64,000 nt of DNA from an uncultured Succinivibrionaceae bacterium (GTDB taxonomy: Bacteria; Pseudomonadota; Gammaproteobacteria; Enterobacterales; Succinivibrionaceae), in the NCBI GenBank assembly GCA_944389865.1, contig CALXNX010000005.1, positions 1 through 64,000 on the forward strand, in the 5' to 3' direction. This document shows positions 1-64,000 of this stretch, one piece after another. The translations under genes were made by a program, and so were the position numbers. Each line of letters begins with the position of its first letter. Positions within the stretch are counted from its first letter, which is position 1. Below the pieces are notes generated by a model. That model had not been told where the DNA came from. It did no database searches and saw nothing but the letters and a program-made list of their open reading frames with translations.

Positions 1-803
1 GTGGGATGGGAGGACACCGGGATTTGATAGGTCAGGGCGTAATTGTGCTGACGATGGGAGGAGCGGGCATAAAAGAGTGAGAGCAGGTCGGCGCTTTTGG
101 TGGGATTGCGCCAGCTCAGCAGGCCGCCGAAGCGGTAGCGGCCTGAGGCTTCGGTACCGTGATTGTCGGCAAAGACGGAGAAGGACAATGGGTCCTTCTC
201 ACCTGCCGTGAGGTCCAGGTTCTGCCAGGCCGGGACCCACTGTGAGGGCGGGGTCTGTGAGGGGGCAAAGCTGCCCTGCAGGTCAAAGATGCCTAAGTCG
301 GCAAGCTTAAGGATTTGCCCTTCAAGCTCCTGCTCGTTAACGGGCTGGCCCTCAAAGCTCTCAAAGCCTTCTCTGAACATGGCGGCAGTGCCGGAGCGCA
401 GAAACTCCCCCTCCGGCATCAGAAAGCTGACTTCATCCAGGCGGGCATTGGCCAGATAGACCTTAAGACGGCCGTCTGACTTTATGATCTGCTCGGGCAG
501 ATAGGCCTTGGCATGACGGTAGCCTAAGGCGCGGTAGTGACTGTTGACCTGCTGCAGCACCCGGTCCAGCAGCTCGGCGCTGACCGGCTGACCTATGAGG
601 GAGGTCAGCTCTGATTGGGCCTCTAGGCGGGCGCCTAAGTTGAAGCTGCCGTACAGGTCAACTGCCTGCAGGGTTAAGGGGGGCAGGATGGATGGTGCGT
701 CCTCCTCCGCAGCCCATGCCGGCAGGGCGGCCAGCAGAGCGGAGGTGCATAGAACGGCGGCTCTGCGCAGAGCAGGGCGCATAAGGGTATGAAGACTGAG
801 CAT
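1..803 (-). CDS. Two-partner secretion outer-membrane transporter (ShlB/FhaC/HecB family), N-terminal part
   Basis: This is the first ~267 residues of an outer-membrane TpsB pore, which would export a large TpsA exoprotein; the gene continues past the left edge. Translating the minus strand from the ATG at 803 gives a signal peptide (Arg-rich start, hydrophobic core, cleavage near AWAAEE), then a POTRA-like region (about residues 60-180), then the start of a ShlB-type barrel. Barrel evidence is the stretch GTEASGRYRFGGLLSW followed by NPTKSADLLSLFY, which resembles the family pattern of a Gly-rich strand, then 'NP...gD.l.l.y'. A TpsA partner is not in the window and may lie off the edge. The frame is open to base 1. 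Family call is from recognition; the substrate is unknown. Confidence 0.72.
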   Translation of the reverse strand, partial: MLSLHTLMRPALRRAAVLCTSALLAALPAWAAEEDAPSILPPLTLQAVDLYGSFNLGARLEAQSELTSLIGQPVSAELLDRVLQQVNSHYRALGYRHAKAYLPEQIIKSDGRLKVYLANARLDEVSFLMPEGEFLRSGTAAMFREGFESFEGQPVNEQELEGQILKLADLGIFDLQGSFAPSQTPPSQWVPAWQNLDLTAGEKDPLSFSVFADNHGTEASGRYRFGGLLSWRNPTKSADLLSLFYARSSHRQHNYALTYQIPVSSHP

Positions 804-1580
804 AATAAGGCTCTCTCCTGAACTTATTTTTTGCGGCATTGCATGGCAGAGGATTTAACTCTCTGCCTCCTGACAGGATGAGATCAGGACTTAACCCATG
901 AACTTACCCTGTGCTTTTTCAGCTTAGGCGCTCTGACAGAACTAAAATGCGCGGCGCTTCACAAAATCTCAAAATAACGTTTTGATATCAAAGGATATAA
1001 TTTAGGGCTAATTTGCGAATGTGACCTGGCGCACCCCGGCTGCGGCTAAGTTTTTGTGTGCAAAGGAGAATGCTGACTTTCAAACCGGGCCGGCCTTACT
1101 TTCAGGAATAAAAGCGACATAATCCTGAGCGCTCTGCGGCTGTGCAGCTCATTGAAATATCGGGACCTGCGGCGCTGAACCTGCAGCAGCGTGGTTTCTG
1201 CATGTTATGCCGTAAACATCAAGCGCAACAAAATCGCAAGTTTGCGCTTTGGGCCTGCAGCTTATTGTTATGCCGGGTAAAGTCGGCGGCGCAATTTGCG
1301 ATTGGCCTTAAGACTTTAATTTCTGAAAGTGCGCATTTTCACTGATACCGCCGTTTTCTTTGAAACTGTACGGCACTTTTGCCCAACCTGTATCTAAAGC
1401 CCTTAAAAACGGCCGCCGGCGGTCACGGCGGCGTGCAAAAGCGCTTTATTTTTGCTGCAAATTTGCATTTCTGCAGCCTTTAACCGGCTGCGGCGGGGTA
1501 AAAGCTGGAGAGGGTATATTTCATGGATGCGCGGAAATTTTCAGCGCATCCATTAGAGGGCAGAGACTTTGCGCCTTCTG
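804..1580. other. Gene-poor gap of about 780 bp
   Basis: I see no convincing gene here. ORFs of 67 aa (1142-1345) and 108 aa (1360-1686) have no recognisable features, and the second runs antisense into the MFS gene. Visible structure includes a perfect 12-bp palindrome TTTGATATCAAA (981-992) directly before a TATAAT (996-1001), several TTTGCG-type words (around 1012, 1243, 1294), and a 10-bp hairpin near the MFS 3' end (listed separately). It could be a regulatory region or an eroded gene. Confidence 0.5.
1523..1553. terminator. Perfect 10-bp hairpin downstream of the MFS gene
   Basis: ATGGATGCGC (1523-1532) and GCGCATCCAT (1544-1553) pair perfectly around an 11-nt loop. The hairpin lies 28 bp beyond the stop of the minus-strand MFS gene, where a terminator for the rnb-MFS transcript is expected. 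No U-run follows on the minus strand, so intrinsic termination is not certain. Confidence 0.4.
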
Positions 1581-2774
1581 TCAGCCTGCGGTTCTTTCCT
1601 CACTGGTTTTAGGCAGGAACAGACTGATGACGGCGCTTAAGGCAAAGAGTCCTGCGATGATGAACATCACGCAGGTAAGGCCGTAAGCATCGCCGACTTT
1701 GCCCAGCGCCGGCGCCACGATGCCGCCGAAGGTAATGCCCAGACCTACGGTAAGACCGGTAGCCAGCCCCAGATGCAGGCAGAGATAGCGCTGCCCTAAG
1801 ACCACAATGGGGCTCATAGCGGTGTAGTAGAGCATGGCCATGGGGATGAGCAGGCATAAGGCGAGCACGGCGTTGTCGGCCAGAACAAACAGCACGGCAA
1901 AGGGCACGGCCAACAGCGAGCTTAAGCGCACCAGGCGGGTAAAGCCGTATTTGTCTGAAAATGTGCCGCCGATCAGAGTTGCCGCCGCGCCGCACAGCGC
2001 CACGGCGCTGTTGGTCAGGGCCGCGCTTTCCTCGTTAAGGCTGAGCTCATGCATGAAGTAGAGCGGCAGGAAGGTGGTCAGGGAGAACATCGCCGCTGAT
2101 CTGGCAAACACTAAGGCAAGGAGAATGGTCAGACCGGCGTAATCCTCCTTTAAAGCAGCCGCCGCGGCGCGGCGCTTGACCCGGTTTTCCTGACGCTTGG
2201 TGGCAAGCGTATAGAAGCGGTTGCGCCCGATGAAAATTACCGCCATGACGAGCGCAGGCAGGCAGATCAGCAGAGTAGCCTTAAGGCCGAAGATCATGTA
2301 GCCTGCCGTAAAGTACAGGGGACCTAAGGCATAGCCGATGTTGCCGCCCACCGAGAAAATAGACATGCCCTTGCCGACATGCTGTTTGGCAAAGATGTTG
2401 GCCAGCTTGCCGGCAGCCGGGTGAAATACTGCAGCTCCCAGACCGTTGACGGCAACCAGCAGGCACAGGATCCAAAAGGATTCCACCAGACCCGTAAACA
2501 TAATGCCGGCGGCTGCGGTGAGCATGCCGAGGCACATCAAATAGGGGCGTGGGCGCTTATCGGCCCACAGTCCGGTTAAGGGCTGCGCCGCGGCGTTCAT
2601 CAAAGTGGCGGCCATAACCAAAAAGGCCACATCCGCGTAGGAGGTCAGGCGGCCTTCCACATACATAAAGGCCAAAATGGCCGGCAGGGCGCCTTGGCAC
2701 AGATCATCGGCCAGATGCCCGCCCATGATAAAGAAGTTTTCCTTAAGCTGGCGATACTCCTGCAAAAGAGCCAT
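1581..2774 (-). CDS. MFS exporter, fosmidomycin-resistance (Fsr)-like
   Basis: A 397-aa inner-membrane major facilitator with about 12 hydrophobic segments and a charged central loop (RNRF...KRQENRVKRR, near residue 205). The N-terminal 'GHLADDLCQGALPAILAFM' and the 'GLGAAVFHPAAGKLA' loop match the Fsr subgroup, in which members export fosmidomycin or small organic compounds by proton antiport. Length fits (E. coli Fsr is about 400 aa). It starts 2 nt after the rnb stop on the same strand, so the two are probably co-transcribed and translationally coupled. Family is fairly sure; the substrate is not known. Confidence 0.8.
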   Translation of the reverse strand: MALLQEYRQLKENFFIMGGHLADDLCQGALPAILAFMYVEGRLTSYADVAFLVMAATLMNAAAQPLTGLWADKRPRPYLMCLGMLTAAAGIMFTGLVESFWILCLLVAVNGLGAAVFHPAAGKLANIFAKQHVGKGMSIFSVGGNIGYALGPLYFTAGYMIFGLKATLLICLPALVMAVIFIGRNRFYTLATKRQENRVKRRAAAAALKEDYAGLTILLALVFARSAAMFSLTTFLPLYFMHELSLNEESAALTNSAVALCGAAATLIGGTFSDKYGFTRLVRLSSLLAVPFAVLFVLADNAVLALCLLIPMAMLYYTAMSPIVVLGQRYLCLHLGLATGLTVGLGITFGGIVAPALGKVGDAYGLTCVMFIIAGLFALSAVISLFLPKTSEERTAG

Positions 2775-2776
2775 GG

Positions 2777-4795
2777 CTATTTTCTCCGCGCCAGTACGGC
2801 CTGCGGATCAGGCAGCATCAGACCGCCCACCGGATTGACCGGACAGCCCAGGATGGATCTGGTGCCGCGGTTGATTTCCACCAGGCGCACTTCAATGACG
2901 TCGGCAAGGCGCAGCGCGCACTGTCCTTTAACCAGCACCTCGCCGGTATTGACGGAGAACTCGATGGCGGTCCGATCTTCGGTGATCATTGAAGAGGGGA
3001 TGAAAATCATGGCGCCGTTTTCCTGCAGACTGAGGCGCAGGCCGCCGCGCACCACGTCAAAGATCTCGGCGTGGAATACGGTCTTCTTCTCGACATCCGG
3101 ACGCAGGTAGTCAACGTACAGCCAGTCGCGCACTGCGCGCTCGGCCTGCCGATTGAGGCGGCGGGCCTGATTCATGGAAGCCAGGGTCTCATCGTCAGGC
3201 AGCTTAGGCGATGCGCTCTTTAAGATTAAGGCCTTCAGCAGACGGTGATTGATCATGTCGCCGTACTTGCGGATAGGAGAGGTCCAGGTGGCGTAATTCT
3301 TCAGGCCCAAGGCAAAGTGCGGCGCGGGATGATCGCTTATCTGCGAGTATTCCTGCATTTTGCGGATGCGCCCGTCTAAATAACCGCTCTCCTGCGCGGC
3401 GGCAAAGCGGCGCACTGCGCTGAAGCCCTCTATAGTCTGCAGGCTCTGGGCGGTCGCGCCTTCAAAGCCTTCATGGCGCAGCAGATCGAGTACGTCCTGC
3501 AGTTCACCGGCGTCAAAGCCCTTATGGGTATTGAAGATGCCGGCATTGAAATGGGCCGCTAAAGTATCGCCGCAGGCAATATTGGCGGTGATCATGCACT
3601 CTTCGACAATCTGATTGGCAATGCGGCGGTAATTGACTTCAATATGATCTAAAGCCCCGTCCTCGGTGAGCACAAATTCATAATCCGGGCGGTTGCGGAA
3701 GGGCGCGGCATGGCTGCTGCGGTAGGCATCGCGCACTTGGGTAAAGGCGGTGAGGATCTCAAGCTGGGCCTTCACGGCGTCGCTGGGGACAAAGCCCTCT
3801 GCGCTGCCTTTTTCCAGGAAGTCCGAGACCTGATTGTAGATCAGCTTGCCCTGGGATTTGATGGTCGCTAAGGTAAACACGGTGCGCTCAGAGAGCACGG
3901 CGCCCTCGGCGGTTACCGGGATCCTGGCACACAGCACCGGGCGCTCGACGCCCTCGCGCAGCGAGCACAGATCGTCGGACAGTTCGCGCGGCAGCATCGG
4001 AATATCGCGGCCGGGCAGGTAGATGGAGAAGGCGCGCTTTGCCGCCTCCGCGTTTAAAGGAGAGCTCTCATCGATATAGCCGGTTGGATCGGCGATGGCG
4101 GTAAACAGCACAAAGGAGCCGTCATCCTTTTTTTCGATATAGAGCGCATCGTCCATGTCCTTGGTCTTCTCGCTGTCGATAGTGATAAAGGGCAGGGCGG
4201 TTAAATCCTCGCGCGGCAGATCCTGATCGTTAAATTTAAGATCAGCAGGCAGCGCCGGGCACTCCAGCGGCAGATCGAGCGCGCGCAGGCTTACGGTCCA
4301 CGGGGCCTTGGGATCTGCGGCGGAGGTAATGTATTCAAAGATCTCCGCCCGGAAGTTCTTATCCTTTAAAGCGTGCCGGGTAAGCCGGCATCTGACCCAG
4401 TCGCCGGAGTGCAGCTCGGCGGACTTGTCCTTACGGTGATCGTCGCAGACAAAGCTGTTCTTAATGGTCGGGCTGTCCGGGGTGACGAAGATGCGGCGCC
4501 TGCCTTCAGCGCTGTTGATGGTGATGCGGCCTACAAAGACGCTTAAGGCGCTTTCCACCAGAGTTTCAGGCTGGGCCTGACGGCGGCCTTGATTGTCCTC
4601 AGTGATAATGGCGGAGATTTTGTCGCCGTGGAGCAGATTCTTCATGTCCTGCGGCGTAATAAAGTAGGAATCGCGATCAGCGGTTTCCATGAAGCCGAAA
4701 CCGCGGTCGCTGGCGCGCACGACGCCTTCGGCGCGCTCCTTCTGACTGTCAAAACTCTGCTTAAGGGCTTTTAAGGCCGGATCATCAAATAACAT
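2777..4795 (-). CDS. rnb: Exoribonuclease II (RNase II)
   Basis: A 672-aa processive 3'-5' exoribonuclease of the RNB family, degrading single-stranded RNA in mRNA decay. Domain order as in E. coli Rnb (644 aa): N-terminal cold-shock RNA-binding domains (about 20-160), the RNB catalytic domain (about 190-530) and a C-terminal S1-like domain. The magnesium-binding signature TIDSEKTKDMDDA is present, with D207, D213, D215 and D216. The sequence resembles RNase II rather than RNase R: there is no basic C-terminal tail and the length is shorter. The gap to the divergent amidohydrolase is about 170 bp and should carry both promoters. Confidence 0.93.
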   Translation of the reverse strand: MLFDDPALKALKQSFDSQKERAEGVVRASDRGFGFMETADRDSYFITPQDMKNLLHGDKISAIITEDNQGRRQAQPETLVESALSVFVGRITINSAEGRRRIFVTPDSPTIKNSFVCDDHRKDKSAELHSGDWVRCRLTRHALKDKNFRAEIFEYITSAADPKAPWTVSLRALDLPLECPALPADLKFNDQDLPREDLTALPFITIDSEKTKDMDDALYIEKKDDGSFVLFTAIADPTGYIDESSPLNAEAAKRAFSIYLPGRDIPMLPRELSDDLCSLREGVERPVLCARIPVTAEGAVLSERTVFTLATIKSQGKLIYNQVSDFLEKGSAEGFVPSDAVKAQLEILTAFTQVRDAYRSSHAAPFRNRPDYEFVLTEDGALDHIEVNYRRIANQIVEECMITANIACGDTLAAHFNAGIFNTHKGFDAGELQDVLDLLRHEGFEGATAQSLQTIEGFSAVRRFAAAQESGYLDGRIRKMQEYSQISDHPAPHFALGLKNYATWTSPIRKYGDMINHRLLKALILKSASPKLPDDETLASMNQARRLNRQAERAVRDWLYVDYLRPDVEKKTVFHAEIFDVVRGGLRLSLQENGAMIFIPSSMITEDRTAIEFSVNTGEVLVKGQCALRLADVIEVRLVEINRGTRSILGCPVNPVGGLMLPDPQAVLARRK

Positions 4796-4963
4796 AAAAG
4801 GCTCCGAGGCCTATCCTGGGCGATAGGCGCTGCATTAGAAAAAGGGCAGTAATGCTTTAATCTGCTTCAAAAAACTGCGGGGCATTATACCGCGAAAACG
4901 GGGCGGGCCTGAGGGTAGTGTAAGATAAGCAGGGTCAAAGAAATATGAAGAGGAGAAGCATTA

Positions 4964-6292
4964 ATGAGGTTTAAAAGCACGTTAATCACCGCCGCGCTCA
5001 GCGCCGCTTTGCTCTTAACTGCAGGTTTGACCTGCGCCCAGAGCGCCAGGGCCGCCGCTCCCGACTGGCTTGAAAACGCCGTCGAGGCGGAATACCCCAA
5101 TACGGTTAAGATGCGCCATTACCTGCACCAGCATCCGGAGCTGGGCAATCAGGAAGTGCAGACCCAGGCCTACATCGCCGACTTCCTGCGCGCCCAGGGC
5201 ATCAAGGTCATTGAAGGCACTAAGCACGCCCCCACGGCCGTCATCGGTATCTTAAATGAGGGCAGGGGGCATGCCATCGGGCTGCGCGCCGACATCGACG
5301 CTCTGCCTATTGCCGAGCACACCGGCCTGCCGTATGCCAGCACTGCCACAGGCACTATTTTTGGGAAAGAGACCGCGGTTTCTCACATGTGCGGCCACGA
5401 TGCCCACATGGCCATGCTGCTTTCGGCTGCCAAAATCATGGCAGCGCATCGCGATGAAATAGATCGCACCGTGATCTTCGTCTTTCAGCCGGCGGAGGAG
5501 GGCGATTCCATCGATGATCCGTATGCCTTAGAGGAGCAGAAGCTGGCCGGAGCCGCCGCTTTAGTGGCTGACGGCCTGCTTGAGGATTATCAGATTGAGA
5601 AGATGTACGGCATCCATGTGATGGCGCGCCAGCCGGCCGGCAAAATTCTGATCGCCAAAGGGGCGGCGCTCAACAGCGTGGACGCTTTCTTAATTAAGGT
5701 GCAGGGCGAGCAGGCGCACGGCGCCATGCCTTGGACCGGCGTCGATGCGGTTTTGACCGCCTCTGCCTTGGTGCTGAATCTGCAGCAGCTGGTCTCACGC
5801 AACATCGATCTCACCCGCGGCATGGGCGTGGTGACGGTCGGCCGCCTGCAGGCCGGTGAAACCTCCAATGTGATGGCAGGCAGCGCCGAGCTTGAAGGCA
5901 CGATCCGCGCCAATGACAAGCAGATCCGCGATACGCTGTTAAAGCGCATCCCTGAAGTGGCGGTACATACCGCTCAGGCTTACGGCGCCAAAGCTCTACC
6001 GCGCATTATTGAGATTTATCCGGTGACGTACAACGATCCGGCAGAGGCGCAGAAGCTTGCGGCTGCGCTGCAGGATCTTGGGCTGGACGCTGAAATTTCT
6101 GATTGGAATCCTGGCGCTTCGGAGGACTTCTCCTTTTATGCAGAAAAGGTGCCGGGAGTATTTATGTTCCTGGGCGTAGATGCTCCGGGCGCTGAGCAGG
6201 CCGCCAACAATCACTCCGACAAGTTCGTCATCGCGGACGAGGCCTTAAAGAGCGGCGTGGCGGCGCATATCGGCGCGGCTTTGAGTCTGTGA
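4964..6292 (+). CDS. M20-family amidohydrolase, exported (HipO/carboxypeptidase-like)
   Basis: A 442-aa metal-dependent amidohydrolase of the M20D/HipO type, which hydrolyses N-acyl or N-aminobenzoyl amino acids. It has a clear signal peptide (residues 1 to about 31: basic start, Ala/Leu core, cleavage near SARAAAP), so it acts in the periplasm, unlike most cytoplasmic relatives. Metal-ligand motifs are visible: MRHYLHQHPELG, the HMCGHDAHM motif with ligand Cys and His, and QPAEEG with the catalytic/ligand Glu pair. A dimerisation domain lies in the middle (about 220-340). The start is supported by AGGAG upstream of the ATG. The natural substrate cannot be told from sequence. Confidence 0.87.
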   Translation: MRFKSTLITAALSAALLLTAGLTCAQSARAAAPDWLENAVEAEYPNTVKMRHYLHQHPELGNQEVQTQAYIADFLRAQGIKVIEGTKHAPTAVIGILNEGRGHAIGLRADIDALPIAEHTGLPYASTATGTIFGKETAVSHMCGHDAHMAMLLSAAKIMAAHRDEIDRTVIFVFQPAEEGDSIDDPYALEEQKLAGAAALVADGLLEDYQIEKMYGIHVMARQPAGKILIAKGAALNSVDAFLIKVQGEQAHGAMPWTGVDAVLTASALVLNLQQLVSRNIDLTRGMGVVTVGRLQAGETSNVMAGSAELEGTIRANDKQIRDTLLKRIPEVAVHTAQAYGAKALPRIIEIYPVTYNDPAEAQKLAAALQDLGLDAEISDWNPGASEDFSFYAEKVPGVFMFLGVDAPGAEQAANNHSDKFVIADEALKSGVAAHIGAALSL

Positions 6293-6302
6293 GTCTGCTT
6301 GA

Positions 6303-7586
6303 CTAACTGTTAAGTTCCAAGGCCGGCTGCGTCTTCGCTGCCCGCAGGGCCGGATAGAGCGCGGCCACAAGACTCATTAAAAGGGCGCAGCCGACAACCA
6401 GCACCGCATCTGCAGGGTGAAACTCTGAGGGGATGAAATCGATGAAGTAGATTTCAGGGTTCAGGAACTTAACGCCCAAAAGCCCCTCAAAAAATTGAGT
6501 GACAGGCGTCAGCCAGCAGGCCGCGGCGGTGCCCAGCACCGCGCCGATGAGCGCGCCTTTGAGTCCGGAGCACAAGCCCATCACGCAGACGGCCTTTACG
6601 ATGAGAGCGCGCGGCGCGCCCATGGTCAGCAGAATGGCAATTTCCTTTTTCTTATCGCTGACCGCCATCACCAGGGTGGACACGATGTTGAAGGAAGCTA
6701 CCGCCATCACCAAAATCATGGCCAGATACATGATCCCGCGGATCATCTGAATGTCATGGTACAGCTTGCCCTGGGTCGAGAGCCACGACTCGACAAAGCA
6801 GGGCTCCATGGCTGTCGCCGCCGCTGCGGCGTAGGCCTGCTGCTTTGCTGCTAAGAGATCTGCGGTCTTGAGCTGAATTTGATTGGGGCCGGGCAGCTGC
6901 GCTGCTTTGAGCAGGGTCTCCAAGTCTGCAAAAGCGGCAGCTGAATCCAGCTGCCCGCCGATACTCAGCAGGCCGACCACCTGCGCGACGATGATCTTCG
7001 GACTCTTAAAGATGTCAGCCCCATCCTGCGCCGCGCCGTCTTTACCGTTCCCGCCTGTCACATAGAGATTTACCGCAGAGCCGGTCTCAAGCCCAAGACG
7101 CCGGGCTATTCCGGCGCCGATGATAAGCGGCAGCGGATCATTTAAATCAGCCGGTTCTCTGTGGGCGCTCAGAGCGCTTAAAGGGGCAGAGAGAAAGGGT
7201 TCTACCGCAGTGATGCGATTCTGCAGCTCAGGCTGCACTCCCCAGCACAGCACCGGCGCGAAGCTGCCGCCTGCGGCCAGCACTGCCTGCAGCTCCAGCA
7301 CCGGCGCGGCGGCCATGATTTGCGGCTGGGCCGCAAGGCGCTCGGCAAAGGCCTCAGCATGGGCAAACGATCCGTGCTGCGCCTTGATTTGAGCGGAGGG
7401 GATCACCGCCAGCACGCGCTGTGTAAGCTCGCGCTCAAAGCCGTTCATGGCGGAAAGTCCGGCAATCAAGGCAAAGACGCCGGCTGCGATCCCCGCTGTT
7501 GCGGCAAAGGAGATGAAGCGCGCCAGCGCCGCCGTGCTTTTGGAGCGGAAAAACCGCAGTCCCAGCTTAAGATACAGCGGCATCAT
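6303..7586 (-). CDS. lolE: Lipoprotein-releasing ABC permease LolE-type
   Basis: About 427 aa, FtsX-like permease of the LolCDE complex, which lifts outer-membrane lipoproteins from the inner membrane to LolA. The N-terminus (LGLRFF..., then SFAATAGIAAGVFALIAGL and MNGFERELTQRVL) matches the Lol permease family: one N-terminal TM, a large periplasmic domain, and three C-terminal TMs with 'SFNIVSTLVM' and 'KKKEIAILLTMGA'. I chose the ATG at 7586 rather than the upstream 7664, because an AAGGGAG ribosome site lies 6 nt before it and the longer version adds 26 unrelated residues inside lolD. It overlaps the lolD end by 20 nt. Confidence 0.87.
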   Translation of the reverse strand: MMPLYLKLGLRFFRSKSTAALARFISFAATAGIAAGVFALIAGLSAMNGFERELTQRVLAVIPSAQIKAQHGSFAHAEAFAERLAAQPQIMAAAPVLELQAVLAAGGSFAPVLCWGVQPELQNRITAVEPFLSAPLSALSAHREPADLNDPLPLIIGAGIARRLGLETGSAVNLYVTGGNGKDGAAQDGADIFKSPKIIVAQVVGLLSIGGQLDSAAAFADLETLLKAAQLPGPNQIQLKTADLLAAKQQAYAAAAATAMEPCFVESWLSTQGKLYHDIQMIRGIMYLAMILVMAVASFNIVSTLVMAVSDKKKEIAILLTMGAPRALIVKAVCVMGLCSGLKGALIGAVLGTAAACWLTPVTQFFEGLLGVKFLNPEIYFIDFIPSEFHPADAVLVVGCALLMSLVAALYPALRAAKTQPALELNS

Positions 7587-8271
7587 CAGCTGCTCCCTTA
7601 AAAGCTCCGCGGCCGTTTTCCAGCACAAAGACGTGATCGCATTTGGCCGCCAGACTCTGATCATGCGTCACCATCACCACGGCGCGCCGCTCCTGCCGCA
7701 CCAGAGTTTCAAAGAGCCTGAAGATCTGCGCGGCATTGGCTTCATCCAGATTGCCGGTAGGCTCATCGGCCAAAATCAGATCAGGCTGGGGGCACAGCGC
7801 GCGGGCGATGGCCACGCGCTGGCGCTGTCCGCCCGAGAGCTCTGAGGGCCTGAAATGGAGCTTGTCCTTAAGGCCCACTTTTTCTAAGTACTCAGCTGCC
7901 TGCGCACGCGCTTTACTTTCCGGCACTCCGGCAATCAGCAGCGGCAGTTCCACATTTTCAAGTGCGGTAAAGTCCATCAGCAGATGGTGAAACTGATAGA
8001 CAAAGCCCAGATGCCGGGCGCGCAGCTGCGCCCTGGCCTTATCCGACAGCTTCAGCACGTTCTGATCTTCAAACCACAGCTCTCCGGAGGTCGGCCGGTC
8101 CAAGGTTCCCAAAATGTGCAGCAAAGTGCTCTTGCCCGAGCCCGAGCGGCCCACGACAGCGGTGAGCTGCTGTGCAGGTACGGCAAGGTTCAGCCCCTTG
8201 AGCACCGGGGCGGCGATCCTGCCTTCGGTGTAGGTTTTAACTAAGTTGACGGCGGTTAAAATTGCGGACAT
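7567..8271 (-). CDS. lolD: Lipoprotein-releasing ABC transporter ATPase LolD
   Basis: A 234-aa ABC ATPase that powers lipoprotein release with LolC and LolE. Walker A is GRSGSGKST, the Q-loop is in VYQFHHLL, the signature is LSGGQRQR, and Walker B is LILADEPTGNLD. The 'HHLLMDFTALENVELPLLIAG' context is typical of the LolD branch of the MacB/FtsE group. It sits 10 nt after lolC and overlaps lolE, giving the usual lolC-D-E order. Confidence 0.93.
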   Translation of the reverse strand: MSAILTAVNLVKTYTEGRIAAPVLKGLNLAVPAQQLTAVVGRSGSGKSTLLHILGTLDRPTSGELWFEDQNVLKLSDKARAQLRARHLGFVYQFHHLLMDFTALENVELPLLIAGVPESKARAQAAEYLEKVGLKDKLHFRPSELSGGQRQRVAIARALCPQPDLILADEPTGNLDEANAAQIFRLFETLVRQERRAVVMVTHDQSLAAKCDHVFVLENGRGAFKGAADDAAVS

Positions 8272-8281
8272 GGGGGCTCCT

Positions 8282-9481
8282 TCAGGCGGCTGAGAGATGC
8301 GCCGCCGGGGCGCAGGAAGCGGCCTTTAAGGCCGGATAAAGGGTGCACAGGGCCGATAAGGTCAGGCAGCTTAAGGCAATCAGGGCAATGTGCCCCGGGT
8401 TGAGCTCCACGGGAAGCTCTCCTGTCGTGATGGAAATGCCCATCAGGCTTAAAATTTCCTGGGCGTGCAGGGACAGCGGAATGCCTGCAGCCACGCCCAG
8501 GGCAATGCCGGCTGCGGCGCAGATCAGGCCCTGCAGCAGGAAAATCTGCAGGATGAAGCCGCGCGAGCACCCTAAAGTTTTCAGCACGGCAATCTCGCGG
8601 GTGCGGGCGCTCACCAGCATGGTTAAAGCTGATAGGATGTTGAAGGCGGCTGTGACGATGATAAGGCACAGCATTACCGACATTGAGAGCTTTTCCAGGG
8701 CCACCGCTTTAAAGAAATCGCCCTGCTGTGCGCGCCAGTCCGTGAAGGTAAGGCCCGCGGCCGTCAGCTCCTGCGCCACGGATTCAATGGCAAAAGGATC
8801 GCTCAAAAAGAGGCGTACGGCCTGCTCTTTAGTGCGCAGCAGGCGGCGCACGTCCTCTAAGGCTGCAATTAAGGTTACAGCTGATCCCGGCGGCAGCGGC
8901 AGGGCGGCAGAGCCGGCGACGGTAAAGATGCGCTGCGTCGGGGTAAGTCCCAAGGGGGTATAGCGGGCATTGGAGGCGGCGATCAGGCGCAGATTGGAGC
9001 CCAGGCTCAAGCCGTGCTCGAGTAAAAAGAGCTGCGGGGCAATGAGCGCGTAAGAGCCAGCCTTGGGCGGCTGGGGCAGGCCTAAAGACTGGGGCGCAGG
9101 CGCTGCGTCAGCGGATTTTCCCTGCAGGGCAGAGAGATCATAGCCCGTGAAATCGGCCAGCTGCATCCCATCCGGCGTCTGCAGCAGTACCTGACCTGAA
9201 AGGTAAGGCATCAGTGCGGTGACTTCAGGCAGCGAGAGCAGAAAGTGGATGGTATGTTCGTCTTTTACCTGCACCACTGCCTGCGCTGCAGTGGATAGCA
9301 CTGCATCTTTAAGGCGCGTCTGCAGTCCGCTCATCACTGCAGAAACGGTGATAAGGGCGCATACTCCGACCGCCATGCCCAGGGAAGCCATCAAGGCCAC
9401 CAAAAAGGCGAATTTATGGGTCCTGCCGGACAGGGCATAGCGCAGCGCGATGGCAAGCTGCAGCGGAGCGAATAAGCGCAT
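8282..9481 (-). CDS. lolC: Lipoprotein-releasing ABC permease LolC-type
   Basis: A 399-aa FtsX-like permease, the second membrane subunit of LolCDE. It begins LALRYALSGRTH-like, with LGMAVGVCALITVSAVMSG in TM1, then a periplasmic domain, and C-terminal TMs with 'AFNILSALTMLVSARTREIAVLKTLG', the canonical coupling region. Its start overlaps the pdxH stop as TAATG (1-nt overlap), so pdxH-lolC-lolD-lolE reads as one operon. LolC versus LolE is assigned by gene order; the two are paralogues. Confidence 0.88.
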   Translation of the reverse strand: MRLFAPLQLAIALRYALSGRTHKFAFLVALMASLGMAVGVCALITVSAVMSGLQTRLKDAVLSTAAQAVVQVKDEHTIHFLLSLPEVTALMPYLSGQVLLQTPDGMQLADFTGYDLSALQGKSADAAPAPQSLGLPQPPKAGSYALIAPQLFLLEHGLSLGSNLRLIAASNARYTPLGLTPTQRIFTVAGSAALPLPPGSAVTLIAALEDVRRLLRTKEQAVRLFLSDPFAIESVAQELTAAGLTFTDWRAQQGDFFKAVALEKLSMSVMLCLIIVTAAFNILSALTMLVSARTREIAVLKTLGCSRGFILQIFLLQGLICAAAGIALGVAAGIPLSLHAQEILSLMGISITTGELPVELNPGHIALIALSCLTLSALCTLYPALKAASCAPAAHLSAA

Positions 9482-10122
9482 TACGGAGCCCAGCGCTCGA
9501 CCTGCCAGGTGCCGGCGGCGTCTTTAGTGTACATAAAGCGATCGTGCAGGCGGCTGACGCGGCCCTGCCAGAACTCCACGCTGTCGAAGGTCACGCGGTA
9601 TCCGCCCCAGAAGGTCGGCAGCGGCACCTCGCCGTCCTTGAACTTCTGCTTGAGCTCCATGAATTTGCTCTCCAGCGCTGAACGCGCGGAAATGCGCGCG
9701 GATTGATGCGACGCCCAGGCGCCGATCTGACTGTCGCGCGGGCGGCTTTTAAAATAAATGAGAGATTCGGCCATGGACATTTTGGCTGCGGTGCCGGTAA
9801 AGATCACCTGCCGCTCCAGGAAATACCAGGGAAATAAGATGCTGACCTTAGGATTGTCGGCAATGTCGCGGGCCTTGCGGGAGCCGAAGTTGGTGTAGAA
9901 CACCAGGGATTTATGATCGTAATTTTTAAGCAGCACCATGCGCGAGTGCGGCTGTCCCTGCGCGTTGACCGTGCTCACCACCATGCCGTTGGGGTCGTAC
10001 AGTCCGGCATCAATGGCCTCCTTGAGCCAGCGCTCAAACAAATCAATCGGGTCGGAGGTCAGATCACTTTCTGATAATCCGCCGTGAGAATAGCTTCTGC
10101 GAAGTCCGGAAACGTCGATCAT
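9481..10122 (-). CDS. pdxH: Pyridoxamine 5'-phosphate oxidase
   Basis: A 213-aa FMN enzyme that oxidises pyridoxine or pyridoxamine 5'-phosphate to pyridoxal 5'-phosphate, the last step of vitamin B6 synthesis and salvage. Recognisable blocks are '[13 protein letters not shown]', 'RMVLLKNYD...[10 protein letters not shown]' (FMN and substrate contacts), '[10 protein letters not shown]' and the C-terminal '[12 protein letters not shown]...WAP'. The longer ORF starting at 10170 is unlikely: the ATG at 10122 has an AAGG ribosome site, gives the family's usual length (E. coli 218 aa) and drops 16 non-conserved residues. It leads the lol operon. Confidence 0.92.
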
Positions 10123-10361
10123 CTTTAAAACCTTGAGCTGGGTCACTAAAACGCAAACATTATAAAGCACCCGTAAATGTTAAAATACTCGCGGCTGAAA
10201 GTTAAGCCGGCAGCTGCCGGCCTGCTGTTTTTGTGTTATGCATTTTAAGTCTGATGCAGGTTTAGGCTGTTTTTCATTACTGCTCTGCACTAAAGCTGAC
10301 AGAGGAATAATTTAAAACTCAGCCTGGACTGCGATTTGACTGTAAGTAAAAAGGTTTTTAA

Positions 10362-11573
10362 ATGGGTTTCAATAAATTAGCACTGGTAATCAACTGCGGC
10401 AGCACCTCCGTAAAATTCGCCATCATGGATCCGGCTGACGGCCACGTCTTTTTAAGCGGCATCGCCGAGGCTTTAGGTCTGCCGGAGGCTGAAATTTCCT
10501 GGCGCTTTGGCGATGAGCCTAAGCAGAAGGCTTCCATCGCCGGCAACAATCACGGCCAGGCTCTGGAGTACCTCGTCAAAAACATTCTGGCCCCGCACCC
10601 TGATCTGTTAGGCGCCATTGCCGCCTGCGGTCACCGCATTGTGCACGGCGGCGAGTTCTACAGTGCGCCTACCCTGGTGGATGACACCGTGGTGGAGAAC
10701 ATCCGCAAGGTCATTCCGTTCGCTCCGCTGCACAACCCGGCGCACATCCTCGGTATTGAGGCTGCCCGCAAGTCTTTCCCCAACATTCCGCATGTGGTGG
10801 TGTTTGACACCGCATTCCATCAGACCATGCCGCCGGTGGCCTATCGCTTTGCCATCCCTGAAGAGTACTACAAGGATTTAGGCATTCGCCGCTACGGTGC
10901 GCACGGTACCTCCCATCAGTATTTAGCCACTCAGGCCGCTGAATACTTAGGTAAAAAGCTCGATGACACCAACGTCATTACCTGCCATTTAGGCGGCGGC
11001 GCTTCGGTCTGCGCGGTCAAGGGCGGCAAGTGCATGGATACCTCCATGGGTCTTACCCCGCTGGACGGTCTGGTGATGGCTACCCGCACCGGCTCCATCG
11101 ATCCGTCGGTGGTGTTCTTCCTGTGCGAGCGCAAGGGCTTAACTGCAGCCCAGGTCGAGGAGATCTTCAATAAGAAGTCCGGCTTATTAGCCTTGTCCGG
11201 CGTGTCTTCCGACATGCGCCCGATCTGTGAAGGCTACGAGAACGGCGACGAGAAGTGCACTCTGGCCCTGGATGCTTTCTGCTACCGCCTTGCCAAATTT
11301 ATCATGAGCTACTATGTCCCGCTGGGGCATGTGGACGCCATTGTATTTGCCGGCGGCATCGGTGAAAACTGCTGGGAAGCCCGCAAGATCACCTGTGAGA
11401 TGCTCAAGGAATGCCTGGGCGTTGAGCTCGATGAGGAGCTCAATAAGAAGGCCTTAGCCCGCTTAGGCTTCACCGGCGGCTTGATCTCTACCCCCAACTC
11501 CAAGGTGAAGGTCTATATGATCCCGACCAATGAAGAGCTGATGATCGCCCGTTCGGCATTCCAGTTCCTCTAA
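10362..11573 (+). CDS. ackA: Acetate kinase
   Basis: A 403-aa cytoplasmic ASKHA-fold kinase converting acetyl phosphate + ADP to acetate + ATP, the energy-yielding step of acetate fermentation. Family motifs are all present: LVINCGSTSVKF at the N-terminus, HRIVHGG, VFDTAFHQTMPP (catalytic Asp region), GAHGTSHQY, and 'FAGGIGENC'. An AAGG ribosome site precedes the ATG. The usual partner pta is not next to it: the CRISPR locus follows instead. Codon use is strongly GC-ending with few rare codons, as expected for a highly expressed gene. Confidence 0.96.
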   Translation: MGFNKLALVINCGSTSVKFAIMDPADGHVFLSGIAEALGLPEAEISWRFGDEPKQKASIAGNNHGQALEYLVKNILAPHPDLLGAIAACGHRIVHGGEFYSAPTLVDDTVVENIRKVIPFAPLHNPAHILGIEAARKSFPNIPHVVVFDTAFHQTMPPVAYRFAIPEEYYKDLGIRRYGAHGTSHQYLATQAAEYLGKKLDDTNVITCHLGGGASVCAVKGGKCMDTSMGLTPLDGLVMATRTGSIDPSVVFFLCERKGLTAAQVEEIFNKKSGLLALSGVSSDMRPICEGYENGDEKCTLALDAFCYRLAKFIMSYYVPLGHVDAIVFAGGIGENCWEARKITCEMLKECLGVELDEELNKKALARLGFTGGLISTPNSKVKVYMIPTNEELMIARSAFQFL

Positions 11574-11590
11574 TTGGGATTTTGCCCAGC

Positions 11591-11613
11591 CCCTTAGGCG
11601 TACAGCCTAAGGG
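11591..11613 (+). terminator. Hairpin after ackA
   Basis: CCCTTAGGC (11591-11599) pairs perfectly with GCCTAAGGG (11605-11613) around a 5-nt loop, 18 bp after the ackA stop. No U-run follows directly; the next stem has one. Confidence 0.6.
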
Positions 11614-11621
11614 AGCTCAAA

Positions 11622-11669
11622 GCCCCACTTGACGCAGAAGGTGATCTCTGCAGAGAGCGGGGTTATTTT
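11622..11669 (+). terminator. Rho-independent terminator between ackA and the CRISPR array
   Basis: An outer GCCCC/GGGG stem encloses an inner CTCTGCAGAG palindrome and is followed by TTATTTTTTG (11663 onward). This looks like the true intrinsic terminator of ackA. Its outer CCCC/GGGG part could also stop the array transcript arriving from the right. Confidence 0.6.
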
Positions 11670-11709
11670 TTGTCTTTGTTGTAGCAGGTTGATGTAAATA
11701 CCTCGTTTA

Positions 11710-12853
11710 CCTCAAACACCACCTGTTTGCTGAGCTGGTTTCCGTCCCGCCACCTCAAACATCACCTGTTTGCTGAGTCATACATGGCGGTGCCGCCTCA
11801 AACATCACCTGTTTGCTGAGATATATGCGCCGGGAAATCCTCAAACATCACCTGTTTGCTGAGCGCACTGCAGATGTACTACCTCAAACATCACCTGTTT
11901 GCTGAGCCACCTCTGAGCCGAAAGTCCTCAAACATCACCTGTTTGCTGAGGACTGCCGGTGCCTACGTCCTCAAACATCACCTGTTTGCTGAGTGAGGGC
12001 GATGTTGTTAACCTCAAACATCACCTGTTTGCTGAGATAGCGCGGCGCACACACCTCAAACATCACCTGTTTGCTGAGCCGGGGACTTTTGCCTTCCCTC
12101 AAACATCACCTGTTTGCTGAGTTACGCAGCCATTAGCGTCCTCAAACATCACCTGTTTGCTGAGTCCAATCACTTGGTGGTTCCTCAAACATCACCTGTT
12201 TGCTGAGTGATGCCCCATACAGGCCCTCAAACATCACCTGTTTGCTGAGCATCAGTTTTGACGAGCCTCAAACATCACCTGTTTGCTGAGATTTTGTGCA
12301 TCATTAGGCCTCAAACATCACCTGTTTGCTGAGGGATGCAGCTGGCCGATTCCTCAAACATCACCTGTTTGCTGAGCAAGACCCTCTTTGGATACCTCAA
12401 ACATCACCTATTTGCTGAGAGAATGTCGACTGACTACCCTCAAACATCACCTATTTGCTGAGTAAAGGCAATAGGTAACGAACCTCAAACATCACCTATT
12501 TGCTGAGGAAACAAACCGGCTGATACCTCAAACATCACCTATTTGCTGAGAATCTTACATGGCCCCATCCTCAAACATCACCTATTTGCTGAGTCGGAGC
12601 CTGCCGGAAAACCTCAAACATCACCTATTTGCTGAGGCCGTCTTGATTGTGCTCACCTCAAACATCACCTATTTGCTGAGCACGACATTGACGGAGTTTC
12701 CTCAAACATCACCTATTTGCTGAGTCCTGAGCGCTCACCCAGCCTCAAACATCACCTATTTGCTGAGTCATTGAGGGCGCTTTAACCTCAAACATCACCT
12801 ATTTGCTGAGCCACTTTGGGTTTTTGTACCTCAAACATCACCTATTTGCTGAG
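11710..12853 (-). CRISPR. CRISPR array, 27 repeats of 25 bp, 26 short spacers (type V-C-like)
   Basis: I counted 27 repeats and 26 spacers. On the minus strand the repeat begins CTCAGCAAAC and ends GATGTTTGAGG. Spacer lengths are 18 nt (19 of 26), with single cases or a few of 16, 17, 19 and 20 nt. Repeats 1-16 from the left carry CCTGTTTG on the plus strand; repeats 17-27 carry CCTATTTG. The leftmost repeat (11710-11734) has an extra substitution (ACC for ATC), typical of the leader-distal end. The repeat can fold CAAACA against TGTTTG with an asymmetric bulge. Short repeats with roughly 17-19-bp spacers are characteristic of subtypes V-C and V-D, whose Cas1 works without Cas2. Leftward transcription is inferred from the leader, the promoter and the end mutation. 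Confidence 0.97.
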
Positions 12854-12882
12854 AGTATATGGCAAAAATAAGGTATTTACAA
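12854..12882 (-). promoter_or_regulatory. Predicted array promoter abutting the first repeat
   Basis: On the minus strand, TTGTAA (12882-12877), a 17-bp spacer and TATACT (12859-12854) make a good sigma70-type promoter. The -10 box ends exactly at the leader-side edge of the last plus-strand repeat (12853), so transcription would begin inside the first repeat. It supports leftward reading of the array. Confidence 0.6.
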
Positions 12883-13039
12883 GGTTTAATATCGTTTGAA
12901 TATTTAAAACTAGGTGCTTAATTAATATAAATAATTCATTACTATTGAGTATAAGCATTGAAAAAATTGTATAATTTTCAAAAAGCCTGATACAACCAAT
13001 TAGCTCTATCGAATCATTTACTTCATGCCGGTATACTCT

Positions 13040-13087
13040 CAGCATTGCAGCATTGCAGCATTGCAGCATTGCAGCATTGCAGCATTG
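13040..13087. repeat. Tandem repeat, six exact copies of CAGCATTG
   Basis: The 8-bp unit CAGCATTG is repeated six times without a mismatch. It lies 187 bp from the leader-side repeat and 184 bp before the cas1 start. Perfect 8-mer runs like this are prone to slipped-strand copy-number change. Confidence 0.95.
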
Positions 13088-13271
13088 GCGCCAGTTTTCG
13101 TCCATGACGTGTACAATTTGTTTAAATTGCTCGTTTCAGGCCTAGATAATGATGATATTGTCGCCAGTGAAAACGACGCTTATGCTGCAGCTGTTAGGGG
13201 AACAATACGGTGTTTATGGTAGGCTGAAGTTTGGGCATGACAGCATTCAGATCTGCTAATGAGAGGAGAAT

Positions 13272-14318
13272 ATGCAGGAGGTTACAAACGAGCAGCACAG
13301 CGATTTTATCTGGACTTGGAAATCCAATGCTAAGGGGCGTCGTGTAAGTTTATGGATCCCTTATTTAAAGCAAATCTCCAAACTTAAGGGGCGGGGTAAA
13401 TGGAAAATTGAGTTTAAAGGTGGAGATCTGGAGATAAATTTAGCCAATATTGACTTTATCATGCTCTATGGGTGCTCAGGAAATTTGCCTGTAGAGTTTT
13501 TGGACAGCGTGTGCGCCTATCATATTACTCTTATGATTCATCGGCGTAATATGCAGTACCCCGCGATTATGTATTCATCTCCTCATACAGATGATCAAGA
13601 TGTTTTGACCCAGCAAATTTTATACAGGCAAAATGCCATTAAATGCACTTATATCGCGCGTATCCTTATCCGTGAGAGGTTGGATCGATTTAAGTATGCT
13701 GTTACCTTTGCTGATGTAGGGAAGGAGCGTTTGCAGAAAGCGCGTACGGTTGAAACAGTTAGAGCTATAGAAGCAGAGATAACTGCTAAATTTTGGAAGG
13801 AATGGTTCACGTCGCTTAAGCATCCTGATTGGACAAGGCGCGGCAAGAATCATATATCGGCAGCTTTGGATGCGTGCTCGTTCTTTATGTACGGGATCCT
13901 GTTACGCTGGATTCTTTTTCATAAATTATCTCCGTGCCATGCCTATCTTCATCAGCCGTCATCTTATCCTTCACTGCCCTATGACTTGATGGAACCTTAC
14001 CGCTATATTATTGAGAGTGCGGTTGCTTTTACGGCCGAGCAAGGGATTGAAGAGGATTCTTTTACGGCTTTTGCCTTGGAAAATTTGAAAGATCTTCTAA
14101 ATGAAGTGGTATATGTGCCAGCAACGCGGCAATTCTTGCGGCGTAAAAACCTGCTTCATGGTATTGTGTTAGCGCTGAGATCGTACCTGCTCGGAGAAAG
14201 TAAAAACTTCATACCGCCGGTAGAGGGGAAAAAGAAAGGAGGCCGCCCTCCGCAGGTCGGTTATAAGCTGCCCGGAGAAGTACCGGAACCGATAACCCCG
14301 TTGGGTAAATATATTTAG
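13272..14318 (+). CDS. cas1: Cas1 integrase of a type V (V-C-like) CRISPR system
   Basis: A 348-aa divergent Cas1, the metal-dependent integrase that inserts new spacers at the leader end. The three metal ligands are identifiable: E167 in RAIEAEIT, H227 in HAYLHQP and D238 in SLPYDLMEPYR. The helix DACSFFMYGILLRWI (about 200-214) matches the conserved 'N..L.YGY..L' helix before the His. The N-terminal beta domain begins VSLWIPYLKQISKLKG. No cas2 or cas4 exists nearby, consistent with V-C and V-D systems where Cas1 alone has been described as a mini-integrase for short spacers. The C-terminus is Gly/Pro/Lys-rich (KKKGGRPPQ). AT content is clearly higher than in the flanking genes, suggesting transfer. 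Confidence 0.88.
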   Translation: MQEVTNEQHSDFIWTWKSNAKGRRVSLWIPYLKQISKLKGRGKWKIEFKGGDLEINLANIDFIMLYGCSGNLPVEFLDSVCAYHITLMIHRRNMQYPAIMYSSPHTDDQDVLTQQILYRQNAIKCTYIARILIRERLDRFKYAVTFADVGKERLQKARTVETVRAIEAEITAKFWKEWFTSLKHPDWTRRGKNHISAALDACSFFMYGILLRWILFHKLSPCHAYLHQPSSYPSLPYDLMEPYRYIIESAVAFTAEQGIEEDSFTAFALENLKDLLNEVVYVPATRQFLRRKNLLHGIVLALRSYLLGESKNFIPPVEGKKKGGRPPQVGYKLPGEVPEPITPLGKYI

Positions 14319-14324
14319 ATTTGG

Positions 14325-14430
14325 GTGGGGCTTTTGGTGTCCAGTCGCCCCGGTGGATCCAGCTGCTTGAGGAAAGGATCTAGTGATCCGAGTGGGCAAA
14401 CTGGAATGTTTGCTCTGAATATTAAAATGT
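14325..14430 (+). ncRNA. Candidate scoutRNA (tracr-like RNA) between cas1 and cas12
   Basis: The 163-bp gap between cas1 and cas12 holds three compact stems: GGGGC/GCCCC (14327-14331 with 14347-14351), GGATC-TAGT-GATCC (14376-14389), and GCAAAC-TGGAAT-GTTTGC (14396-14413). The third resembles the CRISPR repeat in minus orientation: both read GCAAAC, a GG-containing middle, then ATGTTTG. As a plus-strand RNA it would carry UGUUUGCU (14407-14414), complementary to AGCAAACA of the crRNA repeat, and still pairs with the newer AGCAAAUA variant through a U.G wobble. Cas12c and Cas12d are known to need a short scoutRNA with a brief anti-repeat. Ends and promoter are guesses. Confidence 0.5.
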
Positions 14431-14481
14431 TGTAAGCTGGATGTCAACAGATTAAAAATTACAATTATAAAAGGGGAAAAT

Positions 14482-17400
14482 ATGCATATTATTGATTTGA
14501 ATGAGTTTGATGCTTACCATCAAAATACAGGAAGGAAGTTTGGGTATAAAGATCTTCAATTAAAAAGCGGAGCTGAGTTAAAACGTTTTCGCCGCAATCT
14601 AGCTGCAGGCAGATTTTTCCCAAACTCAAAAAAGCAATCGACTCAAACCAGAACCTTCAAATTTCCCCTTGAAATTCCGTTTGATCTTCTGCCTGATCTT
14701 AAAAACTTCTATCAACAATTACTGCATGACTATAATGTGATTGCAGGAAATAATGACGGCTCACAATTTGAACTGTGGGCTCGTCTGCTGCTGTCTCAAT
14801 TCAGAATCCATGATAGTGCAGCAGCCGCGGAATCCGCTTACTTTTCTAAAGCAGAGGATGATAATTATGCGAAGCAGCTGACAGAATATTTTGGCAGGGA
14901 TAATGCGGCGTGGCGTCCTTCAGCCATTGTACAAGCATTTTCTGCAGCCCCGCGGGCAAAAGAGCTCAATGTAGACAATTTGAAACTCCAGCTGCAAAGT
15001 AAATTAAAACTGATAGCTGATGGTGAGCATCCTAAAGAGCAATCGTTTCTTAATTACCTGGCTGATACTTTGATTTTACAGAGTCAGCAGGGCAAATGGA
15101 CTGAAATATTTAACAAAAAAGGCAGAGGCAGCTCTCTGCATGATTCCCTGACAGCAATCGATAGATATTTTGCAGATCAAGAGCTGCGGCTTAATTTGCA
15201 GCTGGCATCATTGGCAGATGACAGCAGCGAAGTGCGTTCTGATTCAATAGTTACCTATGATGCATCGCTGCCTATACTGGAATACCATCCTGACAGTGCT
15301 TTCTATTCTTTGATTTCTTTAGCTCTGTCAGAATGCCCAGACCGAGATGAGTTAAGGACTCTATTTGAGCACTTTGAAGTAAACAAGGTCGATAAATTAA
15401 AGCAGAGGCTGCAGTCTTTCCTTGAATTGCGCATGATTACCAGTCAGCAGGTTAATGGATTCAATTGGCTGTTTGGCAAGGGACTTGAAGCTGTTAAACA
15501 ATACAAAGAAGGTAAGATCTCTCCCGAAGAATTAAGACAGCGCTATAAACTGCCTACAGGCGGTCTACAACCGTTATTGAACGTGATTGACGCCATGACG
15601 GCTCTGCCAAATTTGCAGTCAGTTGAATTTAATCTGAACAACTTTAGAAAGCAGCTAGGGGCCTTTATCAGCGGCTGGTGCGCTTTGTTTCTTGATCGAC
15701 TGTTTGAAATATTAGCAGCACTGAAAGAACGGCCTGTGCAGCTGAAACTGCCTTCATTAATTCTGGATCATTCGGCAGATGTCGATAAAATTTTGGCGCT
15801 CAATAATCTATCCCTTTCGGAGTTTGAAAATGCAGCGACGGAATACGAAAACTGCAGAACCGCAGCGGAGTCAGCTTTAAAAATCCTGTTTGGTTTAGTA
15901 CCAGACACCTATGCTGAGAAAAAGGATGTGCTGGCGGTTGCAAACTTCCGCGATAGCTCTCAAGCACTTCAATCTTTGTACCGCTCTTTAAAAAATGCCA
16001 TTAATCAGATTGTCAAGTTCGATGCTGAGCGTTTTGCTGATAACGATCTGGTTAAGGTTTACCCGAAGACTAATGATGAAGTGAATGCTTTGTGGCAGGA
16101 CTGGGATCTCTTTTTTGAAACTAAAATTAAAAAGATCAATACGTATCAATTGACTAAAAATGATTTGTTAACAGAAACATCAGCACAGACTGTTCGCTGC
16201 CGACAGCTGCAGATTGCTCTTGACAAGTGCAGTGAGCTGATTGGCTCAGAGATACGTGGTGCTAAGCTGGACAAGTTAGCACAGACAGAGCAGGAGTTGC
16301 GTAAGATCTTGAGCCGATTTATTAAGTTGGTGCAAAGACAGTATGATCCAGCAGCTGAATTGTTTAAGGAATGGTTCTGCCGCACCAATATTTTGAAAGA
16401 GGAAGACCGCGGCCTTATTCAGGAGGGGCAGGACGGAGGGGCGGCTGAGTTAGATTTTTCCCAAACGGATCATCAACTGATTAAAGGCAGTGACGGTCGC
16501 TTTTGTACGCCAATTAATGCCCATAAATTGATCTATTCTGCTCAAGGGGTGATTTATAAAAATTCATTTTCATCAGATAAACGTCAGCCCTTTGCACTGA
16601 GCTCTTGGGCGGTCTGCCATCGAGGAGATGTTTTGTCTTCCTTAGATGCATTTATTGACAGATTAGATGATCAGCCATTTGCAGGTGCAGCAGCAGTTAC
16701 GGCCTTAAAGCTTAAGCTGTGCTGGCAAATGGTGAAATGCGCTCTTCTGCCGGATGATTTTTCGCTGCAGGAGATTTATGCTGAGGTCGAAAAAATCGGT
16801 TTATCTTTGGTGATGCCCTTGCCGATACTGCAGCGCTTAACTCCTGCCATGGCAGCCAACAAAATTTTAAATTCGTTTTTCAGCGAATTGAGTTCATTAT
16901 TTCAGCAGTCCTTAAATCGACAGGTGTTTACTAATCTGTGTTTTAAGCCTATTTACCATGAGCTCTTTTATGTAGTAAAGCCTGGTAAGAGCGCATGGGC
17001 CATGCCTAAAGCCTTCAGAGACTCTTTGAAGGATAAGGATTTGCAGCAGGCAGTGATGCAGTCTCAGCGCAGTGACGGGTTGATTGATACGAATAAACTT
17101 TTCAGTCTGCTGGCAAAAATAAAAAGCAGCGATACAAAGCCGGAGCTCGCTTTGCTGCTGCAGCAGATGCCGCATGATTGGTGTTTTGATCCTAAATTTG
17201 CGCAGCTGTCCACTGCTTATGCGAAGCAGAAGGATCCCCCGCCTTTGGTGTTGAAAGTAAATGATAAGGGTATTAGTTTTCAGAAGCCGAAGAAAGCTTC
17301 TTTATTCCGCTTGATCGGCAATAGCCGCTATAAGGCTCTGCTGGATAGTCTGTTGTTTGGCAGGACTCATTTATCAGAAATGCAGATCTTAGCTTCTGTT

Positions 17401-18447
17401 TTTGTTGATCAAGAGCAGCAGCAGGTCAGCTCGGTTGAAATTCAGGCCTGTTTGCCTCTTAAAGAAGATCTTGTGAGCAGTGATGAGACTTATAAGCCTT
17501 TTGAAAACATTATCGGCATTGATCAGGGCGAATTTGGTATTGCTTTCACGGTGATGCCTATTGATTACCTGGATCGGCCTGAAAGTGAACGTACCTACCT
17601 CTGCGGATATGTCAGGGTCAATTCGTTCAAAGCTTTAATCTCAGATGTGAAGCATTATCGTAAAAATCAGCGTCCGGTGAAGTTTTCGCAATCGGCCGGA
17701 TCTTCGCGTTTTAATATCAGGAAGAATGTCACAGGCGACGTGTGCGGCGTGATTGCGGCCTTAATGGAGAAATTTAGGGCATTTCCAATCCTGGAGAGAA
17801 ATGTTTCTAACCTTGAATCTGGCGGCAGGGCATTGCAGAATGTGTATAAAGCAGTCAACTCCTTCTACTTGTACGACTCTATTAAAGAGCATCAGACTGC
17901 GCGGCAGAACTTTTGGATGGGAGAGACTAAGTTCGTTTCAACCATGTACAAGGTTGCTGATTCATTAAAAAATAATGGACTTAAAGATCTGATATTCTCC
18001 CCGGGCTTTGGTGTATCGGCATCAGGTACCAGCCGTATCTGCCATATCTGCGGAAAAAATGTTTATGATTTCTTTGAGGCGGCCAAAAAGAAGGGCGCCA
18101 AAGTAGAAGTCAAAGACGGCGTGCTGATCCTGGAAGGTCAGCGCATCGTTCTTTTTACCGCAGACGAGAAAACGAAGAGTAAAACTGCGCGCGCTCAGCT
18201 GCGCCTTAAGCTCAAAGACAGAATTTATGACTTGAAGAAGGACAGCGGTGCGCTGAAACGGCTGATTGCTCGCAATCTGCGCCGAGCGCCGCGATATTTA
18301 AACGTTAAGGATTCGCAGCAGAGTCGTTTTTACTGCGTCTTTGAGGATTGCCCAGCCTGCGGAAAAGAACAGCATGCCGACGTTAACGCTTCCTTTAATA
18401 TTGCAATGCGCTTTTTACAGAGCCTGCGGCGGATCCAAGGGAAATAG
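14482..18447 (+). CDS. cas12c: Type V CRISPR effector, Cas12c-like
   Basis: A 1321-aa RNA-guided effector. The split RuvC domain sits in the C-terminal quarter: motif I IIGIDQGEFGIAF (D1014), motif II FPILERNVSNLE (E1105), motif III CGKEQHADVNASFNIA (D1300). Two zinc-finger halves, CHIC (C1187/C1190) and CPAC (C1290/C1293), flank an unusually long ~100-residue insert. No HNH is present. The first ~1000 residues should hold the recognition lobe and wedge domain but show no motif I can name. Size, a Cas1-only partner, 25-bp repeats and ~18-bp spacers all fit Cas12c (V-C); Cas12d (V-D) or a new subtype is possible. Characterised Cas12c proteins process crRNA and bind DNA without cutting it, silencing targets. 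AT-rich, transferred-looking. AAGGGG precedes the ATG. Confidence 0.85.
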   Translation: MHIIDLNEFDAYHQNTGRKFGYKDLQLKSGAELKRFRRNLAAGRFFPNSKKQSTQTRTFKFPLEIPFDLLPDLKNFYQQLLHDYNVIAGNNDGSQFELWARLLLSQFRIHDSAAAAESAYFSKAEDDNYAKQLTEYFGRDNAAWRPSAIVQAFSAAPRAKELNVDNLKLQLQSKLKLIADGEHPKEQSFLNYLADTLILQSQQGKWTEIFNKKGRGSSLHDSLTAIDRYFADQELRLNLQLASLADDSSEVRSDSIVTYDASLPILEYHPDSAFYSLISLALSECPDRDELRTLFEHFEVNKVDKLKQRLQSFLELRMITSQQVNGFNWLFGKGLEAVKQYKEGKISPEELRQRYKLPTGGLQPLLNVIDAMTALPNLQSVEFNLNNFRKQLGAFISGWCALFLDRLFEILAALKERPVQLKLPSLILDHSADVDKILALNNLSLSEFENAATEYENCRTAAESALKILFGLVPDTYAEKKDVLAVANFRDSSQALQSLYRSLKNAINQIVKFDAERFADNDLVKVYPKTNDEVNALWQDWDLFFETKIKKINTYQLTKNDLLTETSAQTVRCRQLQIALDKCSELIGSEIRGAKLDKLAQTEQELRKILSRFIKLVQRQYDPAAELFKEWFCRTNILKEEDRGLIQEGQDGGAAELDFSQTDHQLIKGSDGRFCTPINAHKLIYSAQGVIYKNSFSSDKRQPFALSSWAVCHRGDVLSSLDAFIDRLDDQPFAGAAAVTALKLKLCWQMVKCALLPDDFSLQEIYAEVEKIGLSLVMPLPILQRLTPAMAANKILNSFFSELSSLFQQSLNRQVFTNLCFKPIYHELFYVVKPGKSAWAMPKAFRDSLKDKDLQQAVMQSQRSDGLIDTNKLFSLLAKIKSSDTKPELALLLQQMPHDWCFDPKFAQLSTAYAKQKDPPPLVLKVNDKGISFQKPKKASLFRLIGNSRYKALLDSLLFGRTHLSEMQILASVFVDQEQQQVSSVEIQACLPLKEDLVSSDETYKPFENIIGIDQGEFGIAFTVMPIDYLDRPESERTYLCGYVRVNSFKALISDVKHYRKNQRPVKFSQSAGSSRFNIRKNVTGDVCGVIAALMEKFRAFPILERNVSNLESGGRALQNVYKAVNSFYLYDSIKEHQTARQNFWMGETKFVSTMYKVADSLKNNGLKDLIFSPGFGVSASGTSRICHICGKNVYDFFEAAKKKGAKVEVKDGVLILEGQRIVLFTADEKTKSKTARAQLRLKLKDRIYDLKKDSGALKRLIARNLRRAPRYLNVKDSQQSRFYCVFEDCPACGKEQHADVNASFNIAMRFLQSLRRIQGK

Positions 18448-18460
18448 GAAAAACCGCAGA

Positions 18461-19156
18461 TCAGATCTCAGCGGCCAGCTGATCAATGGCATGCTGCAGA
18501 TGCTCGTGCATCAGGCCGGCCGCCTTTTTAAAGGCACGCTTTTCGAGCGCTTCTAAGATGCGGCGATGGTAGTTGAGGCCGTTGGCAAAGCCGAAGAGCT
18601 CGTTCATGCGCTGATGACGCTGCAGGGTCTGCTCAAAGGTAAAGCGCAGCGCATTGGTCAGCACTTCGTTGCCGCAGCTGGAGGCGATGCAGAGGTGAAA
18701 CTGCTGATCGTGCTCAATAAAGCCTGCATGATCTCCCACCGAGTCCATCAGGAGCTGATTCAGATCGCCAAGCCGATGGAGCAGTTCCTCCATGGCCGCG
18801 CTGTCTAAGCGCTCGAGCCAGCGCACAGCCTGCGGCTCGATGAGCCGGCGAAACTCCAGCACCGCAGAGATGCTGGCGTAATCGGCGTAGGTCGCTCCAT
18901 TGCCGGTATTCATGCTGCCTAAACGCTCAAAATCGCTGCTGACGAGAAAGGTGCCCTTGCCCTGCTCAGAGCGCATGATCCCTAGGGCAATAAACTGGGA
19001 AATTGCCGAGCGAATTGAAGAGCGCGAGCACTGCAGCTGGGCGCGCAGACTGTTTTCGGAGGGGATTTTTTCTCCCACCTGCCAGCTGCCTTTTAAAATC
19101 TGGTCTTTCATAAAATCAAAGACCTGAGCGGTGATGGAAACTTTGGTGACGGCCAT
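18461..19156 (-). CDS. GntR-family regulator, FadR subfamily (FCD domain)
   Basis: A 231-aa transcription factor. The N-terminal winged helix-turn-helix (about 8-75) contains VGEKIPSENSLRAQLQCSRSSIRSAISQF and the wing SEQGKGTFL, both standard for GntR. The C-terminal all-helical FCD ligand domain (about 95-225) shows FRRLIEPQAVRWL, the 'H..FH' metal-site pattern in EHDQQFHLCIASSCGNEVL, and YHRRILEALEKR. Relatives such as UxuR and LgoR sense hexuronates or hexonates. It lies downstream of the sugar-acid operon (same strand), so it probably controls that operon through the palindromes at 25424-25529. It is convergent with cas12, 13 bp apart. Confidence 0.88.
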   Translation of the reverse strand: MAVTKVSITAQVFDFMKDQILKGSWQVGEKIPSENSLRAQLQCSRSSIRSAISQFIALGIMRSEQGKGTFLVSSDFERLGSMNTGNGATYADYASISAVLEFRRLIEPQAVRWLERLDSAAMEELLHRLGDLNQLLMDSVGDHAGFIEHDQQFHLCIASSCGNEVLTNALRFTFEQTLQRHQRMNELFGFANGLNYHRRILEALEKRAFKKAAGLMHEHLQHAIDQLAAEI

Positions 19157-19259
19157 GAGGATTACTGCGTGTTAGTATCTAAAATTAACGGATGTTAGCT
19201 TGTATTTTGCAGACTAAGTTTAGCACGACAAGTACAGAAGGAGGTAAGTGCAGCGGGAG

Positions 19260-19288
19260 AGCGCAGACCGCACGGGGCGGTCTGCGCT
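19260..19288 (-). terminator. Strong hairpin after the idnD-like gene
   Basis: A 12-bp perfect stem (19260-19271 with 19277-19288, arms AGCGCAGACCGC and GCGGTCTGCGCT) with a 5-nt loop lies 17 bp past the idnD stop on the minus strand. It probably ends the sugar-acid operon. No U-run follows, so some read-through into the GntR gene is possible. Confidence 0.5.
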
Positions 19289-19304
19289 GCAGAGTGAGTG
19301 CAGT

Positions 19305-20342
19305 TTAGAAATGGATCTGCACTTTGCAGGTTTCAGGGGACACTGCAGCCTTTAAGGCTTTTTCGCATTCTTCCGGCGGATAAGAGGCCGAGAGCAGCGG
19401 CAGCGGATTGATAATGCCGGACTCCAAGGCATTCACCGCCGGGGCAAATTCTTCATAGAAGCGGAACACGCCGTGCCACTTCAGGCCCTTGCCGGAGAAG
19501 GCGGCCAAATCGGTCGGCTGATGGCCGGTGCCGAACATGCCTACCTGGGCAATCGTGCCTTCAGGGCGCACCATGGCCATGGTCTGCATGGCGGCAAAGC
19601 CGTTGCCGGTGGCCTCCAGGGCGCAGTCGAAGGTGCCCTTGTGCTCAGAGAACTTTTTCACCGCATCCGGATTGTCCTTGCTGTTGACGGCTTCATCAGC
19701 GCCCATCTGCAGGGCAATGTCTAAAGGTCCCTGACGGATGTCGAAAATAGTGACGCGGTCGGCCCCTAAGGTCTTGGCGGCTGCAGCGCACAGAATGCCG
19801 ATAGGGCCGGCTCCCATCACCATCACATTTTTGCCTATGATGTCGCCTAAGGAGTGCACGCCGTTATAGGCTACGCCCAGGGGCTCGCCGAAAGCGCCGA
19901 CTTCGGGCTTCATATTCTTCACCACGCGGCACTGTGCCTGATGCACCACCACTTTTTCTGCAAACAGACCCTGCACGTGCGGGAAGGTGGCGGCGGAGCC
20001 TAAGTGCCGCATGTTCTCGCAGAAGGAGTACTGATGATTCTCACAGCAGCGGCAGTGAAAGCACGGCCGGGCCGGGCGGATCACCACCATGTCGCCCTTT
20101 TGGATGCCCGATACGTTCTCACCTGCCTCTTCTACATATCCGCAGCCCTCATGGCCTAAGACGATGGGCTCGCGCACCACGATGGCAGAGCCGATGCCGC
20201 CGTCCAAGTAGTAGTGCTGATCAGATCCGCAGATGCCGCCGGCAGCAATGCGGACAATGACTTCATCGGGAGTGCTGATGCGGGGCTCAGGGATGTCCTC
20301 GCAGCGCACGTCACCTTTTTGATGTAATACAACAGCCTTCAT
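19305..20342 (-). CDS. idnD: Zinc-dependent sugar-acid dehydrogenase, L-idonate 5-dehydrogenase-like
   Basis: A 345-aa medium-chain alcohol dehydrogenase. The catalytic zinc site is visible (GGICGSDQHYY, GHEGCGYVEEAG), and the structural zinc Cys cluster is CFHCRCCENHQYSFC. The Rossmann NAD(P) motif is MGAGPIGIL. The segments RPARPCFHC, GSAATFPHVQG, AFGEPLGVA and INPLPLLSASYP closely match E. coli IdnD, which oxidises L-idonate to 5-ketogluconate. RspB-type L-gulonate dehydrogenase is a close alternative in operons with a ManD/RspA enzyme. An AAGGAA ribosome site precedes the ATG. Family certain; exact substrate inferred. Confidence 0.82.
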   Translation of the reverse strand: MKAVVLHQKGDVRCEDIPEPRISTPDEVIVRIAAGGICGSDQHYYLDGGIGSAIVVREPIVLGHEGCGYVEEAGENVSGIQKGDMVVIRPARPCFHCRCCENHQYSFCENMRHLGSAATFPHVQGLFAEKVVVHQAQCRVVKNMKPEVGAFGEPLGVAYNGVHSLGDIIGKNVMVMGAGPIGILCAAAAKTLGADRVTIFDIRQGPLDIALQMGADEAVNSKDNPDAVKKFSEHKGTFDCALEATGNGFAAMQTMAMVRPEGTIAQVGMFGTGHQPTDLAAFSGKGLKWHGVFRFYEEFAPAVNALESGIINPLPLLSASYPPEECEKALKAAVSPETCKVQIHF

Positions 20343-20376
20343 GGCAAATTCCTTAATTCAGTTTTGTTAACTGCTG

Positions 20377-21147
20377 CTACTTTACTAAGTAGCCGCCGTC
20401 CACCGGGATAATCGCGCCGCCTAAGTAATCGGAAGCGTGGGAGGCCAGGAAGATCACAGTGCCCTTCATGTCCTCGCCGGTGCCCCAGCGATTGGCCGGA
20501 ATGCGTTCGGTGATCTGCTGGTAGCGCGGATTGTTTTTGTCGAGCAGGGCGGCGTTCATTTCGGTGGCCATATAGCCCGGAGCAATGGAATTGACGTTGA
20601 TGCCGCGGGCGATCCAGTCATTAGACAGTTCCTTGGTGAGCTGCGTGACGCCGCCCTTGGCGGCCGTGTAGGCCGGCACGGTCTGACCGCCGAACCAGGA
20701 CACCATCGAAGCGATGGTGATGATTTTGCCGTATCCTTTCTTCAGCATCACCTGACCTGCCTTCTGGCACAGGAAGAACACGGAGTTCAGGTTGACGTTA
20801 ATTACCTCGTCCCACTCGTTTTCCGGGAACACTTCAGCGCTGTGGCGGCGCTGGATGCCGTGGGCGGTCACCAGAATGTCCAGATCGCCGCCTAAGGCTG
20901 CCATGCAGTCATCAAAGCACTTAAAGACCTGTGCACGCTGACTTAAATCTGCTTTGACGCCATGGCACTTGAAGCCGCGGCCGCAGAATTCGTCTGCCAC
21001 GCTGTAAACCTTATCGGAAGTGCCGACAATCACCACTTCACAGCCGGCCTCCATCAGCCCCTCGGCCATGCCGAAGCCTAAGCCGCGGGTGCCGCCGGTG
21101 ACAATGGCCTTTTTGCCGTCGATATCAAAAAGAGGATGAGTTTTCAT
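20377..21147 (-). CDS. Short-chain dehydrogenase, KduD/IdnO-like sugar-acid reductase
   Basis: A 256-aa NAD(P)-dependent SDR. The cofactor motif TGGTRGLGFGMA, the catalytic Ser in ITIASMVS and the YTAAK active site (Y-x3-K) are intact. The tail 'RIPANRWGTGEDMKGTVIFLASHASDYLGGAIIPVDGGYL' region is typical of KduD (2-deoxy-D-gluconate/DKI dehydrogenase) and IdnO (5-ketogluconate reductase). Paired with the idnD-like gene, reduction of a keto-sugar acid to D-gluconate, or oxidation in the mannonate/fructuronate route, is likely. AGGAG precedes the ATG. It lies between dctM and idnD in one operon. Confidence 0.8.
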   Translation of the reverse strand: MKTHPLFDIDGKKAIVTGGTRGLGFGMAEGLMEAGCEVVIVGTSDKVYSVADEFCGRGFKCHGVKADLSQRAQVFKCFDDCMAALGGDLDILVTAHGIQRRHSAEVFPENEWDEVINVNLNSVFFLCQKAGQVMLKKGYGKIITIASMVSWFGGQTVPAYTAAKGGVTQLTKELSNDWIARGINVNSIAPGYMATEMNAALLDKNNPRYQQITERIPANRWGTGEDMKGTVIFLASHASDYLGGAIIPVDGGYLVK

Positions 21148-21188
21148 TTATAACTCCTGCAGTTTTATCTGTTAACTTGTCTTATGAG

Positions 21189-21220
21189 TCTGCAGGCCGG
21201 ATATCCGTTCAGCCTGCAGA
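21189..21220 (-). terminator. Hairpin between dctM and the SDR gene
   Basis: TCTGCAGGC (21189-21197) pairs with GCCTGCAGA (21212-21220) around a 14-nt loop. It lies in the 105-bp gap of the operon and may act as a partial terminator or mRNA-stabilising stem that sets a higher level of the transporter than of the downstream enzymes. Confidence 0.4.
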
Positions 21221-21252
21221 GTTTTCGCTGTAAAAATTCAAATGGTTTGCCG

Positions 21253-22542
21253 TCAGCCGCTGATCAGATCGCTAAGGCCCGTAGAGAGTACCGGCACGAA
21301 GGAGAACAGCACGGCGCAGGCCAGCTCTACCAGCACGAAAGGCAGCACCATCCGGGAGACCTTGGCGACCGGCTCGCCGCTGATGCCGCAGGCTACGAAC
21401 AGGGTGGTGCCGAACGGCGGGGTGGCCTGGCCCATGGCCAGCAGGAAGACGAACACTAAGCCGAACTGCACCGGATCAATGCCGAACTGTATGGCAATGG
21501 GAGCAAGGATCGGGCCTAAAATCAGGTTGGTGGCGCCTACTTCCAGGAACATGCCGCAGAGGGTTAAGAGCAGCACGATGAGCATCATGAACACTTCAGG
21601 TGACGAAGCGACCGCCATGAAGGCTTCAGTGACGTAAATGGGAATGCGGTAGTAAGTCAGCAGATAGCCGAACATCTGCGCGGTCACCACCAGAAACATG
21701 ATGTTGGCGGTGGTGATGGAGGACTGCTGAATGATCTCCCAGGTAGCTTTGCCGGAAAGCTCGCGGTAAATGCCGAGGCATACCAGAAGCCCGTAGAACA
21801 CGGCGACCACCGCAGACTCAGTGGGGGTAAAGATGCCGGCATAGATACCGCCTAAGATCACCAGCGGCATCAGCAGGGCCCACACCGCGCTCTTGAATGA
21901 TTTTAAGAAGCGGATGAAGGAGAAGCCGCGCTCGTCACGGGGGAAGTTGTCTTTGCGGGCTTTGATGTAGGCCCAGATGCACAGGGCAATGCCGCAGATA
22001 ATGCCCGGAACTACGCCGGCCATTAACAGCTTGGCCACCGAGGTGTTGGTGATGTTGCCGTAAATCACGAAGACGGTGGACGGCGGGATCACGATGCCTA
22101 AGGTGCCGCCGATAGCCTGCACCGCAGCGGAGTAATCCTTCGGATATTTTCTCTTTACCATCTCCGGGTACATCAAGCCGCCGATGGCCGCCGTGGTGGC
22201 CACGGAGGAGCCGGAAATGGCTGCGAAGAAGGTACAGGCGGTAATCGACACCAGCGAAATGCCGCCGGAGATCCAGCCTACCAGGGTATCGGCGAAATTA
22301 ACCAGGCGTTTGGACAGGCCGCCTTTGGCCATTAAGTCGCCGGCGAGGAAGAAGGCCGGCAGCGCCAGCATCGAGAAGTTGTCGCAGCCTGAAAAGATTT
22401 TCTGGGTGATAAGGGACAGCGACAGATCGGGATCGATCATCAAGGCGGTGATCACGGCTCCGCCTAAAGCCCAGGTAATGGGCATGCCGATCACCATCAT
22501 GCCGATTAAGACAATGAGCATAAAGATTGCAGCGGTATCCAT
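21253..22542 (-). CDS. dctM: TRAP transporter large permease (DctM)
   Basis: A 429-aa inner-membrane protein with about 11-12 hydrophobic segments, the ion-coupled transport subunit of a tripartite ATP-independent periplasmic importer. Typical DctM blocks are 'GMPITWALGG', 'FFLAGDLMAKGGLSKRLVNFADTLVGWISGG', 'SGSSVATTAAIG', 'IPPSTVFVIYG' and 'PPFGTTLFVACGI'. AGGAG precedes the ATG and only 2 nt separate it from dctQ. In the operon context it imports a sugar acid such as a hexonate or hexuronate. Confidence 0.93.
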   Translation of the reverse strand: MDTAAIFMLIVLIGMMVIGMPITWALGGAVITALMIDPDLSLSLITQKIFSGCDNFSMLALPAFFLAGDLMAKGGLSKRLVNFADTLVGWISGGISLVSITACTFFAAISGSSVATTAAIGGLMYPEMVKRKYPKDYSAAVQAIGGTLGIVIPPSTVFVIYGNITNTSVAKLLMAGVVPGIICGIALCIWAYIKARKDNFPRDERGFSFIRFLKSFKSAVWALLMPLVILGGIYAGIFTPTESAVVAVFYGLLVCLGIYRELSGKATWEIIQQSSITTANIMFLVVTAQMFGYLLTYYRIPIYVTEAFMAVASSPEVFMMLIVLLLTLCGMFLEVGATNLILGPILAPIAIQFGIDPVQFGLVFVFLLAMGQATPPFGTTLFVACGISGEPVAKVSRMVLPFVLVELACAVLFSFVPVLSTGLSDLISG

Positions 22543-22544
22543 GT

Positions 22545-23042
22545 TTATTTCTCCTCTATCGGGGTGACGGGAGCCTTAAAGGCGTCATACAGCTCAAAAC
22601 AGGAGGCGGCGGCCGACATGAAGAAGCCGATGCCTAAGATCACGTACATCACCTGCATGGATAATCCCATGGCCGGCGAGGTCTGATATTGGGACACGTC
22701 GATCATGCCGAAGGAGCTGTAGAAGAAGATCGCGCTGATGAGCACGGCTAAGATCTGCCGGAAGACGTTCAGCGCCCAGCCTGAGCGCTTGCCGCGCAGA
22801 AAGTTGTCGATAATGTCGATGCGCACCAGCTGCTTGGAGGTGATGGCTAAGTTAACGCCCAAAAGCGTCAAGGTGACGTAGAGATAGCGCGACAGCTCTT
22901 CAGACCACGGGATGGAGTAGAACACCACGTAGCGGGTGGCGGTCTGCACAAAAATCACGGTCATCATGATCATCATGCACAGGCCGATGATGGTGCGCGA
23001 GATCTGCTGCAGTACGTTAAATATGCGGCGTAGAGATTCCAT
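22545..23042 (-). CDS. dctQ: TRAP transporter small permease (DctQ)
   Basis: A 165-aa membrane subunit with four TM helices, including the DctQ hallmark 'YSIPWSEELSRYLYVTLTLLGVNLA'. It forms the membrane complex with DctM. A very strong AAAGGAGG ribosome site lies before the ATG. Gene order dctP-dctQ-dctM is standard. Confidence 0.92.
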   Translation of the reverse strand: MESLRRIFNVLQQISRTIIGLCMMIMMTVIFVQTATRYVVFYSIPWSEELSRYLYVTLTLLGVNLAITSKQLVRIDIIDNFLRGKRSGWALNVFRQILAVLISAIFFYSSFGMIDVSQYQTSPAMGLSMQVMYVILGIGFFMSAAASCFELYDAFKAPVTPIEEK

Positions 23043-23053
23043 GTCTGCCTCCT

Positions 23054-24040
23054 TTAGTCTTCAGCCAGAGCAGCAATCTGCGCGGCCAGCTCTTTGAAGT
23101 TTTGGCTGTAATGGTCGCGCACGCCCTGGGTCCTGCTGATGAATGCGGCCTTATCCGGATAGGTCACCTTCATGCCTTTGCTCTCCAGAGTCTTGATGGC
23201 CTCCTTATCCATTTGGCGGCTGAGCGCCCGCTCATCAAGACTGGCCTTAGCCAGGCACTCGTCAAAGATCTTTTGATCCTCAGGGGTCAGCTCGTCGTAG
23301 GAAGACTGAGCCATCACCAGCACTACAGTGGAATAGCAGTGCTCCGTCATGGCCATGTTCTTATTCACTTCGACCACGTTGTTCTTGTCGATTACGGTAG
23401 CCGGGTTTTCCTGACCGTCGATAGCGCCCTGCTGCATGCCGGTGTAGGCATCAGACCAGGACATCGGCACAGGATCGGCGCCTAAAGCTGACCATAAATC
23501 CTGATGAATTTTATTTTCCATCACGCGGATGCGCAGACCGGCGACGTCATCGGCGCTGTTGACTGCCCTTACCGAGTTGGTGAGATTGCGAAAGCCTGAC
23601 TCCCAGAACGCCAGGCCCCTCAGACGCACTTGGCTCATCCGCTGCAGGAAATCCTGACCGATAGGACCCATGAAGACCTTGTCGGCATGCGCGGTTGACT
23701 GAATGGTATAAGGCAGATCGAAAACTGCTAGGTCCGGCAGGAAGTTCACCATCACGGACTGATTGACCACGGCCATGTCGAGATTGCCCATCTGCACGCT
23801 TTCGATGTTCTCGCGCTCGTTGCCCAGCTGACCATTGTGAAAAGTGAGGATCTGCACGCGGCCCTGGGTTTTTTCATTTACCTCTTTGGCAAACTTGTCC
23901 ATGGACAGGCCGATGGCGCCGTCGGCAGCAGAGGCCTGCGCCATGCGCAGCGTGATGACGCCGTCATCCTGCCCGCTGCAGCCTGCTATACAGCAGGCCG
24001 CTGCTGCAGTGAGACATAAGAGTTTTACTTGTTTGAGCAT
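23054..24040 (-). CDS. dctP: TRAP transporter solute-binding protein (DctP), lipoprotein
   Basis: A 328-aa extracytoplasmic binding protein of the DctP/TAXI-unlike class. I start it at the ATG at 24040, because AAAGGAG sits 6 nt before it; the GTG two codons upstream is too close to that site. A lipobox IAGC gives lipid-anchored C21, so it is tethered rather than free. The conserved 'GNERENIESVQMGNLDMAVV' and the 'LRIRVMENKIHQDLWSALGADPVPMSWSDAYTGMQQGAIDGQENP' region (with the carboxylate-binding Arg) match DctP. Ligand: a sugar acid, by context. Confidence 0.92.
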   Translation of the reverse strand: MLKQVKLLCLTAAAACCIAGCSGQDDGVITLRMAQASAADGAIGLSMDKFAKEVNEKTQGRVQILTFHNGQLGNERENIESVQMGNLDMAVVNQSVMVNFLPDLAVFDLPYTIQSTAHADKVFMGPIGQDFLQRMSQVRLRGLAFWESGFRNLTNSVRAVNSADDVAGLRIRVMENKIHQDLWSALGADPVPMSWSDAYTGMQQGAIDGQENPATVIDKNNVVEVNKNMAMTEHCYSTVVLVMAQSSYDELTPEDQKIFDECLAKASLDERALSRQMDKEAIKTLESKGMKVTYPDKAAFISRTQGVRDHYSQNFKELAAQIAALAED

Positions 24041-24145
24041 TTGCACTCCTTTCTGTGCGCCGGCAGCGGTAAGCGGGAGGCCTGCGCCGCCGACGCAGAA
24101 CGTATTAACTTCTGATAAAAAACTTATCCAGCCGAAATCTGCTCT

Positions 24146-25393
24146 CTAAGGCAGCACCAGACTGCCGTCCTGGGCGCGGGTCTGGGTCCAGGTGGTTACC
24201 TCGGTGCGGCAGGGATACTTAGCGGCTTCCTTTTCATTGAAGATGATGCCCAGTCCCGGACGCTCGTTCGGATATACGCAGCCGTCCTTAAATTCAGGCA
24301 GACCGTCGAAGACCTCAAGCAGCGCGCCCTGTTTGTGATTGAGCTCCTGGATCACAAAGTTGGGCGGATTGATCCCTGACCATTCCTGCACGCCGAAATT
24401 GCGGGCGGCCAAATCAATGTGAATATTGGCCGCATGGGCTAAAGGCGACATATCGCCGGGGCCGTGCCAGGCGGTGCGCACGCCGAACTGCTCGGCAAAA
24501 ATGGCCAGCTTGCGCGCCGGGGTGATGCCGCCTAACTGAGTGATGTGGACGCGAATGAAATCGATGAGGCGCTTGACGATTAAAGTCTGGAACTCAGCGC
24601 TGTTGTTAAAGAGCTCGCCTTCTGCCAGCGGCGTGACGGTGTGAGCGCGCAGCTGCTCAAACCAGCCCAGCTGATCCAAAGGCAGCGGATCTTCTAAGAA
24701 GAACAGGCGATAGGGCTCTAAGGCGCGGGCGAGCTCTAAGGCTTCAGCCGGGGCGATGCGCTCGTGGACGTCATGGACTAAGTCAATGCCGAAGCCTAAG
24801 CGGGCGCGCAGCTTGTCAAAGAGATCGACTGTTTTGCGAATATACTCGCGGGAGTTTAAATAGATCCCGGGCAGAGATCCGTGCGGGGCGCTCTGGGGTA
24901 CGCTGAGGCCCAGCCCGCCGCCGTAGCCGCCGGACTGTACGCGCAGATGCTTTACCCCTAAGGACTGATAGTACTGGATCTGATCGCAGATTTCGTCAAC
25001 CGTGCTGCCGTCCACATGCCGATATACCGGGACGCCCTTGCGCACGGCGCCGCCGAAGAGCTGGTACAGAGGCATATTGGCCAGCTTGCCCTTGATGTCC
25101 CACAAGGCCAGATCGATGCCGGCGATGGCATTGTTCTCAATGCCGCCGTTGCGCCAATAGGCGTTCTGATGCATCAGGGCCCAGTTATCCTCAATGGCCT
25201 GCACGTCGCGGCCGATAAGCAGCGGCTTTAAATAAGTGCTGATAAGATGCGCTACCGTCTCATGGCGGTAGGCAAAGGTGGCGCAGCCCAGACCGTAGAG
25301 CTCGGGCTCTGAGGTCAGCACCTTGACCACGGTCAGATTGATGCCTTCCGGGGCGGTGCTGAACACCTGAATGTCGCGAATCGTAATTGTCAT
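24146..25393 (-). CDS. Mannonate dehydratase-type enolase-superfamily enzyme (ManD/RspA)
   Basis: A 415-aa enolase-superfamily (mandelate racemase subgroup) protein. The start 'ITIRDIQVFSTAPEGINLTVVKVLTSEPELYGLGCATF' and 'AYWRNGGIENNAIAGIDLALWDIKGK' are signatures of the ManD/RspA family, members of which dehydrate D-mannonate or D-gluconate to KDG, with widely varying activity. Metal ligands follow the family order: Asp in 'GIDLVHDVHER', Glu in 'FFLEDPLP', Glu in 'AEGELFNN', and the His in 'TAWHGPGDMSPLAHA'. It is the first gene of the operon, with three operators upstream and a GAGGAAG ribosome site. Substrate is inferred. Confidence 0.85.
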   Translation of the reverse strand: MTITIRDIQVFSTAPEGINLTVVKVLTSEPELYGLGCATFAYRHETVAHLISTYLKPLLIGRDVQAIEDNWALMHQNAYWRNGGIENNAIAGIDLALWDIKGKLANMPLYQLFGGAVRKGVPVYRHVDGSTVDEICDQIQYYQSLGVKHLRVQSGGYGGGLGLSVPQSAPHGSLPGIYLNSREYIRKTVDLFDKLRARLGFGIDLVHDVHERIAPAEALELARALEPYRLFFLEDPLPLDQLGWFEQLRAHTVTPLAEGELFNNSAEFQTLIVKRLIDFIRVHITQLGGITPARKLAIFAEQFGVRTAWHGPGDMSPLAHAANIHIDLAARNFGVQEWSGINPPNFVIQELNHKQGALLEVFDGLPEFKDGCVYPNERPGLGIIFNEKEAAKYPCRTEVTTWTQTRAQDGSLVLP

Positions 25394-25768
25394 GCGGTTT
25401 CTTCCTCGCGGTTAAAAACATGTAGGATGTCTGACAAGATTTGTTATTAGAGAGGACACCAAATGCAAAAATAAATTCTGCGAACTTGTCCGACATCCTG
25501 TGTTTTTTATTTTGTACTTGTCTGACAAGCAAAACCATGAGAGAGATCACAGTTTTGCTAAAACGAGATAAATAAGCCAAAACTCAGGAGGAAGGATGCT
25601 CAAGCAGAGAAGTTCTGGGCCTAAGGCTGAAGGGCTAACTGGTGCATAGCGGAACCTCCAGACGCTGACCGGGGCAGGCGGCGATTTTTGGTATAATTTC
25701 GCGGTATTCTTAAAATTCTTAAACTAAGACGGCAGCGCAAGCAGAAGCTGCCCAAAGAGGATTTTGCC
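25394..25768. promoter_or_regulatory. Divergent control region of the sugar-acid operon and the msbA-like gene
   Basis: This 375-bp gap holds the promoters of two divergent units. The left 140 bp contain three copies of one palindromic operator (next entry) and should control the ManD-led operon. The right part leads to the msbA-like gene; TATAATT lies at about 25691, and an AGAGG ribosome site precedes its GTG. I see no gene here. Confidence 0.6.
25424..25529. promoter_or_regulatory. Three operators for a FadR-type GntR regulator
   Basis: AGGATGTCTGACAAG (25424-25438), its near mirror CTTGTCCGACATCCT (25485-25499) and the perfect palindrome CTTGTCTGACAAG (25517-25529) share a TGTCNGACA core. 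FadR-subfamily GntR proteins typically bind TNGTNNNACNA, and all or most of these positions match. The sites lie 31-136 bp before the ManD-family start codon. The GntR protein encoded at 18461-19156 is the obvious candidate, repressing until a sugar acid binds. Confidence 0.72.
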
Positions 25769-27739
25769 GTGACCTCCCCTGAAGAGAAAAACGCAGCTCC
25801 CGCAGCTTCGGACGCTCAGACAGCGTCTGAAAAGAAAAAAGATCAGTCAGTAAAGAATGAGCCTGCTCCCTCCAAGTTTTACCCCATCATTCTGAGCGAT
25901 ACCAGAGCTCAGGCTGCCACCAGCTTCCTGCGCGGCTACCGCCTGTTCTGGCCCTTTTTAAAGCCTTACTGGGGCATGGCCCTTCTCGGGATCCTGCTTA
26001 CCATTCCGGTAGGCGCCCTTGATGCGGTGATCGCCGCCTTCTTAAAGCCCTTTACCGATCAGGTGATGGTGGCGCAGGAGACGACCTTTGCCGCCTACGT
26101 GCCTGCAGTGATCATTCTTTTTACTCTGGTGCAGGGCCTCTTTATTTATTTGTCCTCTTTGGTTAACGGCTACGTCGGCGGCAAGATCAATCTTTTGATC
26201 CGTACCCGCCTGTATCACAAGCTGTTAACCTTTGACACCAGCTTCTATGATGCCAACAATTCAGGCAGCGTCATCTACCGTTTCTATAACGATGCTGAGC
26301 AGGCCTCAAGCGGCCTCATTTCCAACATCAAGCTCTTTTTGACTAAGCTGTTTTCATCCCTGTCTTTGTGCGCGGTGCTCCTCTATAACTCCTGGGAGCT
26401 CTTCGGCTGCGCCATCGGCGTGCTGGTGTTTTTAATTCTGCCGCTGCGCATCGTGCGCCGCCGCATTAAGAAGATCATCTCCAAGTCCGTGATGGGCAGC
26501 ACTTTCATCATCACGCTGTACAACGAAACGACGCAGGGCAATCGCGTCATCAAAGCCTTTTCGCTGCAGGAGCGCATGCGTCAGGCCTTTAAGCAGAGAG
26601 CGGAGTTCCTCTTTAAGATGAACATCCGAATGGTGCGCGACACCAACTGGCTCTCTCCAGTGATGCACTTTGTCAGCGCCATCGGCGTGGCCTTAGTGCT
26701 GTACTTCGGCGTGCACTTAATTTTAAGCGGACAGATTTCCTCGGGGTCCTTTGTGGCGTTCTTAGCGGCCCTCATTATGCTGTACACCCCGCTTAAGACC
26801 ATCGGCAACAACTTTATCTCGGTGCAGCAGGCGCTGCTGGCTTTGGACAGAATTTACGAACTTTTAAACTACCGCTCCTTTGAAGATGAAGAGGCTGTGC
26901 ATACCGGCAAGCGGAAGCTTACCGCGATTAAGGACGGCATTGAGTTTAAGGACGTGCACTTCTCCTACAGAAGCGATCGCGAGATCTTAAAGGGCATCTC
27001 CTTTAAGGTGAAGATGGGTGAAAAGCTGGCCTTAGTGGGCAACTCCGGCGGCGGCAAGACCACGGTATGCTCGCTCATTCCGCGCCTGTACGACATCGAC
27101 AGCGGACAGATCCTGATTGATGGAGTGGATATCCGCGATTACGACTTGGAGTCGCTGCGCTCGCAGATTGCGGTGGTGTTCCAGGACAGCTTCCTTTTCC
27201 AGGGAACCATTCGCGAAAACATTACCTGCGCCAAGCCCGACGCGACGGACGAGGAGATCGCGGCGGTACTGGAGCGCGCCTATTTAACCGACTTTGTTAA
27301 CAGTCTGCCGCAGGGACTTAATACCCAGATCGGCGAGCGCGGCATTTCACTCTCAGGCGGGCAGAAGCAGCGTCTGTCTATTGCCAGAGCTTTGATGCGC
27401 AATGCGCCGGTGGTGATCCTGGATGAGGCTACCTCAGCTCTGGATAATAAATCTGAAAAGGTAGTGCAGCAGGCTTTAGATGAGCTGATGCGCGGACGCA
27501 CCACCATCGTGATCGCGCACCGTCTCTCCACCATTCGCGATGCGGATGACATTCTGGTGGTCAACGACGGCCTGATAGCAGAGCGCGGCAGCCACGAGGA
27601 GCTGCTGCAGCGCGGCGGCGCTTACGCCGCCCTGTACATGTCGCAGTTTAAAGGCCATGCTGAAGATTTAGCGCAGGCGGAGGCGCTGCAGAAAAAGGCC
27701 GCAGCTGCGGCGGCTGATGCGCAGGAGCCGCAGGCCTGA
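25769..27739 (+). CDS. msbA: ABC transporter with fused permease and ATPase, lipid A flippase-like
   Basis: A 656-aa half-transporter: six TM helices (about 50-370) and a C-terminal ATPase with Walker A GNSGGGKTT, signature LSGGQKQR and Walker B VVILDEATSALD. Overall it resembles MsbA, which flips lipid A-core across the inner membrane. It is longer than E. coli MsbA (582 aa) because of a charged N-terminal extension (first ~40 residues, Lys/Ala/Pro/Glu-rich) and an Ala-rich tail. Translation starts at GTG. lpxK, often next to msbA, lies 18 kb away, so a drug or peptide exporter cannot be excluded. Confidence 0.75.
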   Translation: MTSPEEKNAAPAASDAQTASEKKKDQSVKNEPAPSKFYPIILSDTRAQAATSFLRGYRLFWPFLKPYWGMALLGILLTIPVGALDAVIAAFLKPFTDQVMVAQETTFAAYVPAVIILFTLVQGLFIYLSSLVNGYVGGKINLLIRTRLYHKLLTFDTSFYDANNSGSVIYRFYNDAEQASSGLISNIKLFLTKLFSSLSLCAVLLYNSWELFGCAIGVLVFLILPLRIVRRRIKKIISKSVMGSTFIITLYNETTQGNRVIKAFSLQERMRQAFKQRAEFLFKMNIRMVRDTNWLSPVMHFVSAIGVALVLYFGVHLILSGQISSGSFVAFLAALIMLYTPLKTIGNNFISVQQALLALDRIYELLNYRSFEDEEAVHTGKRKLTAIKDGIEFKDVHFSYRSDREILKGISFKVKMGEKLALVGNSGGGKTTVCSLIPRLYDIDSGQILIDGVDIRDYDLESLRSQIAVVFQDSFLFQGTIRENITCAKPDATDEEIAAVLERAYLTDFVNSLPQGLNTQIGERGISLSGGQKQRLSIARALMRNAPVVILDEATSALDNKSEKVVQQALDELMRGRTTIVIAHRLSTIRDADDILVVNDGLIAERGSHEELLQRGGAYAALYMSQFKGHAEDLAQAEALQKKAAAAAADAQEPQA

Positions 27740-28493
27740 AACGAGCTTCCTTCCATACGCTGGGACCGCAGTTCCAGCGGAAGGGCGCAGCGTTCATCCG
27801 CCGCAGGGGTATTTTCGGCGAGGCAGCAGTCTGCTGGGTTGAATGGCCCCGACAGATTCGACAGACCGGGATGACAGTAAAGTGTAAAACCGCCGTGCGG
27901 CTGATAAATGATCCGATCCAATCCAACTGTTTAACGCCTTAATGTCAAAGGGAATTAAAAACATCGGTCCACAAGGACGAATTTTAAGCCCGAAGCTTAA
28001 ACTGCAGACTGGATCTCAAAAAAGCAGGATAGGGGCCGCCCCGGAGAGTTTATTCCTGTTTGGTCATTGAGCCTCTACCTTACTGAAGCCTCTCTTGAGC
28101 CTGATCCCGGCGGTCTCAAAATGACGAAACGGGCCTTTCTGCCGGTCTCTCTCGATCCGGCGCTCTATCATGGCTATAGCTGCATCGTTCTTATGTCTGC
28201 TGCGCTCACGCCTTTCGGCGTAACAGCCCGGCTTCAGCATCAGCTCAAGGACACGGTTAAAGAGCTCTCCTGCCCTGATCATAATTCTGTCTCCAACAAT
28301 TACTGCCCGTATTTTACGCAGGGCTGCCGGCATCTTCACACCTATCAGCATCACGTTTTTTATTGTAGATCAGAAAAGACCTCCGTATGACTTAATGCTC
28401 CCACCCTTTTTTAAGCCGAGGCTGCTGCCATCGGATGACCATCAGCATGAGATCTGCAGGGGCGTCCGATAAAGTCAAAGATACTGGTAACTT
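27740..28493. other. Gap of about 750 bp without a convincing gene
   Basis: It contains one copy of a dispersed repeat (27798-27903). ORFs on both strands around 28064-28390 (96 and 107 aa) lack a ribosome site and any recognisable domain; the minus one is Arg-rich and may be a remnant. The rest shows no clear structure. Confidence 0.5.
27798..27903. repeat. Dispersed intergenic repeat, copy 1
   Basis: This ~106-bp stretch resembles 40556-40688. Shared words, in the same order, are CCGCCGCAGGGG plus GTATTT, GCAGCAGT, TGAATGG, ATGACAGT and GCCGTGCGGC. The ends, CCGCCGCA and TGCGGCTG, are near inverted repeats. Confidence 0.6.
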
Positions 28494-29717
28494 TTATGAC
28501 TTATAGCTGCCGGAACCGCTGTCCCTTGAGATTAACTGACTGCCATGATCTGCAGCACCTTCTGCATGCAGTACTGCAGTTCCGTTAAGCAGCGCGGCGG
28601 ATGATTGATGAAAAGCCAGATGCAGCAGCATTAAATCTTCCACCCGATCAGGATCCAGACCTGTAAGATCGCGAATGATCTTAAAACGATTTTTTAAAGT
28701 GTTGCGGTGAATCTTCAAGGCATCTGCCGTGCGCAGCAGTTCGAGATTTTGCTGCAGGTAAATATTTATGGTTTGCTGCAGTTCATCTTTAAGCTTATTA
28801 CCGTTAAGCTGCTCTCTGATGTGCTCGAGCAGATCGCTGTACTGCGGACTGTTCATCACCGTATGCAGCACCGTCGAAGACTTTACACAGTCAAGAGAAC
28901 ATTGCTGATTGTTCAGGCAGTAGCGGGCAAAGCGCAGGGATTTGATTAAACTGATTAAAGAATCAGCGGCAAAGCCTCTAGCTACCCGCAATTCCATGCC
29001 GTTTCTACGGCAAATCTCATTCATCTCATGTAAAAACGGGAGCTCCTTGCTGTTACGGTGTGCCAGCAGAAACATCAGATGGGGCGCGAGTAAGTTAACC
29101 TGACCGACATCCAGGGAAAGGGCTAAATTCCTTAAAATTTCCTGCAGACAGCGTCCGGAATTCAGCAGATCATCGCCTGCAGACACCGCAGCAGCCACCC
29201 GAACCAAGTACGGCACATGCGGCTCTGAAAAATCGTACACTGCCGATAAATACTTCATGGTGGAGGCATCCAAGGCATCAAGATTATTCAGACAGTTGAG
29301 CAGCAGCATATCGTCAAAGCGCATGCTCCAGTTAATTTCCCGGTTTTTCACTGCCTGCTTTGCCAGCAGCTCGGCAGTCAGCACTGCCAGAGCCGCATAA
29401 CGGGAAATCTCGTGCGGATTGCCGCTGACGCCTACTACAAAGATCACCTGACCATTGACCAGGATCGGCGTGTTGATCCCAGGAGCATAATGCGCTATGC
29501 GTCTGGTCTGAGGCGTCATATCTTCATCATAAATACTGATAGTCCGCTTTTCCCGCGCCGCCTCCAAGCCGATTTCATGCAGCTGACCTATCCTCGACTT
29601 ATCTCCAGACGCTACGATAATGCCGTCATTGCTGATCACGTTCACATTATGGTGAATAATGTTCATGGCGCGTTCAACAATAGCATCAGCGAGCTCTGCA
29701 GTTAATATCATGCGCAC
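28494..29717 (-). CDS. cdaR: CdaR-type sugar diacid regulator
   Basis: A 407-aa transcription factor. The N-terminus (about 1-135) is a sugar-diacid recognition domain: 'LTAELADAIVERAMNIIHHNVNVISNDGIIVASGDKSRIGQLHEIGLEA' and 'NTPILVNGQVIFVVGVSGNP' are diagnostic of CdaR, which activates glucarate, galactarate and glycerate genes. The C-terminus (about 315-375) carries the PucR-type helix-turn-helix 'LLRTADALKIHRNTLKNRFKIIRDLTG'. It overlaps the upstream glycerate kinase by 10 nt, so the two are one operon, as expected because glycerate kinase is a CdaR target in E. coli. Confidence 0.9.
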   Translation of the reverse strand: MRMILTAELADAIVERAMNIIHHNVNVISNDGIIVASGDKSRIGQLHEIGLEAAREKRTISIYDEDMTPQTRRIAHYAPGINTPILVNGQVIFVVGVSGNPHEISRYAALAVLTAELLAKQAVKNREINWSMRFDDMLLLNCLNNLDALDASTMKYLSAVYDFSEPHVPYLVRVAAAVSAGDDLLNSGRCLQEILRNLALSLDVGQVNLLAPHLMFLLAHRNSKELPFLHEMNEICRRNGMELRVARGFAADSLISLIKSLRFARYCLNNQQCSLDCVKSSTVLHTVMNSPQYSDLLEHIREQLNGNKLKDELQQTINIYLQQNLELLRTADALKIHRNTLKNRFKIIRDLTGLDPDRVEDLMLLHLAFHQSSAALLNGTAVLHAEGAADHGSQLISRDSGSGSYKS

Positions 29718-30859
29718 TCCTTTTTGCTGTCAAAAAGCCGGATGATATTACAGGCCCCCTTGCGCAGCAAGACTTTGCAATCCTCAATTGACTGCTCTAA
29801 AGTCATCGGATGGGTGCAGATTGAAAACATAGAATCAATGCCGCAGTCGTACAAAATAGAGGCAGAATCATCAACACAGCCGCACAGCGCTACCACTGGG
29901 ATCTCATGGCGCTTGGCCCGCTTGGCAACTCCTATCGGGGCTTTGCCCTGACTGCTTTGGCGATCCATTTTTCCTTCACCGACAAACACCAGACTGCTGC
30001 CGGGAAGCACTTTGTCCATGCTTAAAAGATCCAACACCTCATCTATGCCGCTTTGCAGGCTGGCATTGCAAAACCACAGCAGGGCTGCCCCCATGCCTCC
30101 GGCAGCACCCGCTCCGGCAAGATCTCGACAATCGCGGCTGGTAGATAAGGTAAGCAGATCGGCGTAATTGCGCATCCCGGACTCCAGCAGTTCCAGATCA
30201 CCTGACTGCAGCCCTTTCTGCGGACCGAAGATATAGGTGGCCCCATTAGATCCCAGCAGCGGATTGTTTACATCGCAGGTTCCCGTAAAGCTGGATTGGC
30301 TAACCCCAGGATGCAGACCTGAGATATCAATTCTGCCTAAATTAATCAAATCCCTGCCGCATACCGGGCGGGTAAGTTCTGCGCCGTCTTTAGTATAAAA
30401 CCTTACGCCCAACGCCTGCACAAATCCGGCACCGCCGTCATTGGTAGCCGAGCCGCCAAGACCAACTCTGAAAGAACGGCAGCCTAAATTTAATGCGTAG
30501 GCCACCGCCTCTCCCAAGCCGTACGAGGTGGCATTAACTGCCCTGCGCGCAGAGGCCGGCTCCAGCTCCAAACCGGCACACTGGGCCATTTCCACAATAC
30601 AGTCGGTACCCTTTATCAGCATGGAGCACGGAGTTTTATTTAAATACGGACCGGTGATCTCTATGGTGACCCTGCGGTAGCCCTGAGCGGTTAGATTTTC
30701 AGAGAGCGCATCAATCAGTCCTTCACCGCCGTCAGATATGGGCAGGCAAACGGTGTCAATCTGCGCATTGTAGTCATGGATCCCGCGGGCTACTGCAGCG
30801 CAGGCGTCAGCTGCAGAGCAGCTGCCTTTAAAAGAATCTAAAGCAATAATGACTTTCAT
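29708..30859 (-). CDS. Glycerate 2-kinase (GarK/GlxK family)
   Basis: A 383-aa glycerate kinase that phosphorylates D-glycerate to 2-phosphoglycerate, feeding sugar-diacid or glyoxylate carbon into glycolysis. Family blocks: IIALDSFKGSCSAADAC, PISDGGEGLIDAL, 'GLGGSATNDGGAGFVQALG' and 'FVGEGKMDRQSSQGKAPIGVAKRAK'. It directly precedes and overlaps cdaR. Neither garD, garL nor garR lies in the window, so the glycerate source is not visible here. Confidence 0.92.
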   Translation of the reverse strand: MKVIIALDSFKGSCSAADACAAVARGIHDYNAQIDTVCLPISDGGEGLIDALSENLTAQGYRRVTIEITGPYLNKTPCSMLIKGTDCIVEMAQCAGLELEPASARRAVNATSYGLGEAVAYALNLGCRSFRVGLGGSATNDGGAGFVQALGVRFYTKDGAELTRPVCGRDLINLGRIDISGLHPGVSQSSFTGTCDVNNPLLGSNGATYIFGPQKGLQSGDLELLESGMRNYADLLTLSTSRDCRDLAGAGAAGGMGAALLWFCNASLQSGIDEVLDLLSMDKVLPGSSLVFVGEGKMDRQSSQGKAPIGVAKRAKRHEIPVVALCGCVDDSASILYDCGIDSMFSICTHPMTLEQSIEDCKVLLRKGACNIIRLFDSKKECA

Positions 30860-30966
30860 TAAGTATCTCTCTGTTTTTTATAAATTTATAAGTTGAGCTG
30901 AACCGCAGCTGTCTAAGGTTTTATCTTATTGACAGCTAAAAGAAGGTTTGGGTATCCTGCCAGCAT

Positions 30967-32490
30967 TTAACTGCGGACTTCATTTGAAAATCGTTCGCGC
31001 AGCCTGCATTTATTAATTTTTCCGTTGTGGGTACGCGGAAAATCCTTAATTAAGATATAGTCCGCAGGCAGCATAAACTTGGGCAGATGTTTGGCCAGAA
31101 AATCGGTTAACGCTGCCGTATCAATCATCCTGCCGGTTTCGGTGCGAATGAAGGCTACCGGCACCTCGCCGTAAAGCGGATCCGGCTTGGCTACCAGAGC
31201 TACTTCCAGCACCTGATCCCAAGTTGAAATCAGGCTTTCAACATCAGGGCAGGTGATCTTCTCACCGCCGCGATTGATAATATCCTTAACTCGATCTTTC
31301 ACCACCAAATGCCCGTCCGGACGTATAAGGCCGATATCTCCGGTAAAGAAATAATCACCGTCGAAATATTTTTCCGGATGTTCAGGGACCGGGTAATAAC
31401 TTTTGATGACATTGGGGCCTTTAATCCAGATATTGCCGACACTGCCCGGCGGCAGTAAGTGCCTGTCTTCATCGCGGATCTGCACTGAGCAGCCGCGGCA
31501 CGGGGTACCGGAGGACTCACAGGAGTCGGTAGCGCTTAAATCGCCGCGATACAGAGTAAACGGCGAGGTCGATTCAGTAAGCCCGTAAATTGAATGCACC
31601 GCAGCATTGGGAAACATCCTTTTTAAGGCTCTGACAGTGCCCAAATTCAATCTGCCGGCGCCGCAGGCAATTGATTTTAAGGACGGAAAAATCCGCTGAC
31701 CTCCTGACTTATCACATTCTTCGTGCAGCAGCGAAAACACTGTCGGTGATCCGTGCAGAAAAGTGATCTGATGCTCTGCTATTAAATCAAGCACCCTGCG
31801 CGCTTTAAACCGCGCCTCCACATAGATGGTGCCGCCCAAATAGATAAAAAAAGCCAAAATGGCAATAAGCCCGGTGATATGAAAAATCGGCACTCCCAGC
31901 ACTGTCCGATCTTCAGCAGTCAAACCTAAAGCATCCTTATAGGCTTTTACGGCAGCTTCCACATTCAGATTGCTGATAACTGCGCCTTTAGGAGCCCCGG
32001 TGGTACCTGAAGTAAACATGATGAAAGCAGGATCCGCAGCTTCAGCCGGGTGTGTAAGGCTCAGCGGCTGTTCTTTGCTGAAATCAAGCTCTGATGCGGC
32101 ATAACATTTAACCGCAGAGTTAACTGTCTTTGCGGCAAGCTGAGGGAAAAACGGCTGACGCTCTGCATCATAAAAAACTGCCTTAGGAGCAATAGAGCTC
32201 AGCAAATGCGCAATCCCGTCATCTTTTAATTTGGTAGATACCGGGATCACCGTAATGCCTAAATAATTGGCCGCATAAATAAGCGCACAAAAATTCATGG
32301 TTGAGCCTAAAGCGGCATAAATCAAATCGCCCTGCTTTAAGCCTTCACGCTTTAAAAAAGCCGCACATTTGGCGGTTTCCTGCAGCAGTCCAGTGTAGGT
32401 GCAGCTTTCACTGTCATTAAACACTAAAGCCAAACGCTCAGGAAAACGGTCTGCGCTTTGGCGCAGACTGGTGAATAAAAAACTGCTCAT
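30967..32490 (-). CDS. AMP-forming acyl-CoA synthetase
   Basis: A 507-aa ANL-superfamily enzyme activating a carboxylic acid to its CoA thioester with ATP. The P-loop is MFTSGTTGAPKGAVISN; A5 is IYGLTESTSPF; the hinge and core A7-A8 motifs are 'YFFTGDIGLIRPDGHLVVKDRVKDIINRGGEKI'; the C-terminal catalytic Lys lies in 'RTHNGKINK'. It is shorter than FadD and more like medium/short-chain or CaiC-type ligases. It sits in the short-chain acyl-CoA cluster, after a terminator that follows the thiolase, so it may be transcribed separately. Substrate unknown. Confidence 0.85.
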   Translation of the reverse strand: MSSFLFTSLRQSADRFPERLALVFNDSESCTYTGLLQETAKCAAFLKREGLKQGDLIYAALGSTMNFCALIYAANYLGITVIPVSTKLKDDGIAHLLSSIAPKAVFYDAERQPFFPQLAAKTVNSAVKCYAASELDFSKEQPLSLTHPAEAADPAFIMFTSGTTGAPKGAVISNLNVEAAVKAYKDALGLTAEDRTVLGVPIFHITGLIAILAFFIYLGGTIYVEARFKARRVLDLIAEHQITFLHGSPTVFSLLHEECDKSGGQRIFPSLKSIACGAGRLNLGTVRALKRMFPNAAVHSIYGLTESTSPFTLYRGDLSATDSCESSGTPCRGCSVQIRDEDRHLLPPGSVGNIWIKGPNVIKSYYPVPEHPEKYFDGDYFFTGDIGLIRPDGHLVVKDRVKDIINRGGEKITCPDVESLISTWDQVLEVALVAKPDPLYGEVPVAFIRTETGRMIDTAALTDFLAKHLPKFMLPADYILIKDFPRTHNGKINKCRLRERFSNEVRS

Positions 32491-32529
32491 ATTTTCACTC
32501 TTATGAACTAACGCTTCCGTGCGGCAGCT

Positions 32530-32558
32530 TCTGCAGACAGCAAAAGGCTGTCTGCAGA
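32530..32558 (-). terminator. Terminator hairpin after the thiolase gene
   Basis: TCTGCAGACAGC (32530-32541) pairs perfectly with GCTGTCTGCAGA (32547-32558) around a 5-nt loop, 12 bp past the thiolase stop on the minus strand. It separates the thiolase from the acyl-CoA synthetase. Confidence 0.6.
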
Positions 32559-32570
32559 CTCACTCCTTAG

Positions 32571-33755
32571 TTATTCAGGCTTGGTAAAGTACATGGAAAT
32601 ACCCTGACCGCCGCCGATGCACATGCTGATCATCGCGTCCTTCTTGTCAGTGCGCTGCAGTTCATACATCACCTTAATCGTCAGCACCGCACCAGTGGCG
32701 CCTAAAGGATGCCCGATGGAAATACCGCCGCCGTAAATATTGACCTTAGCCGGATCAAGCCCAAGATCGCGGCGCACTGCATATGCCTGGCTGGCAAAAG
32801 CCTCATTGATTTCAAACATATCAATGGCCTTTAAATCGAGCCCCAGCTTTTTTGCCAGCATCTCAGAAGAGAACTTCGGCGAATAGCCCATGAGCTCTGC
32901 CTTAAATCCGGCTACGGCATAATCCACCACCTTAAGCAGCGGCTTGATGCCGAGCTCTTTGGCCTTTTGAGCGCTCATCACGACCACGGCGGCAGCGCCG
33001 TCATTTAAGGAGGAAGAATTGCCTGCAGTTACGGTGCCGTTTTCCTTTACAAAGCAGGGCTTGAGCTTGGCCAGCTTCTCGTAGGTCTGATCTGCGCGCG
33101 GACCTTCATCAGTATCAAAAATGGTGACTCTGCCTTTTCTGTCCTTAAGCTCTACCGGCAGAATTTCATCCTTAAATTTGCCTTCCTGAATGGCTTTAAC
33201 TGCACGCAGATGCGACTCCAGCGCAAACTGATCCTGCTCCTCGCGGCTGACATGATATTCGCGGGCTACATTTTCAGCAGTCACGCCGTTGTGATTGCCG
33301 TCAAGCGGCCAGGTCAGAATGTCCAGCACGCCGTCTTCAAATACCTTATGTCCCATGCGGGCGCCCCAGCGGGCATCATAGGAATAGTAAGGCAGACGGG
33401 AAGTGCTTTCAGTACCGCCTGCGACCACGATATCAGCATGCCCGGAAACAATTTCCAGGTAAGCATCGGCAATGGCCTGCAGGCTTGAGCCGCACTGACG
33501 GTTGACGGAGTAGGCAGTAACGCTTTCAGGCAGCCCGGCTTTCAGTCCTACAGCACGAGCCACGAAGCCGTCAGCACCTATCTGACCGACCTCACCTATA
33601 ATCAGTTCGTTGATGAGGTTGGGATCTACTTTGGCGCGCCTGACGGCCTCCTTTACTACCATTGAACCCATTTCAATCGGAGATAAAGTTTTAAGGCTGC
33701 CGCCGAAAGAACCTACCGGAAGGCGCACGCCGCTGACAATTACTACTTCTTTCAT
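32571..33755 (-). CDS. Acetyl-CoA C-acetyltransferase (thiolase)
   Basis: A 394-aa thiolase interconverting two acetyl-CoA and acetoacetyl-CoA. The nucleophile C88 lies in NRQCGSSLQA; the catalytic His is in GHPLGATGA; the second Cys in MCIGGGQG; 'NEAFASQAYAVRRDLGLD' completes the site. Length and motifs fit AtoB/PhaA rather than FadA. Neighbours (SDR, CoA-transferase, 3-hydroxyacyl-CoA dehydrogenase) place it in a C4 acyl-CoA pathway, either degrading acetoacetate/3-hydroxybutyrate or condensing acetyl-CoA. Confidence 0.93.
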   Translation of the reverse strand: MKEVVIVSGVRLPVGSFGGSLKTLSPIEMGSMVVKEAVRRAKVDPNLINELIIGEVGQIGADGFVARAVGLKAGLPESVTAYSVNRQCGSSLQAIADAYLEIVSGHADIVVAGGTESTSRLPYYSYDARWGARMGHKVFEDGVLDILTWPLDGNHNGVTAENVAREYHVSREEQDQFALESHLRAVKAIQEGKFKDEILPVELKDRKGRVTIFDTDEGPRADQTYEKLAKLKPCFVKENGTVTAGNSSSLNDGAAAVVVMSAQKAKELGIKPLLKVVDYAVAGFKAELMGYSPKFSSEMLAKKLGLDLKAIDMFEINEAFASQAYAVRRDLGLDPAKVNIYGGGISIGHPLGATGAVLTIKVMYELQRTDKKDAMISMCIGGGQGISMYFTKPE

Positions 33756-33792
33756 AATAAATTCCTCTTGTTATTAATGCTGTATGCTGCAG

Positions 33793-33822
33793 CGCAGCCG
33801 CCGTACTGCAGCAGCGGCTGCG
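33793..33822 (-). terminator. Hairpin between the SDR and the thiolase
   Basis: CGCAGCCGC (33793-33801) pairs with GCGGCTGCG (33814-33822), 12-nt loop, in the 82-bp gap between the two minus-strand genes. It may attenuate or process the transcript; no U-run is seen. Confidence 0.4.
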
Positions 33823-33837
33823 GTTAATCTCAGGTGT

Positions 33838-34580
33838 TTAGACGATCATGCCGCCGCCTACATTAATCACCTCAGAGGTGATGTAGGAAGCTTCATCCGA
33901 TGCCAGGAAGGCCACCATATTGGCAACATCCTCGGGCTTGCCGGCATAACCTGCCGGGATACGGGCCATCATGCTGTCCCAAGCTTTGCCTTCGTTTACT
34001 TCCTTGAGCTTTAAAGTCATGTTGGTTTCAATAAAGCCCGGGCAGATCACGTTGCAGGTAATGCTTTTTTAGCGTTCTCGCGGGCTGCGGTTTTGGTAAG
34101 ACCGACCACACCGGCCTTGGCTGCAGCGTAATTGGCCTGTCCGATATTGCCAAGCCAGCTGCCGGATGAAATATTGATCACCCGTCCGTAGTTTTTAGTG
34201 CGCATATGCTGAATGGCCAGCTGAGTGCAGTAAAAAGTGGCGCTCAGATCGACATCTATAACGGCCTGCCAGTTCTCGACGCTCATCTTGTGCAGCATGC
34301 CGTCGCGATTGATGCCGGCATTGTTGACCATGATGTCGATGGTGCCGTACTTTTCAATGATCTTGGCAAATACCTGAGCCACATCGGCTTGTACCGCTAC
34401 ATTGACCTTATGGTACTCGGCGCTCTTGCCGCACGCGGCAATTTCAGCGATGGTTTCACTGCAGTCGGCCAAATCGAGAATATTGACCTTGGCGCCGCAC
34501 TGTGCCAGCTTTAAGGCAATACCTCTGCCGATGCCGTTGCTGCCTCCGGTTACAACCGCCACCTTATTTTCTAAATTCAT
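33838..34580 (-). pseudogene. Acetoacetyl-CoA/3-oxoacyl reductase-like SDR, split by a frameshift
   Basis: A 247-aa FabG/PhaB-type SDR split in two frames. The N-terminal part (34580-34047) has TGGSNGIGRGIA, NNAGINRDGM, INISSGS and YAAAK (catalytic Ser, Tyr, Lys intact). The C-terminal part (34050-33838) has ICPGFIETNM and the family ending 'FLASDEASYITSEVINVGGG'. The break is at a run of six A (minus strand, 34070-34065) in GCTAAAAAAGC: the first frame stops shortly after, and a -1 shift restores 'ITCNVICPGF'. This could be a real mutation, an assembly indel or programmed slippage. AGGAGA precedes the start. It would reduce acetoacetyl-CoA to (R)-3-hydroxybutyryl-CoA. Confidence 0.78.
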
Positions 34581-34613
34581 GCTAAGTCTCCTGAAGTAAA
34601 TTAAAATCGATTA

Positions 34614-36203
34614 TTATTTGCCTTCTTTTGCCAGCACCTTGGCCTTTAAGTTGCAGGGGCCTTGGTTGTAAACAGCCAAATCAATGATCTTGAGGCTGGG
34701 GCTCACAATAGGCTTAAAATCCATCAAAGCCAGCACATCCTTTTCCAGATCAATGCCTGAGGCAATTTCAGTCAGCATCACGCCCTCAGGCACCAGCTCA
34801 AATACCGCACGCTCGGTAACAATCACTACCTTCTGCCCCTTCCTGCGGGCCAGTTCGCCGTTAAAGGAGTACTGGGCCACCTCTTTGACCATTTTGCGGA
34901 TCCTGCCTTCCTTAACGATGGTCAGATGGTTGCCGTCAAAAGAAAATTCACAGCCGGATGCGGTAAAGGTGCCGCAGAACACTACCTTTTTGGCGTTCTG
35001 GGTAATATCGATAAAGCCGCCGGCTCCGGTGCATCGCGGTCCCATCTTGGTCGCGTTGATATTGCCCTGCCCGTCAAGCTCGCCAAATCCCATAAAGGTC
35101 ACGTCCACGCCTGCACCGTTGTAGTAATCCATCTGCTCCACATGAGTGATCATGGCAAGCAGGTTCTGTCCGATGCCGAAATCAATACCGCCGGCCTGCA
35201 CGCCGCCGTAAATGCCGGACTCCACCGTGATCATGATGTCGTTATTAATCTGCTCTTCATTGGAGATATTGCCGATGACATCATTGGGGATCCCGGTACC
35301 TAAGTTGATGACGGCGCCTGGATAAACTTCAGCCAAAGCGCGGCGGCCGATCACCTTGCGCACGGTTAAAGGCAGCGGCTCAATCGCGTTCTGCGGAACT
35401 CTGGCCTGACCGCTGTAGGAAGGATCAAACACCCAGGAGGAGGTCTGACGGTGATCCACATTCGGATTGTCGCAGACTACAATTCCATCAATGAAGACTC
35501 CCGGAACGGTCACGCTCTTGGGATTTAAGGTGCCGGTCTGCACCACCCGCTTAACCTGAGCAAAGACCTTGCCGCCGTAGCGCTTGGCAGCCATCACGCC
35601 GGCCAGTACCTCAAGCTTCATGGCCTCTTCATCAGTGGTCAGATTGCCCATTTCATCGCACTCGGTGCCGCGAATGATGCATACATCAATAGGCTGCTGC
35701 CTGTAGAACATATACTCTTCACCTTCAATGGTGAGAATATCCACAATGTCTTCTAAAGGCTTGGTGCGGGCGTTCATCTTGCCGCCTTCAAGCCTTGGGT
35801 CTACGAAAGTGCCCAGACCCACCTTGGAGATCTTGCCGGGCAGTCCGCAGGCCATGCTGCGGTATAACTGAGCGATCTGCCCCTGCGGCAGGCAGTAAGC
35901 TTCAACTTTGGAATTGGCAATCATATCCATCCAGCGCGGCTGGAGTCCCCAGTGCGATCCGATGATGCGCTTTACCATGCCCTCATGCGCAAAATGCTGA
36001 ATGCCGTCTTTTCTGTCAGACTGCCCGCAGGAGTGCAGCAGCGTCAAATTGCAGGGGTGTCCGGTATCGAGAAATGATTTTTCCAGTGCTTTTAAAATAC
36101 TTTCGCTGGCGCTTACCAGAGTCATGCCGATAGGACAGACGGTCATGCCGTCCTTAAACATCCCGGCAATCTCTTCGGGTTTATAAAATTTTGCCTTTAT
36201 CAT
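34614..36203 (-). CDS. Short-chain acyl-CoA:acetate CoA-transferase (YdiF/Pct type)
   Basis: A 529-aa family I CoA-transferase with both the alpha-like and beta-like halves in one chain, as in YdiF (acetate CoA-transferase) and propionate CoA-transferase. The catalytic Glu is in TVESGIYGGVQAGG; 'GAVINLGTGIPNDVIGNI' and 'QNAKKVVFCGTFTASG' are further family blocks. It moves CoA between acetate and short-chain acids, so it could activate an imported acid without ATP. It starts the cluster that continues into the frameshifted SDR and thiolase, and is separated from the 3-hydroxyacyl-CoA dehydrogenase gene by a terminator. Confidence 0.9.
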   Translation of the reverse strand: MIKAKFYKPEEIAGMFKDGMTVCPIGMTLVSASESILKALEKSFLDTGHPCNLTLLHSCGQSDRKDGIQHFAHEGMVKRIIGSHWGLQPRWMDMIANSKVEAYCLPQGQIAQLYRSMACGLPGKISKVGLGTFVDPRLEGGKMNARTKPLEDIVDILTIEGEEYMFYRQQPIDVCIIRGTECDEMGNLTTDEEAMKLEVLAGVMAAKRYGGKVFAQVKRVVQTGTLNPKSVTVPGVFIDGIVVCDNPNVDHRQTSSWVFDPSYSGQARVPQNAIEPLPLTVRKVIGRRALAEVYPGAVINLGTGIPNDVIGNISNEEQINNDIMITVESGIYGGVQAGGIDFGIGQNLLAMITHVEQMDYYNGAGVDVTFMGFGELDGQGNINATKMGPRCTGAGGFIDITQNAKKVVFCGTFTASGCEFSFDGNHLTIVKEGRIRKMVKEVAQYSFNGELARRKGQKVVIVTERAVFELVPEGVMLTEIASGIDLEKDVLALMDFKPIVSPSLKIIDLAVYNQGPCNLKAKVLAKEGK

Positions 36204-36782
36204 CGGTGCTAACCTTTAAGCTGACTGAGCCCTTAAGAGGCTGTTCATTTTCCAAACCGGTATGACTTCATTGCAGCAACTGCGTTAATCTCCGGTGCTC
36301 ACAGCAGCAGTTTAGAGGTTAGACCTGGATTAAAACGGCTGAAATTTCACACTTTTTCCTATTGACCTGCCCGCCGCAGCTGGGCATAGCCCCACCCTAA
36401 TAACAGCTGCTTCTGTAATTTTTGCGAGTTCCGTCACGTTAAACTTAAAAACGACTGACGCAGCTGCCGAAGATAAAGATTGAGATCTGTCAGTACAGCA
36501 GGATTTTTAGACTTAATTAATTGTTTTACTGCTGTTTTTATTTAAATCCATTTTGTCAAATCCGTATGGCGCACCGGCTTGGGCTTTTCATTGTCAATCT
36601 GCACAATCAGAGCGGTATTTAAGAACGTTTAAAAACTCCTGATTTTGGGCTTGTGCATTATGCAGACGGCGCATCAGCAAACCTTTCACAGCTGCACAAA
36701 TAATAAAAGCAGCGCTCAGGCTGCTTTTAGTCCATTTTTAGAGGGTAATTAATGCGTTGTACGGCGGCTGCTGTTGATGCGG
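36204..36782. promoter_or_regulatory. Upstream region of the CoA-transferase cluster
   Basis: A 579-bp AT-rich gap holding the terminator of the upstream gene (36705-36728) and presumably the promoter for the CoA-transferase, SDR and thiolase. I see no gene, no operator I can name and no tRNA. Confidence 0.45.
36705..36728. terminator. Bidirectional terminator after the 3-hydroxyacyl-CoA dehydrogenase gene
   Basis: AAAAGCAGC (36705-36713) and GCTGCTTTT (36720-36728) form a 9-bp stem with a 6-nt loop. A-rich and T-rich arms give a U-run in both directions. It lies 55 bp past the stop of the minus-strand dehydrogenase. Confidence 0.7.
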
Positions 36783-37619
36783 TCAGTATTTATAAAAGCC
36801 CTGACCGCTTTTGCGCCCTAAATGCCCGGCCTTTACCATACGCTCAAGCAGCGGACAGGGGCGATATTTACTGTCATGAAAACCGTTATACAAGCCGGTC
36901 ATTGTTGCCAGCATTACGTCGATGCCGACAAAGTCGGTAAGCTCGCACGGTCCCATCGGCATATTGGTGCCAAGTTTCATCGCGTTATCCACATCTTCAG
37001 GGCTGCACCCTTCCATCACCATGAAAGCAGCCTCATTCTGCATCGGCACCAGAATGCGATTAACAATAAAGCCGGGATATTCCGGGGCATCCACCGTAGT
37101 TTTGCCTAAAGACTCAATAAAAGACTTAGCCTTGAGGTAAACTTCATCGGTCGTTACCAGCCCGCGGATCAGTTCTACTAACTTCATCACCGGCGCCGGA
37201 TAAAAAAAGTGCGTGCCGATCACCTGCTGCGGACGTTTAGTTGCAGCCGCCAGCTCAGAAATGCTGAGTCCGCTGGTATTTGACAGCAGCAGACAGTCAG
37301 GCTTGCATACGCCATCCAGCTTGCTGAAAACTTCCTTTTTAAGTTCAATTTTCTCCGGAACAGCTTCAATTACCAGATCGGCATCTGCAGCTGCAGCATA
37401 ATCAGTGCTGTAACTGATCCGTGCCAGCACTTCAGCTGCATCCTCAGCAGTCAGTTTGCCTTTGGCGATTTTCTTATCAAACAGCAGCTTTAAATTGGTT
37501 TTTGATTTCTCCTGCGCCGCGGCAAAAGTATCTATGTTCACCACCGGATATCCGGACTGCGCACACTGCTGCGTGATGCCGCTGCCCATCAGTCCTGCGC
37601 CTACAACTGCAATCTTCAT
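36783..37619 (-). CDS. 3-hydroxybutyryl-CoA dehydrogenase
   Basis: A 278-aa NAD-dependent (S)-3-hydroxyacyl-CoA dehydrogenase of the Hbd/PaaH single-domain type. The Rossmann motif is VVGAGLMGSGITQQCA; the catalytic His is in GTHFFYPAPVMKLVE (His-Glu pair); 'PGFIVNRILVPMQNEA' and 'GTNMPMGPCELTDFVGIDV' are family blocks; the C-terminus LGRKSGQGFYKY is canonical. It links acetoacetyl-CoA and (S)-3-hydroxybutyryl-CoA. No crotonase or butyryl-CoA dehydrogenase is nearby. Confidence 0.92.
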   Translation of the reverse strand: MKIAVVGAGLMGSGITQQCAQSGYPVVNIDTFAAAQEKSKTNLKLLFDKKIAKGKLTAEDAAEVLARISYSTDYAAAADADLVIEAVPEKIELKKEVFSKLDGVCKPDCLLLSNTSGLSISELAAATKRPQQVIGTHFFYPAPVMKLVELIRGLVTTDEVYLKAKSFIESLGKTTVDAPEYPGFIVNRILVPMQNEAAFMVMEGCSPEDVDNAMKLGTNMPMGPCELTDFVGIDVMLATMTGLYNGFHDSKYRPCPLLERMVKAGHLGRKSGQGFYKY

Positions 37620-37656
37620 AAAACACTCCTGTATTTAAACGATTTAAAATCTGAAA

Positions 37657-38280
37657 TTAAGCTGCCTTGCTGTTTTTGGGCAGTTCCTGCGCGGCACTGT
37701 GACAGCCGAGGGAATTTAACATACATAAAAAGAGATCGCGGTTGGCAGCAAAGATATCTCCGTAAGCGCAGATAGTTGCCATGACTATGCGATCAGTGAC
37801 TTCACAGTAAGTGACGTATTCAATGCTTTTAAAGCGCTCATCATCCTTCAGCACCCGATAAATTGAATGGTTGGCAGTAATGCTGGACTGAATGCTGTAG
37901 GCGCGGTGCGGCAAATGCTCCAGCAGACGGATGTCATCTATCTGATAGCGATCGGATTTGTTTTTCTTTTGCTTGAGCTCATACTGCCGTTTGATTTCAT
38001 CTACATAATCATCAATGGTCACCTGCTTATTTAACTGCGCCCAGCGCAGTGATAAGGACACATCCTGACTTTTATCACCGCCAACCACGGAGCGGTCTAT
38101 TTTGGCATAGCCGTCGTGATATAAAAAAGGCTTGCTGGGATTTACGAAAATGCGCCAATCCTGCGGATGCAGGATGCTGACCCCATAAGCTTCAAACGGG
38201 ATCAGCGGCACCTGATCGTCAATCTTAACCAGGCGCGGCTGCACCGGCTGAGCTTTACTTTTTCTGCTGAACCAAGGCAT
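37657..38280 (-). CDS. Hypothetical protein, 207 aa
   Basis: I do not recognise this protein. It is soluble-looking: a basic, Ser-rich start (MPWFSRKSKAQ), then a mixed alpha/beta body with 'PFEAYGVSILHPQDWRIFVNPSKP', a charged helix (EIKRQYELKQKKNKSDRY) and 'VTYCEVTDRIVMATICAYGDI'. There is no signal peptide or TM segment. The pattern 'GVSILHPQDWR' followed by strands and 'ADRIVMATI' resembles small lipoprotein/DUF1795-like folds, but I cannot confirm this. It lies between the symporter and the dehydrogenase on the same strand, with short gaps, so it probably belongs to that operon. Confidence 0.75.
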   Translation of the reverse strand: MPWFSRKSKAQPVQPRLVKIDDQVPLIPFEAYGVSILHPQDWRIFVNPSKPFLYHDGYAKIDRSVVGGDKSQDVSLSLRWAQLNKQVTIDDYVDEIKRQYELKQKKNKSDRYQIDDIRLLEHLPHRAYSIQSSITANHSIYRVLKDDERFKSIEYVTYCEVTDRIVMATICAYGDIFAANRDLFLCMLNSLGCHSAAQELPKNSKAA

Positions 38281-38301
38281 GCTTCATTCCTCTTTAAACA
38301 A

Positions 38302-38321
38302 GCGCTGCACTCCTGCAGCGC
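38302..38321 (-). terminator. Short hairpin between the symporter and the hypothetical gene
   Basis: GCGCTGCA (38302-38309) and TGCAGCGC (38314-38321) pair perfectly around a 4-nt loop in the 58-bp gap. It may be a partial terminator or processing stem inside the operon. Confidence 0.35.
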
Positions 38322-38338
38322 AAAGGGACAAACAAAAC

Positions 38339-39904
38339 TTATTTGGCAACTGCCGCTAAGCTCTTTTCATTAATCGAGGACAGCTCCGCACCTGAATAGA
38401 TGATTGAATCAATACGATCATGGTATTTCGAGACCACATCCTGCGGAACCTTGGTCACTAAACTTACCAGGAACACCAGAGCGCCGTTCACCAAGAGGCT
38501 CCAGATCAGCGCAGAGAAGCCAAACGGCGGCTCTACAAAGAAGGTGAAGACAATAGCTACGATAAGTCCTGCCATCGTGCCGATGAAGGCGCCTTCACGG
38601 GTGGCCTTTCTCCAGAACAGACCGGCTAAGGTGCAAGGCAGGATCTGAGCAAAGAAAGGAGAGGACAGCTTGTAGGCATAGTCCACAATTAAAGCCGGCT
38701 TGATCGCCACCACGATAATGGACAGCACCATCAGAATGAGCAGAATTAAGCGGCCGAAAGCTACAATCTTTTTCGGATCTGCAGCTTTATTCTTATTTTC
38801 ATAGAAGTGGTGCAGATAGATATCGCGTGAGGCCATGGCGCTTGCAGATAACAGCAGCGAGTCAGCGGTTGATACGCCGAAGGCAAATAAGCACAGCAGC
38901 GAAATAAAGGCGATGATCGGCGGTGCGTACTGAGTCGATAAAATCGACACCAGATTCTCAGAATCTTCAAAATTCGGGCCTAAAATGGCCGGAGCAATGA
39001 TAATGCCGATAAAGACGATCAGGGAGTAGATCACCACATAGGCTAACGGCATCGTCCAGGCCATCGACTTGAAGTTCTCTTTGGAGGCTGCGACGTAGGT
39101 ACGCATGAAAATATGCGGCCAAACTACCGTAGCAATTGCGCCGGTCAATGCGTTGCCCAGCATGCCCTTCCAGTCAAAAGCGCCGTTAGGACCCGGGGTG
39201 CTTAAGCGATCGTAGGTGCCGTTTTCCTGCATCATCTGCACCGCCTGCACGAACCCGCCGTCCGGGAAATAATGTATGGTGAAATAGGCAATCAGCACAA
39301 TTAAGGTGCCGAAACCCAAGGTGATATGGAATGTATCCATCCAGGCTACCGAGCCCATGCCGCCGCCGATGATGTGCAGTGAAACCACACAGGTTCCTAC
39401 AGCCACTGCAATAAAGTAAGGCACTACTCCTTCAGTGGTCACCACCACCGCATCGCCGATGGCCACCAGCTGCATAGCAACATAGGGCACAATAAACAGC
39501 ATCAGCACCAAGGATACGATAAGACCGAAGGTATCGGAGTAAAAACGGTTGCGCAGAAAATCTACCGGGGTAGTAAAGCCGTATTCACGACCTAAAAGCC
39601 AAAGTCTGTAGCCCATGGCTACGAACATGAGGCCGGCAATCATGCCGCCGGTATTGGAATAATAGCCGATACCGTCACGGTACAGCGCCGCCGGCACACC
39701 GTAGAAAGCCAGAGCGGAAAATACTGAGATTGCTGTAGTGCACATTAAAATAAAGGGATTAATGCCTCTGTCAGCCGTAAAGAACTTTTCCGCGGAACTG
39801 CTGGTTTTTTTAAAGGATCTGGTGCCGTGATAAATCACGAAGCCGGAGTAGATCAGCATACCAAGAATAATTAAGGTAATCGCTGTATTGCTCATATCTG
39901 ACAA
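38339..39904 (-). CDS. Sodium:solute symporter (SSS family)
   Basis: A 521-aa inner-membrane protein with about 13 TM helices. SSS hallmarks are 'GTRSFKKTSSSAEKFFTADRGINPFILMCTTAISVFSALAFYG' at the start, 'GGMGSVAWMDTFHITLG' and 'LFAFGVSTADSLLLSASAMASRDIYLHHF' (sodium site region with consecutive Ser). It resembles the pantothenate/short-chain-acid branch. A small membrane protein precedes it, as YhdT precedes PanF. With CoA-transferase, ligase and thiolase genes downstream, uptake of a short-chain or hydroxy acid is likely, but the substrate is inference. Confidence 0.87.
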   Translation of the reverse strand: MSDMSNTAITLIILGMLIYSGFVIYHGTRSFKKTSSSAEKFFTADRGINPFILMCTTAISVFSALAFYGVPAALYRDGIGYYSNTGGMIAGLMFVAMGYRLWLLGREYGFTTPVDFLRNRFYSDTFGLIVSLVLMLFIVPYVAMQLVAIGDAVVVTTEGVVPYFIAVAVGTCVVSLHIIGGGMGSVAWMDTFHITLGFGTLIVLIAYFTIHYFPDGGFVQAVQMMQENGTYDRLSTPGPNGAFDWKGMLGNALTGAIATVVWPHIFMRTYVAASKENFKSMAWTMPLAYVVIYSLIVFIGIIIAPAILGPNFEDSENLVSILSTQYAPPIIAFISLLCLFAFGVSTADSLLLSASAMASRDIYLHHFYENKNKAADPKKIVAFGRLILLILMVLSIIVVAIKPALIVDYAYKLSSPFFAQILPCTLAGLFWRKATREGAFIGTMAGLIVAIVFTFFVEPPFGFSALIWSLLVNGALVFLVSLVTKVPQDVVSKYHDRIDSIIYSGAELSSINEKSLAAVAK

Positions 39905-39939
39905 GTCCTTGTTAACTAGAGATTGAAGCTGCCTGCAAA

Positions 39940-40149
39940 TTAAGGCACCTGCTTCTGCGTCTTAAAGAATGCGTTGTAATAAACGCCCCAAACCACCGCA
40001 GCGATAATCGGCATAAACAGTAAAATCGCACAATGCAGGGTCAGCCAGCCGAAGAACAAGGGGTTCGGCAGAAAGGTCACCAAAATATAGTCAACGAAAA
40101 AATAGACTATATTGAAGGCGATAAAAAGAATGGTCACACTCTTTTTCAT
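39940..40149 (-). CDS. Small membrane protein paired with the symporter (DUF3311/YhdT-like)
   Basis: A 69-aa protein with two TM helices (about 4-26 and 32-57) and a short basic tail (FFKTQKQVP). I start it at the ATG at 40149, which has GGGAG before it, and not at the ORF's first ATG 38 codons upstream. Proteins of this size and layout commonly precede SSS symporters and may help assemble or tune them. The 35-nt gap to the symporter suggests one transcript. The family label is tentative. Confidence 0.75.
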   Translation of the reverse strand: MKKSVTILFIAFNIVYFFVDYILVTFLPNPLFFGWLTLHCAILLFMPIIAAVVWGVYYNAFFKTQKQVP

Positions 40150-40354
40150 AACATCTCCCAATAACTGCAGACTAGTCTTAGTCAAAAAACAACGCAATCG
40201 ATCACGCACAATAAGAGCAGCTGTACTCTTTGGGAAACATCTTAGAAAAACGGAGGAAGGCAAAAATTCTGCAGTTTCACACTTTGCGGCCGCCGGTTGG
40301 CATTGTGCATTGTGTATATGTACAGTAAGCGTAAATCAAACCAGCGAGCAAAAT

Positions 40355-40368
40355 TTGATCATGATCAA
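40355..40368. promoter_or_regulatory. FNR-type box
   Basis: TTGATCATGATCAA matches the FNR consensus TTGAT-N4-ATCAA at every fixed position. It lies about 205 bp upstream of the symporter operon start (minus strand). It suggests oxygen-responsive control; a CRP or other homologue is possible. Confidence 0.6.
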
Positions 40369-40555
40369 AAGATTAGCGGATGGACTCAAACTTTACGAGC
40401 TGGATCTTTTAAGACAGCGGGCAAATGACGCTGGCAAAGAAGCAGATTGATATTCTGCAGCTGTTCGGAATACGCCTGCCGGTGTCTGGATATACCAATG
40501 ACAGGGCAGTTCCGAAATTGATCCGCTGAGTCAGCGTGAAGCGCACCGCGCGCAG

Positions 40556-40688
40556 CCGCCGCAGGGGGTATTTCCAGCAGGGCAGAAAAGTGAAAGGTTA
40601 GAGCAGCAGTTTGCCCGGCTGAATGGAGCCTACAGATAGGGCATAATGACAGTGAGGGCAGTAAGGGCGCAAAGCTGCCGTGCGGCGG
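40556..40688. repeat. Dispersed intergenic repeat, copy 2
   Basis: This ~133-bp stretch resembles 27798-27903 and ends in perfect 8-bp inverted repeats, CCGCCGCA (40556-40563) and TGCGGCGG (40681-40688). It sits 24 bp from the 3' end of the tRNA gene. It has no ORF. Confidence 0.6.
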
Positions 40689-40712
40689 AAGTGGTGGGGA
40701 GGGGTGAAAAAG

Positions 40713-40790
40713 TGGTCGGTGATAAAGGATTCGAACCTTCGACCCCTTCGTCCCTAACGAAGTGCGCTAACCGGACTGCGCTAATCACCG
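40713..40790 (-). tRNA. tRNA-Pro, anticodon AGG
   Basis: A complete 78-nt cloverleaf with encoded CCA. Acceptor CGGTGAT/ATCACCG with A73; anticodon stem CTTCG/CGAAG with loop TTAGGGA, giving anticodon A-G-G; T arm with GTTCGAATC. The body is very close to E. coli proline tRNAs, which have CGG, GGG or TGG. The A at position 34 is unusual. Confidence 0.95.
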
Positions 40791-40938
40791 ACTTTTAAGA
40801 CCAGAGCCCGGAGGGCTCCTTGAGAACGGCGCTTATTTTACACAAATGATTCGGCAATGTCATCACTTTTTCACGCCGTACCCCCAAATTTTTTGCGCCG
40901 CTAGGGCTGCGCCGCAGGCAGCAGCGCAGATTTTGAGG

Positions 40939-42720
40939 TTAGACTGCGGCCGGTCGCGGAGCAAAATCCCAGTGATCCGGCGAGCTGCAGGTCAGCAGGA
41001 ACTGATGCTGCAGGAGCAGGGTGCGGCGATGGCCTACGCTGACGATAATGCTGTCCTTAAGCTCATCGTGCAGTAAGGAATAGGCCAGCTGCTCCGTGGG
41101 CTCATCTAAGGCGGAGGAGGACTCATCCAGGATGAGGACCTTAGGCTTAATGATAAGAGCGCGCACGAAGGCTACACGCTGCTGTTCACCCAGCGACAGG
41201 ATGTGATCCCACAGATCTGCTTTATCCAGCAGCGGGATAAGATGCGACAGCCCGAGCTTGGCAAAGTACTTCTCGGTAAGACCGCTGTTCTCAGGCCCCT
41301 GCGGGTAGCCGGCTGCCTGGCGCAGCGTGCCCTGAGGCAGGTACGGCCGCTGGCTTAAAAAGAGCACTGAGCCGTCCGCGGGCATGGTCACCTCGCCTTG
41401 AGCATACGGCCAAATGCCGGCTAAGGCGCGCAGCATGGTGGACTTGCCGCAGCCGGATTTGCCGCGGATCAGCATGGACTGCCCGGGCTGGAGCTCAAAA
41501 GCCGCACTCCGAGCCAGCACTTCGCCGGTGCTGGTGCGCACCTGCAGATGATCTGCCTTAAAGTTCACGCCCTGACGGGCAGGGGTGAGGCAGCTGAGCT
41601 TTTCAGTCTGCTCCATGCCGTCATAGAAGAGGGCTAAACGATCGACCACCGCTTTTAAGGCCGCCCATGAAGTGAAGTTATTCACCAGGGTGGACAGCGA
41701 GTTCTGCACATTGCCGAAGGCACTGTTGATCTGCATGATCGAGCCCATGGTGATGATCTTGGCAAAGTACAGCGGAGCGGCGATGAGAATGGGGAAGATC
41801 ACGGCCGTCTGCATGTAGCCTAAGATCAGGAAGCCCAAGCGCTTTTGGCAGTTAATCAGCAGAATGTAGTTTTTCACCACATCCGCAAAGCGGCTTCTTA
41901 AGGTGAGGTTTTCATCCTCCTGGCCTTGATAGAGGGCGATGGACTCAGCGTTCTCACGCACGCGGATTAAGGAGAAGCGGAAATCCGCTTCATAGCGCTG
42001 CTGCCTGAAATTGAGCTTGACCAGCGGCTTGCCCAGCCAAAAGGTCAAAGCGGTGCCCAGGACGGCATAGATCAAGGCTAAATAGAACAGATAGCCGTCA
42101 GGCAGATGCAGCACATAGCCGTTCCACAAGGTCATGTCCACGGCGGCGGAGAGATCCCACAGTACGATGGAGAAGGTCACCATCATGGCCAGATCAGTGG
42201 CGGTGCCTAGAAAGAGTGAAATGGTAGAGGTAACGTATAAATTCAGATCATCGGCAATACGCTGATCGGGGTTGTCAGTGAGCTTGTCGGTAAGCTGGAG
42301 CTTGTAGTAGGTGCTGTGCTCCAGCCACTCATTCATCACCTTGCCGGTAAGCCAGCGCCGCCAGCTGACCGCAAGGCGCGAGCATAAGAAGCTCTTATAG
42401 ACTGATACCAGAACGTGGATGGTGGCAAGCCCTGCAAAGATCAGAATTTGATGACCGAAGGCGTCGACATCGTACTGCTGAATGGTATCCCAGAAGTCTT
42501 TGTACCAGGAGTTGATCGAGGCGGCTACAAAGATGGATCCGGCGGTGAGGGCGATAATGATCGCCAGCAGCACCCACGAGCCCAAACTGTCCTTACAGGA
42601 CCAATAGGGCTTTAAGATATGCCAGAAGGCGGCGATGGAGGTTTTTAAAGGCAGGCTGTCCACGCGCACCGTGCTCAGACGAGCGCGGTCGGCGGCGGAA
42701 AAAAGGCTGAATTTAAACAC
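40939..42720 (-). CDS. ABC transporter of the SbmA/BacA-YddA type (ABCD-like)
   Basis: A 593-aa half-transporter. The TM domain (about 25-340) belongs to the SbmA/BacA-like fold: 'INSWYKDFWDTIQQYD', 'RRWLTGKVMNEWLEHSTYYKLQL', 'NPDQRIADDLNLYVTSTISLFLG'. The ATPase has Walker A GKSGCGKST, signature LSLGEQQR and Walker B VLILDESSSALDE. E. coli YddA has this layout; relatives move peptides, cobalamin or bleomycin-like compounds. The gene stands alone, flanked by the tRNA and a HAD phosphatase. Direction and substrate unknown. Confidence 0.87.
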   Translation of the reverse strand: MFKFSLFSAADRARLSTVRVDSLPLKTSIAAFWHILKPYWSCKDSLGSWVLLAIIIALTAGSIFVAASINSWYKDFWDTIQQYDVDAFGHQILIFAGLATIHVLVSVYKSFLCSRLAVSWRRWLTGKVMNEWLEHSTYYKLQLTDKLTDNPDQRIADDLNLYVTSTISLFLGTATDLAMMVTFSIVLWDLSAAVDMTLWNGYVLHLPDGYLFYLALIYAVLGTALTFWLGKPLVKLNFRQQRYEADFRFSLIRVRENAESIALYQGQEDENLTLRSRFADVVKNYILLINCQKRLGFLILGYMQTAVIFPILIAAPLYFAKIITMGSIMQINSAFGNVQNSLSTLVNNFTSWAALKAVVDRLALFYDGMEQTEKLSCLTPARQGVNFKADHLQVRTSTGEVLARSAAFELQPGQSMLIRGKSGCGKSTMLRALAGIWPYAQGEVTMPADGSVLFLSQRPYLPQGTLRQAAGYPQGPENSGLTEKYFAKLGLSHLIPLLDKADLWDHILSLGEQQRVAFVRALIIKPKVLILDESSSALDEPTEQLAYSLLHDELKDSIIVSVGHRRTLLLQHQFLLTCSSPDHWDFAPRPAAV

Positions 42721-42825
42721 TCTGCAGGCAGTTCCTACTATCTAAAAGTTAATGAGGCTGCAGCAGCCTCACAAGGCATTAAAGTCTAAAAGAGCATGAA
42801 AAGCTTAAAGACAGGAAAGATCTCT

Positions 42826-43674
42826 TCAGCTGTGAGCTAACAGATGCTCTAAGCACACGGCGCAGCCGTCCTCATCACAGGACAGGGTGACGACGTCGGC
42901 AATTTCCTTAAGCTCGGGGGTAGCATTGCCCATGGCGATGCCCAGACCTGCTCTTCTTACCATTTCCTCATCGTTTTCAGCATCGCCGATCGCGATGGTT
43001 TGGGCGGGATCGATCTGCAGCAGGCGGCACAGCTCGGTAAGTCCGCTGCCTTTTGTGGCTTTGCCTGCAATAAACTCTAAGAAGTAGCTGTCCGTACGCA
43101 TCACGGCAAAATGCTCATGAATGTGTGCAGGCAGCGAGGCGCGCAGCTGATCGAGGATCGGCGCTGCACCTACCGCGATCACCTTATAAAAAGGCTCATC
43201 ATCAGGCAGGGCGGTGAAATCGGCCTCTGCAAAGGGCGAGAGGGAGTGATCGATTTCCTTTTGCGAGTAGACGTTGTGATCTTCAACTAAGAGAGCGCGA
43301 TCCTGAGTGTAGCCGTGCACCTTAGCGCCGCATTGATGGGCCAGCTTTGCTATTTCGCGCACCATGTACCCGGGCTTAGTTACGGCCGAGAGCTCTTTAT
43401 CGGCGCCCAAAATGCAGACGGCCGAGCCGTTGTAGCAGACGGCGTAGGTCTTAGTTAAATCGATGCCGATGGAGTCGGCGTAGCGCAGCACGCCGGACGG
43501 GCTGCGGCCGGTTTCAATCACGATGCTGTACCCTTTGCGCTGCAGCTGCTGCAGGACCGCCTTTGTGCGCGGGGAGATGGTCTTGTCGCGCTTTAACAGC
43601 GTGCCGTCCATGTCGAGGGCAATGAGTTTGTACTGACCCGGCTGTACCGGAAAGTTATTGTATGAATAGCGCAT
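42826..43674 (-). CDS. HAD-superfamily phosphatase, Cof type
   Basis: A 282-aa HAD-IIB hydrolase, probably dephosphorylating sugar phosphates or nucleotide-type metabolites in the cytoplasm. Motif I ALDMDGTLL, motif II in VIETGRSP, motif III with the Lys of GKATKG and motif IV AIGDAENDEEM are all present; the cap domain (about 85-195) is of the C2b kind. Members are promiscuous, so no substrate is named. Confidence 0.88.
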   Translation of the reverse strand: MRYSYNNFPVQPGQYKLIALDMDGTLLKRDKTISPRTKAVLQQLQRKGYSIVIETGRSPSGVLRYADSIGIDLTKTYAVCYNGSAVCILGADKELSAVTKPGYMVREIAKLAHQCGAKVHGYTQDRALLVEDHNVYSQKEIDHSLSPFAEADFTALPDDEPFYKVIAVGAAPILDQLRASLPAHIHEHFAVMRTDSYFLEFIAGKATKGSGLTELCRLLQIDPAQTIAIGDAENDEEMVRRAGLGIAMGNATPELKEIADVVTLSCDEDGCAVCLEHLLAHS

Positions 43675-43699
43675 GTAGGTTCCTTTTATGTGTTAAGGA

Positions 43700-44254
43700 T
43701 TAGCCGGCCTTTGCGGCCTTGAGGGCTTCGTATTCAGCTTTAGTCTGCATGTAGACCACATGGGGCAGGGTGAAGCCGCGGTAGTGCTTGACCATTTCAC
43801 CTGCCATCTTCAGGCCGATGCGCTCAGCTACCCTGCGCGAGGGCATATTGGTGTCGCGCACCTGCGCGCAGACGCGCGGAGCATGGAGCACGTCAAAGGC
43901 ATAATCGCGGGCGGCGGCTGCGCCTTCCTGCGCGTAGCCCAAATGCCAGAAGCGCCTTGACAGGAGATAGCCTACCTCATGAATGAGCAGGCCTTCATAC
44001 TCCTGCATGGTCACGCCGCACTGTCCTACAAAGGTGTCATCATCTAAAGTCAGCAGGGCATAGAGGCCGCAGCCGTCCTCCTCGTAGCGGGCCAGCTGCT
44101 TGTCCAGCCATGATCTCACCATCAGATCAGAAAAGGGGCCTTCGTAGGCGTACATTACCTCAGGATCCTGCAGCTGCTCCTTGATCAGCGGCACATCGTT
44201 TAAAGTAAGCCTGCGCGTATACAGCCGCGGGCTCTTAAAAATAATGTCGGACAT
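43700..44254 (-). CDS. GNAT acetyltransferase, RimJ/RimL-like
   Basis: A 184-aa acetyl-CoA-dependent N-acetyltransferase. The start 'SPRLYTRRLTLNDVPLIKEQLQDPEVM', 'VGQCGVTM', 'EVGYLLSRRFWHLGYAQEGAAAARDYAF' (acetyl-CoA loop) and 'NMPSRRVAERIGLKMAGEM' are typical of the Acetyltransf_3 group that modifies protein N-termini or small amines. Single gene between the HAD phosphatase and kdsB. Confidence 0.85.
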   Translation of the reverse strand: MSDIIFKSPRLYTRRLTLNDVPLIKEQLQDPEVMYAYEGPFSDLMVRSWLDKQLARYEEDGCGLYALLTLDDDTFVGQCGVTMQEYEGLLIHEVGYLLSRRFWHLGYAQEGAAAARDYAFDVLHAPRVCAQVRDTNMPSRRVAERIGLKMAGEMVKHYRGFTLPHVVYMQTKAEYEALKAAKAG

Positions 44255-44268
44255 TGATGCTCCTGAAC

Positions 44269-45030
44269 TTACAGTCCATGTTCTGCAATATAGCGGTTGA
44301 CCCGCGCTAAATCCTCCTCGGTATCGACACCGGTCTCGGGCGGATCAGCGGTGACTCCGACGGCAATGCTCATCCCCTGCTGCAGCATGCGCAGCTGCTC
44401 CAGGCTTTCGGCCAGTTCATTGTTCTCCTGGGGCAGGGCGTTGAACTTCAGCACGGTGCCGGCTTTATAGGCATAGATGCCGATGTGATGGTAGTGCTTA
44501 AAGCAGGGGTTTAAGCCTTTGGCAAAGTTGTCGCGTTCAAAGGGAATAGGGGCGCGGGAGAAGTACATGGCCATGCCCTGATTGTTGAACACTACCTTGA
44601 CGCAGTTGGGGTCAAAGACATCCTCGGCCCGGTCAATCTCAAAGCACAGGGTGGACATGTCAGCCTGCTTTTCCACTAACAGTTCAGCCACAGCATTGAT
44701 GTGGGCCGGATTGATTAAAGGCTCATCGCCTTGAATGTTGACCACCACAGTATCGGGATCCAGGTGCATCTTTTCAATCATCTGGGCGATGCGATCGGTG
44801 CCGCATTTGGCCTGCGGGGAGGTCATGCAGACCTCGACGCCGGGGAGATCCTGTAAGCAGGCGGCAGTGCGATCATCATCAACGCAGACAATGACGCGCT
44901 GCGCGCTGCTCTTTAAAGCCTGCAGGCAGACGCGGCGGATCATCGGCATGCCGCCTACCTCGCGCAGAGGCTTATTGGGCAGACGGGTGGAGGCCAGACG
45001 GGAAGGGATTGCAACGATATAAGGGCTCAT
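44269..45030 (-). CDS. kdsB: 3-deoxy-manno-octulosonate cytidylyltransferase
   Basis: A 253-aa enzyme that activates KDO as CMP-KDO for the lipopolysaccharide inner core. Family blocks: 'AIPSRLASTRLPNKPL' (CTP loop), 'CGTDRIAQ', 'VVNIQGDEPLI' (metal site) and 'HIGIYAYKAGTVLKF'. Its start overlaps the lpxK stop (ATGA type, 4 nt), so lpxK-kdsB is one operon, as in enterics. Confidence 0.95.
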   Translation of the reverse strand: MSPYIVAIPSRLASTRLPNKPLREVGGMPMIRRVCLQALKSSAQRVIVCVDDDRTAACLQDLPGVEVCMTSPQAKCGTDRIAQMIEKMHLDPDTVVVNIQGDEPLINPAHINAVAELLVEKQADMSTLCFEIDRAEDVFDPNCVKVVFNNQGMAMYFSRAPIPFERDNFAKGLNPCFKHYHHIGIYAYKAGTVLKFNALPQENNELAESLEQLRMLQQGMSIAVGVTADPPETGVDTEEDLARVNRYIAEHGL

Positions 45031-46217
45031 TTTGCAGCTCCTGCGGCAGCACTGCCGCTGTCAGTTGAATTTTGCGTTAAAGGGTTATGTTCAGCATCCT
45101 CGGCAGCGTGAGACCCCGAAGATGCGGCGGAAGCGAGGGCAGCTGCATCCTTGAGACCTGCCTGCAGGGCAGCTTCAGAGGCCGCCTGCAGACCGAGCTG
45201 CTTTTGCCTGCGGGCGCGCAGTTCGATCTTGTTGCGGGCATGCTCTATCAGCTCCTGCACGTTGTCATAAAAGGAGGCGGAAAGGGACGCTTCCACATTC
45301 AAAACAAAGACGTTGGAGATCTCTGCACCCTGGTACTTGATGGCATCTTTAGCGGTCATCACCACCGGAGCCTGCTGCGCCGCCTCTTTTAATTTGGCAA
45401 GGGAAATCCTGCCGTGATCACCGGTGCGCAGCACGCCGGCGATCCCTAAACCATAGTCCTCTAAGGTCTTATAAAAGCGCTCGGGGTTGCCGATGCCGCC
45501 TAAGGCAATGACCTTGGCCCCCTTCTTCAGGGTCTCATGACTTTCAGGGTTTAAGGGTACCGGCGGCAGGGGGCGCAGCACCATGGTGCTGCAGCCTATC
45601 TGCGCCACAGCTCCGTTGATCACCACACTGTCCACCCGCTTTAAGCGCCAGACGCCCTCGCGCAGGGGACCTGCCGGCAGCAGGCAGCGGTTCCCGAACA
45701 TGCGCACGCCGTCGATCACGGCTATTTCCGCATCGCGCTCTAAAGCATAATGCTGCATGCCGTCATCACATATGATGACATCCACGCCTAAGCCGGCTAA
45801 ATAAAAAGCTCCGCGCTCACGCTTTGGGTCGATGACCACTTCAGCGCCGGTCTGCCGTTTGATAAGCAGGGGCTCATCGCCGGCCAGGGATGCCGAGCAG
45901 TCGGCAGTCACTCTAAAGGGAAAAGTGCGGCATTTGGCGTGATAGCCGCGCGACAGCAGTCCGGGCCTGCAGCCGCGGCGCTGCAGCTCCTTAATTAAAG
46001 CTGCGCATAAAGGGGTCTTGCCGGAGCCGCCGGCGCTTAAGCCGCCTACAATGATCACTGGAATTAAGGGCGCTGTGCTTTTAAACACGCCGGCCTGATA
46101 CAGACTGCGGCGCAGCGCCGTGCCGAAGGCGAAGAGCCAGCTCAGCGGGCGCAGCGGCAGGGAGAGCAGCAGCGCGCTCAGGCTTTTTTCATACCAGATT
46201 TTATCGACTAATGACAA
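45027..46217 (-). CDS. lpxK: Tetraacyldisaccharide 4'-kinase with a C-terminal extension
   Basis: Adds the 4'-phosphate to lipid A disaccharide at the inner membrane. The P-loop is VGGLSAGGSGKTPLC; 'LSRGYHAK', 'GDEPLLIKRQTGAEVVIDPKRERGA' and 'VIICDDGMQHYALERD' are lipid A kinase blocks; the N-terminal hydrophobic segment is present. At 396 aa it is about 65 residues longer than E. coli LpxK: after ~residue 325 there is an Ala/Ser-rich tail (QKQLGLQAASEAALQAG onward) that looks disordered. Function of the tail is unknown. Confidence 0.92.
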   Translation of the reverse strand: MSLVDKIWYEKSLSALLLSLPLRPLSWLFAFGTALRRSLYQAGVFKSTAPLIPVIIVGGLSAGGSGKTPLCAALIKELQRRGCRPGLLSRGYHAKCRTFPFRVTADCSASLAGDEPLLIKRQTGAEVVIDPKRERGAFYLAGLGVDVIICDDGMQHYALERDAEIAVIDGVRMFGNRCLLPAGPLREGVWRLKRVDSVVINGAVAQIGCSTMVLRPLPPVPLNPESHETLKKGAKVIALGGIGNPERFYKTLEDYGLGIAGVLRTGDHGRISLAKLKEAAQQAPVVMTAKDAIKYQGAEISNVFVLNVEASLSASFYDNVQELIEHARNKIELRARRQKQLGLQAASEAALQAGLKDAAALASAASSGSHAAEDAEHNPLTQNSTDSGSAAAGAAK

Positions 46218-46429
46218 ATTCAGATCCTTAAGCGGCCGCTCCGCGGCCGCGCTTTGACATACAGTTTGTCTGTATTTTAGCCTGTTTTGTTCCCGTCTTC
46301 AGGAAAATCGGGGCTGGGGAGCGTCCGCGCCGGCGCTCCTTGGGCTACAATGTGCATCGTTCTGCGGGACCTAAGGTTCCTGCAGGACAGATCTGGGTTA
46401 TCAATTTTCAAATTTAGGGGAAAGGCTTC

Positions 46430-47368
46430 ATGCTGCGCGATTGGCTGGTGGAAACCAGACCGCAGACTTTACTGCTCGGCGCCACCAACGTGGCGGTAGG
46501 CTGCGGTTTGGGCATGTATTACGGCGCGTTTAATCTCTACAACTTAACTGCGGCCGTGATGATTATTCTGACTGCAGTGCTCCTGCAGGTGCTCTCCAAT
46601 CTGGCCAACGATTACGGCGACGCCGTGCGCGGCTCCGATCGCGATGATCGCTTAGGTCCCATTCGCGCCGTTATGACCGGAGCGATCTCCATCCGCCAGC
46701 TGCGCCGCGCCATGGCCGTAGTGACTCTTGCCGCCTGCTTTTTCGGTCTTATCGCTGTGGCCATGACCTTAGGCGATGATCTCAAGCTTTTGTCCTGGTT
46801 TATTTTCGCGGGCGTGATCTCCATTGTCGCAGCCGTGTTCTATACCGTGGGGGTGGCCTACGGCTATAAGGGCTTAGGGGACGCGGCGGTGTTTATCTTC
46901 TTCGGCCTGCTGTCGGTCTTAGGTCCGCAGGTAATGCTCACGAACGTCAGCGGCGGCGGTGCCGACATCTATCCGGACGCCTTCCTGCTGGCGGTCAGCA
47001 TCGGGGCCGGCTCCATGATGGTCCTGCATATCAACAATATGCGTGATGCCGCGCAGGATAAGATCAGCGGCAAGCGCACGCTGGCTACGCGTCTGGGGGC
47101 TAAGCTGTCTACCGCCTATCACGTATCGCTGTTTGCCGTGGTGGTGATCTGCTCCTTTGCCGCCTGCTTCCTTTCCCACAAGTTCTGGGAGTTTGCGATT
47201 ATTGCAGTCGGCCTGATGCCGCTGATGGCCTCCGTCATTCGCGTCATCAAGCACAGCCGGGATGCGCGCGTACTGGCGCCGGAGCTCAAATTCACCTCTT
47301 TGGGCAATGCTGTGCACAATATCAGCTGGCTTATCGTGCTGACCGTCGATTTTTGGGTGTATTACTAA
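46430..47368 (+). CDS. menA: 1,4-dihydroxy-2-naphthoate polyprenyltransferase
   Basis: A 312-aa UbiA-family membrane enzyme that prenylates DHNA to demethylmenaquinone, needed for anaerobic respiration. 'ETRPQTLLLGATNVAVG' at the start, the first Asp-rich motif 'NLANDYGDAVRGSDRDDRLGP' and the second motif 'NNMRDAAQDKISGKRTLATRLG' are those of MenA. Around eight TM helices. AGGGG lies before the ATG at 46430. Other men genes are not in the window. Confidence 0.94.
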   Translation: MLRDWLVETRPQTLLLGATNVAVGCGLGMYYGAFNLYNLTAAVMIILTAVLLQVLSNLANDYGDAVRGSDRDDRLGPIRAVMTGAISIRQLRRAMAVVTLAACFFGLIAVAMTLGDDLKLLSWFIFAGVISIVAAVFYTVGVAYGYKGLGDAAVFIFFGLLSVLGPQVMLTNVSGGGADIYPDAFLLAVSIGAGSMMVLHINNMRDAAQDKISGKRTLATRLGAKLSTAYHVSLFAVVVICSFAACFLSHKFWEFAIIAVGLMPLMASVIRVIKHSRDARVLAPELKFTSLGNAVHNISWLIVLTVDFWVYY

Positions 47369-47477
47369 CCCCTGCTGTGCCAGGATGCCCGGGCTTTGAC
47401 AGGAGCACCGAGCGCTTTTGCGCTAAAATAGAGCCCTGTTTTTTGACTGTGCTTGCATTTTTATGGAGAAAAAAAAC

Positions 47478-47981
47478 ATGGCGCGCTTTGTCACCATTAT
47501 GATGGGCTCTGATTCTGATCTGCCCTTAGTGGAAAACACCATCAAGGTGTTACAGGGCTTTAACATTAAAACTCAGGTAAGAGTAGCTTCGGCGCACCGC
47601 ACTCCGGATGAAGCTGCTGCCATCGTGCAGAAGGCTGAAGCCGATGGCTGCCAGGTATTTATCTGCGCGGCCGGTTTAGCTGCTCACTTAGCCGGCGCTG
47701 TGGCTGCCCGCACCACGCGTCCGGTGATCGGCATTCCCTGCGACGGCGGTCCGCTCAGCGGCGTCGATGCCTTATATTCCACGGTGCAGATGCCAGGCGG
47801 CATTCCGGTAGCCACGGTGGCGATCGGCAAGGCCGGTGCTAAGAATGCCGGCTATTTAGCAGCTGAAATCATGGCCCTGGCAGATCCTGAGCTCGATGCC
47901 TTAGTAAAGGCTGATCGCAAAAAGGCCGCTGAGGCTGTAGTCGCTAAAGATCAGGCCCTGCAGGCAAAGCTCAATGCCTAA
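47478..47981 (+). CDS. purE: N5-carboxyaminoimidazole ribonucleotide mutase
   Basis: A 167-aa class I PurE converting N5-CAIR to CAIR in purine synthesis. The active-site strand '[10 protein letters not shown]', '[11 protein letters not shown]' (catalytic His) and '[23 protein letters not shown]' are diagnostic. I start at the ATG at 47478, because GGAG at 47465-47468 is correctly spaced for it; the earlier ATG at 47463 overlaps that site. purK is not adjacent. The stop overlaps tsaC by 8 nt, making a purE-tsaC-aroE-rsmJ operon likely. Confidence 0.94.
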
Positions 47982-48579
47982 TCCTGCAGCCGCCGCCGCG
48001 CCTGCGGCGGTTCTGACTGATAAGCCCGCACAGGCTGCCGCTTTAATTAAAGCAGGGGGCGTCGTGATCTGCCCCACTGAGGGCGTTTACGGCTTTTCCT
48101 GTCTTTATGATAACGAAGCTGCAGTCGAAAGAATTTTAAGCATCAAAGGCCGCAGCGCCGCTAAGGGCTTAATTACCATCTGCGCCGACGTGCAGCAGGC
48201 TTTAGCCTTAGTTAAAACTGCAGATCTGCCTGATCGCACTCTGCAGCTGCTGCGCACTTTATGGCCGGGCCCGCATACCTTTGTGATGCCGTGCCGCAAT
48301 GAAATCACCGGGCTGCTTACCGGCTTCAGACCAACCATCGCGCTGCGCGTGCCCAGCTTTACGCTGCTCTCTGAGTTCATCGAGCTGTGCGGCAGGCCGC
48401 TGGTTTCCACCTCGGTCAATTTAAGCGGCCGGGCGCCGTTAAAAGATCTCGATGAGGTCACAGCTCAGTTCGGCAGTGCGGTGGACGGCATTCTGACTCT
48501 GCCCTGTCAGGGCTTATCGGGCCCCAGTTCAATACATGACGGTTTAACCGGTACGTTAATCCGTCAGGGAGGACAATAA
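47974..48579 (+). CDS. tsaC: Threonylcarbamoyl-AMP synthase
   Basis: A 201-aa Sua5/YrdC-domain protein that makes threonylcarbamoyl-AMP for the t6A37 modification of ANN-decoding tRNAs. The nucleotide and bicarbonate site features are 'CPTEGVYGFSCLYDN', 'KGRSAAKGLITI', 'LRVPSFTLLSEFIE' and 'PLVSTSVNLSGRAP'. It is the short YrdC form, without the Sua5 C-terminal domain. The tsaC-aroE pairing is the same as in E. coli. Confidence 0.92.
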   Translation: MPNPAAAAAPAAVLTDKPAQAAALIKAGGVVICPTEGVYGFSCLYDNEAAVERILSIKGRSAAKGLITICADVQQALALVKTADLPDRTLQLLRTLWPGPHTFVMPCRNEITGLLTGFRPTIALRVPSFTLLSEFIELCGRPLVSTSVNLSGRAPLKDLDEVTAQFGSAVDGILTLPCQGLSGPSSIHDGLTGTLIRQGGQ

Positions 48580-48580
48580 T

Positions 48581-49408
48581 ATGCTGCGTTATGCCGTGCT
48601 GGGCAATCCGATTGCTCACTCGCTGTCCCCGCTCATTCATGCGCATTTTGCACAGCAGCTCAGGATCGATCTGAGCTACGAGCGCATCTTAGTTAAAGGG
48701 CCGTTTAAAGCGGCGGCCGATGACTTTTTTGCCCATGGCGGCAGGGGCTGCAATGTCACGCTGCCCTGCAAATTGGAAGCCTGCGCTTACGCGCATAAGC
48801 TATCCGCGGCCGCAGCGGCTGCCGGGGCGGTCAATACTTTAAAACAGGAAGCTGACGGCACCGTGAGCGGCTTTAATACTGACGGTCCGGGGCTGATGCT
48901 CGATTTAAAGCGGCTGCAGTTTCCGCTCCAGCAGGCGCGCGTGCTGATCATCGGCGCGGGCGGGGCCGTCAAGGGCATACTGCTGCCGCTGCTGCAGGAA
49001 CAGCCGGCGGCGGTGACGGTGGTAAACCGCACGTTAAGCAGAGCGCAGGCGCTGGCGCAGCAGCATCCCGGCAAGGTGCAGGCGCGCTCTTTTGCCGAGC
49101 TCAATGCACAGAGCGGGCTGCAGTTTGACCTTATCATCAACGGCAGCGCCAGCAGCATTCAGGGAACACTGCCTGATGTGAAGCCCGAGATTTTGGCTGC
49201 AGCGCAGGCAGCATACGATCTGATGTATACCAAAGCCGGTACTACCATCTTTACTGAGCACTGCAGAGCTTCTGGGGTGCAGCAGACGGCTGACGGCATC
49301 GGCATGCTGATCTCCCAGGCAGCCCTCAGCTTTGAGATCTGGCAGGGCGTCAGACCTGATATTGCTGAGACCATCACCTATTTAACTTCAGTGCTCAAGG
49401 CGCAGTAA
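48581..49408 (+). CDS. aroE: Shikimate dehydrogenase
   Basis: A 275-aa NADPH enzyme reducing 3-dehydroshikimate to shikimate in aromatic amino-acid synthesis. Substrate motif 'GNPIAHSLSPLIHAHFAQQ', catalytic Lys in 'GCNVTLPCKLEA', cofactor loop 'GAGGAVKGILLPL' with 'VNRTLSRA', and the 'YDLMYTKAGTTIF' and 'DGIGMLISQAALSFEIW' blocks are all present. One nt separates it from tsaC. Confidence 0.94.
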   Translation: MLRYAVLGNPIAHSLSPLIHAHFAQQLRIDLSYERILVKGPFKAAADDFFAHGGRGCNVTLPCKLEACAYAHKLSAAAAAAGAVNTLKQEADGTVSGFNTDGPGLMLDLKRLQFPLQQARVLIIGAGGAVKGILLPLLQEQPAAVTVVNRTLSRAQALAQQHPGKVQARSFAELNAQSGLQFDLIINGSASSIQGTLPDVKPEILAAAQAAYDLMYTKAGTTIFTEHCRASGVQQTADGIGMLISQAALSFEIWQGVRPDIAETITYLTSVLKAQ

Positions 49409-49416
49409 AGCCTGCC

Positions 49417-50217
49417 ATGGGGACAGTACTGCTGAGGGATACGGCGCGCCCGCAGGTGCGCGCGGCAGCTCAGCGCATCTTTTCGCATCTCACTGCGGGC
49501 AGTCCTGTGGAAACTGCACTGTGGGCCGAGGGACTGACCTTAGTGATGGGCACCAGGGCAGAGCTGTGCTCAGGCAGCGGCGCTGCAGCGGATCCGGCGC
49601 TTAAGCCGCGCCTCCGGAAGCCGGATGCACCGCCGTTCTTTATTGACCTTTCGGCAAAGCAGCTGCGCTGGCGCATTGAGCATCCGGGCGCGGAGGCTTT
49701 AGCTAAAGCCTGTCTGCATCATCTGCCGGAGAGTCCTTTAGTGTGGGATGCCTCCGCCGGGCTGGGGCGCGATGCGCTGTTATTAGCCGCCCGCGGCGCG
49801 CAGGTGGTGATGCATGAGCGCCACCCGGCGGTATATCTTATGCTGCTCGATGCTCTGCTGCGGGTGCAGGAGGCGCAGATCTACAGCTTCCCGCTGCCGC
49901 GCTTAATTTACGGTACAGTGCTGGAGTGCTCCGGGCAGACTGATCAGCGGCCGCAGGTCATCTATTACGATCCGATGTTTCCGCAGCGGCGTAAAAGCGC
50001 ACTGGTGAAAAAGGAAATGCAGGTGTTCCATCAGCTGGTGGGCAAAGATGAAGACGTCTTGGAGACCGCCGCAGGTTTAAGCCGCATCTGCACCCGGCGG
50101 CTGGTCATTAAGCGTCCGGTCGATGCAGCTCCGCTGTGTACGGATAAGCTGCAGCCTGCCTATCAGATAGACGGCGGCGGCTGCCGCTTTGACTGCTGTC
50201 TGCCGGCTAGAGCTTAG
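49417..50217 (+). CDS. rsmJ: 16S rRNA m2G1516 methyltransferase
   Basis: A 266-aa SAM-dependent methyltransferase of the DUF548/RsmJ family, which methylates G1516 of 16S rRNA. The hallmarks are 'VWDASAGLGRDALLLAARGAQV' (SAM loop) and 'YYDPMFPQRRKSALVKKEMQVFHQLVG' (catalytic DPMFP motif). It follows aroE by 8 nt. Its 3' end overlaps the convergent binding-protein gene by 11 nt. Confidence 0.9.
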   Translation: MGTVLLRDTARPQVRAAAQRIFSHLTAGSPVETALWAEGLTLVMGTRAELCSGSGAAADPALKPRLRKPDAPPFFIDLSAKQLRWRIEHPGAEALAKACLHHLPESPLVWDASAGLGRDALLLAARGAQVVMHERHPAVYLMLLDALLRVQEAQIYSFPLPRLIYGTVLECSGQTDQRPQVIYYDPMFPQRRKSALVKKEMQVFHQLVGKDEDVLETAAGLSRICTRRLVIKRPVDAAPLCTDKLQPAYQIDGGGCRFDCCLPARA

Positions 50218-51070
50218 GCTCCAGCGGCTCAAAGCCGCAGCGCTGAAGCAGCTGCTGCGCCGCCGCATCGGCGGTGAGCTGCTGCACAAACTGCTGCGCT
50301 TTATCCTCCTGCGCTCCATTTAAGATCAAGGCATAACAGTAAAGCGGCGGATAAAGATCGTCAGGGATCAGAGCGTAAGAGCCGTTAATTTGCCCGTCAG
50401 GCTCAGCAATCAGCGGCAGCGTTACAAAGCCCGCCTGCACATTGCCCGAGGTGATCATGGCGTAGGCCTGATATTCATGCTCAGCGCGATAGAGGTGATG
50501 CTTTAGATAATTGGTCGGAAAACGCGGGGATTTCACCACGCTGGCTGCGGCAAAACCTGCCGGCGTCAGTTCGGCTTTGGGCAGTACCAGCGACTTTAAC
50601 TGCCGCTTGAGCGCAGGCTCTAAGGAGCCGTCGGCAAAAAGCTGCGGATCGGCAGAGTAGAGGGCCAGCGGCGCCCGGGCAAAAGTGCTCATGCCGGCGG
50701 GTTTTGCCTTCTGCGAGCGGATTAACAGCACCGGAAAGCGCTCGGAGGCTGAGAGCAGCACATCGCAGCTGCCTGCATTATTAGCAATTTGTGCGTACAG
50801 ATCCGTGGCGGTCGCAAAATTAAACTTAATGCCGGACTGCGCTTTGACCTGCTGCAGGGCTGTGAGAAATTCGTAGTACTGCGGGACGGAGCAGACGGTC
50901 AGGGGCTTTTCTGCAGGTGCGGGCTCACTGCTTTTAAACAGGTCAAAGAAAGCCAGGGCCGGTGCGGAGCTGCTCAAAAGAGCGGCGGCTGCAAGTCCGA
51001 TTAGCGCTCGCTGCCGGGCAGGGCGCAGCGCTTTTAACTTGATAAAGATTGTTTTGATGCTCAGCTTCAT
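50207..51070 (-). CDS. ModA-like periplasmic binding protein
   Basis: A 287-aa exported protein with a long signal region (basic start, then LIGLAAAALLSSSAPALA). The mature part has a type II binding-protein pattern: 'DLYAQIANNAGSCDVLLSASERFPVLLI', 'FARAPLALYSADP', 'NVQAGFVTLPL' and a C-terminal 'LTADAAAQQLLQRCGFE', as in ModA and other tetrahedral-oxyanion binders. No modB or modC gene is nearby. It lies 3 nt after the symporter-EIIA fusion gene, so the two are probably co-transcribed; what it binds is unclear. Confidence 0.75.
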   Translation of the reverse strand: MKLSIKTIFIKLKALRPARQRALIGLAAAALLSSSAPALAFFDLFKSSEPAPAEKPLTVCSVPQYYEFLTALQQVKAQSGIKFNFATATDLYAQIANNAGSCDVLLSASERFPVLLIRSQKAKPAGMSTFARAPLALYSADPQLFADGSLEPALKRQLKSLVLPKAELTPAGFAAASVVKSPRFPTNYLKHHLYRAEHEYQAYAMITSGNVQAGFVTLPLIAEPDGQINGSYALIPDDLYPPLYCYALILNGAQEDKAQQFVQQLTADAAAQQLLQRCGFEPLEPKL

Positions 51071-51073
51071 AAT

Positions 51074-53389
51074 TCAGTCCGTGATCATGCTGCGCGTTAA
51101 GCGCTGCGAGCACTGCAGCAGGCGATCGTAGATCTCATGGCGGCTGCCGGAGCGGCGCAGCTTATCCGCAAAGCCCGGCTCATTGAGCATTAAGGACAAG
51201 CGTCCCAATAAGGTCAGGTGCGAGAAGCCGTCATCCGGGGTGGCAATTAAAAATATCAGATCGCAGACCGTGCCGTCCGGGCAGACTAATTCCTTTAAGG
51301 GATGATCTAAGACGGCCAGTCCCATGCAGGGGCGCAGGGCAAAATCTCCGCGGGCGTGGGCCACAGCAATGCCCTCAGCAATGGCGCAGGAGGACAGCGC
51401 ATGCTTTTTGAGTACCGCTGCACTGAGATCTTCGTAGGCGGTAATGCTGCGCAGACGCTCCAGGCGCTGCGCCAGCTCTTTGACTACCGTGCTTAAATTC
51501 AGATCATCGTCAGCTTGATGCTCCATGCGGATGATGCAGCTCTTATCTAAGGCGTAGCGCACTAAGATCCCCGTACCTGGATGCGCTTTGAGCGGGGTAA
51601 AGCCGTAGGAGCGATCGTAATCCTGCTCTTTAAACGGTGCCGGCGCGCGGACGGCTGCTGCAGGACTTAATACCTCATCCGAGCGCAGTTGGGTGCGCTG
51701 GGCGCTTTCCTCATCCAGGATACCGGCGGCAGCCTGCCTTGCGGCCTTAGTGATGGCCTCAGAGAGATTGGCGGCATTAAAGGCAATTTCCTGCGCAGCA
51801 CTTAGATGAGCGGCCCCTGCCTGCTGAGCTTCGTAATGCGCGGCTAAATTCAATACAGCCGGGAGCGGATCGGCTGCAGTCATGGGATCCGCATCAGCTG
51901 CGGCGTCACGCCGTTCCTCCCTGTTTAGAGGTTCAGCTGCAGCTGTCGGAACCTCAGCGGCTGAATCATGTTGATCTGGAGAAGATGCGGCGGACTTAAC
52001 ATCCTTTACAGATGCTTGCCCCGCCGGGGTTAAATAGGTTTCACGGATCTGCTCCAGGGTGGTCAGCATGTTTTTAAAGAACACGCCGTGGAGGCGGTAG
52101 CTGCCGACATACAAAAAGAGCATCAGCACGATGAGGGCGGAGGCCAGAAGCAGCAGCAGACGGAAACTCACCTGCGGGGCAGCGCTTTGACGCAGTTCCG
52201 GGGGCAGCAGCACCCAGAGCACGGAGGTAAAGCCGGCGGCCAAATAGGCAGCGACCAGGCCCAATTTAGCGCTCATGGTCTGTGCAGCAAAGAGCAGACC
52301 CTCAGTGCGGATGCCGGTTTTAAATTCGCCGTAATCTACGCTGTCAGCCTGCATCACCGTGGTGAGCGCGGTGCACAGCGCCAGTCCGGTACAGAAAAGG
52401 GCATAGGCGGAAGTTAATGCCAGCTGATGAGGGACGGTAAAGCTGATGAGACTGAGCACTGCGGTACCCAAAAGCATGCAGCAGCCTGCGCCGATAAAGA
52501 GCCGGCGGCGGCCGACAGCCTTAATTAAGGGGATAAAGCACAGCAGCGCCAGCACCTGAGCCAGGACGCCGATCAGGATAATGTGCTCGTAAGAGAGCAT
52601 GGGCGCGCGCGTTTCGTTCAGGTACGAATACAGCGAGGTGCTGGTGAGTCCCCAAGCGATCTGCTGCAGCAGGGTAACGGCCAGAATGATGAGAAGCTCG
52701 TCATTGTGCACAATGACCTTAAAAATGCAGGTAAATTTCAGCCGGCGTCCGGGATAGCTCAGTGAGCGATCTTTGACCTTTGCCAGCATAATGAGCTGTG
52801 TGAGGATAAAGAGTCCGACGGCCGTTAAGGTGAGTTTCCACAGCGCCTGCGCGGCGCCGGATGCCTGCTCCTGCAGCAGATAAGTGCCGGCGGCGATAAT
52901 GATCTGCCCGCCCAGCAGGGTACCCAGACGGGCCAGGACTGACATCTGCTCGCGCACCTGCGGCTGCGAGCCGAAGGTGGGGATCAGGGCCCAGTAGGGA
53001 ATATCCAGGGTGGTGTAGCTGACCGTCCACAGCACAAAGACGATGCTGATGTAAATTTTAAAGCCGGAAGCGGAAAGTCCGGGATCATAGAACAGCGCGA
53101 GGGTGCTGAGGGCGGTCAGAACGGTGCCGGCGGCAATCCACGGCTTGAACTTGCCCCATGAGGAGCGGGTTATATCGGCGATATAGCCCATTAAGGGATC
53201 GGTCAGCGCGCCAAACAGCCGCGCTGAGGTGAATAAAGTCAGCACAAAGAACAGACTGCATCTGCCGCTGACGCTCAGATACAGCATGAAGAAGATGGTG
53301 ATCTGCCAGTAAATCAGATCTTTACCGATCCCTCCAAGACAGTATGCGGCTTTTTCTGCGGCGCTGACATGGTACTGAGATGCTTGCAT
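51074..53389 (-). CDS. GPH-type sugar symporter fused to a PTS EIIA (fructose/mannitol-type) domain
   Basis: A 771-aa fusion. Residues 1 to about 450 are a 12-TM MFS_2/GPH cation symporter like LacS or MelB: 'EKAAYCLGGIGKDLIYWQITIFFMLYL', 'FGALTDPLMGYIADITRSSWGKFKPW'. A Ser/Ala/Glu-rich linker (about 460-590) follows. The last ~150 residues are a PTS_EIIA_2 domain with the phospho-His in GIAVAHARGDF (H678). Classic LacS carries an EIIA-Glc type domain instead. The tail could let PTS phosphorylation tune uptake. The sugar is unknown. Confidence 0.83.
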   Translation of the reverse strand: MQASQYHVSAAEKAAYCLGGIGKDLIYWQITIFFMLYLSVSGRCSLFFVLTLFTSARLFGALTDPLMGYIADITRSSWGKFKPWIAAGTVLTALSTLALFYDPGLSASGFKIYISIVFVLWTVSYTTLDIPYWALIPTFGSQPQVREQMSVLARLGTLLGGQIIIAAGTYLLQEQASGAAQALWKLTLTAVGLFILTQLIMLAKVKDRSLSYPGRRLKFTCIFKVIVHNDELLIILAVTLLQQIAWGLTSTSLYSYLNETRAPMLSYEHIILIGVLAQVLALLCFIPLIKAVGRRRLFIGAGCCMLLGTAVLSLISFTVPHQLALTSAYALFCTGLALCTALTTVMQADSVDYGEFKTGIRTEGLLFAAQTMSAKLGLVAAYLAAGFTSVLWVLLPPELRQSAAPQVSFRLLLLLASALIVLMLFLYVGSYRLHGVFFKNMLTTLEQIRETYLTPAGQASVKDVKSAASSPDQHDSAAEVPTAAAEPLNREERRDAAADADPMTAADPLPAVLNLAAHYEAQQAGAAHLSAAQEIAFNAANLSEAITKAARQAAAGILDEESAQRTQLRSDEVLSPAAAVRAPAPFKEQDYDRSYGFTPLKAHPGTGILVRYALDKSCIIRMEHQADDDLNLSTVVKELAQRLERLRSITAYEDLSAAVLKKHALSSCAIAEGIAVAHARGDFALRPCMGLAVLDHPLKELVCPDGTVCDLIFLIATPDDGFSHLTLLGRLSLMLNEPGFADKLRRSGSRHEIYDRLLQCSQRLTRSMITD

Positions 53390-53707
53390 GGCGGTGCGGT
53401 TCCAGACTGAGACTGCAGCTTCAGCCGGTCGTAATACTCCTTACACCTAATTTCAACCGTGAAGTTAAGAGCCGGCTCAGAGCATTAAGCTCTGGAGCGA
53501 ATACTTTGATCTTCGTTAAAAAACCTAGGTATTATAGCAAGATCTGCGTCCTGAGCCAAACGGCAGTCCAGCCATGGCGCGGCGCATGAGAAGAGAGGCG
53601 CACCGGGAAGAGGGCGCCTTTTTCCTGCCGCCGGGGATCCCCGCAGAAACTGCGGCAGGCTTATTGCAGGCAGCAGTTCAAATGGACTGCTGCCTGCAGG
53701 TGAAGAC
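53390..53707. other. Gap between glmS and the symporter-EIIA gene
   Basis: A 318-bp gap with the glmS terminator at its right side and the promoter of the symporter gene at the left. No gene seen. Confidence 0.5.
53665..53698 (-). terminator. glmS terminator hairpin
   Basis: A perfect 13-bp stem (53665-53677 with 53686-53698; arms TGCAGGCAGCAGT and ACTGCTGCCTGCA) with an 8-nt loop, 10 bp past the glmS stop. The following minus-strand bases include only a weak U content. Confidence 0.65.
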
Positions 53708-55549
53708 TTATTCCACCGTGACCGACTTGGCCAGATTGCGCGGCTGATCGACGTCAGTGCCGTTGATGATGGCAACGTGATAGGCCAGCAGCTGCAGCGG
53801 AATAGTAAAGGTCAGGGGGCCTAAGACCGGCTCGCGATTTTCTACATAGAGCACCGTGCACTGCTCCTTATTTTTCAGGGAGCTTAAGTTCACGTCAGCA
53901 CCGGCAAAGATGTACAGCCTGCCGCCGCGGGCTCTGACCTCTTCAATATTGGAGAGCAGCTTGGAGAGCAGATCATCCTGCGGTGCGACCACGATGACCG
54001 GCATCTTGGCGTCAATTAAGGCGATAGGCCCATGCTTGAGCTCGCCGGAGGCATAGCCTTCGGCGTGGATATAGGAGATCTCCTTGAGCTTGAGTGCGCC
54101 TTCCAGGGCGATGGGATACATCACCCCGCGCCCTAAGAACAGGCTGTGTTCCAGACCGGCAAAATTCTGAGCCAGACGCTGAATATCCGCATCGTGCTTG
54201 AGTTCGGCGCGGGCTTCATCGGGGGCGCGGCGCAGCGCATCGGCAAAGCGCCGGCCGTCGGCGGCGGTCATAGCGCCGCCGGCGCGGGCCAGACCTAAGG
54301 TTAAGATAAAGAGTGCCATCAGCTGCGTAGTGAAGGCCTTGGTGGAGGCTACGCCGATCTCCGCGCCGGCGCGGGTCAGCAGAACCATGTCCGAGCTGCG
54401 CACTAAGGAGGAGTTAGGGGCGTTGCAGATGCACAATGAGGCGGCATAGCCCTGAATTTTAGCCAAATTCAAAGCCGCCAGCGTATCGGCGGTTTCACCT
54501 GACTGCGACAGGGTAATAAAGAGCGAGTGCTCCGGGACAATAGTCTTTTTATAGCGGTATTCTGAGGCAATGGTGACGGAGGCGGAAATGCCGGCGTACT
54601 GCTCTAAATAGTATTTGCCCACTAAGCCTGCATGATAGGAAGTGCCGCAGGCGGCGATTTCCACATGCTTGATGGAGGCAAAGAGCTCAGGGTTGAAGTT
54701 GTCTATCGCCTCCGGGGAAATATTGTCCTCGCTTAAGCGGCCGAGCAGGGTGTTGGCTAAGGCCTCCGGCTGCTCGAAGATCTCCTTCTGCATAAAGTGC
54801 TTGTAGGGACCTTTAGAGACGGCTTCGGCGCTGACGTCCACATGGGTGCAGGGACGCTCGACCTGATGTCCGCTCTCATCGACGATGGTGATGTCATCGC
54901 GGGTGAGCATGGCTGCATCCCCGTCCTCCAGGTAAATAAAGCGGGAGGTCACCGGCAGCAGAGCGAGCACATCGGAGGCGGCGAAATTCTCGCCGATGCC
55001 GAGGCCGATGACTAAGGGGCCGCCCTTCTTGGCCAAATACAGATGATCCGGATCAGTGCTGTCAATCAGCGCAATGGCGTAGGCGCCCCTGACCTGAGTT
55101 AAAGCTGCGCGCATGGCCTCAAAGAGCGGCAGCTTTTGATCTTCTTTAATAAAGTAAATCAGCTTGACCAAGACTTCAGTGTCGGTATCAGAATAGAACT
55201 CTAAGCCGTGAGCTGACAGCTGCGCTTTAAGCTCGCGGTAGTTTTCAATAATGCCGTTGTGGACTAAGGCCAAGGTGCCGGCGGTGTGCGGGTGGGCATT
55301 GGTCACGGTAGGCTTGCCGTGGGTTGCCCAGCGGGTATGAGCGATGCCGGTATAGCCGTCAGCCCCCTGCGCCTTAACTTCATCTTTTAAGGCCTGTACC
55401 TTGCCGGCGACTTTAACCAGCTCCAATTTGCCGTTGCGAATAAAGCAGACGCCGGCAGAATCATAGCCGCGGTATTCAAGGGCAGACAGACCAGTAAGCA
55501 GGATCTCAGCTAAAGGACGCTTGGCAATGGCTCCGACGATGCCGCACAT
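53708..55549 (-). CDS. glmS: Glutamine-fructose-6-phosphate aminotransferase
   Basis: A 613-aa enzyme making glucosamine-6-phosphate for peptidoglycan and lipopolysaccharide. The N-terminal glutaminase domain begins MCGIVGAIAKRP with catalytic Cys2 after Met removal; 'HTRWATHGKPTVTNAHPH' and 'HNGIIENYREL' are conserved. The two SIS domains (about 285-600) contain 'ACGTSYHAGLVGKYYLE', 'SQSGETADTLAAL' and the C-terminal 'DQPRNLAKSVTVE'. No glmU is next to it and no glmS ribozyme is expected in this group. Confidence 0.97.
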   Translation of the reverse strand: MCGIVGAIAKRPLAEILLTGLSALEYRGYDSAGVCFIRNGKLELVKVAGKVQALKDEVKAQGADGYTGIAHTRWATHGKPTVTNAHPHTAGTLALVHNGIIENYRELKAQLSAHGLEFYSDTDTEVLVKLIYFIKEDQKLPLFEAMRAALTQVRGAYAIALIDSTDPDHLYLAKKGGPLVIGLGIGENFAASDVLALLPVTSRFIYLEDGDAAMLTRDDITIVDESGHQVERPCTHVDVSAEAVSKGPYKHFMQKEIFEQPEALANTLLGRLSEDNISPEAIDNFNPELFASIKHVEIAACGTSYHAGLVGKYYLEQYAGISASVTIASEYRYKKTIVPEHSLFITLSQSGETADTLAALNLAKIQGYAASLCICNAPNSSLVRSSDMVLLTRAGAEIGVASTKAFTTQLMALFILTLGLARAGGAMTAADGRRFADALRRAPDEARAELKHDADIQRLAQNFAGLEHSLFLGRGVMYPIALEGALKLKEISYIHAEGYASGELKHGPIALIDAKMPVIVVAPQDDLLSKLLSNIEEVRARGGRLYIFAGADVNLSSLKNKEQCTVLYVENREPVLGPLTFTIPLQLLAYHVAIINGTDVDQPRNLAKSVTVE

Positions 55550-55979
55550 AATTTGCTACCTCTATAAATGCAGTAAAGCCGCAGCGGAAAAAACGGCTGC
55601 GGTCAGTTAAAAAATCCGACCCTTTTGGGATATTAAGGGTGCTCAGGCCGTAAGTTTGCCTTTTTAGTTATTGTACCTGAAAGCCCGGCGCGCCGTAAGG
55701 CGGATCACTTTTGGCGGCGCGGGGTGCACCAGATCTGCCGGAACCTGATGCGCTCAAGGTTTTTCACTATCGTCCCTGCCGCTCATTCTGCAAATAATGC
55801 TCAAACTAACGGTCCTTAACCCCTGCTGTTTTTACCCTGCCCTGCACTGCGGTGGTGAAGTTGTTCGCATCTGGCTTAAATATTTTGTTTGGTCCTTAAA
55901 ATTTGTATTAAAATGCACGGAACGGCGACCGAGAGAAAGTCGTTGTTGTTCTGTTTAAACAGTATTTTGGAGAATACTC
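55550..55979. other. Divergent upstream region of glmS and lpp
   Basis: A 430-bp gap without a gene. The right end holds the lpp promoter and 5' leader; the left end should hold the glmS promoter, which I cannot pinpoint. Confidence 0.5.
55885..55914 (+). promoter_or_regulatory. lpp: Predicted lpp promoter
   Basis: TTGTTT (55885-55890), an 18-bp spacer and TAAAAT (55909-55914), about 65 bp before the lpp start codon, in an AT-rich stretch. It suits a strongly expressed gene. Confidence 0.55.
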
Positions 55980-56213
55980 ATGAATAAGTATCAGGCATTT
56001 TTAGGCGTTGCCGCTTTAGGCGCCACCGTTTTAGCAGGCTGCTCTTCTTCTTCTTTAGATCAGCTCAACACCAAGGTTGACGCTATCGCCGCCGACGTTG
56101 ACGCTTTAAAGGCTCAGCAGTCCAAGTTAGCTAACGATGTTGCTTTCGTTAAGTCTGACGCTGCCCGCGCTAACGAGCGTTTAGACAATTTAGCCCGCCG
56201 CTACAAGAAGTAA
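55980..56213 (+). CDS. lpp: Major outer-membrane (Braun-type) lipoprotein
   Basis: A 77-aa lipoprotein. The signal peptide ends in the lipobox VLAGC, giving lipid-modified C21. The mature chain is a heptad-rich coiled coil (QLNTKVDAIAADVDALKAQQ onward) with the Lpp-specific end 'SDAARANERLDNLARRYKK', whose terminal Lys can be joined to peptidoglycan. It thus ties the outer membrane to the wall. Length is the same as in E. coli Lpp (78 aa). Single gene with its own promoter and terminator; codon use is strongly biased, as in highly expressed genes. Confidence 0.96.
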   Translation: MNKYQAFLGVAALGATVLAGCSSSSLDQLNTKVDAIAADVDALKAQQSKLANDVAFVKSDAARANERLDNLARRYKK

Positions 56214-56237
56214 TTTAAGCTTCAAGTAAGCAGCGCG

Positions 56238-56259
56238 CAGGCCCGCTTCGGCGGGCCTG
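56238..56259 (+). terminator. lpp terminator
   Basis: CAGGCCCGC (56238-56246), loop TTCG, GCGGGCCTG (56251-56259): a perfect 9-bp stem with a stable tetraloop, 24 bp past the lpp stop; the T content after it is modest (GCATTTCT). Confidence 0.8.
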
Positions 56260-56375
56260 CCGCATTTCTGGGGGCTTAAAATCCAGCTGCCCCCGACTTT
56301 TTCAGCATTACCTCCTTTTCTTTGGCCTGCCCGGCCCATTGGACGTGGACTGACGTGTTTTCTTCATCATCTGTT

Positions 56376-56942
56376 TTAAGGCGCGGTTTTTCTTAAGCTG
56401 AAGATAAAGCCCAGAGAGACGCTCAGGAACACCATGCCGCAGACCGCAATCCCCGGGGAGCAGGCAAACTGCGTCATGCTGCCGGCTGCCAGCATTAAAA
56501 ATGCCGTATTGCGCAGCCAGTACATGGCGGTGATGAGCGTTATGGGCGTGCTGAGCTTAAAGGCCAGCTGCCGGCGGATGATGGATGCGGCTGTTCCGCT
56601 GCACCACAGCAGCAGGATTAAAAAGGGCAGCAGGCTCAAGCCGGTCACCAGACTTTGTCCCACGGCGCTGTATAAGGCCAGATCGCAGGCATCGCCGGAC
56701 ATATGCGGATGAATAGGCGCGCCGGCGCCGGTGCAGGTAAAGATCAGATTGGAAAGCTGCAGGATAAGCTCCGGGGAAAGATAGGTCCACTGTGCAGCGC
56801 TTTGAAACTGCGCCCAGACGGCCCTGTAGAGATCGTGCATAGTGAGCTCAGTTAAGCCGTGAACGGCTAAAGTGAGCCCGGAGAGGATGACCGCCGCAGC
56901 GATGAAAAAGAGCATGCGGCCGATGGAGAAGTTTACGTTCAT
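56376..56942 (-). CDS. ICE-type membrane protein, DUF4400-like
   Basis: A 188-aa inner-membrane protein with four hydrophobic segments (about 9-28, 92-115, 135-155, 160-182). Size, layout ('AVWAQFQSAAQWTYLSPE' after TM1, and paired TMs at the end) and its position directly after traD match the DUF4400 proteins (PFL_4697-type) of integrative conjugative elements. It overlaps the traD stop by 4 nt. Family call is mainly from context; role in transfer is not known precisely. Confidence 0.68.
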   Translation of the reverse strand: MNVNFSIGRMLFFIAAAVILSGLTLAVHGLTELTMHDLYRAVWAQFQSAAQWTYLSPELILQLSNLIFTCTGAGAPIHPHMSGDACDLALYSAVGQSLVTGLSLLPFLILLLWCSGTAASIIRRQLAFKLSTPITLITAMYWLRNTAFLMLAAGSMTQFACSPGIAVCGMVFLSVSLGFIFSLRKTAP

Positions 56943-59566
56943 GAACGGCTCCCTGCAGCCCTCGCCGGGGCTGCTTCCTGATTGACGGGCAGAGGATCAT
57001 TGGCGGCAGGTTTGGCCGCTGTTTTCGCAGCGGAACGCCTGGATTTGACGGCCGTGCGGCAGGACGCGGCCGCTTTTGCACTTTTGGCGATGCCGGTGCG
57101 TCTGCGCAGGGGCTTGGCCCCCTCCGAGGGCTTGGGAACCGGATCCTCTTCCTGCTCCAGCATGTCCAGCCAGTCAAAGACGTCATCTGCATGAGCGCTG
57201 GGCGCAGCCGCCGGGCTGGGAGCTGCAGCCGGATGCGCCGCCGGCTTTGCTGTCCGTCCCCAGAGCAGCTGCTCATCGCCGCTGCCGTCTAAGGCCTGAG
57301 CGGCTGAACCGGATCCTGAGGCTGCCGAAGCATCCCAGTTCCATTCCGGCTCTTCATCTCGCAGGAGGGCTGCAGTGAGACTGCGGGGATCGAGCTCTTT
57401 GTGAAGTTCACTTCCCCTGCTCTGCTCCTGCCCTGGTGCCGGTTCCGTCTGTGGTGCGGGCGCTGGTTCAGACTGCCTGCAGGCGTCAGCTGCAGGCAGT
57501 TCAATGATCGGAACTTTGCCCTGCACAATGCGGCCGTCGCCTAAGCGGGCTACGTACTCAAAGTCCGGCAGGGCAGCCAGCAGCGCCGGGGTCACTAAGG
57601 GCACAGCGGGCAGATGGACGTTTTTGCCGCCGCCGTAGCTGACGGTGCCGGGATCGACTTCGCCGAAGCTGATGCCGTAGCCGGGTTCCTCAATCGGCAC
57701 CTGCATAATGGAGCCGGCCACCGCCGCAGCGCTGTCCTGATCAAAGATGCGCAGGGAGATTAAGGTATTGCAGTTGGCTGCCGTCTGCTGCGCGCCGTCA
57801 TGACCTAATCTGGCGGCAAGATCAGCATAGCTCTGCGTCGCTAAGGTTACGGCCATGCCGCAGCTGCGGCCCTTGTTTAAGATCTGCACGGTGCTCTGAT
57901 CGATGATCTCAGAGGCCTCATCGATGATGATATTGACCCGCGCGGGCGGGCGGCGCAGGGCTGCCGGATCGACTGCCATGCCGGCCTGCTTGTATTTTAA
58001 GGGCATGACATTGCGCGCATTGATGGTGCCGGCCGCAGCGCGCAGATCGGCCATGATGAGCTTGCCCAGCTCTGCGCACAATTGACTGTCCCCTAAGGCG
58101 TTTAAGGCGGCGTACAGGATCCCCTGCTGCTCCACGATTTCGCGCACAGTGATGCTGCGGGCGCTGTCAGAGAGCAGCGCGGCCAGATCAGTGTTGGAAA
58201 GCAGCGTAAGGCGCGGCTGCAGGGCGGCGGTGACCTTGGCATAGTATTCAGCGTTCATGCGGCAGATATCGAGTACGGTGTAGAAGCGCTGATCGGGGAT
58301 GATGAGGCCCTTTTTAGTCAGCCACTGATAGAACTTCTGCAGCAGATCCGGCTGCAGCTTTTTGACCGTGCGCCGCTGTTTGGGGGCGGCAGGATCGGTA
58401 GGGGCGGGCGCAGAAGCGGCAGCTCCTGCAGAGGACTCCGGATGATTGAGCGCCGCATCAAGGCCTGCAGCCTCATCGGGGGTGAGATTGCCGCGAATTT
58501 TGCGGTAAAAGGCGTCGGCATCAGGGTGGTGCAGCTGTTTGAGCAGCTCTTTTAAATAATCATCAAGGCCTGATATAAAGCGCTGATGCTGGGCAGTGAT
58601 CTCCTTGATGGCGGCGATGGTGACGGACTGCCCTGAAAGCTGCAGCAGGGCGGCAGCAGCGCTGACGGCCAGCTGCGCATAGCCTTTAAAGGTCATGGCC
58701 GAGCCGGTGTCGGACATCGAGGCGGTCAGGCGGTCGGCAATTTCCGTGGTGCGCTGAAAGCCGCTTAAAGGATTGAGGCGGGTTGATTTAACCGTGCCTC
58801 CCACATCTAAAAAGTGCAGCTCCTCGCCGCGGCCTAAGAGCTGCGCGGCATCATAGACCGTGTTCATCAGGGCACCGTCAGATTTGGGATCTAAGATGAT
58901 CACGGCCTCGCGCCGCCACAACGCCTGCAGGATGATTAAGGTCAGCAGGGTGCTTTTGCCGGATCCGGTGGTGCCGTAAATTAAGGTGTGTCCGGTCAGG
59001 ACGTCAGAGGGCAGAAAGAGATCTTCCTCGCGCTCTCTGCCCAGGGAGTGGATCACCAGTCCCGGCGGATACTGCATCAGACTGTTGGGCTCCTTAGTCA
59101 AAAAGAGCTGCATGAAGGCATTAAGCTCGCACTGGCCCCAGATAAAGCCGCGCCCCAGGTAGACTTTGCTGCTGAGGCAGTGCAGCAGCTCAGCCCCTTG
59201 GGTCTGCCAAAAAGCCGGGCGGCGCAGATCGTCCGTCCGGGTCTGCTGTCCCGGTACAAAGGCGGAAAGCAGCTGCGCGACCGTGAGCTTAGTGATGCGC
59301 TGCTGATGCCTGAAGTAGTCTTTTTCCGCGCAGATCTTGAGCGCATGCCGCCACAGAGGCAGCACCAGCATAAGCTCCAGGAGGGCAATGAGATAGAGGG
59401 CCTGAGCGTTAAAGCAGACTGCGGCCGCTAAAGTGAGCAGAGCGCACAGGCCGTCGCGGCGCACAAAGCGCAGTATGCGGGGGTCAGAGCGCTCGGCTGC
59501 CGGCAGGCCGGCCCAGCGCTGCCATAGATTTTTTTGAGTTTTCGCTGTCATGTTGACTGTCTCCAT
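56939..59566 (-). CDS. traD: Type IV coupling protein, TraD (ICE type)
   Basis: An 875-aa VirD4/TraD-family ATPase that would couple relaxase-bound DNA to a conjugative secretion channel. Two TM segments lie at about 38-75. Walker A YGTTGSGKSTLL is at about 197-208, followed by 'AVIILDPKSDGALMNTVYDAAQ'; Walker B is in VNIIIDEASEIIDQ; 'GRSCGMAVTLATQSYADLAARLG' is the typical sensor region. The C-terminal ~200 residues are Ala/Pro/Gln-rich and end in Lys/Arg-rich blocks. ATG at 59551, with GGAG before it, is an alternative start. No secretion-channel genes are in the window. Confidence 0.88.
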   Translation of the reverse strand: METVNMTAKTQKNLWQRWAGLPAAERSDPRILRFVRRDGLCALLTLAAAVCFNAQALYLIALLELMLVLPLWRHALKICAEKDYFRHQQRITKLTVAQLLSAFVPGQQTRTDDLRRPAFWQTQGAELLHCLSSKVYLGRGFIWGQCELNAFMQLFLTKEPNSLMQYPPGLVIHSLGREREEDLFLPSDVLTGHTLIYGTTGSGKSTLLTLIILQALWRREAVIILDPKSDGALMNTVYDAAQLLGRGEELHFLDVGGTVKSTRLNPLSGFQRTTEIADRLTASMSDTGSAMTFKGYAQLAVSAAAALLQLSGQSVTIAAIKEITAQHQRFISGLDDYLKELLKQLHHPDADAFYRKIRGNLTPDEAAGLDAALNHPESSAGAAASAPAPTDPAAPKQRRTVKKLQPDLLQKFYQWLTKKGLIIPDQRFYTVLDICRMNAEYYAKVTAALQPRLTLLSNTDLAALLSDSARSITVREIVEQQGILYAALNALGDSQLCAELGKLIMADLRAAAGTINARNVMPLKYKQAGMAVDPAALRRPPARVNIIIDEASEIIDQSTVQILNKGRSCGMAVTLATQSYADLAARLGHDGAQQTAANCNTLISLRIFDQDSAAAVAGSIMQVPIEEPGYGISFGEVDPGTVSYGGGKNVHLPAVPLVTPALLAALPDFEYVARLGDGRIVQGKVPIIELPAADACRQSEPAPAPQTEPAPGQEQSRGSELHKELDPRSLTAALLRDEEPEWNWDASAASGSGSAAQALDGSGDEQLLWGRTAKPAAHPAAAPSPAAAPSAHADDVFDWLDMLEQEEDPVPKPSEGAKPLRRRTGIAKSAKAAASCRTAVKSRRSAAKTAAKPAANDPLPVNQEAAPARAAGSRS

Positions 59567-59778
59567 CCTGCAGGGGCGGCAGATCTCTGTCCGGTGCAGT
59601 CAGGCAGCATCGGGCAGGGCAGGCGTACCCTGCAGGAGCGCGGCGCAGCAGCGCCGCCTTAAGATTTAAATATTTTGATTTTTTAGATTTTCGTCATACC
59701 CATCAGCACGTACATGCGCAGTCAGCGTTTAAAGCTGCTGCGCCGTGCTGAGCGGACTGATGCTGCACAGAAAGGCAG
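59567..59778. other. Gap between traD and the small ORF
   Basis: A 212-bp gap with a short AT-rich stretch (TTTAAATATTTTGATTTTTT, near 59663). It may hold a traD promoter. No gene seen. Confidence 0.4.
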
Positions 59779-60108
59779 TCAGGGAGGGTGGAGATCTAAA
59801 GCGTCAGCGTCTTCATTTTCGGCTGCAGATCCTTGGGATCGTTCTGTCTGGGGTTTTTCTGGTCCTGGCAGAGAGCCTAAGGCTGCAGCGGCGCAGACAG
59901 CATCAGCTTCTGCCGCAGCCGCTGCAGGCTCGGCCTCTAAGAAATCTTCGTTGGCGGGCTCTAAGATCTCAAGGCGCAGCTGCGGCCGTCTTGTCTCACA
60001 AAGCTGTCCTGCCGGGCGCAGCAGGTTCTCCTGCGGCCAGTACTCCGTCAGCAGTTCACTCCACATGGCGCTGAAATCTTCAGCAGCGCAGGCGTCAGCA
60101 CAGCGCAT
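59779..60108 (-). CDS. Small hypothetical protein after TraI
   Basis: A 109-aa acidic, Ala/Glu-rich ORF whose ATG overlaps the end of traI by 14 nt, as in translational coupling. I recognise no domain. The first 50 residues have helical character (FSAMWSELLTEYWPQENLL); the rest is low complexity and probably disordered. High GC makes chance ORFs common here, so its reality is uncertain. Confidence 0.4.
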   Translation of the reverse strand: MRCADACAAEDFSAMWSELLTEYWPQENLLRPAGQLCETRRPQLRLEILEPANEDFLEAEPAAAAAEADAVCAAAALGSLPGPEKPQTERSQGSAAENEDADALDLHPP

Positions 60109-61894
60109 GGCTCACCTCCCCGGCTTTTGCCTTTAAGCTTTTCCTACTGCCGGCAGCTTCTCCTTCCGGCAGGGGATTGGCTGGCTGTCGGCGCGGCACA
60201 AAGTCTAAGCCGACGGCTTCAAAGGGCAGAGGAAAGCGCTGCTGTCCTGCCTGCCGCATCCACGGCAGCGGATCGGCCCCGGTGCAGTAGGCCTCCTGCG
60301 GCACTATCACCATGCCTAAGGCCCCGGCGCGGTGATCAGCCGGCGGCTTGGGCTGCAGCTTTCGGCGCTGATTCCAGGCGGTGAGCAGAGGGGCGATCTC
60401 CCCGGGCTCCTGCCCCAGGATCAGCGCCTCCGTAATGGGGTAGTCGGCGGCAAGCTCCTGGGGCAGAGCGATCAGCACGCCCTGCATAAAGACCGCTTTA
60501 AAGTAAGGCCTTTCAGGATCGGGACTGCGCAGGAAGAACTTCAGCCACAAGCGCAGGCGAAAGAGCAGCGGGGTGACAGCCAGGGGCATGGAGCGCAGCG
60601 CGGTTAAAAAGCGCGTGCTGGCATCCTTGACGGGATCGCAGTCAATGAGCTCAAAGACAGCGGCATAGCGCCGCGAGAGTTCCTGCAGCAGGGGCGACCA
60701 CGAGGCTAAGAACAGCCCGTTCTGAGTCATCACAATGCCGCTTTTAAGATCGCGACCGCAAAAGCCGCGCCGGCGCAGGGCTGAGCACAGCTCGCCCGTG
60801 ATAAAGTCGGGAGCATAAAGGGCATGGCGGCCCCGCTGCCGCGCGCTCTGCACCGCGGCCTTGTCGGCATGATAGACCACGCGGCGGGTAAAGGCGTTTA
60901 GGTCAGGCAGATCCGGAAGCTCAATGCCGTCTAAGATGCGCTGGCGGACGGCCGTGAGCTCAGCGCTGTCTTCCCTGTGGGCCCTGCCGCGCCCGGGGAC
61001 AAACAGCAGATGCAGGCAGCTGGTGCGGGTGCTTTCAGCAAAGCAGGCAACGGAGCTGACGCGCGGATCGAAGCGCGTTCCGCTGTCACTGTAGATTTCC
61101 ACATCGGAGCAGATCTTGCCTAAATCATGGAGCAGGGCCTCGAGCACCGCGCAGTGCAGGATCATTTTGTCATCAAACCCTGGCGGCAGGGACTTGCGGT
61201 ACTGCGGGCGGGCGCAGAGATAGGCCGCATCGACGGCGGTAAAGAGGCTGTGCTGCAGCAGGCCTGTGCTTTTAAAATCGTGATAGCCGGCTGATGCCGG
61301 AAGCACGGAGCATTCTTCTGCCAGTCTTTTGAGCACCGGCATGAAGTTTTGATTGAACTCGGGCAGGCTGAGGCTCATCTGCAGCCTGAGCTTTATCAGT
61401 AAAGGAGCGCAGGCGGCAAGGATCTCAAAAGTTGAGCTGAGGTAAAAGGACAGACACCCCGCCTCGTCTACCACGTAGGCATGGGAGGGGTTGATCGGCG
61501 GCAAGTCGGTAAAGAGCCGGCAGTTGTCCAGCGGATCCTGTACTAAGGAAAAAGGACGGTTGGCTGTGATCGCTGCAGAGCGCGGGGCCGGCCCAAAAGG
61601 TCCGCCGCCTAACGCAGTTCCTGTACTTTCAAGTGCAGGCGCTGCAGCATCGTCCTGCGCGCAGTGCTGCGCCCCGGCTGTGGCCGCCTGCGCCGGATCC
61701 AGCGGCTTTATGCGCCGCCTGGCGGCTGCAGCAGGAGCTGAAGCCTCTGCAGCGGCAGCAGCGCGCTGGCGGTCGTAATGTTCAGACAGGGCCTCTAAGG
61801 TAAAAAGGTCATCGTTGTCAGGCGGCGGACGCGGAGAGCCCGCGCCGGGAGACGCAGGGCGGGTACTGCGCTTTAAATCAGATTTAAAGCCCAT
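60095..61894 (-). CDS. traI: MOBH-type relaxase, TraI (TraI_2/HD domain)
   Basis: A 599-aa protein resembling the TraI relaxases of SXT/R391-like and PFL-type ICEs, which nick oriT and pilot the strand. The conserved helicase-like/TraI_2 domain (about 145-400) shows 'FMPVLKRLAEECSVLPASAGYHDF', 'GLLQHSLFTAVDAA' (His) and the HD pair in VLEALLHDLGKI (H256, D257 in this numbering). The N-terminus (to ~110) and C-terminus are Pro/Ala-rich. I prefer the ATG at 61894 (GGAG 9 nt before) to the longer ORF from 62002. Next to traD it forms a transfer core, but no integrase, oriT or pilus genes are seen. Confidence 0.82.
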   Translation of the reverse strand: MGFKSDLKRSTRPASPGAGSPRPPPDNDDLFTLEALSEHYDRQRAAAAAEASAPAAAARRRIKPLDPAQAATAGAQHCAQDDAAAPALESTGTALGGGPFGPAPRSAAITANRPFSLVQDPLDNCRLFTDLPPINPSHAYVVDEAGCLSFYLSSTFEILAACAPLLIKLRLQMSLSLPEFNQNFMPVLKRLAEECSVLPASAGYHDFKSTGLLQHSLFTAVDAAYLCARPQYRKSLPPGFDDKMILHCAVLEALLHDLGKICSDVEIYSDSGTRFDPRVSSVACFAESTRTSCLHLLFVPGRGRAHREDSAELTAVRQRILDGIELPDLPDLNAFTRRVVYHADKAAVQSARQRGRHALYAPDFITGELCSALRRRGFCGRDLKSGIVMTQNGLFLASWSPLLQELSRRYAAVFELIDCDPVKDASTRFLTALRSMPLAVTPLLFRLRLWLKFFLRSPDPERPYFKAVFMQGVLIALPQELAADYPITEALILGQEPGEIAPLLTAWNQRRKLQPKPPADHRAGALGMVIVPQEAYCTGADPLPWMRQAGQQRFPLPFEAVGLDFVPRRQPANPLPEGEAAGSRKSLKAKAGEVSHALC

Positions 61895-62247
61895 CGTAGG
61901 ACACTCCTTAGCGCGCGTCTGCGCTGCACGCAGCTCCCGGTCTGCGCAGTAAAGGGTAAAATCGGGATGCAGCTGAGTCTGCCTTCCAGACAGCAGCTTC
62001 AAATAACTTGGTAAGACGTGTGTTATTTCAGGATAAGTCCGGAGGATAAGCTATGCAAGTTTCAGCTTTAGTCTGGATGCACAAACTGTGAAGCGCGGCA
62101 GGTTTAGGCTTGAGGCGCAGGGCAGGCGACTTCTTCCACCCCCAGCTCTTCCGCTTTGCCGGATCTTTTCAGCCAACTTTCCGGGTTATGAGATCTTTTC
62201 AGGTATAGTTAGTTGAGAGCAAACAGCGAAGCAGAAGGAAGTTCAGC
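61895..62247. promoter_or_regulatory. Divergent region between traI and recC
   Basis: A 353-bp gap with no long gene. It contains a strong ribosome site GGAGG (62041-62045) followed by a 12-codon ORF (62053-62091), and a perfect direct repeat GATCTTTTCAG at 62162-62172 and 62192-62202, exactly 30 bp apart, just before recC. An AAGGAAG ribosome site precedes the recC ATG. Confidence 0.5.
62053..62091 (+). other. Possible 12-residue leader peptide
   Basis: ATG at 62053 with GGAGGA 7 nt upstream opens a reading frame MQVSALVWMHKL and then TGA. The strong ribosome site without a long gene is suggestive, but chance is possible and no attenuator structure is evident. Confidence 0.25.
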
Positions 62248-64000
62248 ATGGCAATCTCACCGGGATTTTACGTCTGCAATTCCAATGACTTAGATAAATT
62301 GGCCGTCAGCGCCGCCTATTTAATGCGCACGCATCCGCCGCGCCGCTTAATGGAGTGCGAGCAGATAGTGGTGATGAATAAGGGCATGCAGACTTATTTG
62401 ACCCAGGTGGCAGCCAAATTAAACGGCATCTGCGCGCAGTGCGACTACATGCAGATCTGGCAGCTGATTTTCCGCATCCACCGCAGGCTGCATCCCGGCG
62501 CCGATGCGCGCAATCTGTTCTCGCGCATGTTTCTGACTTTAAACATCCTGGGTTTAAAGCCGGTGTGGGGCGAGGAGCCTGAGGAAGGGCAGCCCGATTA
62601 CTTTGTCAAAATGCGTCAGTACTTGGAAAACGACGCCGCGCATGATAAGGCCTTCCTGTTAGCCGCCAAGCTTGCCGACACTCTGGATCAGTATCAGATG
62701 TACCGCCCCGACTGGGTGGAGCAGTGGAACCAGTGGCAGGAGGAGGACTTTGAACTCTTTGCCCGGGATCCTGAAGCTCCCGGGCGCATCAAGGCCTTTA
62801 TTGCGGAGGCGGTGCGCCGCAGCGGACATGATCAGGCGGCAGGACAGGCGCTGGCTGCCAACGTCTGGCAGATGCATCTGTGGCGGCTGCTGCGCAGCAA
62901 TTTGGCGCCCAAAAGTGATGACCGCGAGGACGCGCAGGTGATCCCGGAGAGTGCTGATCCGCTGCTGTATTTAGATCGCGCCGGCGTGATGCGCCGGCTG
63001 ACGGAACTGCTGGCGGACGAGACGCAGCCGCCTGAGCGCTTTGCCGCTCTGCCTGACAAAGTGTTCATCTTCGGCGTTTCGGCCTTGCCGCCGCAGGTGA
63101 TCAATTTTCTGCAGGCCTTGTCCAAGCGCTGTGCGGTGATCCTGCTGCTGCTCAATCCCTGCATGCAGTACTGGGGCGATCTGACCTCGAGCTTTGCCGC
63201 CTTTTTCAAGCGCTTCAAGCAGGCGCGCGCTTTGATCTCCCCGGAGCTGTTCCCGCCGGGAACTGCAGGCATCAGCAGCGCTCCAGCCTCTGATCATGGG
63301 AAGGTCAGCGCGGACGGCGCTGATCTGTCCTATTTAAAGCCTGAAAACTATAAGGAAACGCCGGCTGCCGCTCCTGCTTTTTCCGCCTCAGAAGCCGCTG
63401 GAGCCGGCGGGGCCGTGGAGGCTGAGCTGATTGAGGGCAATGCGCTGCTGCTGGGACTGGGCCGGCAGGGCATGGATAATCTGTCGTTGCTGTGCGCTTT
63501 AGAGCCGATGCCGCAGTTTACTGATTTGTTTACCGATCCGGGGACGGACACGCTGCTGCACAGTCTGCAGCATCAGCTGCTGACCTTAGAGCAGCCGACC
63601 GGCGCGCGCGGCGTCATCGCCCCGGATGACAGTTCAATAGAAATTCACTGCTGTCACACCAAGCTGCGGGAAATTGAATGCGTGCGCGATGCGCTGCTGC
63701 GGCGCTTTAAGGAGGCGGCCGATCAGGGCGGCCATCTGTCGCCTCGGGAGGTGGTGGTGATGGTGCCGACCATCAATGACTACGCGCCGTACATTACCGC
63801 AGTCTTTGGGGCAGCGCGCCCGGGCGATCCCAATTATCTGCCATACGCCATCTGCGATCGCACTCAAAGCGAGGACAGTCCGGCCGCCGATGCCGCGCTG
63901 CGGCTTTTAAACATCAGCTCGGAGCGCATCACCTCAGTGTTGGTGACGGATCTGCTGTCCATTGAGCCTGTGGGCCGGCGCTTCGGGCTGACGCCTGATG
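62248..64000 (+). CDS. recC: Exodeoxyribonuclease V gamma subunit (RecC), N-terminal part
   Basis: The first 584 residues of RecC, continuing past the right edge. RecC is the Chi-scanning subunit of RecBCD, which resects double-strand breaks and degrades foreign linear DNA. Conserved blocks are 'VVMNKGMQTYLTQVAAKLNGICAQ' and 'MQIWQLIFRIHRRL' near the start, 'FIFGVSALPPQVINFLQAL' in the middle, and 'EIHCCHTKLREIECVRDALLRRF' with 'PREVVVMVPTINDYAPYITAVFG' further on. An insertion rich in Ala/Gly (about residues 370-400) is atypical. AAGGAAG lies before the ATG. recB and recD should follow. Confidence 0.93.
   Translation, partial: MAISPGFYVCNSNDLDKLAVSAAYLMRTHPPRRLMECEQIVVMNKGMQTYLTQVAAKLNGICAQCDYMQIWQLIFRIHRRLHPGADARNLFSRMFLTLNILGLKPVWGEEPEEGQPDYFVKMRQYLENDAAHDKAFLLAAKLADTLDQYQMYRPDWVEQWNQWQEEDFELFARDPEAPGRIKAFIAEAVRRSGHDQAAGQALAANVWQMHLWRLLRSNLAPKSDDREDAQVIPESADPLLYLDRAGVMRRLTELLADETQPPERFAALPDKVFIFGVSALPPQVINFLQALSKRCAVILLLLNPCMQYWGDLTSSFAAFFKRFKQARALISPELFPPGTAGISSAPASDHGKVSADGADLSYLKPENYKETPAAAPAFSASEAAGAGGAVEAELIEGNALLLGLGRQGMDNLSLLCALEPMPQFTDLFTDPGTDTLLHSLQHQLLTLEQPTGARGVIAPDDSSIEIHCCHTKLREIECVRDALLRRFKEAADQGGHLSPREVVVMVPTINDYAPYITAVFGAARPGDPNYLPYAICDRTQSEDSPAADAALRLLNISSERITSVLVTDLLSIEPVGRRFGLTPD

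What the first reader, a model, noticed from the sequence alone, without database searches (positions are those of the whole stretch)
12395..12853. Block of 11 leader-side repeats sharing one substitution: a record of spacer acquisition
The 16 leader-distal repeats have CCTGTTTG (plus strand) and the 11 leader-proximal ones have CCTATTTG, with no mixing. New repeats are copied from the leader-adjacent one, so a single mutation there followed by about ten acquisitions explains it. Adaptation by this Cas1-only system therefore continued after the mutation.
Basis: partly seen in the sequence, partly recalled or inferred. Interest (0 to 1): 0.66.

Follow-up and report, generated by a model that had tools for sequence, protein, structure and literature searches.

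The report
Mutated CRISPR repeats dating spacer additions
A bacterial immune-memory array (CRISPR type V-C, which has only one gene for adding memories) carries the same single-letter change in its 11 newest repeats and in none of its 16 oldest, as expected if one copying template mutated and about ten more memories were then added; this is a textbook pattern seen before in other CRISPR types.

Summary
The locus is a type V-C CRISPR-Cas system: Cas12c, one Cas1, 16-20-nt spacers; no Cas2 model hit in a 96%-complete genome. Three points put the A block at the young end: the leader beside it is AT-rich and shares its first bases with two congeners; the only other variant repeat is the one at the far end; and both congeners have G at this position, so A is derived. 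Stretches of shared repeat variants, read this way, were described in E. coli/Salmonella in 2010 (PMC2886076), so the principle is known; the Cas1-only V-C example is a new instance. Strain comparison, the decisive test, could not be run: no second strain was found. Recombination between two arrays is not excluded. Extras: a candidate tracr/scoutRNA with compensatory changes, and one spacer that matches the chromosome 3 kb away exactly.

The parts
11710..12376 (-). Leader-distal (older) block: repeats 1-16, G-type, with spacers 1-15 (spacer 16 at 12377-12394 lies between the blocks)
   Evidence: strand is that inferred for the crRNA
11710..11734 (-). Terminal repeat with a second variant (T to C at 11719), typical of a trailer end
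12395..12853 (-). Leader-proximal (younger) block: repeats 17-27, A-type (G to A at repeat position 16, crRNA position -16), with spacers 17-26
12854..13024 (-). AT-rich leader, aligned with the leaders of two congeners; first bases AGTATA
   Evidence: (GC down to 0.18)
13272..14318 (+). cas1 (348 aa), the only Cas1 found in the genome
   Evidence: Pfam PF01867 62.1 bits; alignment of 5 homologues with E167, H227, D238, E241 invariant
14327..14409 (-). Candidate tracrRNA/scoutRNA: anti-repeat 1 (14409-14405), stem 1 (14404-14399 / 14364-14359), hairpin (14389-14376), dock CCUC (14372-14369) for crRNA GAGG, hairpin (14351-14327)
   Evidence: architecture compared with Cas12c2 in PMC9522604
14482..18447 (+). 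cas12c (1321 aa)
   Evidence: NCBIfam NF033950 404 bits, cut-off 250; PADLOC Cas12c 546 bits; PDB 7vyx, 7v93
9151..9168 (+). Chromosomal sequence identical (18/18) to spacer 15 (12334-12351) in crRNA orientation; no T at PAM position -2

Best explanation
The array belongs to a type V-C CRISPR-Cas system whose only adaptation gene is cas1. New spacers enter between the leader (12854 on) and the repeat that touches it, and that repeat is duplicated. A G-to-A change arose in the leader-adjacent repeat (now repeat 17, or in the copy made at that event) and was copied with each later insertion, so that 11 repeats carry it; the boundary at 12376/12395 marks the time of the mutation, and 10 spacers (17-26) are younger than it, a lower bound because losses are not visible. 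Shown: the two blocks, the leader side, the derived state of A, the V-C gene set and the absence of a Cas2 hit. Inferred: that the block grew by insertion rather than recombination, that Cas1 acts without Cas2 here, and that the substitution is tolerated by integration and by crRNA use.
For: Perfect sorting of 16 G and 11 A repeats. Leader side fixed by AT content and by bases shared with two congeners next to the last repeat, and by the terminal variant repeats at the opposite end here and in L015, plus a degenerate repeat abutting the far end in L009. Both congeneric repeats (CCTCAAACATCACCTGAATGATGAG; CCTCAAACTCCACCAGATTGATGAG) have G at position 16. Cas12c and Cas1 present and open; Cas2 0 of 1 genome, Cas1 1 match. 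Position -16 lies outside the two crRNA-tracrRNA pairings (crRNA -11 to -7 and -4 to -1) found in three species, which makes tolerance plausible. Literature: conserved stretches of repeat variants read as duplication of the adjacent repeat (PMC2886076, passage); changes in repeats copied into new repeats (PMC4869251, passage).
Against: No strain pair could be compared, so leader-side turnover is not shown. None of 3 other V-C arrays read here shows an internal block (11, 12 and 14 repeats, internally uniform), so the pattern is a single case. The substitution weakens the predicted repeat hairpin (crRNA strand -5.0 to -3.2 kcal/mol; other strand -3.3 to -0.8), which one might have expected to disfavour its spread. 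Spacer GC does not differ between blocks (0.53 vs 0.48, p 0.26); lengths differ only weakly (p 0.046, uncorrected). Ectopic acquisition is known in type II-A (PMC7999890, passages).
Confidence: 0.86

Rival explanations
1. Recombination: the leader end (A-type repeats, possibly with leader and cas genes) came from another strain or array and was joined to an older resident G-type array by homologous recombination within a repeat.
For: Repeats are ideal substrates (general knowledge); the cassette lies in different gene neighbourhoods in the window, L009 and L010, and G003 holds a second broken copy (L018), so the locus moves.
Against: Needs a donor with A-type repeats; none was found: 0 matches in viral contigs, none elsewhere in the own genome, and no locus retrieved with Cas1 whose repeats were read has the A-type repeat. 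In the donor the A block would still have to have arisen by the same copying.
Confidence: 0.09
2. Assembly chimera: two strains' arrays, one G-type and one A-type, were merged in one contig.
For: The genome is in 87 contigs and repeats are a known place for misjoins (general knowledge).
Against: Contamination estimate 0.24%; the join would have to fall exactly between two perfect blocks; no second array or fragment was found in the genome.
Confidence: 0.03
3. Repeat homogenisation (gene conversion) spread the A variant along neighbouring repeats without any new acquisition.
For: Repeats are otherwise identical and adjacent.
Against: Conversion has no reason to stop sharply, to start at the leader, or to leave 11 perfect and 16 untouched repeats; no mixed stretch exists.
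Confidence: 0.01
4. Selection for the A-type repeat: the variant improves integration or guide function and spread for that reason, rather than by neutral copying.
For: 11 repeats in succession carry it.
Against: Copying alone explains the run; the change weakens the predicted hairpin and lies outside the guide pairings found.
Confidence: 0.01

Closest known systems
Stretches of conserved repeat variants in Escherichia/Salmonella CRISPR arrays (2010, PMC2886076; passages read)
   Same: Runs of repeats share a variant, read as evidence that the new repeat is a copy of the adjacent one
   Different: E. coli and Salmonella arrays (type I with Cas1-Cas2, recalled); here type V-C with Cas1 alone, and one clean 16/11 boundary with polarity fixed by congeners
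Type V-C CRISPR-Cas with a Cas1-only integrase (Wright et al. 2019; not held; known here from passages of PMC6977970 and recall)
   Same: cas1 + cas12c, no cas2, 25-bp repeat, short spacers
   Different: That work showed integration in vitro, as PMC6977970 describes it; here a natural array records about ten additions in sequence
Cas12c2 crRNA-tracrRNA complex (PMC9522604; passages read)
   Same: Order anti-repeat, stem 1, stem 2, 3-nt linker, 4-nt dock for crRNA G(-4)-G(-1), stem 1, stem 3
   Different: A counterpart of stem 4 was not found here; the RNA itself is a prediction

Membership tests
CRISPR-Cas type V-C | Cas12c effector | tested here: met
   NF033950 404.1 bits over cut-off 250; PADLOC Cas12c; PDB Cas12c1 and Cas12c2 the only hits
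CRISPR-Cas type V-C | cas1 adjacent, cas2 absent | tested here: met
   Cas1 next to cas12c; PF09827 0 matches in the genome, which is 96% complete; the same search rang in 7 of 14 control genomes
CRISPR-Cas type V-C | 25-bp repeats and short (about 17-19 nt) spacers | tested here: met
   25-bp repeats; 26 spacers of 16-20 nt, 19 of them 18 nt
CRISPR-Cas type V-C | tracrRNA/scoutRNA with short complementarity to the repeat | tested here: inconclusive
   Candidate with the Cas12c2 order in 3 congeners and compensatory changes; not convincingly recovered in L011 and not at all in L050 by the same search; expression unknown; the search was designed after seeing the sequence
CRISPR-Cas type V-C | TN PAM and DNA targeting | not testable with these tools
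   No viral protospacer found for 4 of 26 spacers tried; the one exact self-match lacks T at -2
Leader-end repeat-copying record (conserved repeat-variant stretch) | Variant repeats form one contiguous run | tested here: met
Leader-end repeat-copying record (conserved repeat-variant stretch) | Run touches the leader and carries the derived state | tested here: met
Leader-end repeat-copying record (conserved repeat-variant stretch) | Between strains, spacers turn over on the variant side and are shared on the other | not testable with these tools
   No second strain of the species found

The most novel reading that the evidence does not exclude
The array is a natural mutagenesis test of a Cas1-only integrase: a substitution inside the repeat's inverted repeat (G to A, breaking a C-G pair of the predicted hairpin) passed through about ten successive integrations in the wild, so this integrase and Cas12c do not need that base or that hairpin pair; and spacer 15 shows that the same integrase also took in chromosomal DNA from about 3 kb beside its own array.
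Probability: 0.5. Interest if true: 0.42.

Novelty: new member of a known kind. Interest (0 to 1): 0.27.

Why it matters
If right, it gives natural evidence that a CRISPR system with Cas1 and no Cas2 adds spacers repeatedly and at the leader end in the wild, and it names a repeat base that adaptation tolerates. It also gives a ready marker (A-type versus G-type) for ordering spacers by age in other strains of this bacterium. The principle is not new.

Tried and rejected
Rejected: chance scatter (1.5e-7); gene conversion (sharp boundary, no mixed stretch). Led nowhere: the repeat pattern in viral contigs, 0 hits; Cas1 alignment in viral contigs, 70 pattern hits, none a relative; exact protospacers for spacers 18, 23, 22 and 5 in viral contigs, 0 hits each (22 of 26 spacers were not tried there); Rfam on 11500-19000, three matches, all far below gathering scores; more V-C loci from the class (1 further genome of 369, contig ends beside cas1, no array found) and phylum (0 further of 398). 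A first idea that the crRNA pairs with a plus-strand RNA between cas1 and cas12c (8 bp that include position -16) was dropped: the plus-strand duplex energies were no better than shuffles (68 and 114 of 200 for G- and A-type) and the plus strand gave no full architecture. Flanks of ackA in four congeners share nothing detectable beyond the gene itself, so no empty site was found. Near self-matches of spacers at 2 mismatches (4, plus 1 exact) are not clearly above shuffled spacers (mean 0.95, range 0-5 in 20 shuffles). Papers not held: PMC12839519, PMC6386590, PMC8196889.

Full report
Observation. The window holds 27 copies of a 25-bp repeat at 11710-12853 with 26 spacers of 16-20 nt, mostly 18. 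Repeats 1-16 have G at repeat position 16 and repeats 17-27 (12395-12853) have A; there is no mixing. Random placement of 11 A-types among 27 would be fully sorted with probability 1.5e-7. The only other change is at position 10 of repeat 1, at the far end. The repeat pattern occurs 27 times in the genome, all here.

System. The gene at 13272-14318 is Cas1 (PF01867, 62.1 bits) and that at 14482-18447 is Cas12c (NF033950, 404.1 bits, cut-off 250; PADLOC 546 bits; solved relatives Cas12c1 7vyx and Cas12c2 7v93). Cas12d scores far lower (89 bits, below its cut-off). A whole-genome search found no Cas2 (0 of 1; the same model rang in 7 of 14 controls) and one Cas1. The genome is rated 96% complete, so a missed Cas2 is possible but unlikely. 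The residues E167, H227, D238 and E241 of Cas1 are invariant among five homologues, and the Cas12c frame holds the three motifs with the RuvC acidic residues; that these are the catalytic residues is recalled knowledge.

Which end is young. Three lines agree. First, the sequence next to repeat 27 is AT-rich (GC down to 0.18) and begins AGTATA; two congeners (L009, L010) have AGTTTA and AGTATA directly after their last repeat, and an alignment can be drawn for about 170 bp. Second, the odd repeats lie at the other end: the variant repeat 1 here, a terminal variant in L015, a degenerate repeat abutting the first one in L009. Third, the repeat ends in GAGG just before the spacer only on the minus strand, matching the anchor of Cas12c2 (G(-4)-G(-1); PMC9522604, passages), so the array is read away from cas1.

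Which state is old. The repeats of both congeners, 77% and 73% identical in Cas1, have G at position 16. A is therefore most simply derived, and it sits at the leader. The more distant repeats (L011, L015) have C there and do not decide.

How it works. A new spacer enters between the leader and the first repeat and that repeat is doubled (established knowledge). A mutation in that repeat is then handed to all later ones. Eleven A-type repeats enclose ten spacers, so at least ten net additions followed (eleven if the change arose while a repeat was being copied); losses cannot be seen. Recombination with an A-type array is the main rival (0.09): the locus sits beside different genes in the window (an acetate kinase-like gene and a GntR gene), L009 (a sugar kinase-like gene and a flhA-like gene) and L010 (a CheW-like gene) (all these names but GntR are from my reading of the translations), and G003 holds a second, broken cas1 (L018), so the cassette moves; but no A-type donor was seen.

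Effect of the substitution. The repeat can form a 6-bp hairpin; the change lowers its predicted stability (-5.0 to -3.2 kcal/mol on the crRNA strand, -3.3 to -0.8 on the other), and none of these folds stands out from shuffles. In crRNA numbering the base is -16. Between cas1 and cas12c, the minus strand of three congeners shows the order of the Cas12c2 tracrRNA: a 5-nt anti-repeat for crRNA -11 to -7, stem 1, a dock for crRNA -4 to -1, and the second half of stem 1. Stem 1 is CCAGUU/AGCUGG, CCGGCU/AGCCGG and UCUGCUAC/GUAGCAGA, and the anti-repeat changes with the repeat (ACAUU with GAUGU; ACUCU with GGAGU), so the pairs are kept by changes on both sides. Mononucleotide shuffles reach the same score in 11, 6 and 2 of 300; the search was framed after looking at the sequence, and it gave nothing in L050 and no like match in L011 (2 of 5 loci). 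Position -16 is in neither pairing. In Cas12c2, nucleotides -18 to -12 probably pair with the end of the tracrRNA (PMC9522604, passage); I found no counterpart here. Tolerance of the change is therefore plausible but not shown.

Other arrays. Of the V-C loci read, three have usable arrays: L009 with 11 repeats, L011 with 12, L015 with 14 (one terminal variant). None has an internal block. Two more cas1 loci (L010/G003 and L059/G640) end at or before the array, and G034 (L016, L051) was not read further for an array; its Cas1 frame has one stop. This Cas1 is rare: 5 of 56 genomes of the family, including the own one, 2 of 369 of the class sample, the own one among them, and only the own one of 398 of the phylum sample.

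Origin of spacers. Four of 26 spacers were sought in viral contigs, with no exact hit. Spacer 15 (G block) is identical over 18 of 18 bases to 9151-9168 in the window, about 3 kb from its own place in the array and 2.5 kb from the array's near end, within an ABC-permease-like frame (8282-9481; name from my reading); chance for 26 spacers in 64 kb is about 5e-5 by my arithmetic (26 x 2 x 64000 / 4^18). The two bases before it in crRNA orientation are GA, so it lacks a TN PAM. A scan of about 333 kb of the own genome gave no other exact match; four matches with 2 mismatches are not clearly above shuffled spacers.

Novelty. 'Stretches of conserved repeat variants' were taken to show adjacent-repeat duplication in Escherichia and Salmonella in 2010 (PMC2886076, passages). 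[quoted passage not shown] A 2025 study of repeat mutations by subtype is cited in PMC12638026 (passages) but is not held, so I cannot say whether it covers V-C. My searches listed no paper whose title or abstract start reports such a block in type V-C; they cover open-licence papers only. The finding is a sound, ordinary example in a rare subtype.

Noticed in passing
window 12334-12351 and 9151-9168: Spacer 15 matches the host chromosome exactly, about 3 kb away in an ABC-permease-like frame, without a TN PAM: a self-derived spacer that may be tolerated for lack of a PAM.
   Followed up: partly
window 14327-14409 (minus strand): Candidate tracrRNA/scoutRNA between cas1 and cas12c, transcribed against both genes, with compensatory changes in two congeners (L009, L010).
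   Followed up: partly
window 13040-13087: Six tandem copies of CAGCATTG within roughly 210 bp between leader and cas1 that two congeners lack.
   Followed up: no
L018 1-600 (G003): A second, broken copy of leader and cas1 (two TAG stops, 93 residues matched) besides the intact one in the same genome.
   Followed up: no
L050 5740-8754 (G022): The effector frame next to a V-C-like cas1 is only 1004 aa, with a transposase-like frame on the other strand starting 32 bp on; it may be truncated by an insertion.
   Followed up: no

What the first reader, a model, noticed from the sequence alone, without database searches (positions are those of the whole stretch)
14325..14430. Candidate scoutRNA between cas1 and cas12, with a repeat-like hairpin and an anti-repeat
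Three compact stems sit in a 163-bp gap. The last, GCAAAC-TGGAAT-GTTTGC (14396-14413), looks like a decayed copy of the CRISPR repeat. Its plus-strand UGUUUGCU is complementary to AGCAAACA in the crRNA repeat, and tolerates the newer C-to-U repeat variant by a wobble. Cas12c and Cas12d depend on a short scoutRNA with a brief anti-repeat, and no other segment of the locus has both structure and complementarity.
Basis: partly seen in the sequence, partly recalled or inferred. Interest (0 to 1): 0.82.

Follow-up and report, generated by a model that had tools for sequence, protein, structure and literature searches.

The report
Cas12c scoutRNA encoded on opposite strand

Summary
The place is right, the strand is wrong. 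The type V-C locus (cas1 13272-14318, cas12c 14482-18447) has a structured RNA in its 163-bp gap, but on the minus strand (about 14415 down to 14325), antisense to the cas genes and on the crRNA strand. Twelve V-C loci (Succinivibrionaceae, Sutterella, Turicimonas, Mailhella, Binatia) share it: stem 1 enclosing stem 2 and a CCUC/CCUU dock, then stem 3, an anti-repeat and a 3' arm. Three segments pair with the crRNA repeat, as in the solved Cas12c2 complex. Across ten loci the minus-strand RNA fits its own repeat better than other loci's (0.0002 of permutations as good); the plus strand does not (0.44-0.61). A repeat core predicted from one orphan RNA found that genome's CRISPR array (ten copies). 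The window has a minus-strand TTGACA-17-TAATAT promoter. Verdict: new member of the Cas12c tracrRNA/scoutRNA kind. A covarying stem-3/3'-arm pseudoknot around the third anti-repeat may be new. Transcription and binding are untested.

The parts
14325..14415 (-). Cas12c tracrRNA/scoutRNA, predicted core (5' end near 14415-14411, 3' end at or beyond 14325)
   Evidence: homologous RNA in 12 V-C loci; covariation; alignment to Cas12c2 tracrRNA: minus strand 0/2000 shuffles as good, plus strand 0.13 (Cas12c2 letters recalled from memory, agreeing with all 32 bases named in PMC9522604); fold z-score -2.9
14405..14411 (-). AAACAUU, anti-repeat 1 (PK1), pairs with crRNA GAUGUUU (-11..-5)
   Evidence: own-repeat pairing not reached by any of 20000 permutations over 10 loci
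14399..14405 (-). stem 1, 5' arm UCCAGUU
   Evidence: pairs with 14358-14364; covaries (L014 UCCGGCU/AGCCGGA, L015 UUCUGCUAC/GUAGCAGAA); in MFE
14376..14389 (-). stem 2 GGAUC-ACUA-GAUCC (the WED-bound stem in Cas12c2)
   Evidence: fold; same GGAUC/GAUCC as Cas12c2 stem 2
14369..14372 (-). CCUC dock, anti-repeat 2 (PK2), pairs with crRNA GAGG (-4..-1); can extend to CCUCAAGCA (14364-14372) with UGUUUGAGG
   Evidence: CCUC in loci whose repeat ends GAGG, CCUU in loci ending AAGG; one wobble exception, L014
14358..14364 (-). stem 1, 3' arm AGCUGGA
   Evidence: as stem 1 5' arm
14340..14357 (-). stem 3: UCCA (14354-14357) / UGGA (14340-14343)
   Evidence: stem 3 covaries over loci, 0/20000 permutations; only 4 bp in this genus
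14336..14339 (-). CACC, anti-repeat 3, pairs with crRNA GGUG (-14..-11); 6-8 bp in the loci outside the genus
   Evidence: 0/20000 permutations over loci; reduced to 4 bp in this genus
14327..14351 (-). 3' arm helix P1: GGGGC (14347-14351, in the stem-3 loop) with GCCCC (14327-14331); pseudoknotted with stem 3 or alternative to it
   Evidence: covaries over 12 loci, 0/20000 permutations
14419..14447 (-). promoter TTGACA (14447-14442), 17 nt, TAATAT (14424-14419), which places the start at PK1
   Evidence: 10 of 12 matches, the only promoter-like site in 401 bp (two registers of one site); shuffles mean 0.5
11710..12853 (-). CRISPR array, 27 repeats of 25 nt, crRNA read from the minus strand (CTCAGCAAA[C/U]AGGUGAUGUUUGAGG, then an 18-nt spacer)
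   Evidence: degenerate repeat at 11710 is the distal end, cas1 side is the leader side
13272..14318 (+). cas1
   Evidence: PADLOC Cas1 E 2e-19; TIGR00287 57.8 bits, below its cut-off of 71.7
14482..18447 (+). cas12c, 1321 aa; D1014, E1105 and D1300 (the likely RuvC triad) invariant in the 4-sequence alignment
   Evidence: NF033950 404 bits, cut-off 250; PDB Cas12c1 and Cas12c2; alignment A1

Best explanation
The gap encodes the type V-C tracrRNA (scoutRNA) on the minus strand. A promoter at 14447-14419 starts it at the first anti-repeat. The RNA folds into stem 1 enclosing stem 2 (held by the Cas12c WED domain in Cas12c2) and presents three short segments to the crRNA repeat: AAACAUU (PK1), CCUC (dock, against the four repeat bases next to the spacer) and CACC in the 3' part (anti-repeat 3). 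Together they build the guide-RNA scaffold that Cas12c needs to bind its crRNA and to cut the pre-crRNA between spacer and next repeat. Shown here: conservation, covariation, co-evolution with the repeat, strand. Inferred from Cas12c2 (PMC9522604): protein binding and the role in processing. Not shown: that the RNA is made in this organism.
For: Homologous RNA in the gap of 11 cas1-cas12c loci and beside cas12c in Binatia. Structure counts on 7 loci: 88.8% of cells paired against 76% shuffled, 14 of 23 pairs with double changes, 0/500 shuffles; slid partners 37-50%. A covariance model from loci outside the genus finds held-out L053 (E 9e-19) and Binatia (2e-5). Own-repeat pairing: PK1 0/20000, anti-repeat 3 0/20000, dock 0.033; best helix on the minus strand 0.0002, on the plus strand 0.44-0.61. 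Blind test: a repeat core predicted from the orphan RNA of L019/G035 found TTGATAGGGTTTATGAGG ten times (nine at 43-44 bp spacing, one at the end of the cas contig), control 0. Window minus RNA against Cas12c2 tracrRNA 0/2000, plus strand 0.13 (Cas12c2 letters recalled, 32 of 32 named bases agree). Window crRNA bases U-12, G-8, U-7, U-6, U-5, G-4 and G-1 equal those named for Cas12c2. Promoter. In Mailhella the last hairpin is followed by TTTTTTGTTTT on this strand.
Against: No transcript data. The covariance model built without the genus gives the window only 5.6 bits (not significant) and L014/L015 E 0.16/0.22, although both are the top hits of their loci, full length, at the right place and strand. 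No clear intrinsic terminator in the window. Stem 3 and anti-repeat 3 are only 4 bp here. The dock permutation result alone is modest (0.033). Permutations do not correct for relatedness.
Confidence: 0.92

Rival explanations
1. One reading: a plus-strand scoutRNA whose repeat-like hairpin at 14396-14413 offers UGUUUGCU to AGCAAACA of the crRNA.
For: The 8-nt complement is exact for the older repeat, and the hairpin is in the plus-strand MFE.
Against: L014 keeps the same segment (GGAATGTTTGTTC) while its repeat reads TCATTCA instead of GCAAACA; the hairpin is absent in L015 and outside the genus; plus-strand pairing is at chance over ten loci; no plus-strand promoter-like site found around the gap; plus-strand match to Cas12c2 at chance.
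Confidence: 0.03
2. The conserved element is a regulatory structure in the cas1-cas12c mRNA (plus strand), for example a translational attenuator of cas12c, and the crRNA complementarity is incidental.
For: It lies in a cas1-cas12c gap read on the plus strand, and structure on one strand implies some on the other.
Against: Three segments track the repeat of their own array; in Binatia the RNA is on the cas12c strand, downstream of cas12c, so its sense relative to cas12c is not kept while its sense relative to the crRNA is.
Confidence: 0.03
3. An RNA from the stretch 12854-13271 (leader) is the effector-bound RNA.
Against: The covariance model finds no significant hit there, and the V-C RNA sits between cas1 and cas12c in the relatives.
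Confidence: 0.02

Closest known systems
Cas12c2 tracrRNA/scoutRNA (PDB 7V93/7V94, PMC9522604)
   Same: order PK1, stem 1, stem 2, linker, CCUC dock, stem 1, stem 3, anti-repeat 3; same GGAUC/GAUCC stem 2 and CCUCAA dock; same named crRNA bases -8 to -4 and -1; three separate repeat:anti-repeat duplexes
   Different: PK1 is longer (5-7 bp against 4); anti-repeat 3 is 4 bp in this genus (7 in Cas12c2, up to 8 in other loci); linker UUU instead of GUA; a 3' arm pairs with the stem-3 loop, which lies beyond the 71-nt construct used for the structure
Cas12c1 guide RNA (PDB 7VYX, Parasutterella muris per PMC11246509)
   Same: the Sutterella/Turicimonas loci used here are probably its near kin (inference); Cas12c1 is the best PDB match of the effector profile
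   Different: RNA letters not available here; not compared
Cas12d scoutRNA
   Same: short-complementarity RNA in a related type V system (as cited in PMC8616872)
   Different: different effector; no sequence comparison made

Membership tests
type V-C CRISPR-Cas system | Cas12c effector | tested here: met
   NF033950 404 bits, cut-off 250; PDB Cas12c1 and Cas12c2
type V-C CRISPR-Cas system | adjacent cas1 and CRISPR array with short (17-18 nt) spacers | tested here: met
   27 repeats, spacers 16-20 nt, mostly 18
Cas12c scoutRNA/tracrRNA | short dock complementary to the repeat end next to the spacer | tested here: met
   CCUC to GAGG; follows AAGG/CCUU over loci
Cas12c scoutRNA/tracrRNA | stem 1 enclosing stem 2 and the dock | tested here: met
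Cas12c scoutRNA/tracrRNA | further repeat:anti-repeat duplexes (PK1 and R:AR-3) | tested here: met
   R:AR-3 only 4 bp in the window
Cas12c scoutRNA/tracrRNA | expressed as a separate small RNA | not testable with these tools
   promoter-like site only
Cas12c scoutRNA/tracrRNA | bound by Cas12c and needed for pre-crRNA processing | not testable with these tools
   no biochemistry available
Rfam families | match above the gathering score | tested here: not met
   only a tRNA in the window

The most novel reading that the evidence does not exclude
In this branch of V-C systems the third anti-repeat sits in the loop of a conserved H-type pseudoknot (stem 3 plus a 3' arm pairing with the stem-3 loop), so the 3' end of the scoutRNA would switch between a closed pseudoknot or terminator hairpin and a crRNA-bound form. 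Both helices covary. The solved Cas12c2 structure used a 71-nt RNA that stops before the 3' arm.
Probability: 0.35. Interest if true: 0.55.

Novelty: new member of a known kind. Interest (0 to 1): 0.42.

Why it matters
It gives an uncharacterised Cas12c its likely guide-RNA partner with strand, ends and pairing map, which is what one needs to build a working guide. More generally, twelve loci give a comparative structure for the V-C scoutRNA, which no Rfam family matched here, and show that the repeat contacts co-evolve with the repeat. That supports, from natural sequences, the view taken from the Cas12c2 structure that this is a three-duplex tracrRNA rather than an RNA with one short dock.

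Tried and rejected
Plus-strand RNA with the 14396-14413 hairpin: rejected by relatives. Sense copies of the repeat seen in the plus-strand loop of several loci first looked like mimicry; they are the minus-strand anti-repeat 3. Rfam gave nothing. Viral contigs held no relatives. Array of L015/G003: predicted core searched, two single hits in what look like genes, as many as in the control, so no array found. G321 (L055) has a dock-like RNA downstream of cas12c by eye, but the model did not find it; left out of the counts. G537 has only a Cas12c C-terminal fragment and two repeats. In one search the script located the dock of L015 wrongly, which lowers its S1 and S3 scores; the overall result stands. 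MAFFT plus RNAalifold on all nine sequences gave almost no consensus structure on either strand; the structure was then laid on by hand following Cas12c2 and tested by permutation and shuffling. The original scoutRNA paper and the Cas12c1 structure paper are not held.

Full report
Observation. The window is part of a 2.3-Mb genome of the same genus as a Candidatus Anaerobiospirillum merdipullorum genome (G003 contig 32 and the contig of L015 have the same length and match). It carries a type V-C locus: cas1, cas12c of 1321 aa (NF033950 404 bits; PDB relatives Cas12c1 and Cas12c2) and a 27-repeat array at 11710-12853. The gap between cas1 and cas12c is 14319-14481.

crRNA strand. The array's degenerate repeat (CACCACC) is at 11710, away from cas1, and the cas1 side is the leader side, so the crRNA is read from the minus strand: CTCAGCAAACAGGTGATGTTTGAGG, then the spacer. 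Its bases U-12, G-8, U-7, U-6, U-5, G-4 and G-1 are those named for Cas12c2 (PMC9522604). The same layout holds in the other arrays next to cas1.

Relatives. Cas12c loci were found by the genome search and by a scan of genome contigs. Twelve have a readable RNA: the window; L014 (Succinivibrionaceae, Cas12c 61% identical); L015 (54%); L013/G022; L019/G035; L016 and L017 (Sutterella); L018 (Turicimonas); L020 (Mailhella); L051/G513; L053/G517; L057 (Binatia). In eleven the RNA is in the cas1-cas12c gap, antisense to both. In Binatia it follows cas12c on the same strand. In all of them its 3' end faces the 3' end of cas1 or of its remnant.

Which strand. Read on the strand antisense to cas1, the loci show one architecture: an anti-repeat, stem 1, stem 2, a three-base linker (GUA in many), CCUC or CCUU, the other arm of stem 1, stem 3, a second anti-repeat, and a 3' arm. 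This is the order in the Cas12c2 guide RNA described in PMC9522604: PK1, stem 1, stem 2, linker, dock C-58 to C-55, stem 1, stem 3, R:AR-3. I recalled the 71-nt Cas12c2 tracrRNA from memory; it agrees with all 32 bases the paper names, and the window's minus strand aligns to it better than 2000 of 2000 shuffles, the plus strand not (0.13). The match is densest from stem 2 to the dock: GGAUCACUAGAUCCUUUCCUCAA against GGAUCAAU-GAUCCGUACCUCAA.

Covariation. On seven loci outside the genus, 88.8% of cells pair (shuffled 76.0), 14 of 23 pairs have double changes, and no shuffle of 500 reaches either; sliding the partners drops pairing to 37-50%. Stem 1 is further supported inside the genus: UCCAGUU/AGCUGGA, UCCGGCU/AGCCGGA, UUCUGCUAC/GUAGCAGAA. 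Stem 3 and the 3'-arm helix P1 each beat all 20000 permutations of arms among loci. Since P1's 5' arm lies in the stem-3 loop, the two helices are either a pseudoknot or alternatives. The structure was laid on by hand following Cas12c2, not predicted from the alignment, and the permutations do not correct for relatedness.

Co-evolution with the repeat. For the ten loci with an array known beforehand, the 5' segment pairs with repeat positions about -12 to -5, and the 3' segment with -18 to -11, better with its own repeat than in any of 20000 permutations; the dock follows GAGG/CCUC and AAGG/CCUU with one wobble exception, 0.033. Taking simply the best helix between the whole RNA and the last 18 repeat bases, the minus strand is at 0.0002 and the plus strand at 0.61; with the whole repeat 0.001 and 0.44.

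Blind test. L019 lies on a contig in which no array had been recognised. From its RNA alone I predicted UUGAUAGG, then GUU, then AGG. The pattern hit its genome ten times: nine at 43-44-bp spacing on one contig and once at the very end of the cas contig, all TTGATAGGGTTTATGAGG; the reversed pattern hit nothing. The same test for L015 gave only chance hits.

L014 has a repeat that differs just there (TCATTCA instead of GCAAACA), yet keeps the segment GGAATGTTTG; what both repeats share is GATGTTT, the partner of minus-strand AAACATT. The nearly palindromic repeat explains why the plus strand seemed to fit. The newer repeat variant (C to U at -16) is outside every paired segment proposed for the window.

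Transcription. The window has one promoter-like site near the gap, TTGACA-17-TAATAT on the minus strand, whose start would fall at PK1. In Mailhella the last hairpin is followed by a run of T on this strand; in the window it is not. On its own the window's minus-strand RNA folds into stem 1, stem 2 and P1, z -2.9.

Weak points. The model made without the genus does not find the window with significance (5.6 bits); in L014 and L015 it ranks the right place first but at E 0.16 and 0.22. The claim for the window therefore rests on synteny, the genus alignment, the Cas12c2 match and crRNA pairing. Nothing here shows that the RNA exists.

Verdict. New member of a known kind: a Cas12c tracrRNA/scoutRNA. 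What may be new is the 3' pseudoknot around anti-repeat 3, and the co-evolution of the contacts with the repeat. The scoutRNA paper itself could not be read, so I cannot say whether its authors noted either.

Noticed in passing
12334-12351 and 9151-9168: Spacer 12 (AATCGGCCAGCTGCATCC) matches the host's own gene for an ABC-transporter permease-like protein (ORF 8282-9481, minus strand) over all 18 bases; only these two places in the genome. The 5' flank on the crRNA strand is CCGTGA, without the T at -2 of a TN PAM. Self-targeting by a Cas12c that may only silence would be worth a test.
   Followed up: partly
12395-12853: The eleven leader-proximal repeats carry one base change (CCTATTTG instead of CCTGTTTG) against the sixteen older ones: a repeat variant that entered from the leader end.
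   Followed up: partly
13040-13087: Six tandem copies of the 8-mer CAGCATTG between the array and cas1, which could vary in number.
   Followed up: no
L013:9789-11708: In G022 the cas12c gene is split: a 640-aa ORF on the other strand lies between its N-terminal and C-terminal parts, which looks like an insertion.
   Followed up: no
L054:7760-8403: G537 keeps only a C-terminal Cas12c fragment, preceded by two CRISPR repeats of Mailhella type: a decayed V-C locus.
   Followed up: no
L055:10378-10480: In G321 a dock-like RNA (CCUC after a stem) lies downstream of cas12c on its strand, tail to tail with cas1; seen by eye, not found by the model.
   Followed up: partly
14364-14372, minus strand: The dock can extend to CCUCAAGCA, 9 bp with crRNA UGUUUGAGG, in competition with PK1; possibly a genus-specific alternative.
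   Followed up: partly
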